This document shows positions 1-44,623 of a stretch of 44,623 bases of DNA, in pieces (within the stretch, counting starts at the first letter, position 1; each line of letters starts with the position of its first letter). The stretch lies in the NCBI GenBank assembly GCA_035310145.1, contig DATGEL010000037.1, positions 1-44,623 on the forward strand, given 5' to 3'. The notes beneath the pieces are model-generated. The model saw only the letters and a program-made list of their open reading frames with translations, searched no databases and was not told the origin of the DNA. A program made the position numbers and the translations under genes. This DNA comes from Dehalococcoidia bacterium (GTDB taxonomy: Bacteria > Chloroflexota > Dehalococcoidia > CAUJGQ01).

Positions 1-1041
1 CACGTCGCCCGCCTTGAGCCCCGCCTGCTGCGCCGGGCTGTCCGGCAGCACCCGGGCCACCAGTGCGCCCTCGGGCTTGGGCAGGTTGAAGGACTTGGCG
101 AGGTTGCGGTCCACTTCCTGGACCACCACGCCGAGCCAGCCCCGCGTCACCTTGCCTTTGTCCTTGAGCTCGCGCGCCACCTTGGAGGCGATGTCGATGG
201 GGATGGCGAAAGCCACGCCCATGAAGCCGCCGGTCTGGCTGTAGATCTGCGAGTTGACGCCGACCACCTGGCCCTGGGCGTTGATCAGCGGTCCGCCCGA
301 GTTGCCGGGATTGATCGGCGCGTCGGTCTGGATCAGGTCGAAGAGGAAGGGGCCGGCCGCGCCGCCGCCCGGCCCGTTGCCGCCGGCCTGGCCGGCGGGC
401 GGCTCCTGCACGGTGCGGCCCAGGGCGCTGACCACGCCCTGCGTCACGGTCGGGCCGCCCGGCAGCGCCAGCGCGTTGCCGATCGCCACCACCCACTCAC
501 CGGTCTGGAGCGTGGTGGAATCGCCCAGCGCGGCGGTGGGCAGATTGCTGCCGGAGATCTGCACCACCGCAAGATCGGTCTGTGCATCTCTCCCCACCAG
601 CTTCGCGGAGAACGAACGGCCATCCGGCAGCGACACCTGCAACTGTTGCGCGCCTTCGACCACGTGGTTGTTGGTGAGGATGTGGCCCTGGCCGTCGTAG
701 ATCACGCCGGAGCCGACGCCGGCGGGCACCGCTACGCCGCCGAACTGGTCCGGCGGCACCTGCTCGTTGGTGATCTGCACCACCGCCGGCTTCACCTCTT
801 GCACCACCTGGCGAATCGCCGTGATCAGGCCGGCGCTCGACGTGGCGCCGCTTGAGCTGAAGGGGGGCATGCTCGCCGCATTCGGCGTCGCCGCCGCTGC
901 GGCCGTGGCCACGCCCTCGTGGTTATGCTTGCTCGTACAGCCGGCGAGTCCGAGCAGCACAATCGCCGTCAGAGCCGCGGCCGCGTACCCGGCAGCGCGC
1001 CGCCTCCGCCCAGCACCCGTCGCCCTCGTCCCATCCGGCAT
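1..1041 (-). CDS. HtrA/DegP-type serine protease lipoprotein (3' end outside window)
   Basis: Trypsin-like S1C protease that degrades or refolds damaged exported proteins at the outer face of the membrane. The start is the ATG at 1041, preceded by a GGGAGAGGG ribosome binding site. An Arg-rich n-region and hydrophobic stretch end in a lipobox (LAGC, Cys35), so the protein should be lipid-anchored. A low-complexity Ala/Ser linker follows. The catalytic triad is visible: His126 in TNNHVV, Asp156 in QTDLAVV and Ser248 in NPGNSGGPL. A PDZ domain (SPAQQAGLKAGD) begins just before the window edge, where the gene is cut. About 347 residues are present. Family assignment is secure; the exact paralogue (DegP, DegQ or DegS-like) is not decidable here. 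A Gly/Pro-rich insertion near residues 213-231, between His/Asp and Ser, is a small oddity. Confidence 0.95.
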   Translation of the reverse strand, partial: MPDGTRATGAGRRRRAAGYAAAALTAIVLLGLAGCTSKHNHEGVATAAAAATPNAASMPPFSSSGATSSAGLITAIRQVVQEVKPAVVQITNEQVPPDQFGGVAVPAGVGSGVIYDGQGHILTNNHVVEGAQQLQVSLPDGRSFSAKLVGRDAQTDLAVVQISGSNLPTAALGDSTTLQTGEWVVAIGNALALPGGPTVTQGVVSALGRTVQEPPAGQAGGNGPGGGAAGPFLFDLIQTDAPINPGNSGGPLINAQGQVVGVNSQIYSQTGGFMGVAFAIPIDIASKVARELKDKGKVTRGWLGVVVQEVDRNLAKSFNLPKPEGALVARVLPDSPAQQAGLKAGDV

Positions 1042-1217
1042 CGCGCCCTCTCCCTGGCCGTTGCGGCCCATTGTTCCCGGCTGTGCGGGCGGGATGCAGA
1101 ATGATGATCGCCTGAGCGCCGCCCGCCTGCGATTGACGCATCGATGTATTTGCAGCGCGGCGGAGTAGTCCTCATCGATTGGTTGCCGGCGGCGACGCTT
1201 TGCGCAGCCGACGTTGC

Positions 1218-1247
1218 TTGCCACGCCCTGGCCCGCCGCCTGATAAT
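1218..1247 (+). promoter_or_regulatory. possible sigma70 promoter in the HtrA/MFS divergent gap
   Basis: TTGCCA (1218-1223), 18-nt spacer, GATAAT (1242-1247). It lies in the 415-base gap between the divergent HtrA and MFS genes and points at the MFS gene, leaving a leader of about 200 nt. A five-codon reading frame (ATG at 1257) ends in TAG just downstream. I see no other convincing feature in 1042-1456. This is sequence resemblance only. Confidence 0.35.
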
Positions 1248-1456
1248 GCCGGCACTATGAAGGCAACGCTTTAGCCGTTCCCACCAGTTCTTGCATCGGC
1301 TGATACCGGCGCCCAGGCGCTCACCGGTGCGGCCAGCGGCATGGCTTGCCGCCGTCGTGGCGGCGTTCATCGCCCAATTTGCCCGCCGTCTCTCCGCTTG
1401 CGCGCTGAACTGCGGACCTCGCGGCATAACCGCCGCGCGGGGCAGAATGGGACGAC

Positions 1457-2722
1457 ATGCGTTTGCCTAAACCCGCCGCCTACCGCGTCTATCTCGGGCT
1501 CTCGGCCGCGCAGTTCTTGCTGTTTTCGATGCTCTCCACCGTCTCCGGCGTGTACGCCGTGCAGGCGGCGCACCTCAATCCGCTGCAGCTCGTGCTGGTC
1601 GGCACCACGCTTGAGGCGATCGCGTTCATGCTGCAGGTGCCGACGGGCGTGATCGCCGACGTCTACGGCCGGCGGCTGTCGGTGCTGATCGGGCTCTTTC
1701 TCACCGGCATCGGCTTCCTGATCTGGGGCGCCTTCGCCCGCTTCGAGACGATCCTGCTGGCGCAGCTCTTTTACGGGGCGGGCTACACCTGCATCAGCGG
1801 CGCCGAAGAGGCCTGGATCGCCGGCGAGATCGGCGACGCCAGCGCCGGCCACGCCTTTCTGCGCGGCACGCAGGCGGCGCAGCTCGGCGGCATCGCGGGC
1901 ATCGTGCTCAGCGTCACGCTGGCGAGCATTCGCCTGAGCCTGCCGCTGCTCACGGCCGGCGTCCTCTTCCTGGTGCTCGGCGCCGCGATGGTTGTGCTGA
2001 TGCCCGAACACGGCTTCCGCCCCACGCCGAAGGGCGAGCGCACGAGCTGGGAGCAGTGGAGCGGTACGCTGCGCTCCGGACTTGCCGCCGTGCGCGGCCG
2101 GCCGGTGCTGATCACGATCCTGGCGATCACGGCGATCCTCGGCGCCTCCAGCGAGGGCTTCGACCGGCTGAAGGACGCGCACGTGCTGCTCGACATCGGC
2201 CTGCCGGCGCTGGGCCGCTTCGACCCGGTGGTTTGGTTCGGCGTGATCGCCGGCGGCGGCATGTTGTTCAGCATCGGCGCGGCCGAGATCCTGAAGCGCC
2301 GGCTCGATACCACCAGCCACGGCGCCGTGGCGCGTACGCTGCTGGGCGTCAACGCGCTGCTGTCGATCACGGTGATCGCCTTCGGCCTCTCCGGCAACTT
2401 TGCGCTGGCGCTGACGACCTGGTGGTCGGCGACCGTGCTGCGGCGGGTGAACACGCCGCTTGTCACGGCCTGGCTGAACCAGCACGTGGAGCCGGGCGTG
2501 CGCGCCACGCTCTTCTCGATCAACAACCAGGCCGACGCGCTCGGCCAAATCGGCGGCGGTCCGCTGCTCGGCGCCGCGGCGGCCGGCGTCTCGATTCCGG
2601 CGGGCATCGTCGTGGCGGGCCTGTTCATTCTGCCCGCGCTGCCGCTCTACGGCCGCTCGCTCGAACAGGGAACGTTGGAGGGAACAGAGGGTGACAGGTT
2701 GCAGGTGACAGGTGACAGGTGA
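1457..2722 (+). CDS. MFS transporter
   Basis: Major facilitator superfamily permease of 421 residues, probably a 12-helix drug or metabolite exporter in the cytoplasmic membrane. The loop 2-3 signature is clear at residues 64-79 (GVIADVYGRRLSVLIG), and helices 1-6 and 7-12 flank a hydrophilic loop near residues 190-225. An acidic motif (EEAWIAGEIGD) after helix 4 resembles other exporters of this type. Substrate cannot be inferred. The last nine or so codons are read from an intergenic GTGACAG repeat, so the C-terminus (DRLQVTGDR) looks like a repeat-generated extension rather than conserved protein. The ribosome binding site is weak (GGGAC). Confidence 0.9.
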   Translation: MRLPKPAAYRVYLGLSAAQFLLFSMLSTVSGVYAVQAAHLNPLQLVLVGTTLEAIAFMLQVPTGVIADVYGRRLSVLIGLFLTGIGFLIWGAFARFETILLAQLFYGAGYTCISGAEEAWIAGEIGDASAGHAFLRGTQAAQLGGIAGIVLSVTLASIRLSLPLLTAGVLFLVLGAAMVVLMPEHGFRPTPKGERTSWEQWSGTLRSGLAAVRGRPVLITILAITAILGASSEGFDRLKDAHVLLDIGLPALGRFDPVVWFGVIAGGGMLFSIGAAEILKRRLDTTSHGAVARTLLGVNALLSITVIAFGLSGNFALALTTWWSATVLRRVNTPLVTAWLNQHVEPGVRATLFSINNQADALGQIGGGPLLGAAAAGVSIPAGIVVAGLFILPALPLYGRSLEQGTLEGTEGDRLQVTGDR

Positions 2723-2850
2723 CAGGTGACAGGAGGACTGTGCTGGCCGCCCGGTTTGCTGTTCCCGGCGCCGGGTGTCGTGGCTGGCGCCCCTACGGCC
2801 TGTTCCCTGCTCCCTACTCCCTGTAACCTGTCACCTGCAACCTGTCACCT
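2690..2850. repeat. heptad repeat inverted pair between MFS and SDR genes
   Basis: 2690-2733 is a run of GGTGACA/GTTGCAG-type heptads. 2826-2849 is the exact reverse complement of 2690-2713 (24 of 24 bases). The left arm overlaps the 3' end of the MFS gene and the right arm stops just before the SDR ribosome binding site. The transcript could fold into a 24-bp stem around a loop of about 110 nt. This is the best example of a repeat family that recurs through the window. Confidence 0.85.
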
Positions 2851-2861
2851 CGAAGGAGCGC

Positions 2862-3665
2862 ATGGCGGGGCGCCTGCAGGGCAAAGTGGCGATCATCACC
2901 GGCGCGGCCTCGGGCATCGGCGCAGCCACGGCGCGGCGCTTCGCCGCCGAGGGCGCGATGGTGATCGTCAACGACATCCAGGCCGAGGCCGGCGAGCAGG
3001 TTGCCGCGCAGATCAGGCAGGCGGGCGGCGAGGCCGTCTTCCAGCTCGCCGACGCCGGCGACGCGGATGCGGTGACGCGGCTGGTTGAGGAGACGGCGCA
3101 GCGCTTCGGCCGGCTCGACGTGCTGCACAACAACGCCTTTCGAACCCGCTTCGGTATGGTGGGGCGCCTCTCGCCGGAGCAGTGGCGCGGCGCCTTCGAC
3201 GTGACGCTGCACGGCACCTTCTACGGCATGCGGGCGGCGCTGCCGATCATGGCGCGGCAGGGCAGCGGCGCGATCGTCAACACCGCCTCGGTCTCCGGCC
3301 TGTTCGGCGACTACGCGATGAGCGCCTACAACGCCGCCAAGGCCGCCGTCGTCAACCTCACGCACACCGCCGCGATCGAGTACGCGCGCTACGGCGTGCG
3401 CGTGAACTGCGTCTGCCCCGGCCCGATCGACACGCCGGCGGTGCAGGGCATGCTCGCCCGCCAGCCGGAGGTGGGCGAGCGGTTGATCGAGGCGCTGCCG
3501 CTGCACCGCCTGGGCCGGCCGGAGGAGGTAGCCAACTGCGTGCTCTTCCTCGCCTCCGAGGAGGCGGCCTTCGTCACCGGCGCGGCGCTGACCGTCGACG
3601 GCGGCCTCACCGCCTGGACCGGCCACCCCCCGCTCGCCCCCGATCTCCTGGAGCGCGGCCCGTAG
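2862..3665 (+). CDS. SDR family NAD(P)-dependent oxidoreductase
   Basis: Classical short-chain dehydrogenase of 267 residues. The start is the ATG at 2862 behind GAAGGAG; an upstream in-frame ATG would translate the intergenic repeat and is rejected. The cofactor motif TGAASGIG is at residues 13-20, NNA at 90-92, and the catalytic Ser143, Tyr156 and Lys160 (YNAAK) are all present. The C-terminus carries the usual VTGAALTVDGG. The Asp in VNDIQ after the second strand suggests preference for NAD(H). The fold is certain; the substrate is unknown. It lies between an exporter and an LLM oxidoreductase on the same strand, separated by repeat-containing gaps. Confidence 0.93.
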   Translation: MAGRLQGKVAIITGAASGIGAATARRFAAEGAMVIVNDIQAEAGEQVAAQIRQAGGEAVFQLADAGDADAVTRLVEETAQRFGRLDVLHNNAFRTRFGMVGRLSPEQWRGAFDVTLHGTFYGMRAALPIMARQGSGAIVNTASVSGLFGDYAMSAYNAAKAAVVNLTHTAAIEYARYGVRVNCVCPGPIDTPAVQGMLARQPEVGERLIEALPLHRLGRPEEVANCVLFLASEEAAFVTGAALTVDGGLTAWTGHPPLAPDLLERGP

Positions 3666-3743
3666 CGGTCCCAGCCCTGCACGAGCAACAGAGGGCGCAG
3701 TCCCTCCCATACCAACTCCAACGAATCACGTCCATAGCCTCTC

Positions 3744-3762
3744 CTCTCCATTCCATGGAGAG
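3744..3762. repeat. short hairpin upstream of the LLM gene
   Basis: CTCTCCAT, TCC loop, ATGGAGAG, extended by G-C/G-U pairs on both sides. It sits about 20 nt before the start of the LLM oxidoreductase, next to the purine-rich ribosome binding region, and could modulate initiation or end the SDR transcript. There is no U-run. Confidence 0.55.
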
Positions 3763-3780
3763 GGGGCAGGGGGTGAGGCC

Positions 3781-4698
3781 ATGAAGATCGGCGTTTCGCT
3801 CACCACGGCGCATCCGCGCGGCATGGCGGCGCGCGAGGCCGGCCGCAACCTGGTCGAGCGGGCACGGGCGATCCGCGCCGCTGGGCTCGACATGCTGCAG
3901 GTCGGCGACCACCACGCCACGCCCTCGTACTACTTCCAGAACGTGCCGGCGCTGGCGCGGCTGGCGGCCGAGACGGGCGAGATGCCGCTGGCGGCGCTCT
4001 TCCTCGCGCCGCTCTGGCATCCCGTGCTGCTGGCGGAGCAGGCCGGCACGCTGGCCGCGCTGAGCGAGGGACCGCTGACGATCATCCTCGCCGCGGGCGA
4101 CGGCGAAGAGCAGTTCGCCGCCTTCGGCGTGCCGCTGCGGCAGCGGCCCAGCCGGCTGGAAGAGGACTTGGCGATCGTGCGGCGGCTGCTCGCCGGCGAG
4201 CGCGTGAGCCTGAATGGCCGCTACCATACGCTGCAAGACGTGGCGGTCAACCCCGTGCCGCCCGAAGCGACGCCGATCTGGATCGGCGCCTCCGGTCGGC
4301 CGGCGCTGGAGCGGGCGGGGGCACTGGCCGACGGCTGGCTGGCCGCGCCCGGCGCCACGGGCGAGGAGCTGACCACCCAGGCGGACATCTACCGCCAGGC
4401 CGCGGCCAACGCCGGCAGACGGCCCGAGCTGATCATCCGCCGCGACGTGTTCGTGGGCGAAAGCGACGCCGACGCAGAGCAGGTCGTGGCGCCGGAGCTG
4501 GCGAAGGGCTACCGCGGCATGCGGCGTGAGGCGCTCTGCATCGGCGGGCCGCAGACCGTGGCCGACGAGTTCCGCTACCTGGCCTCGCTGGGCTTCACGC
4601 AGGTGCTGGTGCGCCATATCTCGCCGGAGCAGGAGCAGGTGCTGGCCTCCTACCACCGGCTCGGCGCCGAGGTGTTGCCACGCGTGCGCGCGTCGTAG
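3781..4698 (+). CDS. LLM-class (luciferase-like) flavin/F420-dependent oxidoreductase
   Basis: Luciferase-like monooxygenase family protein of 305 residues, a TIM-barrel oxidoreductase using FMN or coenzyme F420. Visible signatures are the N-terminal strand MKIGVSLTT, QVGDHH near residue 42, the PLWHPVLLAEQAGTLAALSEG segment (bacterial luciferase pattern), RLEEDLAIVRRLL, the TPIWIGASG strand near residue 160 and ALADGW. Start ATG 3781 follows GGGGTGAGG. F420-dependent members are abundant in Actinobacteria and Chloroflexota, so F420 is plausible, but the cofactor cannot be read from the sequence. Substrate unknown. Confidence 0.88.
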   Translation: MKIGVSLTTAHPRGMAAREAGRNLVERARAIRAAGLDMLQVGDHHATPSYYFQNVPALARLAAETGEMPLAALFLAPLWHPVLLAEQAGTLAALSEGPLTIILAAGDGEEQFAAFGVPLRQRPSRLEEDLAIVRRLLAGERVSLNGRYHTLQDVAVNPVPPEATPIWIGASGRPALERAGALADGWLAAPGATGEELTTQADIYRQAAANAGRRPELIIRRDVFVGESDADAEQVVAPELAKGYRGMRREALCIGGPQTVADEFRYLASLGFTQVLVRHISPEQEQVLASYHRLGAEVLPRVRAS

Positions 4699-4777
4699 CC
4701 GTCGCCTGGCCCGGCCTCGTTTGGCTCGGCGCATGACCCCTCGGCGGGCAGGCGGCGCGGCAACGAGGCGGCATGCT

Positions 4778-5971
4778 TCAGGCGCGCCGCTGGCAGCGTG
4801 CGGGCAGCGCCGCATGCTGGCGGCGCGGCTCGCGGCGCGGCGCCACGCGCACGGCGCAGAGGTGCGGCGCCAGATGCGCGGGACCGAAGGCGGACAGCGC
4901 CGGCCGAGCGGCGACGCCGCGCTGGAACGGACGGGTCGCCAGCCGCCAGGGGCCCGCCGCGTAGCCCCAGACCAGCGCGAAGGCGACGACGGCGTACGCC
5001 GCACCGGCGATCACGTCGATCACGTAGTGCTCGCCCGGGTAGACCACGGCGAGGCCCATCGCCAGGGGATAGACGATCGCGGCCCAGCCCCAGCGCGGCC
5101 ACGTCTTCCACAGCGTGAGCCAGATCAGCACCGGCACGGCGGCGTGCAGGCTCGGCATCGCGGCCACGGGGTTCGGCTTGAAGAACTGCATGGCGAGCAC
5201 GATCGGATTCTGCAGGCCGGCGTAGTGGACCTCGTAGAGCACCAGGTGCACCGGCGGCAGCTTGCCCACGCGGTACGCCCACCAGGGCGGCGCCATCGGA
5301 TAGAGCAGGTAGGTCACAAACGCGGCGTAGCAGAGCAGCAGGTAGGCCGTGACGAAACGCCAGTAGCGCGGCTTCCACCACATCCAGAAGACGAAAGCCA
5401 GCACCAGCGGCGTGACGAAGTGCATGGGATAGAGCACGGTAGCGGCGTAGTCGTACCAGCGCGCCTGGCCGGGATGGAAGAAGTGCGCCTGCAGCCAGAG
5501 GTTCGGCTCGGCGCCGCGGAACAGCCAGCGATCGGCCTGAATGGGAAAGCCGACGTGCACGACGCCCGTGAGATCCGGCGCGATGCCCGTGAGCGCGGCG
5601 TAGCCCAGCAGCAAGAGCACGAACGGCGACCAGTCGCGCAGGAAGCTGAGGCCGCGCGCCGCGACGAAGGCGAACAGCAGCAGGAAGAGCGCGATCACAT
5701 CCGGTGCGGGCCAGGAGTGGGTGAACAGCAGCCAGCTGGTGAGCAGCAGCGCGTAGAGCACCTGCACGGCGAGCAGGATGCGCTTGTGCCGCTCCTGCCC
5801 CGCCAGGTAGCGCCGGCGCAGGCGGATCAGCGGCTGCAGCTTGAGGCTGCCATAGGCCACCACAGACGAGGCGACCGGCACCACGGCCAGCCGTACGGGC
5901 GTACTGCGCGCCGCTTCGAGCACAGATCGCACCACCACCGCCCCACCCCGCCGCCGCGCACCGGCCAGCAA
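4778..5971 (-). CDS. PAP2-superfamily membrane phosphatase / inositolphosphotransferase-like
   Basis: Polytopic membrane protein of about 397 residues in the PAP2 (phosphatidic acid phosphatase type 2) superfamily, similar in layout to the Aur1/Ipt1 branch. Several hydrophobic helices precede the catalytic motifs: PSLHA at residues 273-277 (His276) and GEHYVID at 313-319 (His315, Asp319). These coordinate phosphate for lipid-phosphate hydrolysis or head-group transfer. The conserved KPNPVAAMPSLHA context supports the phosphotransferase-like branch. The reading frame opens with TTG at 5971 without a good ribosome binding site; an internal GTG near residue 12 could be the real start. The last 50 residues are basic and low-complexity. 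No gene partner indicates the lipid. Confidence 0.85.
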   Translation of the reverse strand: MLAGARRRGGAVVVRSVLEAARSTPVRLAVVPVASSVVAYGSLKLQPLIRLRRRYLAGQERHKRILLAVQVLYALLLTSWLLFTHSWPAPDVIALFLLLFAFVAARGLSFLRDWSPFVLLLLGYAALTGIAPDLTGVVHVGFPIQADRWLFRGAEPNLWLQAHFFHPGQARWYDYAATVLYPMHFVTPLVLAFVFWMWWKPRYWRFVTAYLLLCYAAFVTYLLYPMAPPWWAYRVGKLPPVHLVLYEVHYAGLQNPIVLAMQFFKPNPVAAMPSLHAAVPVLIWLTLWKTWPRWGWAAIVYPLAMGLAVVYPGEHYVIDVIAGAAYAVVAFALVWGYAAGPWRLATRPFQRGVAARPALSAFGPAHLAPHLCAVRVAPRREPRRQHAALPARCQRRA

Positions 5972-6209
5972 ACACTACGGCGATCGCAGCTCCTGTAGGA
6001 TCGCCTTCTGCAGCACATCAACGTCCCGATGCCCGGCATTCTACGCCGCGGCGGGCGGGGCGCCGCGCCTTTGCCCAGCTTGCCACAGATTTGGCAGGCG
6101 CCGCGTCCGCCGGCCGGCGCGGATGCACGCGTGCTAGCATGGCGTCGCCCAACGCCGCCGCGCCGTCACGGAGCGGATAGCGCCGCAGCGGGCGACACGG
6201 GAGGCGGGC

Positions 6210-6905
6210 ATGCCACACGCGCTTGAGCCGGCGGCGGAGCAGATCGGCCTGTTCACGGCGATCTACAGCACGCGTGCTCTGCGCCGCTTCAAGCCCGACC
6301 CAATCCCCGACGCCGTGCTCTTCCAACTGTTCGATGCGGCGATCCGCGCCCCCTCCGGCGGCAACGCGCAGGACTGGCGCTTCGTCGTGATCAGCGAGCA
6401 GGCGCTGAAGCGGCAGATCCAGGCCTGGTTCTGGGAGGCCTGGCAGCGCTACCAGCCGCAGTACGCCGCCGAGCCGGCGCTGATGGAGGCGTTGCCGCGC
6501 TCGCGCCGGCTTTCACTGAAGAGCACGGACTTCCTGGCGCGGCACGTACACGAGGCGCCGGCGATCATCGCGCCCTGCGGCGTGCGCGGCCAGCACAGCA
6601 CGCCCGGCGGCAGCATCTTTCCCGCCGTGCAGAACCTGCTGCTGGCGGCGCGGGCGCTGGGGCTGGGCGGCTCGATCACGAACTTTGCCCGCGCTCATGA
6701 GGCCGAGCTGATGGCCGCGCTCGGCATTCCCGAGGAGTACCAGGTCTACTGCCTGATTCCGCTGGGCTATCCGCTGGACCGGCCGGGACCGCTGCGGCGG
6801 CGGCCTGTGCGGCAGGTGGTGTTCCTCAATGGCTGGGATCAGCCCTGGCCGTTTGCAGCGGCGCAGCCCGACGCCGGCTGGAGCGAGCGCTGGCTGGGCA
6901 GTTGA
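6210..6905 (+). CDS. nitroreductase family protein
   Basis: FMN-dependent nitroreductase-fold protein of 231 residues. The N-terminal STRALRRFKPDPIPD and RAPSGGNAQDWRFVVI segments are the FMN-phosphate and isoalloxazine binding signatures. The central AVQNLLLAARALGLGGSI helix and the C-terminal LIPLGYP strand are also typical. ATG at 6210 follows GGGAGG. Natural substrates of this family range from quinones to nitroaromatics and cannot be assigned here. Its last 67 bases overlap the 3' end of the convergent TatD gene, so both termini are encoded on opposite strands of the same DNA. Confidence 0.92.
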   Translation: MPHALEPAAEQIGLFTAIYSTRALRRFKPDPIPDAVLFQLFDAAIRAPSGGNAQDWRFVVISEQALKRQIQAWFWEAWQRYQPQYAAEPALMEALPRSRRLSLKSTDFLARHVHEAPAIIAPCGVRGQHSTPGGSIFPAVQNLLLAARALGLGGSITNFARAHEAELMAALGIPEEYQVYCLIPLGYPLDRPGPLRRRPVRQVVFLNGWDQPWPFAAAQPDAGWSERWLGS

Positions 6906-7612
6906 AAGGCGCGGACGGCGTTCTGCCAGAGCTGCTCCGCACACTGCTCCTCGCTCCAGCCGCGCAGGCGGGCGAGCGCCAGGCCGAGCGGCGCCAGGTC
7001 GCGCGGCTCGGTGCGACGGCCGGGCAACGGATAGCTGTCCGTCTCGATCAGTAACCGCGCGGCGGGGACGGCGCGGGCGATCGCCTGCAGCGCGGGCTCG
7101 CGCAGCAGCGGCCGGCCGAAGCTGAGCCAGTGGCCGCGCTCGCCGTGCCAGGCGGCCTGCGCGGCGTCGCCCGTGAAGTAGTGCCGCACGACGCGCAGCC
7201 CGGCGAGCGCGCCGGCGGCAGCGAAGGCGGGCCAGGCGCCGGCGCCGTCGATGTGCAGCATCAGGGCAAGGTTCAGCCGCCGCGCCAGCGCACACTGCGC
7301 GCGGAAAACCGCCTCCTGCACGGCGAAGTCGGGGCCGGCGCCGTCGAAGCCGGCCTCGCCGATGGCGACGACGCCCGGCCGTGCGGCCAGTTCCTCCAGC
7401 TCGGGGCAGATCCCTTCCGCCGCGTGCCGCGGGTGCACGCCCACGGCTTTGAACACGCCGGCGGGCAGCGCAACCACGCGCCGCGCCGAGGCGCAGTCAA
7501 CCGCGACGGCCAGCAGGCGCACGACTCCCGCCGCCCGCGCCCGCCGCAGCAGCGCCGCGCGCTCGGCGGCGGCATAGCGGTCGAGATGCACGTGCGTATC
7601 GAACCAGGGCAT
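6839..7612 (-). CDS. TatD family metal-dependent hydrolase
   Basis: 257-residue amidohydrolase-fold protein of the TatD DNase family (3'-5' exonuclease or deoxyribonuclease activity in characterised members). It begins MPWFDTHVHLD, supplying the first metal-binding His-x-His, and continues with VHPRHA, IGEAGFDG (metal-bridging Glu), LHIDGAG, HYFTGD and ETDSYPLPGR (catalytic Asp). ATG 7612 is chosen because it places the HxH motif immediately after the start, as is usual; a longer form with ten more residues is possible. It could be a run-through product of the minus-strand viral packaging unit, whose last gene ends 103 bases upstream. Its 3' end overlaps the nitroreductase gene. Confidence 0.9.
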   Translation of the reverse strand: MPWFDTHVHLDRYAAAERAALLRRARAAGVVRLLAVAVDCASARRVVALPAGVFKAVGVHPRHAAEGICPELEELAARPGVVAIGEAGFDGAGPDFAVQEAVFRAQCALARRLNLALMLHIDGAGAWPAFAAAGALAGLRVVRHYFTGDAAQAAWHGERGHWLSFGRPLLREPALQAIARAVPAARLLIETDSYPLPGRRTEPRDLAPLGLALARLRGWSEEQCAEQLWQNAVRAFQLPSQRSLQPASGCAAANGQG

Positions 7613-7715
7613 CCCCTGCCCGCCTCGCTCTCGCCCCAGCATAGCGGCGGACAGCGCCAAAAGGCGTGGCGCTACGGCCGAGCTTTTCAGACCCCGACGA
7701 CCGACCGGCCCGCGC

Positions 7716-8228
7716 TCAGGGCGGCGCGGATCCGGGCTGCGCGCGGCGCCGGGGGGCGCGCTGCGGGCGCAGGATGCGGCGCACGTGCGCCGGGGAGAGA
7801 CGGAAGATGAGAGCGAGACGCTCGACCTCCCAGCCACGGCGGGCAAGGGTGCGCATGCGCCGGTCGCGGCCGCGCCGGTAGCCGGGATCGATATGGGCAG
7901 GGCGGTCGTAGATGCAGCGTTCCAGCGGGCAGCGCAGGCAAGCGGGCGCAATAGAGCAGCCTTCGTCGCGGTAGAGCGTGTGCTCGGGCAGGGAGTCGGC
8001 CGCGACCGCTGCCGCCGCAACCTCCGCTTCGCCCAGCGGCGCGGCGGCGTGGCCCGCCGGTTCTGGTGCGGCGGGACTCAGTCCGGCACGGAGGGCGCTG
8101 CGCAACCGTGCCAGTTGCTCCGCCGTATACGGCGCCATCGCCGGCCGCGGGGCGCCGGCAGCCGGGCCAGCGTCCTGGGCCGCCTCCGACGATCCGGCTT
8201 CGGCATCGAGCCAACGCGTTCCACCCAT
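7716..8228 (-). CDS. Cys-cluster/helix-turn-helix protein, last gene of the packaging unit
   Basis: 170-residue protein with two visible parts. Residues about 88-105 hold four cysteines in a CX5CX2CX4C array (CSIAPACLRCPLERC) that could bind zinc or an Fe-S cluster. Residues about 122-153 form a helix-turn-helix (LARRGWEVERLALIFRLS, then PAHVRRIL). It lies 21 bases downstream of the terminase large subunit and is presumably cotranscribed. A DNA-binding protein beside TerL suggests a small terminase subunit or a phage-type transcription regulator; neither is proven. The N-terminal 30 residues are low-complexity and the start is uncertain (an internal ATG near residue 31 is an alternative). The gap before it again contains CCCTGTTCCCTATTCCC. 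Confidence 0.7.
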   Translation of the reverse strand: MGGTRWLDAEAGSSEAAQDAGPAAGAPRPAMAPYTAEQLARLRSALRAGLSPAAPEPAGHAAAPLGEAEVAAAAVAADSLPEHTLYRDEGCSIAPACLRCPLERCIYDRPAHIDPGYRRGRDRRMRTLARRGWEVERLALIFRLSPAHVRRILRPQRAPRRRAQPGSAPP

Positions 8229-8249
8229 CCTGCTTCTATTCCCTGTTCC

Positions 8250-9764
8250 CTATTCCCTACGGCGGCCGAAGGCGGTGAGCGGCGCGGCGCCGGCGGCAGC
8301 TTCGACGGTGAGCGCGAGGCTGAACAGGTGGTCGTCGTGGCCGTCGGCCTCGTCCACGTCGAAGGCGAGCAGGCGGCCGGGCAGATAGACGGCACGGGCG
8401 AGGCGTAGCTGCCGCACCAACTCGGCGCGCTCGGGCGAGCCGTCATCGGCGGGCAGGCGCAGGCGGCCGCCGGCGGCCGCGGCCAGCAAGGCGTAGCCCA
8501 GCGCCGACTTACGCTCGCGGCTGAGGCGCAGGCGCAGCACCTCCAGCCCGCCGGCGGTGAGAGCAGGTGCGGCGAGCGCGGCGGCCAGCCCTTCGCCGAT
8601 GCCCGTGGCGTCGATCGCCAGGCGGCGCAGGCGCCAGCAGTCGCGCGCCAGGCGGGCGATGGCGCCGGCCAGCTCGCCGTGGCCCGCGCCCTGCCAGGCA
8701 TAGATCGCGACGACCTCGATCGCCGGCTCGGCCAGCAGGAGGCCGGGCGACGCGGGCAGCACGCGGGCGATCGTGAGCACGGTGCGGTCGGGGTCGCGGC
8801 GGGTCTGCGCGAGCGTCTCGCCGCCGACATCGAGGCCGGCGACGTACAGCGTGCCGGGCGGCTCGCTTGCGGCGGCCGGCCGGGCGTCGAGCCGGGCGTG
8901 GCTGCCTTCGAGCAGGGCCAGCGCGGCGGGCGCGAGCAGCCGGCCGGAGCCGGGCAGCGGGCGCAGCAGGTACTGCGTCTGGAAGAGTGGATGCTCCTCC
9001 CCCAGGCGCTCGCGCTCGGCGGCGACGTAGCGGGCGTAGGCAGGGTTGCAGGCGGCCACGGCGCGCCAGTCGGCGGCGAAGTGGCGGCGGATGCCGTCGC
9101 GCCGCTCCTGTTCGCGGTGGCGGGCGACTGCGGCCGCGAGCAGGTTCGTCTCGTCCCAGGCCGTGCCGTAGAAGACGACGGTCGCGTTGCCGGCGGCGGC
9201 CATGGGCAGGAACTCCCTGGCGAACTTGTCGGGGTCCACGTCCTGCGCCTCGTCCACTTCCAGCAGGGCATGGGCGGTGTGGCCGACGACGTGGGCGCCG
9301 GGCTCGGCGGAGAGAAAGCGCTGGCGGGCGCGGCCCAGGCGCACGGCGTTGCCCTCTTCCACGGCGGCGAGGCCGGCGGGCAGCGGCAGGGCGGAAAGCC
9401 GCTGCCAGAGGCGGCGCAGGCTGATGCGGCACTGCGGATCGAAAGTCGGCGCGCACTTGATCGCCTCGACGGGGCGCCGCCAGCTCGCCAGCAACAGCGC
9501 CAGCTCGATCTGCGCGGAGAGCTCGTTCTTGCCGCCCTGCCGCGCGACGAGCACGGAGAAGCTGCGGCCGTGACCCCTGAGGGCGCTGCGCAGGATCGCC
9601 CGCGCCGCCTCGCGCTGGTACGGCCGCAGGGAGGGAACAGGGAATGAGGCGCAGGGAATAGAGGGCGTGGGGCGCAGGGGGAGGGGCGCAGGGACGGCGC
9701 GGCGAGCGCCGTGGGCGTTGGCCTGCTGGTATCCAATCCCCGTTTGCTCTTTGATCCGCGACAT
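8250..9764 (-). CDS. phage terminase large subunit (TerL)
   Basis: 504-residue DNA-packaging motor. The ATPase half shows a phage-type Walker A, VLVARQGGKNELSA (residues about 71-84), a Walker B LLEVDEAQD, and a coupling motif VVFYGTAW. The nuclease half shows three acidic clusters expected of an RNase H fold: VAGLDVGGE, LAIDATGIGE and GHDDHLFSLAL. All are intact, so the enzyme is probably functional. Residues about 33-46 (PTPSIPCASFPVPSL) are translated from the GGGAATAGAGG/GGGAACAGGG intergenic repeat type, so the N-terminus is repeat-derived and the conserved protein starts near LRPYQREAARAIL. It is transcribed away from the portal and capsid genes, about 6 kb apart, which is unusual. Confidence 0.9.
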   Translation of the reverse strand: MSRIKEQTGIGYQQANAHGARRAVPAPLPLRPTPSIPCASFPVPSLRPYQREAARAILRSALRGHGRSFSVLVARQGGKNELSAQIELALLLASWRRPVEAIKCAPTFDPQCRISLRRLWQRLSALPLPAGLAAVEEGNAVRLGRARQRFLSAEPGAHVVGHTAHALLEVDEAQDVDPDKFAREFLPMAAAGNATVVFYGTAWDETNLLAAAVARHREQERRDGIRRHFAADWRAVAACNPAYARYVAAERERLGEEHPLFQTQYLLRPLPGSGRLLAPAALALLEGSHARLDARPAAASEPPGTLYVAGLDVGGETLAQTRRDPDRTVLTIARVLPASPGLLLAEPAIEVVAIYAWQGAGHGELAGAIARLARDCWRLRRLAIDATGIGEGLAAALAAPALTAGGLEVLRLRLSRERKSALGYALLAAAAGGRLRLPADDGSPERAELVRQLRLARAVYLPGRLLAFDVDEADGHDDHLFSLALTVEAAAGAAPLTAFGRRRE

Positions 9765-9812
9765 CCCCTCGGCCTTTCTACGCCCTGCGCCCTGCGCTCT
9801 GCGCCCTACAAG
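9630..9812. repeat. purine-rich repeat run and complement around the TerL start
   Basis: 9630-9690 carries repeated GGGAACAGGGAATGA / GCGCAGGGAATAGAGGGCG units inside the first codons of TerL, and 9778-9812 carries the complementary CGCCCTGCGCCCTGCGCTCTGCGCCC units between TerL and the upstream holin-like gene. Members of the same family occur in most gaps of the virion operon. Confidence 0.65.
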
Positions 9813-10069
9813 CGCAGCAGGCGCAGGGCGATCTGGGCGAGCACGGCGCCGGCGAGCAGGAAGAGCAGGCCGTTGAGCCGGCCTTTCACCTCGGCCAGCT
9901 CGGCTTCGAGCGCCTTGAGCCGCTCTTCGACGGCGGCGCGGAAGGCGGCGCTGGCGGCCGCGGCGGCCGTTTCGCGGCGGGCGGCCGTGCGGGCGCGGGC
10001 GCGGGCAACGGCGGCAGCGAGGTCATCCGGCGCGGCGGGGCCGGCGGCGGTGTTACGCGGTGCTGGCAT
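9806..10069 (-). CDS. small coiled-coil membrane protein, holin/XhlA-like
   Basis: 87 residues. The N-terminal half is Ala/Arg-rich. Residues about 45-66 (AVEERLKALEAELAEVKGR) form a heptad coiled coil, followed directly by one transmembrane segment (LLFLLAGAVLAQIALRLL) at the C-terminus. This coiled coil plus terminal helix layout resembles haemolysin XhlA/holin-like phage proteins that accompany a cell-wall hydrolase. It is the second gene of the minus-strand packaging unit, upstream of TerL. A lysis role is inferred from context and topology, not from sequence identity. Confidence 0.6.
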   Translation of the reverse strand: MPAPRNTAAGPAAPDDLAAAVARARARTAARRETAAAAASAAFRAAVEERLKALEAELAEVKGRLNGLLFLLAGAVLAQIALRLLRL

Positions 10070-10157
10070 GGCTGGCGCTCCTCGCTGGGCCGGACGGGGA
10101 ATGACTGGTGTGCAGCGCCGTGAAGGGACAGCCAGGGATGGCGCCCTTCGCCACGGT

Positions 10158-10472
10158 CTACGGCTCCTCGCTCGCCTCGCTAAGCAGGTCGAGGATGCCG
10201 CCGAGGCCGGCGCTCAGCCGCTCTAGCACCCCATGCTCGTCTGCCGGTGCGGCGCGACCGGCGGCGTTGACGGCGCGCACCAGCAGCTCGATCGCACGGA
10301 CGGTGAGGGCGAAGTCGTCCGGTCGCTCGCTGAGCAGCCGCCGCAGGCGCAGGCGCAGCACGGCGATCTCCTGTTCCAGGCCGTGCACGGCGCCGGCGGC
10401 GGCAAGATCCGCGCGATCTTCGGGGTCGAGCGCCGGGGCGTAGAAGCCGGATGCCGGGCGTTTGCGCGGCAC
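10158..10472 (-). CDS. first gene of the packaging unit, 104-aa helical protein
   Basis: Unrecognised small protein, largely helical and charged (LEQEIAVLRLRLRRLLSERPDD), with a Tyr/Pro-containing N-terminus (GFYAPALDPEDRADL). The start is taken as GTG 10472 because GAGGAG lies six bases upstream; an ATG further upstream (10520) lacks such a site and would read an arginine-rich shadow. It is the first gene after the LexA-controlled promoter. Small terminase subunits often precede holin/TerL genes, so a TerS role is possible, but no DNA-binding motif is obvious. Function unknown. Confidence 0.65.
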   Translation of the reverse strand: MPRKRPASGFYAPALDPEDRADLAAAGAVHGLEQEIAVLRLRLRRLLSERPDDFALTVRAIELLVRAVNAAGRAAPADEHGVLERLSAGLGGILDLLSEASEEP

Positions 10473-10524
10473 GAGCTGCTCCTCGCGCGGCCGTGCTGCG
10501 CGAGCGCACGCGGCCGGCAAAATG

Positions 10525-10570
10525 CACCGGAGGCGGGAGTGCCTCTACGGCACCCGGCCCGCCTCCGGTG
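10525..10570 (-). other. perfect 13-bp hairpin at the 5' end of the packaging transcript
   Basis: CACCGGAGGCGGG (10525-10537) is perfectly complementary to CCCGCCTCCGGTG (10558-10570). Inside the loop GTGCC and GGCAC form a further 5-bp stem. The predicted transcription start of the minus-strand LexA-type promoter lies at about 10571, so the RNA would begin with this stem. Possible roles are 5'-end stabilisation, an attenuator, or a DNA-level protein site such as a packaging recognition site next to a putative TerS. There is no U-tract, so a simple terminator is unlikely. Confidence 0.7.
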
Positions 10571-10577
10571 TGGCAAC

Positions 10578-10607
10578 AGTATAGAACATATGTACTAGTT
10601 CAGTCAA
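10578..10607 (-). promoter_or_regulatory. sigma70 promoter with LexA-type operator, packaging unit
   Basis: Read on the minus strand: TTGACT (10607-10602), 18-nt spacer, TATACT (10583-10578). The spacer ends with GTACATATGTTC (10595-10584), an 11/12 match to the Gram-positive LexA/DinR box GAACATATGTTC. The operator abuts the -10, so a bound repressor would exclude RNA polymerase. The plus-strand virion promoter at 15483-15512 has the same spacing and operator position, which makes chance unlikely. It would drive the 104-aa, holin-like, TerL and Cys/HTH genes after DNA damage. Confidence 0.8.
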
Positions 10608-10808
10608 GCTGCATGCACATCCCCGGCCGCGGTCCGGCCGCGCTTTGCCCCGCGCGCCCCTGGCCAGCCCCAGTTATGTCCTCACGTTCTTATGGCGATG
10701 CCGTCACAATCAGCCCGTTATCCTCTCGCATAGCTCTTGCAATGGCATCGTGCTCGCGGCACTATATGGGCTATCCCGGCGCGATGTGGACGACGCCTTT
10801 TGGACGGG

Positions 10809-11060
10809 ATGGCGATGCGGCTCTCGACCGTTGATGCAGGGCGAACCCATGAACCGCTGCCGGCGGCGCTGCTGTTCGCGTCGAAGCCGAGCGCCCCGGC
10901 TGAGTTGCCCGCGCCGGCAGCGCCGGCGCCGCTGCGCTGCCGGCTGGGCATGCATCGCTGGCTGCCGCTCGCACTCAGCCTGCACGGGGCAGACGCGGGT
11001 CTCAGCGTGGCGTTCTGCCGTGATTGCCCGCGGGTGCGGCGCCCCGCACGGCTGGGCTAG
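10809..11060 (+). CDS. small protein with a CX(n)CX2C pattern, uncertain
   Basis: 83 residues from ATG 10809. The C-terminal half reads RCRLGMHRWLPL followed by AFCRDCPRVRR, a pattern (Cys-x-x-Gly-x-His-x-Trp, then Cys-x-x-Cys) seen in small zinc-ribbon-like proteins. The N-terminal half is Ala/Pro-rich. The ribosome binding site is poor. It stands alone between the LexA-regulated packaging promoter and the GDT1-type gene. Function unknown; it may be a genuine small gene or chance. Confidence 0.4.
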   Translation: MAMRLSTVDAGRTHEPLPAALLFASKPSAPAELPAPAAPAPLRCRLGMHRWLPLALSLHGADAGLSVAFCRDCPRVRRPARLG

Positions 11061-11131
11061 CAGCGGCTGCCCGCGCTCCTACGCCCGCTATCCCCTGTTC
11101 CCTAACGCCTGAACCCTACTACCGTGGCCGC

Positions 11132-11719
11132 ATGAGCCTCTCGCTGATCGCCTCGACCTTCGGGGTGATCTTCCTCGCCGAGCTGCCGGACAAGACGGCG
11201 CTGGCCTCGCTGGTGCTGGCAACCCGTTACCGGGCGCGCGCGGTGATCGCGGGCGCCTGGCTGGCGTTCGTGCTGCAAACGGCGATTGCCGTGGCGGCGG
11301 GCAGCCTCTTTCACCTGCTGCCGGCACGGCCGGTGCACGTGGCCGCCGGCCTGGGCTTCCTGCTCTTCGCCGTGCTGGCCTTCCGGCGGGACGAAGAGCA
11401 GGAGCTGGCCGCGGAGCAGGCGCAGGCGGGCGCGGAGCCCAGACGCCGCCTGCCCGGCTGGCTCACCAGCTTCCTCGTCGTCTTTGCCGCGGAATGGGGC
11501 GATCTGACGCAGCTCGCCACGGCGGCGATCGTCGCGCGCACGGGGCAGCCGCTCTCGGTGGCCGTGGGGGCGATCGCGGGGCTGTGGACGGTGACGGTGA
11601 TCGCGGCGGGCGCGGGCGCGCAGGTCTCGCGCGTGCTCTCGCCCGTGCTGCTGACGCGGGCGAGCGGGGTGCTGTTCGCGGCGATCGGCGTGGTGATTCT
11701 GGTGACGGCGCTGGCGTAG
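11132..11719 (+). CDS. TMEM165/GDT1 (UPF0016) family membrane transporter
   Basis: 195-residue membrane protein with six predicted helices in two halves. Each half carries the family's E-x-G/P-D-K/L-T signature: AELPDKTALASLVLA near residue 18 and FAAEWGDLTQLATAA near residue 117, separated by a charged loop (DEEQELAAEQAQAGAEPRRR). Characterised relatives export or exchange Mn2+ or Ca2+ for protons. The first motif has Pro where most members have Gly. ATG 11132 is chosen because the conserved protein starts there; a longer frame begins in low-complexity DNA. It is the first gene of the non-viral block lying between the two viral units. Confidence 0.9.
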   Translation: MSLSLIASTFGVIFLAELPDKTALASLVLATRYRARAVIAGAWLAFVLQTAIAVAAGSLFHLLPARPVHVAAGLGFLLFAVLAFRRDEEQELAAEQAQAGAEPRRRLPGWLTSFLVVFAAEWGDLTQLATAAIVARTGQPLSVAVGAIAGLWTVTVIAAGAGAQVSRVLSPVLLTRASGVLFAAIGVVILVTALA

Positions 11720-11731
11720 CGTGCCGGCGCG

Positions 11732-11863
11732 TCAGGCGTGGCCGAGCAGGGGCAGGACGGCGATCGTGAGGGTCAGGAGCAGCGCGGTGATTAGCAGCAG
11801 CAGAAACCCACGCCCCGATCGCGCGGCGCGGCGCCGGCGGGTGGGTTCAGGCGCTGCGCCCAT
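11732..11863 (-). CDS. 43-aa single-pass membrane microprotein
   Basis: Short frame starting at ATG 11863 behind GAGGAG with ideal spacing and ending at TGA 11732. The product has an Arg-rich N-terminus (PTRRRRAARSGRG) and one transmembrane helix (FLLLLITALLLTLTIAVLPLL), giving an N-in topology. It ends 13 bases from, and is convergent with, the GDT1-type transporter, so it may be an accessory peptide, or an independent small protein under the control of the inverted-repeat element 26 bases upstream. Function unknown; ribosome binding site and topology argue that it is real. Confidence 0.5.
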   Translation of the reverse strand: MGAAPEPTRRRRAARSGRGFLLLLITALLLTLTIAVLPLLGHA

Positions 11864-11888
11864 GACTTCGACTCCTCACTACTAAGAC

Positions 11889-11960
11889 ATGGTTTCAAAA
11901 CCGGCTCGGGTTCCCGCTTGCAGGTGCGCGATCGCGCCTTAACGCCGGTTTTGAAACCAT
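11889..11960. repeat. paired 17-bp inverted repeat element, copy 1
   Basis: ATGGTTTCAAAACCGGC (11889-11905) and its exact complement GCCGGTTTTGAAACCAT (11944-11960) bracket 38 bases. Each arm contains a near-palindrome GGTTTYRAAACC, so it could be two operator sites for a dimeric regulator or one cruciform-forming element. A third degenerate half (GGCGTTGTAACCATCTG) lies near 12026-12042. A second copy of the element is at 29053-29120. It lies upstream of the 43-aa gene. Apart from these repeats I see nothing convincing in 11961-12245. Confidence 0.8.
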
Positions 11961-12245
11961 CTGCAAGGCCTGGCTGCGACACCGGCGATCGGGCCCATCG
12001 GGCAGCAGGTGCAGAGACGCGGGCCGGCGTTGTAACCATCTGTACGTGGACCGACGCGATCAGGACCAGCATCGCACGGATCGGCGGGCGCCGGGCGAGA
12101 TTTGGCCGGCGTGCGCCGCGATTGTTGCCGAGTCGTTACCGGCGGCAAGAGTCACGGAACCGGATCGCAGCCGCTGTCGCCCGGCGAAGTGACCGATTGC
12201 GGGCCGCGGGGCGCCACCCGCGCCGACGCACCACGCTCCCCTGGA

Positions 12246-13037
12246 TCAGGGCCGGAAGCTGGCGGTGATCACCAGGTTGTTCGGCGGCATCACCACGGCG
12301 CAGGGGTTGATTGCCGTACCGTCGCACGGCCCGCCCTGCCAGCCGGCGAAGCTGCTGCCGGCGCAGGGCACGGCCTGCAGCGTCACGGTGTCGCCAAACA
12401 GATGCAGGCCGCCCCCATCCGCCGGCGTCACGCTGCCGCAACCCTGGATATTCACCGAAATGCTGAACAGCGGCAGGAACAGCACGATCGGCATCGGCGT
12501 CGGCGGCTGCGGCGGCTGCGGTATGACGCCGAAGGCCGCGGCACTCTGGCCGACCGCGACGCTCACGGTCGCCACGTTCGAGTCGAGATTGCCGGCGGTG
12601 TCATGGGCCTTGTAGGTGAAGCTGTCGAGGCCCTGGTAGGCGAGCTGCGGCGTGTAGCGGAAGCTGCCGTCGGCGTTCAAGGTCAGCGACCCGTGTGCCG
12701 GGCCAGAGACGAGCACGGCGGTCAGCGCATCGCCGGCGGGGCCGCTGTCGTTGGCGAGCACGCCGGGCGCCGACACGGTCAGCGTGTTGCCGGCGGTAAC
12801 GCTGCCGCTGTCGTTGTTGGCGACCGGTGCAGTCGCCGTCACGCTGATCGTCACGGTGGCGTTGGCCGAGCTGGCGCCGTTGCTGGCGTCGCTGAGGCTG
12901 TACTGGAAGCTGTCGGCGCCGCTGAAGCCGGGATTGGGCGTGTAGCTGAAGGAACCGTCGGCGGCAAGGCTCAGCGCGCCGTGCCCGGCCGCGCTGCGCA
13001 GGACAGCCCCTAACACCGGCGCGTGCGTCGCGCGCAT
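12246..13037 (-). CDS. cadherin-like/Ig-like repeat protein, apparently 5'-truncated
   Basis: From the first plausible ATG (13037) 263 residues remain. They contain an incomplete cadherin-like/VCBS repeat (GHGALSLAADGSFSYTPNP, then ATVTISV), a complete second repeat (PVANNDSGSVTAGNTLTV to SNVATVSVAVG), a Pro-rich hinge with a hydrophobic stretch (PQPPTPMPIVLFLPLF), and a C-terminal InlB-B/Big-like domain (SFAGWQGGPCDGT, VITASF) with four cysteines. Such domains belong on the cell surface, yet there is no signal peptide and the first repeat lacks its opening strands. There is no ribosome binding site. It sits 44 bases after the Tat-exported Cys-rich gene. Either the 5' part was deleted or it is a remnant. 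Confidence 0.55.
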   Translation of the reverse strand: MRATHAPVLGAVLRSAAGHGALSLAADGSFSYTPNPGFSGADSFQYSLSDASNGASSANATVTISVTATAPVANNDSGSVTAGNTLTVSAPGVLANDSGPAGDALTAVLVSGPAHGSLTLNADGSFRYTPQLAYQGLDSFTYKAHDTAGNLDSNVATVSVAVGQSAAAFGVIPQPPQPPTPMPIVLFLPLFSISVNIQGCGSVTPADGGGLHLFGDTVTLQAVPCAGSSFAGWQGGPCDGTAINPCAVVMPPNNLVITASFRP

Positions 13038-13081
13038 CCCGCGCGCACCGAACCACGCGCGCGTCCCCGCCCGGACACCGC

Positions 13082-13810
13082 TCAGCAGGCACAGCCCGGC
13101 CCCACGCGGCAGCGATCGCGGCAGGTGATGCACGAGTTCCCGCACGGACACCCCGAGCTGCAGGTGCGGCAGCACGCCGAGCCAGGCGCCGGCTGAACGG
13201 GAGCCGGCTGGATCGGCGCCGGAATCGGCGTCGGTGGCGCGGGCATCGGCGTGGCTATGGCCGCCACCACCGGCGCGGTCAAGGCAATGTTCCCGTTCCC
13301 GATCGCCCAGGCGCCGGCGCCGACAGGAATCGAGCTGGCCCCTTGATAGCCCGTTTGCGGGCGGTAGGTCAGAACGGTATCCGCCCCTCGCACGAGTGCC
13401 GGCCCGTCCATCGAAGGATTCCCGATCATCACCCAGTTGCCGCCGGTACCGTCGTCAGCACACGAACTTTCGCTCGCGCCCGGCGTCAGGCTGCCGCCAT
13501 CGGGGAAGTAGGCCCAATACCCCCAGCACGCCGAAAGCGGCGCCGCGGGGTCGATCACCTGATACGCCGTGTCTCCCGCCTGGAACGTGTAGAGGTTACC
13601 CATCGCGCCCGATACGGTCGAGCCGTCTGGACCGCCGATCAGGTTCCAGCCCGCAGGATAGGTGACGCCCCCGCTCTGCGCTCGTGCCTGCCCACCGGGC
13701 AGACGCGCCGCCACCAGCCCACCGATACCAGCGGCGAAGAGCTTGAGCGCGCTCCGCCGCGACCGCCGGGTCGCCATCGCCTCGCTCAGGTCGTCGAACC
13801 AGTGGCCCAT
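13082..13810 (-). CDS. Tat-exported Cys-rich protein
   Basis: 242 residues. The start ATG 13810 follows GGAGGGCGAG. A twin-arginine signal (SRRSALKLFAAGIGG, cleavage near AQA/RAQS) is preceded by WFDDLSEAMATRR, an N-terminal layout reminiscent of methylamine dehydrogenase light chain precursors. The mature protein has an unrecognised Trp/Gly-rich domain (PAGWNLIGGPDGS, YQVIDPAAPLSACWGYW), a Pro/Ile/Ala-rich spacer and a C-terminal cysteine knot-like tail with pattern CCx2CxxxCPCGxSCIxCxxxC. That tail motif recurs at C-termini of many Chloroflexota exported proteins. It is 21 bases downstream of the MauE-thioredoxin gene, suggesting that its disulfides are formed by that neighbour. Role unknown. 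Confidence 0.8.
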   Translation of the reverse strand: MGHWFDDLSEAMATRRSRRSALKLFAAGIGGLVAARLPGGQARAQSGGVTYPAGWNLIGGPDGSTVSGAMGNLYTFQAGDTAYQVIDPAAPLSACWGYWAYFPDGGSLTPGASESSCADDGTGGNWVMIGNPSMDGPALVRGADTVLTYRPQTGYQGASSIPVGAGAWAIGNGNIALTAPVVAAIATPMPAPPTPIPAPIQPAPVQPAPGSACCRTCSSGCPCGNSCITCRDRCRVGPGCAC

Positions 13811-13831
13811 CGCTCGCCCTCCGCGTCAAAC

Positions 13832-14908
13832 TCAGGAGGCGCCAACCACGCTCAGCTCAGATTCTGTGGCCGCAGGCCCGAACTGCCGCGCCACTAGCGC
13901 GCGCACATCTTCCACACCCTGCGCCACCGGGCTCCCTATCCGCCCGTCGGGCAGCACGAGCACCATGCTCGGCGTGTAATACACCCCGAAGGGATGCGCC
14001 ACCTCGCTCGACTGCTGCACCAGCACCGCCGAAAGCCCCAGGGCAGCCGCCTTCGACCGATTCGCCCTCAAGGCGCCACGGCTCATGCACACCACCATCA
14101 CTCGGTCGGCAAGCTCCCGCTGCCAGCGGACGACGTCGGGAAAGAGCGCCTTGCATGGCCCGCAGGCAGGATCGAGAAACGCCAGCAGCACGGGCTTCCC
14201 GCCCGCACGCAGACTCGCCAGCGTCACGGCATTCCCCTCGAGGTCATCCAGAGCGAACTCTGGCGCCGCCGTCCCAACCGGCAAGCCGGCGACCGTCTGC
14301 GCAGCCGCTGGCGCCAGCGCGAGCCGCCCTTCCATTCCTTCAAGCCGCGCGAGCAGCCGGCCGTTCTGAGCGAGCAGCTGCACCAGCAGCACGAGCACCA
14401 CGACGCTCACCACCAGCGCCGCCGCACCGAGCACAAACCCGATCCACGCCAGCATGGAGCCGCCTCCCACCCAGCCAAGCACGTCTATGCCCGCATCCTG
14501 CCGGCCCGCGAGAACGACGAAACCCGCCACTCCAAGGAGCAGCAGGTTCCGAACGACGGTCGCTCGCCCCAGGGGCGCCGCGGCAATCTGCCCGAAGCAG
14601 TGACACACAGGACGGCGACCGCGGGCGAGGCTCAGGACCACCGCTCCACTGAAGAGGAGCAACAGCACGAACGCGACTATGCCAGCAACCCAGGCCGTGG
14701 CAACCGGCACCAGGAGCACCGCGACAGCCAACTCGAATATTGGCAGCAGCCAAGCGTCAGGTACCAGGCCACGCTGAGGAGCACCCAAGCCCCGCAGCGC
14801 CTGGCGCGCGCCGGCTTGGTCCGCCAGCTTCGCGACGGCAGCGGCGGCGAACACGACAGCCAGCAGAATCCGAGCGAGCAGCAGCGCCAGACCCATCAAG
14901 CCGCGCAC
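13832..14908 (-). CDS. MauE-like membrane domain fused to thioredoxin/TlpA-like domain
   Basis: 358 residues. Residues 1-175 are hydrophobic helices of the MauE/DoxX type with the conserved CHCFG motif (Cys102, Cys104). A short coiled coil (residues about 175-198) leads to an extracytoplasmic redoxin domain (211-345) with the active site CGPC at 249-252 and the cis-Pro region YYTPSMVLV. In methylamine-utilising bacteria separate MauE and MauD perform periplasmic disulfide formation in the Tat-exported MauA. Here both functions are in one chain, directly upstream of a Tat-exported Cys-rich protein, but no methylamine dehydrogenase genes are present. I infer a dedicated thiol oxidase/isomerase for the neighbour. 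The start is GTG 14908; an ATG four codons in is an alternative. Confidence 0.88.
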   Translation of the reverse strand: MRGLMGLALLLARILLAVVFAAAAVAKLADQAGARQALRGLGAPQRGLVPDAWLLPIFELAVAVLLVPVATAWVAGIVAFVLLLLFSGAVVLSLARGRRPVCHCFGQIAAAPLGRATVVRNLLLLGVAGFVVLAGRQDAGIDVLGWVGGGSMLAWIGFVLGAAALVVSVVVLVLLVQLLAQNGRLLARLEGMEGRLALAPAAAQTVAGLPVGTAAPEFALDDLEGNAVTLASLRAGGKPVLLAFLDPACGPCKALFPDVVRWQRELADRVMVVCMSRGALRANRSKAAALGLSAVLVQQSSEVAHPFGVYYTPSMVLVLPDGRIGSPVAQGVEDVRALVARQFGPAATESELSVVGAS

Positions 14909-14986
14909 CCCATGAAGGTCGGGAAGCGACTAATCGAGCGCGGTGCGAATCATGCAGGAACGTGGCGCATATGTCAAGTGCAAGGA

Positions 14987-15154
14987 TTATGCCTCACCCC
15001 TGGAAGGGCGCCACCATCGGCTGCAATCACGAGGGCAGCGCACGGCCGGCAGGGCCGAGAGCAGCGCGAGCAGCAGCGCCGGCGCCAGGACGCCGAGCCG
15101 GCGCGCCCAGCCGCGCCGAACCCGTGCCGAACCAACCCTCCTGCTGGCGTGCAT
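14987..15154 (-). CDS. 55-aa small exported/membrane protein heading the MauE operon
   Basis: ATG 15154 lies six bases after a perfect AGGAGG. The product has an Arg-rich start (SRRVGSARVRRGWARR), a hydrophobic helix (LGVLAPALLLALLSALPAV) and a Cys-containing tail (RCPRDCSRW). It ends 78 bases before the MauE-thioredoxin start on the same strand. The two tail cysteines would be exposed outside the membrane and could be a thiol partner of the CGPC domain. No family recognised. The ribosome binding site is the main evidence; base composition alone would not exclude chance. Confidence 0.5.
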   Translation of the reverse strand: MHASRRVGSARVRRGWARRLGVLAPALLLALLSALPAVRCPRDCSRWWRPSRGEA

Positions 15155-15186
15155 CCACAACCTCCTGCCCGACGGGCGGCAGAATT

Positions 15187-15217
15187 GTTATAGTATTACA
15201 GAAAAAGCCAGGGGCAA
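15187..15217 (-). promoter_or_regulatory. possible promoter of the MauE/Cys-rich operon
   Basis: On the minus strand TTGCCC (15217-15212), 19-nt spacer and TATAAC (15192-15187), inside an unusually AT-rich stretch and 33 bases before the 55-aa gene. The long spacer makes it a weak match. 15218-15365 shows nothing clear. Confidence 0.35.
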
Positions 15218-15365
15218 CCAGACCGACACGTGAAGCCATTCGCCGCCGAGTATGCATAACGCCGGTGTTACAGTCGAGACATCCGGCGGTCCGATCGGCC
15301 GGCAGCGGGGAGGCCGCCTCGCGCGGCGCCGCCGGTTCGGCCGCGTGCAGCGGTGAAAGCGGCCG

Positions 15366-15387
15366 GGCACGTGTGCGCACACGTGCC
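15366..15387. promoter_or_regulatory. 22-bp perfect palindrome
   Basis: GGCACGTGTGC (15366-15376) is followed directly by its complement GCACACGTGCC (15377-15387) with no loop. It lies between the divergent MauE operon and the LexA-controlled virion promoter, about 96 bases upstream of the latter's -35. Its form suggests an operator for a dimeric regulator or a structural site rather than a terminator. Confidence 0.6.
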
Positions 15388-15482
15388 ACCGCAGTACTTT
15401 ACGAAATGCCCGGTAAATCGCTGTTCAGGCGCAGAATCTGCACATAACGCGGCAGTTTCAGTGCCGAAATGATCACCGGAGT

Positions 15483-15512
15483 TTGACACGCTGAGAACAT
15501 GCGTTCTATTCT
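15483..15512 (+). promoter_or_regulatory. sigma70 promoter with perfect LexA-type operator, virion operon
   Basis: TTGACA (15483-15488), 18-nt spacer, TATTCT (15507-15512). The last 12 bases of the spacer are GAACATGCGTTC (15495-15506), which fits GAAC-N4-GTTC completely and extends to AGAAC/GTTCT. Position and spacing match the minus-strand promoter at 10578-10607. It should start a leader of about 220 nt before the portal gene. That leader (15513-15739) contains further repeat units (CAGGGCACAGGGAACAG; CTCCCTGTCACCGGCC) but no gene. Confidence 0.85.
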
Positions 15513-15739
15513 TGCGCCTGTGAACGGCCCTCGCCGCTCACACATCCCGGCGCCGCCCCCGCGCAGCGTTCCGCTCGCCTTCTTCGCGCTGCCCCACGGG
15601 CGGCGGCGCCGGGGCCGCGCAGGCGACCAGCTACAGGGCACAGGGAACAGCAGGTTCGCGCCAGGCCATCGCCTGCGCACCCTTCGGCTCCCTGTCACCG
15701 GCCACCCATAACCGGTCACCTCGAATCGGAGGTCCGCGC

Positions 15740-17143
15740 ATGAACGCCGCCGTCTCCAGCGCCGCGCCGGCAGCGCCGGCCGCCTTCGCCGTGCAGCAGC
15801 TCGGCGTCATGGATCGGCAGCGGCTGCGCGACTACCAGCTCAACCTCGACTTCTACGCCGGGCGGCAGTGGCCCGTGCAGCGGCGCAACCTGCGCCAGCG
15901 CCGGCTCACCTTCAACTACGCTCGCACGTTGGTCGACAAGGCCGCCAGCTTCCTGCTGGCCGGCGCCGGCTTCGCCGTGGACGCGGAATCGCCGGAGGAT
16001 GCGCCGCGGGCGGCGCGCCGCGAGCGCGTGCTGCGCGACATCTACGAACAGAACGACCTGCAGGCGCTCGATTTCGACAGCGAGATCGACTGCGCCGTGC
16101 TGGGCGACGGCTGCTTCAAGGTCGTCTGGGACCCGGAGCAGCGGCGCGTGCGCGTCACCGCGCCGGACGTGACGGGCGTCTACGTCTGGCTCTACCCGGA
16201 CGATCACCAGCGCTTCTGGCGGCTGGCGCACCGCTATACGGTGGACCCGCTCGCCATCCGCCAGCAGGAGCAGTATTACCCGCAGATCTTGCAGACGAAC
16301 CAGCGCAACCCGACGATCACCGAGGTCTGGACGGACGAGAGCTGGGAGATCTGGCACGACGGCACGCTGATCGAGCGGCGCGGCAACCCGTACGGCTTCA
16401 TCCCCTACGTGGTCTATCCCAACCTGCGCCGGCCGAAGCAGTTCTGGGGTGAAAGCGACCTGGCCGCGATCCGGGAGCCCTGCGTGGAGCTGAACCGGGC
16501 GCTGACACAGCTTTCGGCGATCCTCGAAGTCTCCGGCAACCCGATCACCATCCTTGAAGGGATCACCGACTCGAAGGACATCGCCGTGGAGCCGGGCGCG
16601 ATCTGGGAGATGCCGCCGGGCACGAAGGCCTATCTGCTCTCGCTGGTGGAGCACGGCGGCATCCGTATCCACCTGGACTACATCGATCTGCTCTACCGCA
16701 CGCTGCACGACCTGGGCGAATCGCCGCGCGCGGCCTTCGGCGGCCACGATGAGAGCGGCGCCCGCTCCGGCGTGGCGCTGGCGATCGAGCTGGACCCGCT
16801 GATCAAGCGCGCGCAGCGCAAGCGGCTGATCCGCGCCGCGGCGTTCCGGCAGCGCAACAGCATGGCGCTGCGGCTGTGGGAGCAGTTCACGGGCGAGGCG
16901 ATGGCGCCGTACCGCTCGCGCATTACCTGGGGGCCGCTGCTGCCCACGGACCGCGCCCGCGACATTCTGGACGAGGTGGCGCTGGTGAACGCCGGGATCC
17001 ACTCCCGCGCCCGCGCCGCGGCCAACCTGGGCGACGCCGACCACGGCACGGACTTCGCCGCCTGGCTGGGCGAGAACCAGCGCATCCAGGCCGAAGGCGG
17101 GCCGGCCGAGGCGGCGGTGGCGGAGCGGATCGCCGTCGGGTAG
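15740..17143 (+). CDS. phage portal protein (SPP1 gp6-like)
   Basis: 467 residues, the ring protein through which DNA enters and leaves the capsid. Recognisable features of the Gp6-type portal family are the N-terminal RDYQLNLDFYAGRQW segment, the FNYARTLVDKAASFLLAG helix, DCAVLGDGCFKVVWD, the VYVWLYPDDHQ stretch, RGNPYGFIPYVVYPN with FWGESDLAAI, and the stem/crown helix GARSGVALAIELDPLIKRAQRKR. Length is typical. ATG 15740 follows CGGAGG. It is the first gene of the LexA-controlled virion operon, where one would normally expect TerL immediately upstream; TerL is instead 6 kb away on the other strand. Confidence 0.92.
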   Translation: MNAAVSSAAPAAPAAFAVQQLGVMDRQRLRDYQLNLDFYAGRQWPVQRRNLRQRRLTFNYARTLVDKAASFLLAGAGFAVDAESPEDAPRAARRERVLRDIYEQNDLQALDFDSEIDCAVLGDGCFKVVWDPEQRRVRVTAPDVTGVYVWLYPDDHQRFWRLAHRYTVDPLAIRQQEQYYPQILQTNQRNPTITEVWTDESWEIWHDGTLIERRGNPYGFIPYVVYPNLRRPKQFWGESDLAAIREPCVELNRALTQLSAILEVSGNPITILEGITDSKDIAVEPGAIWEMPPGTKAYLLSLVEHGGIRIHLDYIDLLYRTLHDLGESPRAAFGGHDESGARSGVALAIELDPLIKRAQRKRLIRAAAFRQRNSMALRLWEQFTGEAMAPYRSRITWGPLLPTDRARDILDEVALVNAGIHSRARAAANLGDADHGTDFAAWLGENQRIQAEGGPAEAAVAERIAVG

Positions 17144-17190
17144 GTGACAGGGAACAGGTTACTGGTGACAGGTGACAGGAAGTGCCGGCG
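17144..17190. repeat. GTGACAG repeat after the portal gene
   Basis: Run of GGTGACAGGGAACAGGTTACTGGTGACAGG-type units starting at the portal stop codon. The complementary run CTGTCACCTGTCACCGGTGACC lies at 17657-17683, on the other side of the inverted four-helix-bundle gene. Together they bracket that gene. Confidence 0.7.
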
Positions 17191-17228
17191 CCAGGCGACG
17201 ACCATCAACTCCCCGAGCGGTCGGTATC

Positions 17229-17621
17229 TCAGCGCCTGAGCAGGCGGTTGCGCAGTACGGTGAGCATCTTGCTGACTTCGGTGAGCAGCGCCAGAGCCGG
17301 TTCGGCGTCATCCTGCCGCACATAGTTTCGGCGGATGGCGAGCATGACGAAGGTTTCGGTCTCCATCAGCGACCCGCATGCGATGGCGAGGAAGTTTCCG
17401 TAATCCCTGGCCGTTGCTCGCACGCTGCCCTCGGCGATGTTTGCTGGAACGGAAGCTGCCGCTCGTGTGATTTGCGCAGTCAGGCGGTACATCTCGGCGT
17501 TGGGGAATCGATCCGCCAGTTCGTAAACCAGAACCGCCAGATCCATCGCCTTCTGCCACACCACCAGATCACGATGGGAGCGAATCGGAGCTCGCGGCAG
17601 GGCCTGCGGGAGATCATCCAT
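17229..17621 (-). CDS. four-helix-bundle (S23/IVS-type) protein inserted antisense in the virion operon
   Basis: 130 residues from ATG 17621, behind GAGGAGG. Matches the 23S rRNA-intervening-sequence/four-helix-bundle family: SHRDLVVWQKAMDLAVLVYELADRFP near the N-terminus, LTAQITRAAASVPANIAEGS in the middle and DYGNFLAIACGSLMETE after it. The family includes the Avd accessory protein of diversity-generating retroelements, but most members are of unknown function. It is the only minus-strand gene inside the virion operon and is bracketed by complementary repeat runs at 17144-17190 and 17657-17683, which suggests a later insertion (a moron). No reverse transcriptase is present. Confidence 0.88.
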   Translation of the reverse strand: MDDLPQALPRAPIRSHRDLVVWQKAMDLAVLVYELADRFPNAEMYRLTAQITRAAASVPANIAEGSVRATARDYGNFLAIACGSLMETETFVMLAIRRNYVRQDDAEPALALLTEVSKMLTVLRNRLLRR

Positions 17622-17656
17622 ACGCGGCCTCCTCGGACGTACGGTACTCAGTCTAC

Positions 17657-17683
17657 TGTCACCTGTCACCGGTGACCTGTCAC
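17657..17683. repeat. TGTCACC repeat before the scaffold-like gene
   Basis: CTGTCACCTGTCACCGGTGACC-type run, complementary to 17144-17190, ending shortly before the ribosome binding site of the next plus-strand gene. Confidence 0.65.
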
Positions 17684-17706
17684 CTCGATGTGAAAGGAGC
17701 ATGCAC

Positions 17707-18258
17707 ATGTCCCCACCAATCGGCTTCTCGCCGCCAGAGTACGGTTTGATCGACGATGATCCACTGCTGTTCAGGGAGCGGTATCGCGCCTTTCTTGAGG
17801 CGTTTGCTGCACAACATGGCGCCGGCGACGCGGAACGTGTGGCAGCCGAGCTGCAGGCGGCGCTGCAGTCGCTGGATACGGTGCGGCAGCAGGCACAGGA
17901 GGCGGAGCAACTGGCGCAGCAGCGGCAGGAGGCGTTGGAGGCGCTGAGCACGCAGCACGGCATCGCCGTGGCCGCCTACCGCCAGGCCGCGCTGAACGGC
18001 GATCCATCGCTGCCGCCGGCGCTGGTGCAGGGCCAGACGATCGGCGAGGTCGACGCGGCGCTGGAGAAGGCCCGCGCCGTGGTCGAGTACGTGCGCGAAA
18101 AGGTGCTGAGCGCGGGCGGCGCCGGCCCGCCGGGCCAGACCACGCGGGCGCCCGACGCGCCGCCGCGGGTGCCTGCCGGCGCCCCCGGCCGCACGCTGCC
18201 CGACCTCTCCGGCATGACCGCCCGGGAGAAGCTGGTCTTCGGCACGAGTTTTCGATGA
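17707..18258 (+). CDS. scaffolding-like protein
   Basis: 183 residues. ATG 17707 is chosen because it is seven bases after AAAGGAG; the ATG at 17701 is only one base away from that site. The centre (residues about 40-90) is a long Gln/Glu/Ala coiled coil (VAAELQAALQSLDTVRQQA), followed by a second helix (VDAALEKARAVVEYVREKV), a Pro-rich stretch and a basic C-terminus (MTAREKLVFGTSFR). Position between portal and major capsid protein, acidic coiled coil and basic tail fit capsid scaffolding proteins. The sequence alone does not identify the family. Confidence 0.65.
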   Translation: MSPPIGFSPPEYGLIDDDPLLFRERYRAFLEAFAAQHGAGDAERVAAELQAALQSLDTVRQQAQEAEQLAQQRQEALEALSTQHGIAVAAYRQAALNGDPSLPPALVQGQTIGEVDAALEKARAVVEYVREKVLSAGGAGPPGQTTRAPDAPPRVPAGAPGRTLPDLSGMTAREKLVFGTSFR

Positions 18259-18361
18259 CAGGTTCCAGATCACAGGTCACCGGGCGGGGTGCGGGCCGAA
18301 CGCCCTCGCCATCCTCGGGCCGGCTGTCACCCGTCACCAGTAACCGGTCACCTCGCGACTG
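18259..18361. repeat. repeat-bearing spacer after the scaffold-like gene
   Basis: ACAGGTTCCAGATCACAGGTCACC after the stop and CTGTCACCCGTCACCAGTAA near 18326-18345 form the usual complementary arms, here more degenerate than in neighbouring gaps. Confidence 0.55.
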
Positions 18362-18423
18362 GCCGCCATCGGCACGCACGTGCCGATCTTGAGCCGCCAT
18401 CGGCACGCACGTGCCGATCTTGA
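18362..18423. repeat. perfect 31-bp tandem duplication with internal inverted repeat
   Basis: 18362-18392 and 18393-18423 are identical. Each unit contains ATCGGCACG-CA-CGTGCCGAT, a 9-bp stem with a 2-nt spacer, so two identical hairpins stand in tandem immediately before the AAAGGAG of the next gene. Two adjacent binding sites or translational control elements are possible. The identity of the copies suggests a recent duplication. Confidence 0.85.
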
Positions 18424-18437
18424 AAGGAGCGATCCCC

Positions 18438-18878
18438 ATGCCCACGCTGCAGCAGAGCGTGATCGCGATTCCCTTCGCCATGGCCGACCCGGCCGCGAAC
18501 GCCGGCGGCGGCGGTGTGCCCACGCCCTTCGGCCTGCCCGACACGGCCGATGTCGCCGCCATCCTCATGCCGTTCACCGGCACGATCGTCGGCATCGCCG
18601 TCACCGGCTCGCCGGCGGCGGGCGACTCCGTGACCGTGATCCCGCAGATCTGTATCACCAAGGCGGGCGGCGGCGCTGCCAACTGCGCCTCGCTCTCAGT
18701 ACAGATCACCTCGGCCGCGCCGGCGGCCAGCGCCACCGTCTCCAAGGACCAGGCCGACTGCCAGTTCACGGCGGGCCAGTTCATCGGCGTCTTCTACCAA
18801 ACGGCCACGGGCGGCGCCTACACCGTGCACGACGTGCACGTCACGCTGTTCATCTCCACTGGGCGCGAAGACCTCTAA
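18438..18878 (+). CDS. virion protein, candidate capsid decoration protein
   Basis: 146 residues from ATG 18438 (GAAAGGAG upstream). Gly/Ala/Thr-rich and predicted beta-stranded (GTIVGIAVTGSPAAGDSVTV, FIGVFYQTATGGAYTVHDVHVTLFI), with three cysteines. No family is recognised. Its place between scaffold and major capsid protein and its small beta-rich nature suggest a head decoration or stabilisation protein. A second beta-rich small protein (20052-20459) follows the capsid gene and ends in a similar I-F-hydrophobic strand, so the two may be distant paralogues. Confidence 0.65.
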   Translation: MPTLQQSVIAIPFAMADPAANAGGGGVPTPFGLPDTADVAAILMPFTGTIVGIAVTGSPAAGDSVTVIPQICITKAGGGAANCASLSVQITSAAPAASATVSKDQADCQFTAGQFIGVFYQTATGGAYTVHDVHVTLFISTGREDL

Positions 18879-18884
18879 CGAGGG

Positions 18885-18986
18885 TGAAGGGGAAAGGGTG
18901 AAGGGTGATCGGGAAACCACCCCCTCTACCCTGTCCCCTGTCCCCTGTCACCTGTCACCGGTAACCAGCCACCTGTCACCTGGCGA
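18885..18986. repeat. repeat-bearing spacer before the major capsid gene
   Basis: GGGTGAAGGGGAAAGGGTGAAGGG after the stop, then CCCTGTCCCCTGTCCCCTG and TGTCACCTGTCACCGGTAACC. The purine arm faces the pyrimidine arm, giving imperfect stems, and the spacer ends three bases before the ribosome binding site (ACTGAAAGGAG). Confidence 0.7.
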
Positions 18987-19002
18987 CTGAAAGGAGCCAA
19001 CG

Positions 19003-19893
19003 ATGGCGCTGACGCTGACGGAGGGCGCGAAGCTCTCGAACAACGTGGTCTTGCAGGGCGTGGTGGAAACGATCGTCAAGGAGTCGCCCGTCTTGCAGGC
19101 GCTGCCGTTCATCGACATCACCGGCAACGCGCTCGTCTACAACCAGGAGAACGCGCTTGCCACGGCCGGCTTCTTCAATGTCGGCGATACCTGGGTCGAA
19201 TCGACGCCGACCTTCACGCAACAGACGGCCACGCTCAGCATCCTCGGCGGCGATGCGGACGTCGACAACTACCTGCGCCAGACGCGCAGCAACGTGCAGG
19301 ACATCGAGGCCGTGGTGCTGGAGCTGAAGGCGAAGGCCGTGCGCCAGACCTGGGAGCAGCAGTTCATCACCGGCACGACGGCGGCCGCCGGCTTCTCCGG
19401 GCTGGACACGCTGATCGGCGCCGCGCCCGCCTCACAGACGATCGCGGCCGGCACGAACGGCGCCACGCTCAGCCTGCCGCTGATCGACCAGCTGATCGAT
19501 GCGGTGAAGCCGGGCATGCCGGACATGCTCCTGATGTCGCGCCGATCGCGCCGCCAGCTCACGCAGCTCGTGCGCGCGGCCGGGGCGTTCCTGGAGGGGA
19601 ACGTCAACGCCTTCGGCATGTGGCAGGAGCGCTACAACGGCATCCCCATCGGTGTGTCGGATTACATCTCCGAGGCGCAGACGCAGGGCACCTCGAGTGT
19701 CGCCACCACGATCTACGCGCTGCAGTTCGGCGAGGGCCGGCTCTGCGGCCTGCAGGGCGGCGGCGGCATGCAGGTGGACCGCGTGGGCGAGCTGGAAACC
19801 AAGGACGCCGTGCGCTGGCGCATCAAGTGGTACGTCTCGCTCGCCATGTTCGGCACCGTCTGCGCCGCCCGCCTGATCGGCGTCACGCCGTAA
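19003..19893 (+). CDS. major capsid protein (HK97-fold type)
   Basis: 296 residues, size and position right for a phage major capsid protein. The N-terminus LTEGAKLSNNVVLQGVVETIVKESP, the E-loop-like NALVYNQENALATAGFFNVGDTWVEST, and the core segment LIDAVKPGMPDMLLMSRRSRRQLTQLVRA followed by GIPIGVSDYI (A-domain strand) fit HK97-like coat proteins without the long N-terminal delta domain. The C-terminal VRWRIKWYVSLAMFGTVCAARLIGV is the typical final strand pair. It starts at ATG 19003 after GAAAGGAG. A separate protease gene of the usual capsid-maturation type (U9/S49/S78) is not visible. Confidence 0.88.
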   Translation: MALTLTEGAKLSNNVVLQGVVETIVKESPVLQALPFIDITGNALVYNQENALATAGFFNVGDTWVESTPTFTQQTATLSILGGDADVDNYLRQTRSNVQDIEAVVLELKAKAVRQTWEQQFITGTTAAAGFSGLDTLIGAAPASQTIAAGTNGATLSLPLIDQLIDAVKPGMPDMLLMSRRSRRQLTQLVRAAGAFLEGNVNAFGMWQERYNGIPIGVSDYISEAQTQGTSSVATTIYALQFGEGRLCGLQGGGGMQVDRVGELETKDAVRWRIKWYVSLAMFGTVCAARLIGVTP

Positions 19894-19899
19894 CGGGCC

Positions 19900-20030
19900 A
19901 GATGACAAGTAACAGGTAACAGGTTACAGGGGACAGGTTACAGGGGACAGGGGACAGGGGACGCAGTCCTCGAAACCCGGAGTCTCACTCGTACCCACTG
20001 TCACCTGTCACCAGTAACCGCTCACCGCTC
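19900..20030. repeat. longest repeat spacer, after the major capsid gene
   Basis: AAGTAACAGGTAACAGGTTAC, then repeated AGGGGACAGGGGACAGGGG units (19902-19960), followed by CACTGTCACCTGTCACCAG (19997-20016). It directly follows the most highly expressed gene expected in the operon. The mixture of GTAACAG and GGGGACA heptads shows several sub-families side by side. Confidence 0.75.
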
Positions 20031-20051
20031 GCGACCGAAGGGAGCGTTCCG

Positions 20052-20459
20052 ATGCCCCAGGAGATCGACGGCGCCACCGGCAACCTGATCGTGCCGCAGA
20101 GCGCGCGGGCGGACCCGGCCGGCATGCTGGCCTACCGCGGCGGCATCTCCGCGGCGGACGGCACGACCAAACCGGCGGCAGGCAGCGCGTTGTTCGCGCA
20201 GAACCCCGGCTACCGCCAGAAGTGCCGCGTCTTCGTCACCAGCACGGGTTCGCCCACGAGCTGCACACTGCGGCCCTACGTGCGCTCCGGCGGCACGAGC
20301 GGCCAGGTGGGCACGGGCGCGGCGCAGACACTCGCCGGCGCGCCCAACTTCGACACCTACTTCGACGTGCAGACCGACGGCGACGACCTCGCCGTGCTGG
20401 TGGAGACGCTCGCCGGCGGCACGTCGCCCACCGTCAGCATCTTCCTCAGCTGGCGATGA
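20052..20459 (+). CDS. small beta-rich virion protein
   Basis: 135 residues from ATG 20052, preceded by the GACCGAAGGGAGCG translation-start module shared with two other genes of the operon. Contains IDGATGNLIVPQSARADP, Gly/Thr-rich strands (RVFVTSTGSPTSCTLRPYV) and a C-terminal TVSIFLSWR strand. No family recognised. Its position just after the major capsid protein suggests a head-associated protein such as a second decoration or head-completion protein. Confidence 0.62.
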   Translation: MPQEIDGATGNLIVPQSARADPAGMLAYRGGISAADGTTKPAAGSALFAQNPGYRQKCRVFVTSTGSPTSCTLRPYVRSGGTSGQVGTGAAQTLAGAPNFDTYFDVQTDGDDLAVLVETLAGGTSPTVSIFLSWR

Positions 20460-20551
20460 GGGAGGTGACAGGTGACCGGGCACCGGCGACAGGGAGGGTT
20501 GGTGCACGGACCACCCTGTTCCCTGTCACCGGTAACCTGTCACCTCAAGCG
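20460..20551. repeat. repeat spacer between small virion protein and connector
   Basis: GAGGTGACAGGTGACCGGGC after the stop and GTTCCCTGTCACCGGTAACC and CTGTCACCTCAAG before the next ribosome binding site. The arms pair in inverted orientation. Confidence 0.7.
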
Positions 20552-20568
20552 ACCGAAGGGAGCGTCCC

Positions 20569-21228
20569 GTGGCCAACGGCTTCAACGACTACGTGCCCGC
20601 GGTGCGCCAGGACCTGGACGACCCGAACCCGCCGGCGGCGATCTGGTCCGACACGGACCTCCAGCGGCACGTCAGCCACGCGGTCCACGAGTACAGCTAC
20701 TGGAGTCCGCTGGAGCAACTGCTCACCAGCTACGGCCTCACGGCCGGCAGCCGCCAGATCACGCTCGGCGCAACCGACCTCGCCAGCCTGGTGAGCATCC
20801 GCGCGGTGGAATATCCCACGGGGCAGTGGCCGCCGGCCTACGTGCAGTTCCAGCTCTGGGGCAGCGCGCTCTCGCTCTGGCTGGACGGGGCGCCGGCCGC
20901 CAGCGATCCGCTGAACGTGAACATCTATGCGCTGTTCAGCCACACGGTGAGCCAGTCCAGCACGACCGTGCCGCCGCGCGACGACGAGGCGATCATCGCC
21001 GGCGCCGTGGCCTTCGCCGCGCTGGAGTACGCGGCGAAGACCGCCGGGCAGGTGAACACGGCCGGGCCGAACGCCTGGCTGCGCTACCGCGACCTGGCGC
21101 AGGACAAGGCGGCGGAGTTCCGCGGCTATCTGCAGATCGTGCGCGCCCGCGTCACGCCGCAGCGGGCCTATGCCCCCTCCGAGCCGCGCCAAAGCCGCTT
21201 CACCGTCGAGGCGCCCTGGCGGGGGTAG
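20569..21228 (+). CDS. head-tail connector/adaptor-like protein
   Basis: 219 residues. GTG start at 20569 after GAAGGGAG. The N-terminus (YVPAVRQDLDDPNPPAAIWSD then LQRHVSHAVHEYSYW) follows the pattern of head-completion/connector proteins, which begin with a helix pair containing D-x-W/x-D and a string of tyrosines. An internal helix (AIIAGAVAFAALEYAAKTAG) and a final WLRYRDLAQDKAAEFRGYLQ helix follow. Position (after capsid, before distal proteins) supports a role in joining the portal to tail parts. Family assignment is by pattern only. Confidence 0.68.
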   Translation: MANGFNDYVPAVRQDLDDPNPPAAIWSDTDLQRHVSHAVHEYSYWSPLEQLLTSYGLTAGSRQITLGATDLASLVSIRAVEYPTGQWPPAYVQFQLWGSALSLWLDGAPAASDPLNVNIYALFSHTVSQSSTTVPPRDDEAIIAGAVAFAALEYAAKTAGQVNTAGPNAWLRYRDLAQDKAAEFRGYLQIVRARVTPQRAYAPSEPRQSRFTVEAPWRG

Positions 21229-21276
21229 GGAACAGGGAACAGGGAATTAAGGAATAGCGGGCGAAGGAGTCGGCTC

Positions 21277-21567
21277 ATGCCGCCGATCGAGGTCATTCGT
21301 CATCTCGCGGAGACGGCCCGCGCGCGGGCGCTCGTGGCGCTGCATGCGGTCGAGCACTCACCGGAGGCCGCCGCGCTGGAGGAGTTCGCGCGCCAGCAGG
21401 CGCTGGTCTTCGCCGGCCTGCTGCTGGAAGAGCTGCGCGGGCGACTGATCGCGGCGCCGCCCGTCTCGCTGCCGGCGTTGCTGGCGCTGATCGAGGAGAC
21501 GCTTGCAGGCGCGGCGGCGCGTTACGAGGCGCTGATCGGCGCGGCCGCCCCCACGGCTCAACTCTGA
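21277..21567 (+). CDS. small helical protein of the virion operon
   Basis: 96 residues, nearly all helical and Ala/Leu/Glu-rich (ALVALHAVEHSPEAAALEEFARQ, LLALIEETLAGAAARYEALIG). GGGAACAGGGAACAGGGAATT repeat units (21229-21248) separate it from the connector gene. ATG 21277 follows AAGGAG. No family is recognised. In phage operons this position often holds head-tail joining or tail-completion proteins. Confidence 0.6.
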   Translation: MPPIEVIRHLAETARARALVALHAVEHSPEAAALEEFARQQALVFAGLLLEELRGRLIAAPPVSLPALLALIEETLAGAAARYEALIGAAAPTAQL

Positions 21568-21645
21568 TCGGCGGCCTAGCCGCGCGACGAGCGGGGCAAG
21601 CGGTGGCGGCGCGTTGGCCGCCGCGAGCGGCCGGAGGTGGTGCAG

Positions 21646-21993
21646 ATGCAGACGAACGATTCCGCGCTGAACGGGGAGCGACGCGATCGGGCAGCGGCAG
21701 AGCTGCTGCGCCTGCCGCCCGCGGCGGAGGCGGCGTTTCCGCCTCTCTGGACGTTGGTTCTGACCCGGCTGGGCAGCGGCGCGACCCTGCCCGCGAGCGA
21801 GATCGAGCCGTGGGCGCGGGCGGTGAGCCTGGCGGTGTCGCTGGTGCGGCAGATCGATGCGGGCCTGTGCCACTGCCGTCGCGTCGACAGCGGCCTGATC
21901 GGCGGGCTCGTCGCGGGCGCGATCGCGCCGGCCGTGCTCGCCTGGCTGGATCAGGAGCCCGCAGCCGAGCCGCACACGGAGGCGGCGTCATGA
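21646..21993 (+). CDS. small helical protein, translationally coupled to the metalloprotease
   Basis: 115 residues from ATG 21646, eight bases after GGAGG; the upstream GTG overlaps that ribosome binding site and is rejected. Helical, with LLRLPPAAEAAFPPLWTLVLTRL, a Cys-x-Cys (LCHCRRVDSG) and a hydrophobic C-terminal segment (GGLVAGAIAPAVLAWL). It ends in an ATGA overlap with the metalloprotease gene, so the two are probably translated together and may be partners. Function unknown. Confidence 0.6.
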   Translation: MQTNDSALNGERRDRAAAELLRLPPAAEAAFPPLWTLVLTRLGSGATLPASEIEPWARAVSLAVSLVRQIDAGLCHCRRVDSGLIGGLVAGAIAPAVLAWLDQEPAAEPHTEAAS

Positions 21994-22712
21994 GCGTCTT
22001 CGCCGGAAACACAACCGCCCTGCCCGCGTCCAGCAATGGCGCCCCGGAACAGGCCGCCACGCCGCATGCCCGCCCTTTGTGCCCGCTGGTCTTCGTGCCA
22101 AGCGACTGCGCCGGCTGGAACGCCGAGTACGTGCCGGCGCTCGATGCGGCGCTGGCCGAGGCGCTGAATTGGTGGCAGACACGGCTCGGCGTGCAGCCCT
22201 TCGACCCGGAGCCGGCGCTGGCGATCGGCGGCCGGCAGCCCCGCGCCGCCTACGCCTGCGACACGCAGGAACGCATCCGCGCCGAGCTGGCGCGCTACTT
22301 CCCCGACCTTGCCGCCCTGTCCGAGCAGGCCGGCACCTCTGTTCCCTGTCCCTCGCTCTCTGTTCCCTTGTACGTCGTCTACGCGCTGCTTTCGGACCTG
22401 CCGTACCGCTGCGCCGGCAACGTGATCGGCACCAGCGCCGCGGCCGCCGGCGGGCCGCCGGTGCTGGTGGTGCAGTCGTCCGGCTCGCTGGACGCCTTCG
22501 CACTGGGGCAGAACCCGCTGGACCCGGTTTCGGGCAGCCGCGCGGCGCAGATCGGGGCGCTGGCGCACGAGTTGGGCCACGCGCTCGGCCTGCCGCACCC
22601 GGCCGACCCGGCGGTGCAGGCCGTCTCGGTGATGTGGAGCTGGTGGCTCTTTCCCCGCGTCGCCCTCAGCCCGCCGGAAACCGCTCAGGCCCTCGCCTGC
22701 CTCTCAGGGTAG
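21990..22712 (+). CDS. metzincin-like zinc metalloprotease encoded in the virion operon
   Basis: 240 residues. The zinc site HELGHALGLPH (residues 193-203) is the full metzincin signature HExxHxxGxxH, and SVMW (Met215) can serve as the Met-turn, as in matrixin-like M10 peptidases. The preceding region contains YVVYALLSDLPYRCAGNVIG and a glycine-rich strand. There is no signal peptide, so delivery would be through the particle or lysis. About residues 112-125 (TSVPCPSLSVPL) are encoded by the CTGTTCCCTGTCCC repeat type, read in frame. Candidate roles are virion maturation protease, wall/envelope-penetrating enzyme, or toxic cargo. The motif is certain, the role is not. Confidence 0.85.
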   Translation: MSVFAGNTTALPASSNGAPEQAATPHARPLCPLVFVPSDCAGWNAEYVPALDAALAEALNWWQTRLGVQPFDPEPALAIGGRQPRAAYACDTQERIRAELARYFPDLAALSEQAGTSVPCPSLSVPLYVVYALLSDLPYRCAGNVIGTSAAAAGGPPVLVVQSSGSLDAFALGQNPLDPVSGSRAAQIGALAHELGHALGLPHPADPAVQAVSVMWSWWLFPRVALSPPETAQALACLSG

Positions 22713-22787
22713 TGGGTGGAGGGTTGGTGCTCCTCCCCTCAACCCTTCCCGCTTTACCCTTCACCCGGCGACCGAAGGGAGCCCCTC

Positions 22788-24839
22788 ATGCGCACCCTCA
22801 CCAGCACGCTCACGGCCGCGCAGCAGGCGAGCGGCGCCGTGCCCGCCGTGCGCCTGACGCGGCGGCGCGCCTCCGCCGGCGAAGATCGCTACACGCTGAG
22901 CTTCCTCGCCGGCTCCGGCTCGCTGAGCGACCCGTACGCCGTGACCGCCTCGGGCGGTGTGCTGCGCATGTGGGCGATCCACGCCGGCAGCGTGCGCGTG
23001 GACTACTACCAGGGCAGCCCACTCGTCTTTCAAAGCGGCGGCACGCGCTGGTCGACCACCGACACGCTGATCGCCGCGGCGCAGCAGCAGAACACGCCGG
23101 CCAACGTCGCCGTGGTCACGGCCGCACCCGGCGCGAGCACGCTCTCGCTGCGCTTCTCCGGCAGCGGCGATGCCGGCTTCGGCGCGGCGGAAACGCTCAA
23201 CCTGCCCAACGGCGTGGCCTACCAGGCGCAGGCGGTCGCCTGCTGCTTCGCGCCGGACGGCCGTGTCTTCGTGGCCGTGCAGGGCACGCAGTACATCACC
23301 GTGTTCGTGCGCGCCACGAATGCGACCTACACCTCGGCCTCCAATCCTGCCGACGGGCATTACTCGGCCATGGGCATCGGCTGCTGCTACACGGTCTCCA
23401 GCGGCGCGGGAGACCTCGCGATCTACGCTTCCGCCGGCTACACGGCGGGCACCTGGTCGGAGCTGGTAACGCTGCTGTTCGGCGACGGCGCGTTGCAGGG
23501 GGCCGGCAGCTTCTCCGTACATCAGACGGTACTGATCACGAAGCCGTATGTGACGGGGCCGGGCACGGCGCCGGGCACGATCCTGAGCGCCGGCGGCCTC
23601 TGCCTGGCCGACACCTTCCGCGCCACGTTCTACGAAGACTTCCAGAACCCGCAGATGAGCCTGGCGACGAAGCGCAACTTCGCCCAGAGCGTGCTGAAGC
23701 CGGCGAACGTGAAGGCCGGCTATGCCCGCGACCCGCAGGCGCTGCCGGTGGACGCCGCCGCGGTGTTGAAGCCGGCGTGGGACGCGCAGAACGGCATCCT
23801 CTTCTACGCGAACCCGGCCAACATCTATTACGGCATGGCGCCGCTGACGCAGGATCTCTCCGCCCGCGTGCTGCGCTGCACGCGCACGGAGCGCGAGAAC
23901 GGCGCCGGCATCGACGTGTTGCTGGACAACAGCGACCTCTCGCTTGCGGCGCTGGCGCAGAGCGCGGACAGCATCGGCGACCGCCTGAGCCTGGACTTCG
24001 GCTACGTGACGAGCGCCGGCGCCGAGTACAGCGTCTCCATGCCGCTGTGGCTGTCGCGCGTCACCGCCTCGGGCGCGGGCGGCACGCGCTACGCGGAGAT
24101 CACGGCGCACGACGGCTGGCAGGTGCTGGCGGCGTGGCGGCCGCGGCGGCTCTACTCCTGGCTGCCGGGCGAGAGCACGATCGCACAGATCCTGCAGTGG
24201 ATCCTGGCGCGGGCCGGACTCGATTTCACGCCGCCCGCCTCGCCCTCGGTGCTCTTGCAGAGCAGTCCCGCCTTCGCCGTTCACCCGGCAAGCAGCGGCG
24301 CCCAGGCCGTGCACGAGCTGCTGGACCAAATCCCCGAAGTGCTGCTCTTCACGGCGGCCGGCGCCGTGCTGCGCCTGCCGCAGAGCACCGACCCGCCCGT
24401 CTACACGTACGCGCCCGGCGGCCACGCGGTGCTGACGGCGCGCCGCTCCTGCTACGCGCAGGGGCTGAACCACGTCCTGCTCTACGGCAAGAACACGGGC
24501 ACGGCCACCACGCCCACGTTGATCGGCGAGGCGCTGGACGCGAGCGACGCGCAGCGGATCGCGGACTACCCGTTTGCGCTGCACGATATGCAGGTCTCGA
24601 CGGCAAACGCGGCGGCGCGGGCGGCCGTGCCGCTGCGCAAGGCGCAGCTGATCACCGACGCGGGAGAGATCGCCGCGGCGCCGAACGTGGGGCTGGAGCC
24701 GTGGGACGCGATCGGGATCACGGAGGGCTTCAGCGGTATGAGCGGCGCGACGCTGCGCGTACGCGAGCTGCGCACGCTGTTCGACACGCTGCGCGAGGGC
24801 GGCGTCTACACGCAGTCGGTCGGGCTGATGAACCCGTAA
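22788..24839 (+). CDS. large virion protein, tail hub/spike-like
   Basis: 683 residues, the largest gene of the operon. ATG 22788 follows the GACCGAAGGGAGC module. The N-terminal 300 residues are beta-rich and repetitive, with Ser/Gly/Thr-rich strands (GSGDAGFGAAETLNLPNGV, GRVFVAVQGTQYI). The middle has a hub-like part (RVLRCTRTERENGAGIDVLLD, YAEITAHDGWQVLAAW, STIAQILQWILARAGLDF) resembling tail hub or late-control-D type proteins with domain swaps. The C-terminus (LRKAQLITDAGEIAAAPNVGLEPWDAIGI) fits the usual oligomer-stabilising end of such proteins. No tape measure precedes it. Likely receptor-contacting or baseplate-like. Confidence 0.7.
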   Translation: MRTLTSTLTAAQQASGAVPAVRLTRRRASAGEDRYTLSFLAGSGSLSDPYAVTASGGVLRMWAIHAGSVRVDYYQGSPLVFQSGGTRWSTTDTLIAAAQQQNTPANVAVVTAAPGASTLSLRFSGSGDAGFGAAETLNLPNGVAYQAQAVACCFAPDGRVFVAVQGTQYITVFVRATNATYTSASNPADGHYSAMGIGCCYTVSSGAGDLAIYASAGYTAGTWSELVTLLFGDGALQGAGSFSVHQTVLITKPYVTGPGTAPGTILSAGGLCLADTFRATFYEDFQNPQMSLATKRNFAQSVLKPANVKAGYARDPQALPVDAAAVLKPAWDAQNGILFYANPANIYYGMAPLTQDLSARVLRCTRTERENGAGIDVLLDNSDLSLAALAQSADSIGDRLSLDFGYVTSAGAEYSVSMPLWLSRVTASGAGGTRYAEITAHDGWQVLAAWRPRRLYSWLPGESTIAQILQWILARAGLDFTPPASPSVLLQSSPAFAVHPASSGAQAVHELLDQIPEVLLFTAAGAVLRLPQSTDPPVYTYAPGGHAVLTARRSCYAQGLNHVLLYGKNTGTATTPTLIGEALDASDAQRIADYPFALHDMQVSTANAAARAAVPLRKAQLITDAGEIAAAPNVGLEPWDAIGITEGFSGMSGATLRVRELRTLFDTLREGGVYTQSVGLMNP

Positions 24840-24893
24840 GTGACAGGTGACAGGTGACAGTGGGACCGGCCCAGACCATCTGTCACCTCTCGC
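24838..24893. repeat. repeat spacer after the hub/spike-like gene
   Basis: AAGTGACAGGTGACAGGTG directly at the stop codon and ATCTGTCACCTCTCGCC before the next ribosome binding site. The arms are complementary over about 10 bases. Confidence 0.65.
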
Positions 24894-24908
24894 CCCAGGA
24901 GAGCGACG

Positions 24909-25574
24909 ATGAACGACCCCGTACCCCCGTACGACCCGAACGACTATCCGACGAGCGAGGGCGCCTCGGGCGGGCTGCGCCGCCGCCTCAGCGGTCCGCA
25001 CGGCCCCTACGCGCCGGTGAGCCGCCCACGCCGAACGCGCCGCCCGTCAGAGGCAGCCTCCCTCCCCGAACGCGGCAGCCGGCATAGCAGAGGACCGCGC
25101 CGGCCGCGCACCAGCCGCAACGACGGCGGGCACAGCGCTCAGCGCACGCCGGCGCACGGCGGCGGCCACGCGCAGGCGCTCCACCGGCCCCGCGGCGAAG
25201 GCGGCCTGCCACCGGAGCTGCAGCAGCTCGCCTGGGAGATGAACGGCGTGCTGACCAGCGCCGTGACCGGGCCGGTGCTCGGCTTCGCCTACGGCAGCAG
25301 CTATCCGCTGGGCCACCACCCGCGAGCGGACGGCAAGCAGCACGCGCCCAGCACGCAGCACCAGGGCCTCGCGCGGCGCGGCACGATCGTCTCCTACAAC
25401 AGCAGCACGAACACCGCCGTGGTGCGCTTCGGCGACACGCCGGACAGCCCGGCGATCGCCATCCCCGTCAGCCCGATGATCAGCAGCGCCGTCGCCGGCG
25501 CGGCCACGCTGGCCGGCGTGCAGCTCTGGAACAACGCCGACCCCACCGATGCGCTGATTACCGCGGTGCTGTAG
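24909..25574 (+). CDS. tail/baseplate protein with basic linker and OB-like C-terminal domain
   Basis: 221 residues from ATG 24909 (CAGGAGAG upstream). The first 100 residues are an Arg/His/Gly/Pro-rich, probably disordered, linker. Residues about 152-221 (RRGTIVSYNSSTNTAVVRFGD, IPVSPMISSAVAGAATLAGVQLW, DALITAVL) follow the pattern of small OB-type domains found at the base of gpV/gp5-like phage spike proteins. The basic linker could bind nucleic acid or the envelope. Identification is by pattern only. Confidence 0.6.
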   Translation: MNDPVPPYDPNDYPTSEGASGGLRRRLSGPHGPYAPVSRPRRTRRPSEAASLPERGSRHSRGPRRPRTSRNDGGHSAQRTPAHGGGHAQALHRPRGEGGLPPELQQLAWEMNGVLTSAVTGPVLGFAYGSSYPLGHHPRADGKQHAPSTQHQGLARRGTIVSYNSSTNTAVVRFGDTPDSPAIAIPVSPMISSAVAGAATLAGVQLWNNADPTDALITAVL

Positions 25575-25673
25575 GGGTCAGGGCCCAGGGATTGGATCCC
25601 CAACCCCTGAAGCCCAACACCTAACCCCTCCGTCGACCGGGTCAAACCGTAGGAGGCAGGAAACAGGAACGAG

Positions 25674-25717
25674 GAAATAGAACATAGCGTGGGGCGCTCC
25701 CAGCTATTTTCTATTTC
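25674..25717. repeat. GGAAATAG-type inverted repeat before the lysin gene
   Basis: GAAATAGAACATAGC (25674-25688) pairs with GCTATTTTCTATTTC (25703-25717) at 14 of 15 positions around a 14-nt loop. Around it are further GGCAGGAAACAGGAACGAGG and CCATTTCCTTCCTCC units. It is the AT-richer sub-family of the spacer repeats, also found at 27425-27525. Confidence 0.75.
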
Positions 25718-25758
25718 GTGCATTCCATTTCCTTCCTCCACACAGGGAGGGCAGCGCC

Positions 25759-26589
25759 ATGCCCACGATCTTCGACAACCGCAGGGCCATCTTTTTGTGG
25801 ATGTTCTCGGCGCAGGCCAAGCGCACCTGGGCCGATGCGCTGCGCACCGCGCAGTCGCTGGCTGGGGCGGGCGTGCTGCTGGTGAAGGCGATGGACGGCC
25901 AGCAGTGGATGAGCGACTTCGACAACGCGCCCGCCGCGATCTACGGTCCGAAGGCGCTGCGCGGCCTGCAACAGATGGGTGCGGCGCAGGGCTGCACGGT
26001 CGTGCCCTGGGTGGTGCCGCATAGCCGGGCCGACGCGGCGGCGCAAGCGGCGCTGGGCGAGGTGCTGGTCGTGGATCTCGAACCGTACGCCGGCTTCTGG
26101 ACCGACGCGGCCGACGGCGTGCCGGTCTACCTTGCCGGCCTGCGCGCCGGCGGCGTGCGCGACCTGTATGTGAGCCTCGATCCGCGCCCGCGGGCGCTGG
26201 CGGCATTGGACGCGGCGAGCTGGGCGGGGCAGACGGCGGGCATCCTGCCGCAGACCTACTGGACCGACTTCGGCACGGCGCCGGAGGCTTGCCTGGCGCA
26301 GATCGCCGCCTGCGCGCGGCTCGGTGCGCCGGTCGTGCCGGTGCTGCCCGGCGACGGCGCGGCGGGCTTCGCGGACCTCTGGCCGGCGGCGCGGGCGCTG
26401 GGCTGCGGCGGCGTCTGCGGCTGGCGGCTGGGCAGCATGGATGCCGCCGCGCTCGCCGCCTTCGCCGCGCTGGACGTGGCGCCGCCGCCCGACCCCTGCG
26501 CCGCGCTCCAGATCCAGCTCACCGCGCTCAGCAGCGAGCGCGATCAGCTCGCGGCGACGCTCGACCGCGTGCGCGCGGCGCTGGCGTAG
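25759..26589 (+). CDS. glycoside-hydrolase-like (TIM-barrel) protein, candidate endolysin
   Basis: 276 residues, last gene of the virion operon. The strand-helix repeats fit a TIM barrel: FLWMFSAQAKRTWADAL, AGVLLVKAMDG, GCTVVPWVVPHS, EVLVVDLEPYAGFW (Asp-x-Glu typical of GH25-like active sites), VRDLYVSLDPRP, GILPQTYWTDFG, APVVPVLPGDG, and GCGGVCGWRLGSMD. The C-terminal 25 residues (CAALQIQLTALSSERDQLAATL) form a coiled coil that could attach it to the particle or to a partner. No signal peptide, so lysis would need the holin-like protein. The exact family is uncertain; a wall hydrolase is the best guess. Confidence 0.65.
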   Translation: MPTIFDNRRAIFLWMFSAQAKRTWADALRTAQSLAGAGVLLVKAMDGQQWMSDFDNAPAAIYGPKALRGLQQMGAAQGCTVVPWVVPHSRADAAAQAALGEVLVVDLEPYAGFWTDAADGVPVYLAGLRAGGVRDLYVSLDPRPRALAALDAASWAGQTAGILPQTYWTDFGTAPEACLAQIAACARLGAPVVPVLPGDGAAGFADLWPAARALGCGGVCGWRLGSMDAAALAAFAALDVAPPPDPCAALQIQLTALSSERDQLAATLDRVRAALA

Positions 26590-26608
26590 CCCTGTCCCCT
26601 GCCCCACT

Positions 26609-26660
26609 CCCCTCTCTATTCCACCGTGTCCACCGTGTCCACCGTGTCCACCGAGAGGGG
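26609..26660. repeat. 9-bp tandem repeat within an inverted repeat, end of virion operon
   Basis: CACCGTGTC is repeated three and a half times (26622-26653), enclosed by CCCCTCTC (26609-26616) and GAGAGGGG (26653-26660). It lies 20 bases after the last virion gene and may contribute to termination. Confidence 0.7.
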
Positions 26661-26723
26661 AGCGAGGTGCAGCGCACAGGCACAGCGCCCCGCCTTCGGC
26701 CTCGATACTCCGTCCCCAGATCT

Positions 26724-26751
26724 CCCCTTCCCCTAGTATTGGGGGAAGGGG
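26724..26751. terminator. possible bidirectional terminator hairpin
   Basis: CCCCTTCCCC (26724-26733), 8-nt loop, GGGGAAGGGG (26742-26751), between the convergent ends of the virion operon and the histidine-phosphatase gene. A 10-bp G/C stem in the only convergent gap here suggests termination of both transcripts; no clear U-run. Confidence 0.55.
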
Positions 26752-26773
26752 TCGGGGGATGGGGGCCAGCCGC

Positions 26774-27409
26774 TCACGTGCCCTCGGCGTGGCGCAGCTC
26801 GGGGGGCAGGTGCGAGAGGTCGTTCAGCGTCTTCAGCAGCGGGCCGCTGCTCTTAAACTCGAAGACCGTGGCCGCGCCGACCTCCTGCGCGATGCGCTTG
26901 CGGAACAGGCCCACGTCGATGCCCAGCAGGGCGCAGACGAGAATGCGGATCGTCGCCTTGTGCGCCACGGCCAGCACCTGCCCGTCCGCGTGGCGGGCGC
27001 GGATGTCGTCCAGCGCGGCCAACGCCCGCTCCGCGATCTGCGGCGCCGTCTCGCCGCCCGGCGGGGCGACGCGGCCGGGATCCTCGGACCAGGCGGCGAA
27101 CTCCCGCGGGTGCAACTGCTCGATCTCCGCTTCGAGATGCCCGTCCCAGGCGCCGTAGGCGATCTCGCGCAGACCCGGCTCGATCTGCACGGTCATGCCC
27201 AGGCGCTTGGCCAGCGGCTCCGCGGTTTGGCGGGCGCGCTGCAGCGGGCTGGCGTAGATCGCCTGCCAGTGCTCGCCGGCGAAGGCGTCGGCCAGCGCCT
27301 GGGCCATCGCCAGGCCGTGCTCGTTCAGCGGCACATCCACGCTGCCGCAGAAGCGGTTCTCGCGGCTGCAATAGGTCTGGCCGTGGCGGATCAGGTACAG
27401 GGTGAGCAT
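26774..27409 (-). CDS. histidine phosphatase family protein
   Basis: 211 residues. The N-terminal LYLIRHGQT motif carries the catalytic RHG. Other family features are LNEHGLAMAQALAD, IYASPLQRARQTAEPLA, GLREIAYGAWDGH and the second catalytic His in LAVAHKATIRIL. These match cofactor-dependent phosphoglycerate mutase-like phosphatases (CobC/GpmB type), whose substrates range from alpha-ribazole-phosphate to sugar phosphates. ATG 27409 is chosen because the RHG motif follows after eight residues; there is no clear ribosome binding site. Substrate unknown. Confidence 0.92.
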   Translation of the reverse strand: MLTLYLIRHGQTYCSRENRFCGSVDVPLNEHGLAMAQALADAFAGEHWQAIYASPLQRARQTAEPLAKRLGMTVQIEPGLREIAYGAWDGHLEAEIEQLHPREFAAWSEDPGRVAPPGGETAPQIAERALAALDDIRARHADGQVLAVAHKATIRILVCALLGIDVGLFRKRIAQEVGAATVFEFKSSGPLLKTLNDLSHLPPELRHAEGT

Positions 27410-27424
27410 GGGGTGAGGGTACTG

Positions 27425-27525
27425 GAGGAACGAGAAAATAGGAACAAGGAAATAGGAAATAGGGATGCCGACTCGCTCCTCGCTCCTATTATCTATTTCC
27501 TGATTGCTATTGCCTGTCTCCTCGC
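27425..27525. repeat. GGAAATAG-type inverted repeat between divergent genes
   Basis: GAGAAAATAGGAACAAGGAA and AATAGGAAATAGGG (27431-27463) face CCTATTATCTATTTCCTGATT (27485-27506). This is an AT-richer patch in an otherwise GC-rich gap between the phosphatase (minus) and the 190-aa gene (plus), so it may hold both promoters. Confidence 0.6.
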
Positions 27526-27599
27526 TCCTCGGTCGTACGCCCGGCGCAGCGCGGTATCCTGTGGAAAGGACCCGCACGAAGCGCAGGAGGGCCGGCACG

Positions 27600-28172
27600 A
27601 TGGCGGAGTGGGAGAAGCAGGAGCTCCGGCTGCGCAAGGGGCACGGCTGGAAGGCGAAGCCGGGCTGGAAGATCGTCGTGGTCGGCCGCGGGGCGCTGCG
27701 GCTGGACTTCCCCCAGGACTGGCAGATGGCGATGGAGACCGACGAGCATACCGGCTGGCCCACGATCACGCTCACCGACCGGCCGGAGCCGAAGGACAGG
27801 TGCAAGCTCCAGGTCACGACGATGCAACTGCCGCCGGAGATCCCCTGGCCGCCGGGCGCGTTGCCGGAGGTGCTGGACCACGCGATGAGCGGGCCGGACG
27901 AGTACGAGATCATCAGCCGCGGCCAGACCATGTACGAGGTGCGTCACAACCTGCAGCTGGCCTGGCGAGAGATGCGCTGGGTCGAGCCGGTGGAGCACCG
28001 CGAGGCGCGCTCCCACACCTGCCTGGTGCGCCGGCGCAACGTACAGGCGCTGATGACCTTCGTCTACTGGCCGGAGGACACCGGCCGCTTCCTGCCCATC
28101 TGGCGCGAGATGCTGCGCTCGCTGCGCCTGGCCGAGTATGTCAACGACCCCACCCAGGGCCCCGAGCAATAA
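27600..28172 (+). CDS. conserved-looking hypothetical protein
   Basis: 190 residues from ATG 27600 behind AGGAGG. Contains KPGWKIVVVGRGALRLDFPQDW at the N-terminus, TITLTDRPEP, PGALPEVLDHAM and LVRRRNVQALMTFVYWPED toward the C-terminus, with a final amphipathic helix (IWREMLRSLRLAEYV). The alternating beta strands and the LDFP-x-DW motif recall small beta-barrel proteins predicted to measure or bind ligands (DUF1795/PsbP-like), but I do not assign a family. It stands alone and is convergent with the GNAT gene. Confidence 0.75.
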   Translation: MAEWEKQELRLRKGHGWKAKPGWKIVVVGRGALRLDFPQDWQMAMETDEHTGWPTITLTDRPEPKDRCKLQVTTMQLPPEIPWPPGALPEVLDHAMSGPDEYEIISRGQTMYEVRHNLQLAWREMRWVEPVEHREARSHTCLVRRRNVQALMTFVYWPEDTGRFLPIWREMLRSLRLAEYVNDPTQGPEQ

Positions 28173-28289
28173 GCTGCGCCGCCCCGCCTGGCGTGCTGCG
28201 AGTCGCACCCGGCGGCGCGCAGGGCGCACGCAGCGCGCCCCTGCGCCCTCTGGTCCCTGTTCCTATCCCTAAGCCCTAAACCCCAGACC

Positions 28290-28928
28290 CTAAACCCTCG
28301 CCTCCCGCCACATCAGCCAGTTGAGCGGGCCGCCGCGCGGCACCGTGAACTCGCGCTGCACGCGGAAGCCGTGGCGCTCGTAGAGCGGCAGGTTGCGCGG
28401 GTTCGCCGTCTCCAAATAGGCGGGCATCCCCTCCGCGTCGCAGCGCGCCAGCACCGGCCCCAGCAGGGCGCTGCCCACGCCCTTTCCCTGGCAGGCCGGC
28501 TCGACGCCCAGCAGGAAGAGATAGTAGTGCGCCTCGCGCGGGTGCTGCTGGTCGAAGGCGCTGATGCCGGCCATTACGCCGGGCACGCGCCGGTAGCCGA
28601 CGCTGCTCGCCATTGCCGGCAGCAGTTGCAGTTGCCGCCAGAGCCCCATCCGCCACTTGCCCGGCGGCAGCCAGAGCGCAGCGCCGTCCAGGCTGGCGGT
28701 AGTGAACACGAGGTTGTGCGGCTGCGCCATGCGCCCGATGGCGATGTTGAAGAAGCGGCGGAAGGCGCGGGCGCGGCCGGCGTCCTGCCGCAGCAGCCAG
28801 TTGATCATCGGGTCCTGGTCGAAGGCGCGGGCGAGCGTGCGCGCCAGTGGCGCCTGCTCGGCCAGCGCCGCGAGGCGCACGGCCAGCGAGGGCGCACGAA
28901 CCGGGGGCGATGCCTGGGCGAGCGTCAT
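28290..28928 (-). CDS. GNAT family N-acetyltransferase
   Basis: 212 residues. The acetyl-CoA binding motif is LLGVEPACQGKGVGSALL (Q/RxxGxG/A) near residues 140-157, followed by the usual LETANPRNLPLYERHGF. The N-terminal 110 residues (ARAFDQDPMINWLLRQDAGR, MAQPHNLVFTT, ALWLPPG) resemble the puromycin N-acetyltransferase-like branch of GNATs. ATG 28928 follows AGAGGAG. Substrate unknown. It is divergent from ridA, and the intervening 221 bases hold copy 2 of the paired inverted-repeat element. Confidence 0.9.
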   Translation of the reverse strand: MTLAQASPPVRAPSLAVRLAALAEQAPLARTLARAFDQDPMINWLLRQDAGRARAFRRFFNIAIGRMAQPHNLVFTTASLDGAALWLPPGKWRMGLWRQLQLLPAMASSVGYRRVPGVMAGISAFDQQHPREAHYYLFLLGVEPACQGKGVGSALLGPVLARCDAEGMPAYLETANPRNLPLYERHGFRVQREFTVPRGGPLNWLMWREARV

Positions 28929-29052
28929 GCGTTGCTCCTCTGGCCGCTCTGCCGGCGGGACGAGCGAGCCTGCCGCCCAGTATATCGTCCCGGCCGCTCC
29001 TTCCCGCCGTGCCGCGTGGTAGCCTGACCACGCGGACGCCGCGTCCGGATAC

Positions 29053-29120
29053 ATGGTTTCGAAACCGGCCGAGCCCTCCATCTCGCGTGAGCTGCAGCCG
29101 AAGCGCCGGTTTGAAACCAT
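29053..29120. repeat. paired inverted repeat element, copy 2
   Basis: ATGGTTTCGAAACCGGC (29053-29069) and GCCGGTTTGAAACCAT (29105-29120) are complementary except for one missing base and bracket 35 bases. GGTTTCGAAACC in the left arm is itself a perfect palindrome. Sequence outside the arms differs from copy 1 (11889-11960), apart from the shared CATCNGCAAGGC flank after the right arm. It lies in the divergent GNAT/RidA gap, 30 bases before the RidA start. Confidence 0.8.
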
Positions 29121-29149
29121 CGGCAAGGCGGCGCGCGGAGGGTAGGAAG

Positions 29150-29539
29150 ATGGCGATCGAGCGCATCGATCCGGCGGAGCTTTCGGCGCCGGGCGGGCCG
29201 TACGTGCACCTGACGAAGGCGGGCAACCTCGTCTTTGTCGCCGGCACGGTGGCCTTCGGCAAGGACGACCGCGTCGTCGGCGTGGGCGATGTGACGGCGC
29301 AGGCGCGGCAGACGCTGGAAAACCTCGGCGCCTGCCTGCGCGCCGCCGGCGCGGACTTCAGCGACGTGGCGAAGGTAACGGTCTTCGTGCGCAACATGGC
29401 CGACCGCGCCAGGATCGCCGCCGTGCGCCGCGAGTACTTCAAGGACGCCAATCCGGCCAGCACGCTGGTCGAGGTCTCCGCGCTCGCCCACCCCGACCTG
29501 CTGCTGGAGATCGAGGCGATCGCCGTGCTGCCGGGCTAG
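29150..29539 (+). CDS. RidA/YjgF-family protein
   Basis: 129 residues covering the whole RidA fold: YVHLTKAGNLVFVAGTVA, DVTAQARQTLENLGACLRAAG, KVTVFVRNMAD and the C-terminal VEVSALAHPDLLLEIEAIA. Classical RidA hydrolyses reactive 2-aminoacrylate and other imines using an Arg just before the TVEV strand. Here that position reads NPASTLVEV, with Ser104 where Arg is expected, so it probably belongs to a non-canonical Rid subgroup without the standard deaminase activity. Start ATG 29150 follows GGAGGGTAGGAAG. Family sure; activity doubtful. Confidence 0.9.
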   Translation: MAIERIDPAELSAPGGPYVHLTKAGNLVFVAGTVAFGKDDRVVGVGDVTAQARQTLENLGACLRAAGADFSDVAKVTVFVRNMADRARIAAVRREYFKDANPASTLVEVSALAHPDLLLEIEAIAVLPG

Positions 29540-29562
29540 CGGCAAAATTCGTTTGCTCGTTC

Positions 29563-29590
29563 TGTCACAAAACGCGGGGGCTATCTCGTC
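29563..29590 (+). promoter_or_regulatory. ECF41-type promoter
   Basis: TGTCACA (29563-29569), 17-nt spacer, CGTC (29587-29590), 54 bases before the oxidoreductase start. ECF41 sigma factors are described as recognising TGTCACA at -35 and CGTC at -10, and an ECF41 gene lies immediately downstream of the oxidoreductase. Autoregulation of the two-gene operon is therefore predicted. Confidence 0.7.
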
Positions 29591-29643
29591 TCGCCTCTGA
29601 GCACGCCGCCGGCAAGGGCGGCGGGAAGTCGAGGTGAACGACG

Positions 29644-30885
29644 ATGCCTTTGCAGACAAGCACACAGCGCGTGGTGATCATCGGCGCGGGCTACGCGGGC
29701 ATCACGGCGGCGCTGCGGCTGGGCAAGCGGACGCGCAGGCTCGGCGCGAGCGTCACGCTGGTGAACGGCGCCGAGACCTTCGTCGAGCGCATCCGCCTGC
29801 ATCAGGCCGGCAGCGGCCAGACGGTGAAGCCGCGCCGCATCGAGCGGATGCTGCGCGGCACGGGGGTCGAGTTTGTGCAGGGCTATGTGCACGACCTGCA
29901 GCCAGACGAGCGCCGGCTGACCGTGTCGTGCCCGGACGGCAGCACGCTCGCGCTGGGCTACGACACGTTGCTCTACACGCTCGGCAGCACGATCGACACG
30001 GAGGGCGTGCCCGGCGTGCGCGAGCAGGCGCTGGCGCTGGGCAGCCCGGAGCTGGCCGCGCAACTGGCGGGCGAACTGCCCTCCCTGGCGGAACGCGGCG
30101 GCAGGCTGCTGGTCTGCGGCGGCGGGCTGACCGGCATCGAGGCCGCGACGGAGATCGCCGAATCCTTCCCCGGCCTGAACGTCGCGCTGGCGACGCGCGA
30201 ACGGCTGGGCGAACGGCTCTCCGAGAAGGGCCGCGCCCACCTGCGCCGCGTCTTCGCAACGCTGGGCATCGCGCTGTTCGAGGACGCAGCCGTGGCGCGG
30301 CTGAGCGCCGGCGAGGCGGAGCTTGCCGATGGCGAGACGCTGCCCTTCGACCTCTGCCTCTGGGCCGGTTCCTTCCGCGTGCCGGCGCTGGCGCGCCAGG
30401 CCGGCCTGCGCGTCAACGAGCACGGGCAGATCCTCGTCGGCGCGGACCTGCGCTCGCTCTCGCATCCGCGGATCGTGGCCGCCGGCGACGCGGCCGCCTT
30501 CGCCGAGGACCCCGGCGCGCCGATCCGCATGGCCTGCGCCACGGCGATGCCGATGGGCGCCTGCGCCGGCGACAGCATCTTGGCGAGCCTGGCCGGCAAG
30601 CCCGCGCCGGCGTTCCGCTACCGCTACCTGTTCCAGTGCATCAGCCTGGGCCGCAAGAACGGCCTGATCCAGATGGTGAACGACGACGACTCGCCGCGTG
30701 AGAGAATCATCACGGGCCGGGCGGCGGCCATGTTCAAGGAGTTCATCTGCCGCTACACGACCGTTGCGCTGGGCATGGAGCGGCGCCGGCCGGGCTCGTA
30801 CAGCTGGCCGCAAGGGAAGCGGCCGCGGACTAGCGAGCACGAGGCGAGCGGCCGGGCGCAGCCGCAGGCGGGCGCGGGAGACTGA
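29644..30885 (+). CDS. FAD/NAD(P)-dependent oxidoreductase (NDH-2-like)
   Basis: 413 residues. The N-terminal FAD-binding motif is VVIIGAGYAGITAALRL; the second nucleotide-binding motif is LLVCGGGLTGIEAATEI near residue 155; the FAD-closing motif is IVAAGDAAAF near residue 280. The overall layout is that of single-chain NADH dehydrogenases and related disulfide-reductase-fold oxidoreductases, without a redox-active CxxxxC. The C-terminal 45 residues are basic and low-complexity. It precedes the ECF41 sigma gene by 18 bases under a predicted ECF41 promoter, matching the known habit of ECF41 genes to sit with oxidoreductases. Electron acceptor unknown. Confidence 0.9.
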   Translation: MPLQTSTQRVVIIGAGYAGITAALRLGKRTRRLGASVTLVNGAETFVERIRLHQAGSGQTVKPRRIERMLRGTGVEFVQGYVHDLQPDERRLTVSCPDGSTLALGYDTLLYTLGSTIDTEGVPGVREQALALGSPELAAQLAGELPSLAERGGRLLVCGGGLTGIEAATEIAESFPGLNVALATRERLGERLSEKGRAHLRRVFATLGIALFEDAAVARLSAGEAELADGETLPFDLCLWAGSFRVPALARQAGLRVNEHGQILVGADLRSLSHPRIVAAGDAAAFAEDPGAPIRMACATAMPMGACAGDSILASLAGKPAPAFRYRYLFQCISLGRKNGLIQMVNDDDSPRERIITGRAAAMFKEFICRYTTVALGMERRRPGSYSWPQGKRPRTSEHEASGRAQPQAGAGD

Positions 30886-30903
30886 AGCGAGGCAGAGTCG
30901 GAG

Positions 30904-31866
30904 ATGACGACACGCCATAGCAACGCGGCGACGGCGGAGAGCACCGCAGGCGACCGCGTCACGGAAGCGTTCGAGCAGCAGCGGGGCCTGCTGTTCGGCA
31001 TCGCCTACCGCATGCTCGGCAGCGCGGCGGAGGCGGAGGACGTGGTGCAGGACGCCTACCTCCGCTTCCGCGCCTCGGCGGCCGGCGCGTCTGCCGCGTC
31101 CGATGCCCTGCGCTCGCCGCGCGCCTACCTGGCCACGATCGTCACGCGGCTCTGCCTGGACCAGCTCAAGTCGGCGCGGGCGCGGCGCGAGCAGTACTAC
31201 ATCGGCCCCTGGCTGCCCGAGCCGCTGCCCACCGCCGACGCCGACCCCGAGCTGGTGCCCGGCCGCCGCCTCGAAGAGCGCGAATCGCTGAGCATGGCGA
31301 TGCTCGTGCTGCTGGAGAGCCTGCCGCCGCTGGAACGGGCGGTGCTCGTGCTGCACAAGGTCTTCGACTACCGCTTCGCCGAGATCGCGCAGATGACGGG
31401 CCGGCGCGAGGATGCCTGCCGCCAGGCGTTTCACCGTGCCCAGGCATCGCTGGCGCAGCGCCGGCCACGCTTCCACGCCTCGCCGGCGGCGCTGGAGCGG
31501 CTGACCGTGGCCTTCCTGCAGGCGGCCGCCGGCGGCGACGTGCAGCAGCTCACCCGGCTGCTGGCGTCCGACGTCACCGCCTGGACGGACGGCGGCGGCC
31601 AGGTCACCGCGGCCACGCGCCCGCTGTACGGGCCGGAGCCGGTGATCCGCTTCACCGAGAGCATCGTGCGCCGGGCGCCGCCGGGGCTGAACATCACGAT
31701 CGAGCAGGCGAACGGCCAGCCGGCGATCGTGACGCGCGAGGCGGACGGCACGCCCTTCTTCGTGCTGCTGCTGGACGGCGACGAGCAGGGCATCCGCGCC
31801 CTCTACGGCATGCGCAACCCGGACAAGCTCAGGCGCTTCGCGCGGCCCGCCGCCGCGGACGCCTGA
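30904..31866 (+). CDS. ECF41-family RNA polymerase sigma factor with SnoaL-like C-terminal domain
   Basis: 320 residues. Region 2 is at about 25-95 (LLFGIAYRMLGSAAEAEDVVQDAYLR), region 4 at about 130-185 (LPPLERAVLVLHKVFDYRFAEIAQMTG). The linker carries WLPEP (103-107), and the C-terminal SnoaL-like domain (195-310) carries DGGG (229-232) and NPDKL near 305. These three motifs define the ECF41 group, whose C-terminal domain, rather than a classical anti-sigma factor, controls activity. It is the second gene of an operon with the FAD oxidoreductase and is predicted to act on the promoter at 29563-29590. Inducing signal unknown. Confidence 0.93.
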   Translation: MTTRHSNAATAESTAGDRVTEAFEQQRGLLFGIAYRMLGSAAEAEDVVQDAYLRFRASAAGASAASDALRSPRAYLATIVTRLCLDQLKSARARREQYYIGPWLPEPLPTADADPELVPGRRLEERESLSMAMLVLLESLPPLERAVLVLHKVFDYRFAEIAQMTGRREDACRQAFHRAQASLAQRRPRFHASPAALERLTVAFLQAAAGGDVQQLTRLLASDVTAWTDGGGQVTAATRPLYGPEPVIRFTESIVRRAPPGLNITIEQANGQPAIVTREADGTPFFVLLLDGDEQGIRALYGMRNPDKLRRFARPAAADA

Positions 31867-31885
31867 ACTTGCCCGCGCCGCGGCC

Positions 31886-33415
31886 TCAGTGGCGGAAGTG
31901 CCGCACGCCGGTGTGCACCAGCGCCATCCCCGCCTGGTCGCAGACGGCCACCGTCTCCGCGTCGCGGACCGAGCCGCCCGGCTGCACGATCGCCGTCACG
32001 CCGGCGTCGGCGGCCAGTTGCGGGCCGTCAGGGAAGGGGAAGTAGGCGTCGCTGGCCAGCACCGAGCCGGCCGCCCGCTCGCCCGCCGCCCGCACCGCCA
32101 GGTACACGCTCACCACCCGGTTCGGCTGGCCCGCGCCCATGCCCACGATCTGCCGGTCCTTCACCAGCACGATCGCGTTGGACTTGATCTGCTGCACCGC
32201 CCGCCAGGCGAAGCGCAGATCGTCCAGCTCGGCCGGCGTCGGCGCCCGCTCGCTCTGCTGGGTGAAGGCGAGCTGGTCTTCGGGATAGGCGTCCGGCGTC
32301 TGCACGAGCAGGCCGCCGGAGACGCGGCGGTAGTCCAGTCCGTGGCCGCCGTTCGCGGCGTCGCCCATCGCCAGGATGCGCAGGTCGCGCCGCTTCTGGA
32401 GCACGGTCAGCGCCGCGTCGGAGAACGACGGCGCGATCACGATCTCGTAGAAGACGCCCTTCATCGCCTCCGCCGTGGCCGCGTCGAGCGGGCGGTTGAC
32501 GGCGGCGATGCCGCCGTAGGCCGAGACCGGGTCGCCCGCCAGCGCCCGGCGGTAGGCCTCCGCCTGGTCGTCGTGCGAGGCGAGGCCGCAGGGGTTGGTG
32601 TGCTTGATGATCGCCACGGTCTGCTCGGGAAAGGCGCAGGCCGCGTTCCAGGCCGCGTCGGCGTCCAGGATGTTGTTAAAGGAGAGCTCCTTGCCGTGGA
32701 GCTGCCGCGCCCCGGCGACGCCGGCCACGCCTGGCGCGAACACCGACTGCTCGGCGTAGAAGGCCGCCTGCTGGTGCGGATTCTCGCCGTAGCGCAGGTC
32801 GAAGCGCTTCTCGTAGGCCATGGTCAGGTGCTCGGGGAAAGGCTCCTCCGGCCCGCGCAGGTACTCGGCTACGGCGGTGTCGTAGCTGGCGACATGCTGA
32901 AACGCCTTCTGCGCCAGCCGGCGCCGCTCGGCCGTGTCCGGGCCGCCGGCGGCCAGCGCCTTCAGCAGCGGCGCGTAGTCGGCGGGATCGACGATCACGA
33001 GCACATGGGGAAAATTCTTGGCCGCGGCGCGCAGCATCGCCGGCCCGCCGATGTCGATATTCTCCAGCGCCGTCTCCAGGTCGGCGCCGCCGCGCACCGT
33101 GCGCACAAAGGGATAGAGGTTATTGCAGACCAGGTCGATCGTGCCGAGCCCGGCCGACTCCAGCTCGCGCACATGCGCCGGCAGGTCGCGGCGGGCGAGC
33201 AGGCCGGCGTGCACCGCCGGATGCAGCGTCTTCACGCGGCCGTCCAAGATCTCGGGGAAGCCGGTAAGGTCGGAGATGCTGCGCACGGGCACGCCGGCGG
33301 CGTCGATCGCCGTCTTCGTGTTGCCGGTGCTGAACAGCTCCCAGCCGAGCCGCGTCAGCCCGCCGGCAAACTCGGCAATGCCGGCCTTGTCGTAGACGCT
33401 GAGGATGGCACGCAT
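31886..33415 (-). CDS. purH: bifunctional AICAR formyltransferase / IMP cyclohydrolase
   Basis: 509 residues; the last two steps of de novo purine synthesis (AICAR to FAICAR to IMP). The N-terminal IMP cyclohydrolase domain shows RAILSVYDKAGIAEFA, GRVKTLHPAVHAGLL, NLYPF and ENIDIGGPAMLRAAAKN. The C-terminal formyltransferase domain shows LRYGENPHQ, the catalytic KHTNPCG, AYGGIAAVN and QIKSNAIVLVKD. ATG 33415 is chosen for its match to the usual first residues (MRAILSVYDK) with AAGGA upstream. It converges with the ECF41 gene, 19 bases apart. Complete and intact. Confidence 0.97.
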   Translation of the reverse strand: MRAILSVYDKAGIAEFAGGLTRLGWELFSTGNTKTAIDAAGVPVRSISDLTGFPEILDGRVKTLHPAVHAGLLARRDLPAHVRELESAGLGTIDLVCNNLYPFVRTVRGGADLETALENIDIGGPAMLRAAAKNFPHVLVIVDPADYAPLLKALAAGGPDTAERRRLAQKAFQHVASYDTAVAEYLRGPEEPFPEHLTMAYEKRFDLRYGENPHQQAAFYAEQSVFAPGVAGVAGARQLHGKELSFNNILDADAAWNAACAFPEQTVAIIKHTNPCGLASHDDQAEAYRRALAGDPVSAYGGIAAVNRPLDAATAEAMKGVFYEIVIAPSFSDAALTVLQKRRDLRILAMGDAANGGHGLDYRRVSGGLLVQTPDAYPEDQLAFTQQSERAPTPAELDDLRFAWRAVQQIKSNAIVLVKDRQIVGMGAGQPNRVVSVYLAVRAAGERAAGSVLASDAYFPFPDGPQLAADAGVTAIVQPGGSVRDAETVAVCDQAGMALVHTGVRHFRH

Positions 33416-33570
33416 GCGGGCACGTCCTTTGTGTTCATCGGTCATCGAGAGAGAGAGCATCGCTTGCGCGCGCTGCCGTAGACGGCGGCAGCTGCCGCAT
33501 CCATTCTCCGCCCCGCGCGGGGCATGGTCCACGCATCGAACGCGGCGCCACGGGCCGCATCCACCGGGCC

Positions 33571-35448
<1,878 letters not shown>

Positions 35449-35512
35449 GCGACAGGCAGGTGCGAGGCATGGGTTGATTGGGACGCGCGGCGGACGGCAC
35501 AGGTCCGCGCCG

Positions 35513-35863
35513 CTAACCCTCTCCGCCGACGAAGCGCCGCGCTTCCCGCGCGATTGCGACCCAGTCGGCGCGGCCGGGCGGGATGACGGCCCACTCCGGG
35601 AGCGGCGTGCCCTTGCCGCGATCAAACGGCTCGCCGGCGCCGCTCTCGATCAGCGCCCGCACCCGCTCGCGCGGCAGCTTCACCACCATGGCGCCCTTGC
35701 GGACGAAGGCGAAGAACCTGCCGTTCACCTGCAGGCCGGTGGAGACGAAGATCTTGCCGAGCAGCACCTGCCCGTCGCCGGCGAAGGCATCGATCACGGG
35801 CGCGAACGCAGGATCGATCTCCGACGGCTTCGACGCCTTCGCGCGCTGACCTGCTTTCGGCAT
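35513..35863 (-). CDS. TfoX/Sxy N-terminal domain protein
   Basis: 116 residues, one domain. The pattern GKIFVSTGLQVNGRFFAFVRKGAMVVKLPRERVRALI, then GEPFDRGKGTPLPEWAVI fits TfoX/Sxy N-terminal domain proteins. In gamma-proteobacteria Sxy is a competence regulator, but stand-alone domains like this are common elsewhere and of unknown function. ATG 35863 follows AGGAGCGC (strong ribosome binding site). It lies 31 bases downstream of the APH-like gene and is probably cotranscribed. Confidence 0.88.
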   Translation of the reverse strand: MPKAGQRAKASKPSEIDPAFAPVIDAFAGDGQVLLGKIFVSTGLQVNGRFFAFVRKGAMVVKLPRERVRALIESGAGEPFDRGKGTPLPEWAVIPPGRADWVAIAREARRFVGGEG

Positions 35864-35894
35864 CAGGCGCTCCTCACCTACTACTATATCAAGA

Positions 35895-36797
35895 TCAAGT
35901 CGTGGGCGGAGGCAGCCCGAGCGTGCGCGCCGCCCACGGCAGCGCCACCTTGAGCTGTTCTCGCTGCACGTCGCGCACCCGCGGCGCGTGCGGAATGGGC
36001 GGCAGCCCGGCGCGCGCGGCGAAGTAGCCGGCGATCAGGGCGATCAGCTCGGGCGCGCCCGGCGCCTGCTGCAGACCGAGCTCTTCTGGCAGCGGGCCGC
36101 CTTCGGCGTGCAGGCTCGGCAGCCAGCTGATCTTGTCGAAGAGCGCATTGCCGGCGACGGCCTGGTTCCAGTCGACCAGCAACGCCCGGCCGTCGCGGAG
36201 GCAGAGGTTGTCGCTGCGCACATCGCCGTGCACCAGCGCCTCGCCGGCCAGAGGCGCGGCGTCGGCCGCGGTCCGCAGGCTGGGCAGGCAGCGGTCCAGC
36301 CAGGCCGGCGAGCAGAGACCGAGGCGCAGCAGCGGCTCAGGGTCGCGCTCGACAAGTCCCCAGCCCGCGAGCGCTTCCCGCTGGTCCGCGAGTTGCCGAA
36401 TACCCGGCGGCGGCCGCGTGCCGGCCACGGTACGCAGCAACTCTCGCACGGCGCCGATCGCCGCCGGCGTCCAGGGCGGCGGCCAGGCGGCGGACGAGAG
36501 ATCCTCCAGCACGAGCACGGGCAGGGCGCCGTCATCGTCCCAGCCCAACATCCGCGGCAGAAACGGCTCCCGCAGCGCCGCGTAGATCCGCTGCTCGGCA
36601 CGCAGCCAGCCGGCCGTCTGCCCGTCTACGGCCGCCTTCACAAACACCGTGCGGCCGTCGGCCAGGGCGACGAGCCAGCGGCCGTTGTTCGTGTAGCCGC
36701 GATGCGCCAGCGACTCCCAGCGCACCGCGGCGACGCCCAGCACACGCCGCAGCTTCGCGGCGATGGCGGCCGTGCCCGCATCGCTCACCGGCCTCAC
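35895..36797 (-). CDS. aminoglycoside phosphotransferase-like (APH/choline kinase fold) protein
   Basis: 300 residues with a protein-kinase-like fold. The catalytic loop is LVHGDVRSDNLCLRDG (Asp and Asn), followed by ALLVDWNQA (metal-binding Asp). The N-lobe has TVFVKAAVDG (ATP-binding Lys) and LVLEDLSS (hinge). These are shared by antibiotic-modifying enzymes and by small-metabolite kinases; a soil Chloroflexota member need not confer resistance. The start is ambiguous between GTG 36797 and GTG 36788. Substrate unknown. Confidence 0.87.
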   Translation of the reverse strand: MRPVSDAGTAAIAAKLRRVLGVAAVRWESLAHRGYTNNGRWLVALADGRTVFVKAAVDGQTAGWLRAEQRIYAALREPFLPRMLGWDDDGALPVLVLEDLSSAAWPPPWTPAAIGAVRELLRTVAGTRPPPGIRQLADQREALAGWGLVERDPEPLLRLGLCSPAWLDRCLPSLRTAADAAPLAGEALVHGDVRSDNLCLRDGRALLVDWNQAVAGNALFDKISWLPSLHAEGGPLPEELGLQQAPGAPELIALIAGYFAARAGLPPIPHAPRVRDVQREQLKVALPWAARTLGLPPPTT

Positions 36798-37013
36798 CCT
36801 TCACGCGCCGGGCACAAGACAAGCAGGCAAAGAACTGCCGCCGCGTCGTTTAGCGCCGGGCAGGGGAGCGGTTCCCGCCGGCAATGAGCGCGACCCAGAT
36901 GCCGGCGAGCCTGGCGATCCCGCGATGAACGCATGCGACAAATTATGCTGCCGCCGAGGCAGCGGGTGAAGGCCGCGGGCTGGAGGCAAATCGTTGATCG
37001 GCCGCCGGCGCGC

Positions 37014-37058
37014 CGCCAGCCTTCCGGCCACTGATCTGAAGCGGCCGGAAGGCTGGCG
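37014..37058 (-). terminator. strong inverted repeat downstream of the secreted protein gene
   Basis: CGCCAGCCTTCCGGCC (37014-37029) and GGCCGGAAGGCTGGCG (37043-37058) pair over 16 bases around a 13-nt loop, 26 bases after the stop codon of the minus-strand secreted-protein gene. Probable transcription terminator; no clear U-run. Confidence 0.65.
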
Positions 37059-37083
37059 AGGGCGCGTCTTCTGACTCGGTACG

Positions 37084-37548
37084 TCAGTGCTGCCTGACGA
37101 CGAGGAAGAGCGCTGGGGCGAACACGGTGCCGCCGCACTCGTTGGTGAGGGTGAGCGAGAAGCTGTTCGTGCCGGGCTTGAACAGCGCCGTCACGTCGAG
37201 CGCCGGGCCGCCGTTGTTCGAGCCGCCGCAAAAGTTGAAGAAGTTCTGGTGGAGGCTGCCGCCGCCGCCCGTGGGGTTGCTGAGCGTAACCGTCAAACCG
37301 TCGTCGACGAAGGAGATCGCCCCACCGGAGCAGTCACCGGCAACCAGCACGGACGCCGGGTTCCCCACGTTGTACTTCGCATTGACGACGAGCGGCGTCG
37401 CGCCGGCAAGCTGGCCGCCTGCGTACAGCTGGTAGCAAGCGTTGGCGCCCTCGCCGGCAGGCGAGCCGTCTGCCCGCGCATGGGGCACGGCGATCGCCAT
37501 CAGGCCGATGGCAGCGGCAAGCATTCCAACCACGGTCCATTTGCGCAC
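37084..37548 (-). CDS. small secreted protein, unknown function
   Basis: 154 residues. The start is taken as GTG 37548, nine bases after GAGGAG; the longer reading from further upstream lacks a ribosome binding site. A signal peptide is evident (VRKWTVVGMLAAAIGLMAIA with cleavage after ARA). The mature part has four cysteines (ACYQLY, AGDCSGG, FCGGS, NECGG) in a beta-rich fold and ends PALFLVV. The cysteine spacing suggests two extracellular disulfides. No family recognised. A 16-bp terminator follows it. Confidence 0.75.
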   Translation of the reverse strand: MRKWTVVGMLAAAIGLMAIAVPHARADGSPAGEGANACYQLYAGGQLAGATPLVVNAKYNVGNPASVLVAGDCSGGAISFVDDGLTVTLSNPTGGGGSLHQNFFNFCGGSNNGGPALDVTALFKPGTNSFSLTLTNECGGTVFAPALFLVVRQH

Positions 37549-37583
37549 GACAACCGTCTCCTCAACCGGATCAACTTTTGCGC

Positions 37584-37600
37584 GGTTATCCAGTATAACC
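37584..37600. promoter_or_regulatory. palindrome near the secreted-protein gene promoter
   Basis: GGTTAT (37584-37589), 5-nt spacer, ATAACC (37595-37600). On the minus strand TATACT inside it could be the -10 of the secreted-protein gene, so the palindrome could be an operator. The rest of 37601-37946 shows a short direct repeat (GTTACTGCACTGTTACT) and no supported gene. Confidence 0.35.
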
Positions 37601-37946
37601 TGCGTCCGGCGCGGCCAGCGTGCCATAGCTATAGACCAGTTACAAGAAATACTACGAACTGTCGATACGGGTGTTACTGCACTGTTACTCCATGTAAAGG
37701 CAGATGAGACAAGGTATCGTAGAGCGCGCAGGTTGATCAGGCATAGAAGCTGCGTATCGAAGCCATCAGGCCGTGTGAACGCGGATCTTCGTCACGCCGC
37801 CCGCATCCGCGCCGCTCCGCACAGGCGCCGGAGAGGCCGCAGACGCGGCGCGTGCGGCCTCCGGAGACGTTCTCCGCGCGGTGCAGGCAGGCGCGCAGGG
37901 GACAGAGGAAGATCGGCGGCTCGAGAGCCGCCCGGCACTCGATCGT

Positions 37947-38159
37947 CTACGCGTCGGGCTCGTCGTCCTCGGGGATGTCTTCCGGGGCGATCCAGACGAC
38001 CTGGCCGTCGCGCCAGACGGCGATCGGGTTGCCGGCGCGCTTGTGGTCGAGGATCGCCGCGCGCACGGCCTCGTCCATTGCTTTGAGGATACGGGCGTCA
38101 TCGTTGAACCGCGCCGATGGATCCTTCGCCGCTGCTGCCGGATTCGTTTCGGTCGTCAT
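37947..38159 (-). CDS. 70-aa partner of the zeta-toxin-like kinase
   Basis: 70 residues, acidic C-terminus (PEDIPEDDEPDA) after RDGQVVWI and a helix AMDEAVRAAILDHKRAG. Its ATG lies within the stop of the zeta-toxin-like gene (4-bp ATGA overlap), so the two are translationally coupled. A small acidic protein directly after a toxin-like kinase suggests an antitoxin, in toxin-first order. No known antitoxin domain is recognised, so this rests on context. Confidence 0.75.
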   Translation of the reverse strand: MTTETNPAAAAKDPSARFNDDARILKAMDEAVRAAILDHKRAGNPIAVWRDGQVVWIAPEDIPEDDEPDA

Positions 38160-38752
38160 CGACTCTGCTCCCGTAAGCGGTTCCAGCTCGCCGGATCGAG
38201 GATCGCCTCGCTGGTTTCGCCCACTCTGCGCCGGGCAATCAGCCGGCGCCGTTGCCTGTCCGTATTATCGTACAACCGCCAGCCGTCGGCGATCGGCAGG
38301 TAGAGCGTAAAGAAGTTGCGCAGGCCGCCGGCGTAGCGGCGGCGCACTACCTCCTCGGGCACGTGGTGACCGCCGCGCCGCACCCGCTCCTGCACGCGGG
38401 CGATCGCCAGCTCCGCGCTGGGCAGCGACAAGAAGATCAGGTGAAAGCGGTAGCCCTCGGCGCGTCGCTGCCGCAGCCACGGGGCGAAGCTGCGGCTGGC
38501 GAGCGTGGTTTCGAAGGCGAAGCTCGCCCGCTGTTCGGCGAGCGCTTGCAGCCGCGCCAGCATGATGCGGCCCGCCGCCATCGCCGCCTGCTCCGGATTG
38601 AAGGCGGAGAGGCCCACGGCGATCGTGTCCGCGTTGACGAACTCCTGCACTCCCAGCGCCCCTTGCAGCACGCTGCGCGAGGTCGTGGTCTTGCCCGCAC
38701 CGTTCGGGCCGGCAAGCACGACGACGATCGGGACCTCCGCCGCTTCGCCCAT
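38156..38752 (-). CDS. zeta-toxin-like P-loop kinase
   Basis: 198 residues of the COG4185/zeta-toxin type. Walker A is AGPNGAGKTTTSR (residues 14-26); NADTIAVGLSAFNPEQAAM follows the usual N-A-D substrate motif; ERASFAFETTLASRSF-like sequence (FAFETTL) and FHLIFLSLPSAELAIARV are the family's next strands; ERVRRGGHHVPEEVVRRRY is the lid. Zeta toxins phosphorylate UDP-N-acetylglucosamine and poison peptidoglycan synthesis, but many chromosomal relatives are unproven. The partner gene is downstream, not upstream as epsilon is for classical zeta. Confidence 0.88.
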   Translation of the reverse strand: MGEAAEVPIVVVLAGPNGAGKTTTSRSVLQGALGVQEFVNADTIAVGLSAFNPEQAAMAAGRIMLARLQALAEQRASFAFETTLASRSFAPWLRQRRAEGYRFHLIFLSLPSAELAIARVQERVRRGGHHVPEEVVRRRYAGGLRNFFTLYLPIADGWRLYDNTDRQRRRLIARRRVGETSEAILDPASWNRLREQSR

Positions 38753-38874
38753 AGCGATCGTGTACCTCTACGACGAATGCGCGGCCAGACCAGGCGGGGC
38801 GCACGGGCGCGTTCCGGCCCGGGCACGCCCCGACAGCGTACCATCGTGCCGGCAGGCGATTGGTAGAGGCGGCG

Positions 38875-39297
38875 ATGAACGGCACGCGCTGGATCTGTCC
38901 GCGCTGCGGGCGCTCGTTCGGGCGGGCGAACCGGCCCCACACCTGTGCGCCGGCGCTCTCGCTGGATGCCTACTTCGCCGGGCGGCCGCCGGCGCAGCGC
39001 CGGGTATTCGATGCGGTCGCGGCACACGTACGCGAGCTGGACGGTGTGGAGATCGAGGCCGTCTCGGTCGGCATCCTGATCAAGGCCTCGCGCACCTTCG
39101 CCGAGCTGCGGCCGCGGCGCGACCGGCTGGCGCTGTCGCTGCTGCTCGGCCGCATGCTGGACCATCCGCGGGTGCGACGGCACGTGCGGGCAGGAGCGCG
39201 GGGCGTGGCGCACTTCATCGACTTGCACGATACGGAGGATGTGGACGACGAGGTGCGTGGCTGGCTGACCGAGGCGTACCTGGGCGCGTCCAGATAG
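38875..39297 (+). CDS. DUF5655-type zinc-finger protein
   Basis: 140 residues. ATG 38875 is chosen because the zinc-binding part starts directly after it: WICPRCGRSFGRANRPHTC gives CxxC and HxC ligands. The rest (LDAYFAGRPPAQRRVFDAV, VEIEAVSVGILIKASRTFAEL, DRLALSLLLGRML, ARGVAHFIDLHD) follows the DUF5655 pattern of a predicted nucleic-acid or nuclease-related domain of unknown function. It is divergent from the zeta-toxin-like gene. Function unknown. Confidence 0.8.
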   Translation: MNGTRWICPRCGRSFGRANRPHTCAPALSLDAYFAGRPPAQRRVFDAVAAHVRELDGVEIEAVSVGILIKASRTFAELRPRRDRLALSLLLGRMLDHPRVRRHVRAGARGVAHFIDLHDTEDVDDEVRGWLTEAYLGASR

Positions 39298-39369
39298 ATC
39301 CCGACCTGGAGGCGCCGCGGCCATGCAGACGCGCCCCGTGAAGCTGCCGGGGCGCGGCAGGGCAAGGCG

Positions 39370-39894
39370 ATGCACGAGCGGATCTATCTGATCGTGACGG
39401 GCGCGGGCACGGCGCGGCGGGCGCCGGAGATCGCGGTTGCGCGGGCCGCTCTGGGGCCGCGGCTGCTCGTCGTGCCCACGCCGAACGCCGCGGCGGTGCT
39501 CTCGCTGCACGAGCTGCACCAGGCGCTGGCGCCGCTGCCCGGCGGCCATGGCGTGGTTGAGAGTTACTTTGATGAGAAGCTGGGCATGCCCGCGGCGCCG
39601 GGGCTGGTGATCGTGGCGCCCTGCGGCTTCAACTCGCTGAACAAGCTCGCCGCGGGCATCGCCGACAACCTCGCGCTCTCGATCGCGGCCGATGCGATCG
39701 GCGCCGGCTGGGGTGTGCTGGTCGCGCCTGCGATGAATGCCGGTCTCTGGGCGCACCCGCGCACGCGGCTTTCGCTCGAACTGCTGCGCGCGTGGGGCGC
39801 CACGATCGTCGATGGCGAGATCGCCGCCGGCAGCCCGCGGCTCGCGTCCACGGAGAGGATCGTTGCCGCGGTGCGCGCGGCGCTGGCGGGTTGA
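39370..39894 (+). CDS. flavoprotein (Dfp/LanD-like)
   Basis: 174 residues, single flavoprotein domain like the decarboxylase half of CoaBC. Key segments are YLIVTGAGTARRAPEIAV (start strand), VIVAPCGFNSLNKLAAGIADNLALS (FMN-binding) and APAMNAGLWAHPRT (PxMN motif). The first strand lacks the classic His-containing helix of full decarboxylases, so catalytic activity is uncertain. It stands alone; no CoaB half is attached. May act in cysteine-derived decarboxylation or other FMN chemistry. Confidence 0.82.
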   Translation: MHERIYLIVTGAGTARRAPEIAVARAALGPRLLVVPTPNAAAVLSLHELHQALAPLPGGHGVVESYFDEKLGMPAAPGLVIVAPCGFNSLNKLAAGIADNLALSIAADAIGAGWGVLVAPAMNAGLWAHPRTRLSLELLRAWGATIVDGEIAAGSPRLASTERIVAAVRAALAG

Positions 39895-40050
39895 CGCCCG
39901 CGCCTCCGCGCCGTCCTGCCGGAGTGGCTACTGCCCATCTGGCCGGGCAAGTTCCGCCCACAGGGCGGACGAAGCACGCCACGCGGCCCGCGCATCCTGC
40001 ACACATCACGGCTGCTCTGGCCGCGAAAGCCGAAGACGAGGAGGTGCCCG

Positions 40051-40722
40051 ATGATCTGGACGGCGGCGGCTCGACCTGGAGCGTTCCCCGGCGCCCCTGG
40101 CGCCTATCCGGCCGGCCCGCTGCAGCCGGCCCTCGAGCTCGCGCAGTTGTTGCGCGCCCCGGTCTTCTGGGGCTGGGGCGTGCCGCGGGGCGACGGCCAT
40201 ACCGTGCTGGTGCTGCCCGGCCTCGGCGCCGGCGACGCCTACCTGCGGCCGTTGCGCGGCTGGCTGCGGCGGCTGGGCTACAGCACGCTGCGCTCCGGCA
40301 TCGCGCGCAACCCCGGCCTCTCCGAGCGGTTGATCGCCGATCTGGGCGAGAAGGTCGAGGCCGAATACCGCCGCACGGGCCGGCGCGTCAGCATCGTCGG
40401 CCACAGCATCGGCGGCGCCCAGGCCCGCGCCATCGCCCGCCGCCATCCCGAGGCCGTACGCCAGGTGATCACGCTCGGCGCACCGATCGCCGGCAGCCAC
40501 CCATTGCCAGAGACGATCCGCATCGCCGCCATCGCCAGCGCCGACGACCGCATTGTGCGCGCCCCGGCCGCCGTGGCTCGCGACCCGCACGCCGAAAACC
40601 TCACGGTGCGCGGCAGCCACAGCGGCCTCGCCGTCAACGCCTCCGTCTACCGCCGCCTCGCCCGCCTGCTGACCGCCGCGGAAAACGCGCGCGGCGGCGA
40701 AGCGGCGCCGGCATATCTGTAG
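40051..40722 (+). CDS. alpha/beta hydrolase
   Basis: 223 residues. The oxyanion strand is TVLVLPGLGAGDAYLRPL, the nucleophile elbow VGHSIGGAQARAIA (Ser), the acid SADDRIV (Asp) and the catalytic His NLTVRGSHSGLAVN. The triad is therefore complete. LGAPIAG resembles lipase/acyltransferase-like members. Cytoplasmic (no signal peptide). Start ATG 40051 follows CGAGGAGGTGC. Substrate unknown. Confidence 0.9.
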   Translation: MIWTAAARPGAFPGAPGAYPAGPLQPALELAQLLRAPVFWGWGVPRGDGHTVLVLPGLGAGDAYLRPLRGWLRRLGYSTLRSGIARNPGLSERLIADLGEKVEAEYRRTGRRVSIVGHSIGGAQARAIARRHPEAVRQVITLGAPIAGSHPLPETIRIAAIASADDRIVRAPAAVARDPHAENLTVRGSHSGLAVNASVYRRLARLLTAAENARGGEAAPAYL

Positions 40723-40894
40723 ACGCCGCCCGGCGCCTTGCAACGGCGGCGTGAGTGAGTGTCGTCTTTGCGGAGCGGGCGCGGCGATCAGCGCCCTGCT
40801 CAGGGCATGGCCGGCCATCTCTCGACCGCACTGGATCGTACTTGTGAGGGAAACGGGTACGACGAGCAGGCGGGTTGAAGACGGGGGCACGGCC

Positions 40895-41380
40895 ATGCAT
40901 CACCTGAACAGGAATCGGATCGTTTGGGGTATCGCGGGGCTGCTGATCGGCGTGCTGGGCGCCGGCTCGCTGGCGCTGGTGCGGGCGCAGACGGCCGGCG
41001 GCGTGATTCACGGCTGTGTCGGCGGCGGCGGCGTTCTCTCCGTGGCCGCCGATGCGGGCCAGTGTCCGGGCGGGTCAAACGAGCTCGACTGGAACCAGCA
41101 GGGACCGGCCGGGCCGCAGGGGCCGAGCGGCGTGAGCGGCTACCAGGTCGTGACCGCCAGCTCGACCGCCGTGGGCAGCGGCAACGCGATCGTGACGGCG
41201 AGCTGCCCGGCGGGCGAGCGCGTGCTCGGCGGCGGCGGCGCCTCCAGCAACGGCAACGCGCAGCTCTTCGCTTCGTTCCCCACGAGCGATGCGAGCGGCT
41301 GGACGGCGCAGTGGCACGCGGACGTGCACGTGACGACGCAACTGACCGCCTACGCCATCTGTGCGGCCGTGGCCGCATAG
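40895..41380 (+). CDS. secreted protein with collagen-like linker
   Basis: 161 residues from ATG 40895. A signal peptide (IVWGIAGLLIGVLGAGSLALV) is followed by a small Gly-rich domain with two cysteines (IHGCVGGGGVLSVAADAGQCPGG), an ELDWNQQ turn and a short collagen-like GPAGPQGPSG tract. The C-terminal domain (QVVTASSTAVGSGNAIVTASCPAG, LGGGGASS, YAICA) resembles exported proteins that share the same CxG...GxxGP linker in Chloroflexota and Actinobacteria. Function unknown, probably cell-surface. Confidence 0.78.
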   Translation: MHHLNRNRIVWGIAGLLIGVLGAGSLALVRAQTAGGVIHGCVGGGGVLSVAADAGQCPGGSNELDWNQQGPAGPQGPSGVSGYQVVTASSTAVGSGNAIVTASCPAGERVLGGGGASSNGNAQLFASFPTSDASGWTAQWHADVHVTTQLTAYAICAAVAA

Positions 41381-41404
41381 GCCACAAGGCTCCGCCAATC
41401 TGCC

Positions 41405-41830
41405 TCAGCCAGAGCGGCCGCGCAGATCGTCCAGCACGCGCAGCAGCTCGCGGTCTTGCTCCAGCGGTTCGTGCGGCGGGCGCACGCAAAGACCGCCGAA
41501 CGCCGCGACGACTTCCGCGTGGTCGTCCACGACGTAGTCGGGCGCGAAGGGCACGCCCAGCTCGGCCAGCCGCTCGCGGTGGTGGAAGAGCGGCTTCTCG
41601 AAGCAGTCGCGCACGTGCGCGGCCAGGCCGAACGTGTTCACGACATCCCAGCGCTTGCCGCGGCCCGACCAGAGATAGACGGCGAAGCCCGCCGTGCCGA
41701 GTTCCGCCAGCACCTCGCGCGCGAAGGGGCGCAGCCGCCAGTTCCAGGTGAGCAGCGTGTCGTCCACGTCGATGAAGACGCGGGCGCGGGGCGTGGCGCC
41801 GATCGCGGGCGAAGGTTCTGGGCTGCTCAC
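41405..41830 (-). CDS. HAD-like hydrolase
   Basis: 141 residues. DxD motif in RVFIDVDDTLLTWNW (nucleophile and acid/base Asp), motif II in AVYLWSGRG, and the acidic motif in PDYVVDDHAEVV. The three motifs give a haloacid-dehalogenase-fold phosphatase core with no visible cap. GTG 41830 forms a 4-bp GTGA overlap with the stop of the S9 peptidase, so the two are translated together. Substrate unknown. Confidence 0.85.
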   Translation of the reverse strand: MSSPEPSPAIGATPRARVFIDVDDTLLTWNWRLRPFAREVLAELGTAGFAVYLWSGRGKRWDVVNTFGLAAHVRDCFEKPLFHHRERLAELGVPFAPDYVVDDHAEVVAAFGGLCVRPPHEPLEQDRELLRVLDDLRGRSG

Positions 41831-44034
41831 AGGTGCGCCTGGAAGAACTCGGCCAGCCGCCGTTCGAGCGCGGCGCGCTGCGCGGGGCTGCGCGGACCGT
41901 GGCGCTCGTTGGGATAGACGGCCAGCTCGTAGGGCTTGTCCGCGTCGTTCAGCGCCGTGATCAGCCGCGCCGTGTGGCGGAAGTGGACGTTTTCGTCCAG
42001 CATGCCGTGCAGCAGCAGCAGCGGGGCGTGCAGCTTCGCCGCGTGCGTGAGGGCGCTGGCCTCGCGGTAGCCGTCCGGATTGGCCTGCGGCGTCTGCATG
42101 TAGCGCTCGGTGTAGAACGTGTCGTAGCCGTCCCAGTCGACGCACGGTGCGCCGGAGACGCCGGCCTTGAAGATGTCGGGCGCCTTCAGCAGGCACATCA
42201 GCGTCATGTAGCCGCCGTAGCTCCAGCCGTAGACGCCGGTGCGCGTCGTGTCGGCTTCGGACAGCGAGGCGAGGAAGCGCACGCCGTCCACCTGGTCCTG
42301 CACCTCGACGCTGCCCATCTGCTTGAAGATTGCCGCCTCGAAGGCGTGGCCGCGGCGGGCGCTGCCGCGGTTGTCGCACTTGAAGACGATGTAGCCCTGC
42401 CGCGCCAAATACTGGGCGCGCAGGTCCACGGTGTTGCCCCAGCCGTTGTAGACCATCTGCACGTGCGGCCCGCCGTAGACCTCGACGATTACCGGGTATC
42501 GCTTGCCCGGTTCGAGGTTCGGCGGGTGGTAGATCGCGCCGTACAGCGTCACGCCGTCGCGCGAGGGGAAGGAGACCAGCGCCGGCGGCCGCAGCCCCAG
42601 CCGCTTCGCCTCGCCCGCGTCGCCGGCGAAGATCTCGCACAGCGTCTTGCCGTCCGCGTCGCGCAGGGTGACGCGCGGCGGCGTCTCCAGCGACTGGAAG
42701 CTCTCGACCCAGCGCGTGCAGTCGTCGGAGAAGGCGGCGAAATGCATGCCCGGCTCCGTGGTCAGCCGCTGCGGCTCGCCGCCGTCGAGGCTCACGCGCC
42801 AGATGTGCTGCTCCAGCGGCGACTCGCTGCCGGCGAAGTACACGAGGCGGCGCGCTTCGTCCACGGCGATCACGCCGTCCACCGGCCAATCGCCGCTCGT
42901 GAGCCGGCGGAGTAGCGCACCGTCGCGTCCGTACAGAAACAGTTGGCGGAAGCCGTCGCGCTCGCTCGACCAGAGGATTTCGAAATCGTCGGGTGGGCCG
43001 CCGGCGCGCGAGACGCAGCGCAGGTCGTGGCTGAGGTTGAGCCAGTCCTTCGCCTCCTCCGCGATCAGCGTCGTCGTCGTTCCCGCCCAAGCATCGATGC
43101 GGCGCAGCTCCAGCCGCCGTTGGTCGCGCGTGATCACCTGCGCCAGCAGCGTGCCGTCCGGCGCCCAGTTCACGCGGGCAAGATAGCCATCGCCGTCCGT
43201 GACGCCGGGCAGCGGCAGCCAGCGCACGGCGCCGCCCGCGGCCCGCACCACGCCGAGCCGCACGCGCACGTTCGGCCCGCCGGCGAAGGGGTAGCGATGG
43301 ACTTCGGTGTCGTACCGCGCCTCGCCCTGGTGCGCGATCGTGTAGGGCGGCACGGGGCTGCTGTCGGCCTGCTCGAAGGCGATGAAGCGGCCGTCGGGCG
43401 ACCACCAGAAGCCGGTGGCGCGGTCCATCTCCTCCTGCGCCACGAACTCGGCCAGACCGTTGGTCACGAGCTGCTCGCCGTTCTGCACGGGCGCGGCGTC
43501 GAACGTGAGGCGCACGGGCACGGCGTCGTCGCGCGTCAGGTCCAGGCAATACAGCTCGCCGGCGCGCACAAAGGCCACGGCGGCGCCGTCCTCGTTGAGC
43601 TGCGGGTCGATGCAGGGCGGCTCCTCGTCCGTGACGCGGCGCAGGGAGCCGCCGGCGCCGTGCTGCACGTAGAGAGCGCCGCGCACGGGCACAAGCAGCG
43701 TGGCGCCGCGCTTCGCCCAGGCGTAGCTGGTGACGCCGAAGCCGCGCTGGCGCTGGCGCTCGCGGCGCAGTTGCTCCTCGCGCGAGAGGTTGGCGTCGGT
43801 CTCGCCCTCGCCGGGCGGGCGCACCAGCAGCTCGCGCTCGCCCGTTTCCGGACCAAAGGCCCAGAGCTGGCGGCTGAGCGAGCCGTCTTCGCTGAAGAGA
43901 AAGGTGACGAGCCGGCCGTCGGGCGAGAAGCGGTGCTGCACCGGCTGGGTAAAGCCCGGCAGCGGCAGCCGCGCCACGACGGCAGGGGTCAGCTCCTCGT
44001 TGCCGTTCGCCCGGGCGGCTGCGTCATGTTCCAT
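41827..44034 (-). CDS. S9 family (DPP IV-like) serine peptidase
   Basis: 735 residues. An N-terminal beta-propeller of about 450 residues (repeated SPDG-type blades; the VAQEEMDRATGFWWSPDG segment includes the double-Glu that binds the substrate N-terminus in DPP IV) precedes an alpha/beta-hydrolase domain with Ser605 in GWSYGG, Asp680 in LHGMLDENVHF and His712 in NERHGPR. The double-Glu argues for dipeptidyl-peptidase activity (S9B). No signal peptide is seen, so it is probably cytoplasmic. Complete; ends in a GTGA overlap with the HAD gene. Confidence 0.94.
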   Translation of the reverse strand: MEHDAAARANGNEELTPAVVARLPLPGFTQPVQHRFSPDGRLVTFLFSEDGSLSRQLWAFGPETGERELLVRPPGEGETDANLSREEQLRRERQRQRGFGVTSYAWAKRGATLLVPVRGALYVQHGAGGSLRRVTDEEPPCIDPQLNEDGAAVAFVRAGELYCLDLTRDDAVPVRLTFDAAPVQNGEQLVTNGLAEFVAQEEMDRATGFWWSPDGRFIAFEQADSSPVPPYTIAHQGEARYDTEVHRYPFAGGPNVRVRLGVVRAAGGAVRWLPLPGVTDGDGYLARVNWAPDGTLLAQVITRDQRRLELRRIDAWAGTTTTLIAEEAKDWLNLSHDLRCVSRAGGPPDDFEILWSSERDGFRQLFLYGRDGALLRRLTSGDWPVDGVIAVDEARRLVYFAGSESPLEQHIWRVSLDGGEPQRLTTEPGMHFAAFSDDCTRWVESFQSLETPPRVTLRDADGKTLCEIFAGDAGEAKRLGLRPPALVSFPSRDGVTLYGAIYHPPNLEPGKRYPVIVEVYGGPHVQMVYNGWGNTVDLRAQYLARQGYIVFKCDNRGSARRGHAFEAAIFKQMGSVEVQDQVDGVRFLASLSEADTTRTGVYGWSYGGYMTLMCLLKAPDIFKAGVSGAPCVDWDGYDTFYTERYMQTPQANPDGYREASALTHAAKLHAPLLLLHGMLDENVHFRHTARLITALNDADKPYELAVYPNERHGPRSPAQRAALERRLAEFFQAHL

Positions 44035-44275
44035 TGCGCATCGTCCTGTGCAGGACCAACTGTACCATCGTTCGGCAGCGCGGCGCGGGCGCTGCGGGCA
44101 CCGCCCCCGCCGCCGCGTTGTTCAGTCTGCGCCCCAGATGCCCGGAGGAAAAGCCACTGACATAATTCCGCAGAACCCTTCCCCGTCACGGCTGAGGCGT
44201 GTACAGTGGTGCGGGTTTGTCGCGCGCATAACGTGATTGTGACGAAATGAACGTAATGCGCGCCGTTAACCTTTC

Positions 44276-44331
44276 CCGTTCAGGGGCGTTCCTATCGTCG
44301 GATGGGCGCATCCGCCGGTTCCCCTGAACGG
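44276..44331. repeat. 11-bp inverted repeat upstream of the last gene
   Basis: CCGTTCAGGGG (44276-44286) and CCCCTGAACGG (44321-44331) pair around 34 bases, in the 461-base gap between the S9 peptidase and the final gene. It could be an RNA structure in the leader of that gene. The segment 44332-44495 shows no gene I can support. Confidence 0.5.
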
Positions 44332-44495
44332 AGTCACGGTGAGCGCTGGCCACTTGCCGCGAGGAGGTGCGAATGCAGAGGAGGCGCGTCGGGGCTTCCG
44401 GCCGCCAACAGCAGCGTGCGGATGCGCGCCACCGCCGATTCCACGGGTCTCAGTGGCAGAGCAATGACCCGAACTAGAGAAGCAGGAGTAGCACC

Positions 44496-44623
44496 TTGAG
44501 TATCCGCAAGCGGATTCTCGCGTTGGTGGGAGCGGGGGCGCTGGCCGTGGTGCTGGGCGGGGTGGTGACGAGCCACCGGGCCAGCCATGTAGAGGCGGCG
44601 GCGCCGACGCAGGCGGCGATCGG
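44496..44623 (+). CDS. exported protein, N-terminal fragment (cut by window end)
   Basis: 42 codons from TTG 44496, seven bases after AGGAG. The start SIRKRI is followed by a hydrophobic stretch (LALVGAGALAVVLGGVVTS) and HVEAAAPTQAA, which is a typical Sec signal peptide with a cleavage site after AEAA-like residues. The mature protein is outside the window, so function cannot be assigned. A long, structured leader (44276-44331) precedes it. Confidence 0.6.
   Translation, partial: MSIRKRILALVGAGALAVVLGGVVTSHRASHVEAAAPTQAAI

Follow-up and report, generated by a model that had tools for sequence, protein, structure and literature searches.

Reports of heptameric repeats between genes go back to about 1990, and to our knowledge the function of the S23 or "four-helix bundle" protein that is annotated in many bacteria is not settled. 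The heptameric repeats of Xanthomonas (GGGAATC) and Nostoc (GGGGA(C/T)T) have been described as quadruplex-forming, had no explained role in 2015, and occur in Xanthomonas also as inverted pairs, with 70 cases in Xcc and 75 in Xac (Rehm et al., 2015; PMC4692102). In Beggiatoaceae, the repeated heptamer is TAACTGA; its arrays resemble those reported below in being intergenic and patchily distributed across phyla, and differ from them in consisting of a single heptamer, in being direct rather than inverted, and in lying just before start codons (PMC4679880). The larger intervening sequences of 23S rRNA contain an S23 open reading frame inside a stem of inverted repeats; they have been called selfish and are excised by RNase III (PMC4990558). 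The corresponding protein family, PF05635, is a four-helix-bundle family homologous to Avd of diversity-generating retroelements (PMC10053308).

The window analyzed here, a stretch of 44,623 nucleotides that makes up contig C37 of a Dehalococcoidia genome (5.32 Mb in 148 contigs), contains genes for a portal protein (15740–17143; PHROG match, 2e-21) and a major head protein (19003–19893; PHROG match, 4e-63), which makes "virion operon", the label given in a preliminary description of this DNA, a fair one. That description had reported heptad runs after most stop codons and complementary runs before the next ribosome-binding site, and direct reading together with repeat finding bears this out: nine gaps between 17143 and 24909 measure 30 bp or more, and heptad arrays, mostly as inverted pairs, are present in seven of them (17143|17707, 18258|18438, 18878|19003, 19893|20052, 20459|20569, 21228|21277 and 24839|24909). 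Array finding detected none in gap 21567|21646, and gap 22712|22788 holds a weak pair at 22713–22766 (GTGGGTGGAGGGTTGG, of the GGGTGGA type, with CCCTTCACCC) that is below the array threshold and folds no better than shuffled sequence (z = −1.07).

The first of these gaps extends over 563 bp because a gene on the minus strand, antisense to the operon, sits between its arms. The G-rich left arm (GGTGACAGGGAACAGGTTACTGGTGACAGGTGACAGG; 17142–17179, plus strand) is a period-7 array that begins at the stop codon of the portal gene, and the C-rich right arm (CTGTCACCTGTCACCGGTGACCTGTCACCT; 17656–17685, plus strand), also a period-7 array, matches it with a score of 19. The gene between them (17229–17621), which the preliminary description had overlooked, encodes a protein of 130 amino acids that belongs to PF05635 (23S_rRNA_IVP, S23 or four-helix-bundle; Pfam E = 1.1e-34) and whose nearest solved relative is 2GSC (XCC0516 of Xanthomonas campestris; E = 3e-25). 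With a PF05635 gene between the arms, the reading of the repeats therefore shifts from part of an operon to an inserted element. The genome contains four PF05635 genes, two of them broken, and all four are flanked by inverted heptad arms, whose units (GGTGACA, GGGTTTA, GGGAATA and GGAAATA) differ among the copies and agree between the two arms of each. The complete element is about 450–540 bp long and consists of a G-rich left arm, one PF05635 gene, and an inverted copy of the left arm on the right.

This architecture resembles that of the 23S rRNA intervening sequences, such as the 428-nt sequence of Coxiella burnetii, in that a single open reading frame of the same protein family lies in a stem of terminal inverted repeats, in its similar size, and in a patchy distribution suggesting horizontal spread (PMC4990558). 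However, the elements described here have heptad arrays as arms and lie between protein genes rather than inside a 23S rRNA gene: the copy in the window is situated between the portal gene and the downstream virion genes, and others between nuoC and nuoD or between other protein genes. Diversity-generating retroelements pair a reverse transcriptase with their Avd-like protein, whereas this genome yielded no match to reverse transcriptase (PF00078).

Gene-less hairpins occupy further gaps of the operon. At 18255–18352, a degenerate left arm (GATGACAGGTTCCAGATCACAGGTCACC), below the array threshold and read by eye, faces a right arm at 18324–18352. Arrays form both arms at 18886–18984 (left arm of the AAGGGTG type, 18886–18909; right arm, 18921–18984; fold z = −1.99) and, with matching arms, at 19902–20030 (19902–19966 and 19995–20030; z = −2.63); the hairpin at 20463–20545 is recognized by its arm match (20463–20486 and 20525–20545; z = −4.86), and that at 24836–24888 by arrays, with three GTGACAG units on the left and a short right arm (CTGTCACC; z = −2.69). 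Array finding also identified a lone G-rich left arm at 21225–21249 (GTAGGGAACAGGGAACAGGGAATT; plus strand), for which no right arm was found. The preliminary description had held that each gap can form a stem. Arms are complementary, and those of the same hairpin outmatch swapped arms (summed score of 648, against a maximum of 566 in 5000 permutations). RNA folding relative to shuffles is uneven among single gaps, with the four z-scores above and a fifth of −2.10 set against values of −0.2 to −1.1 in four others. Searches for intrinsic terminators (i.e., a GC-rich stem followed by a T-run) returned three, with 3.0 expected, and none at the heptad arms.

The heptads extend well beyond the operon, as had been proposed from a copy outside the viral region; this copy is real, with arrays forming matching arms at 2690–2736 and 2791–2850, the left of which overruns the end of an open reading frame at 1457–2722. 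The genome contains 50 copies of GTGACAGGTGACAG and none of its reversed-pattern control, and 124 copies of the wider pattern GGNRACAGGNRACAGG as opposed to one of its control. Densities were obtained from a 1.1-Mb sample with a home-made gene caller: in the 679 kb of this sample that were chosen regardless of repeats, the density of lag-7 arrays is 205 per Mb in intergenic sequence and 24.5 per Mb in coding sequence, compared to 28–84 and 3.5–19 per Mb, respectively, for control lags of 4, 5, 8, 10, 11 and 13. Lag 14, a multiple of 7, is likewise enriched between genes. The repeats are thus a genome-wide and mostly intergenic trait.

Counting by position relative to stop and start codons, as the preliminary description had suggested, places G-rich arrays of tandem gaps near the upstream stop in 26/27 cases and C-rich arrays near the downstream start in 27/33. 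The same arrangement is evident when arrays are scored simply as left or right: G-rich arrays are on the left in 23/29 cases in tandem, 10/12 in convergent and 10/12 in divergent gaps, and C-rich arrays on the right in 30/31, 9/9 and 13/13, respectively. Because a palindrome reads alike on both strands, this rule applies to every gap type and is therefore uninformative about transcription. At the unbiased loci, arrays were present in 9/309 tandem (2.9%), 7/71 convergent (9.9%) and 5/103 divergent (4.9%) gaps; tandem gaps show no excess, and an insulator made for the operon thereby loses its main support.

The same geometry explains one of the likenesses to the repeats of Xanthomonas and Nostoc, in which the G-rich strand follows stop codons and the C-rich strand precedes the next start; further likenesses are the heptameric unit, the mostly intergenic location, the inverted pairs and the variable unit number (PMC4692102). 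No gene link was reported for those repeats (PMC4692102), whereas here several heptad types coexist in one genome and are tied to PF05635. The G-tract of three per unit that defines the earlier repeats is lacking in the main unit of this genome, GGTGACA, which has only GG, and some related elements have AT-rich units. Xanthomonas campestris itself has a PF05635-like protein, that of the solved structure 2GSC. The GGGAATC pattern was present in 0/303 genomes in the class of a gammaproteobacterium, a set evidently without Xanthomonas.

The association between PF05635 and heptad arms recurs across distant lineages. We picked 80 PF05635 loci, by protein similarity alone, from a genome collection of bacteria and archaea; they span more than a dozen phyla, including Cyanobacteria, Planctomycetota, Pseudomonadota, Bacillota, Bacteroidota, Acidobacteriota, Verrucomicrobiota, several candidate phyla and Methanophagales. 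Lag-7 arrays were found in 36/77 upstream and 28/78 downstream flanks, as opposed to 2.7% of 2019 control windows, and no lag other than 7 and 14 (the latter being expected) yielded more than five arrays. Upstream flanks match their own inverted downstream flanks with a median score of 16, compared to 8 for swapped loci and 9 for displaced windows of the same loci, and a locus's own flank is its best partner in 44 of 75 cases, with about 40% of the 75 staying within the 99th percentile of swapped-arm scores. Inverted heptad arms also surround PF05635 genes in further genomes reached through this family and in most of 29 PF05635 loci on viral contigs. At several viral loci, variant heptads follow the identical order in both arms (e.g., GGCTGTCGGCATTCGGCTATCGGCGTTCGGCC), suggesting that the two arms were copied from one another and are not independent products of slippage. 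The more alike two PF05635 proteins are, the more alike are their heptads (Mantel r = 0.416; permutation maximum, 0.142), a signal that comes mostly from closely related proteins. Some heptads of PF05635 elements, such as AGTTTTT and AGATATT, are AT-rich and have no G-tracts, so quadruplex formation is not their common property.

Copies of the element in Pseudaminobacter and Bosea are located between nuoC and nuoD, and we inspected this junction in 139 genomes (the family and the genus Mesorhizobium). The gene with its arms is present in 35 of them; in 66, the gap is at most 12 bp, and some of these short junctions have overlapping genes; 18 have small gaps, and 20 have other inserts. The last category includes the sole case of arms alone (L272), in which GGCAGTC arms enclose a loop where no remnant of a PF05635 gene was found. 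Heptads at this site include TGAATGG, GTAGTGA, GCGAATA, GGCAGTC and GTCGGTC, and the arms of an element match each other: the summed score of own arms is 408, and the permutation maximum is 302. We relied on this sum because heptads shared among elements weaken the strict best-partner test, which succeeded in 7/22 cases, many elements having one heptad in common. Occupied and empty species can have nuoD identities of 95–97%, up to 96.9%, and in one pair the right flank is exactly kept, the empty junction reading CAGTAG GGCGACCC ATG and the occupied one CAGTGA ATGG...TATTCGCCAA GGGCGACCC ATG.

The history of this site is less clear-cut. Occupied and empty states are scattered over the nuoD tree, which is poorly resolved (16 changes; mean of shuffled states, 15.4), and the PF05635 proteins found there mostly cluster and are mutually related in a first tree that we use loosely, as three of its sequences (L267, L270 and L313) were read in the wrong frame. 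In part, the pattern may reflect an old insertion followed by many losses, or recombination of the operon, instead of fresh insertion. The element could not be given a clean boundary or target-site duplication, and near-identical genomes offered no case of a copy at two sites. A Calothrix plasmid pair considered as two identical copies at different sites was rejected, being the same locus on two plasmids.

Within the Dehalococcoidia genome, most hairpins have loops of 0–120 bp and no gene, such that gene-less copies far outnumber gene-bearing ones; their loops yielded no remnant of a PF05635 gene. The two forms nonetheless have heptads in common. The heptads of three of the four genomic PF05635 elements rank among the commonest gene-less classes, with 61, 46 and 26 arrays in a sample that is enriched for the GTGACAG class, whereas those of foreign elements mostly occur seldom or not at all in the gene-less arrays of this genome (median, 1).

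We put at about 0.75 the probability that the repeats in the gaps belong, as terminal arms, to small stem-loop elements whose complete form encloses an S23/IVP (PF05635) gene. They are best read as mostly gene-less forms of such an element, which resembles the 23S rRNA intervening sequences and is inserted at gene junctions, and they have the appearance of a selfish element that is widespread and little noticed, not of insulators tailored to the operon. The contrary proposal of the preliminary description, that the stems are intercistronic insulators or mRNA-stability structures selected for the operon, agrees with the complementarity of the arms, their location between stop and start, and the gaps that fold better than shuffles; we consider it improbable, given the identical geometry of convergent and divergent gaps, the lack of any preference for tandem gaps, the emptiness of the equivalent junction in other species (sometimes with overlapping genes), and a terminator signal no higher than in shuffled sequence.

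Nor is it likely that the heptads are simple repeats, i.e., slippage-born satellites and possibly G-quadruplexes, into which an unrelated S23/IVP gene merely lands. PF05635 genes lie inside inverted arms across distant phyla, even when the heptad is different each time, heptad type tracks protein relatedness, and the AT-rich heptads, which have no G-tracts, show that quadruplex formation is not the shared property, although many arrays have no gene, orthologues can be exactly one heptad apart in unit number, and the G-rich heptamers of Xanthomonas and Nostoc show like placement and inverted pairs with no gene link (PMC4692102). Palindromes of the REP/BIME type, or MITEs, mobilized by RAYT or another known transposase would also be intergenic, abundant within a genome, and present in short and long forms; this explanation appears highly improbable because Y1_Tnp (PF01797) was not found in the genome, terminal sequences are not conserved (the heptad differs among copies), and the arms are tandem arrays.

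If the gap repeats are stem-loop elements of the S23/IVP type, their common form in this genome would be a bare hairpin, its loop roughly 0–120 bp long, from which the gene was lost or in which it was never present; a direction from gene-bearing to gene-less seems the probable one. The elements occupy gene junctions, typically from the upstream stop codon to just before the next ribosome-binding site, where insertion would do least harm, and they would move, or once have moved, by selfish spread or through repeated gain and loss by recombination. The S23/IVP protein may act on the hairpin, and the stem, once in RNA, could be a substrate for RNase III, like that of the 23S rRNA intervening sequences. 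More tentatively, and with rather less than even confidence, we propose that S23/IVP is the signature gene of very widespread prokaryotic stem-loop mobile elements with self-made heptad-array ends, that its protein maintains or moves the hairpin, and that the heptameric intergenic repeats of Xanthomonas and Nostoc are gene-less derivatives. The literature searched, which included few subscription papers, contained no link between PF05635 and heptad arms, a weak sign of novelty. Such a tie gives both partners a context, with the gene as cargo, and perhaps as agent, of a hairpin element whose two arms change together; it opens the origin of heptameric repeats to testing, accounts for insulator-like stems in operon gaps with no need for selection on the host operon, and suggests that a broader kind of element includes the rRNA intervening sequences as one instance.

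Two processes proposed in the preliminary description are plausible as the source of the arms themselves. Fold-back template switching, or selection acting on the RNA stem, may keep the arms alike, and copying from one arm to the other is plausible because variant heptads keep one order in both. The heptads would expand by replication slippage, for which two orthologous Nostoc plasmid loci provide an example: they differ by exactly one heptad.

Because the nuoC-nuoD junction also hosts small ORFs other than the PF05635 gene in about 20 of the 139 genomes compared (including loci L265, L281, L301, L304-L306, L316-L319, L323, L327-L331 and L365), this junction may be a general insertion spot. 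Several of these non-PF05635 ORFs start with a CxCG motif, as in GFA-family proteins. In many Rhizobiales elements (L266, L270, L290, L398 and similar loci), the stretch that separates the right arm from the start codon of nuoD contains a mini-hairpin, e.g., GCCGAAGGC, and sequence resembling this mini-hairpin is retained in some gaps that lack the gene (L309, L318).

The arms of the Mesorhizobium sangaii element (L160, around 3950-4330 and downstream) have a period of 8 rather than 7, CCCTACTG, and the array on the downstream side continues into masked bases. In a single-contig genome from the same phylum as the window genome (G166), a PF05635 gene is adjoined by long higher-order repeats of ~91 bp that are made of heptads (L117, 1916-2404). 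On Nostoc plasmids (L229, L230), an S23-family element with GGGAACA arms adjoins a TraM-domain gene, in surroundings that look like a conjugation operon.

Within the window, a perfect 31-bp tandem duplication with an inner palindrome (GCCGCCATCGGCACGCACGTGCCGATCTTGA, 18362-18423) lies between the right heptad arm and the ORF that begins at 18438. Further along, the metallopeptidase-like ORF at 21990-22712 contains a C-rich, heptad-like run (CTGTTCCCTGTCCCTCGCTCTCTGTTCCC, 22340-22372), apparently an in-gene copy of the heptads that leaves the reading frame open.
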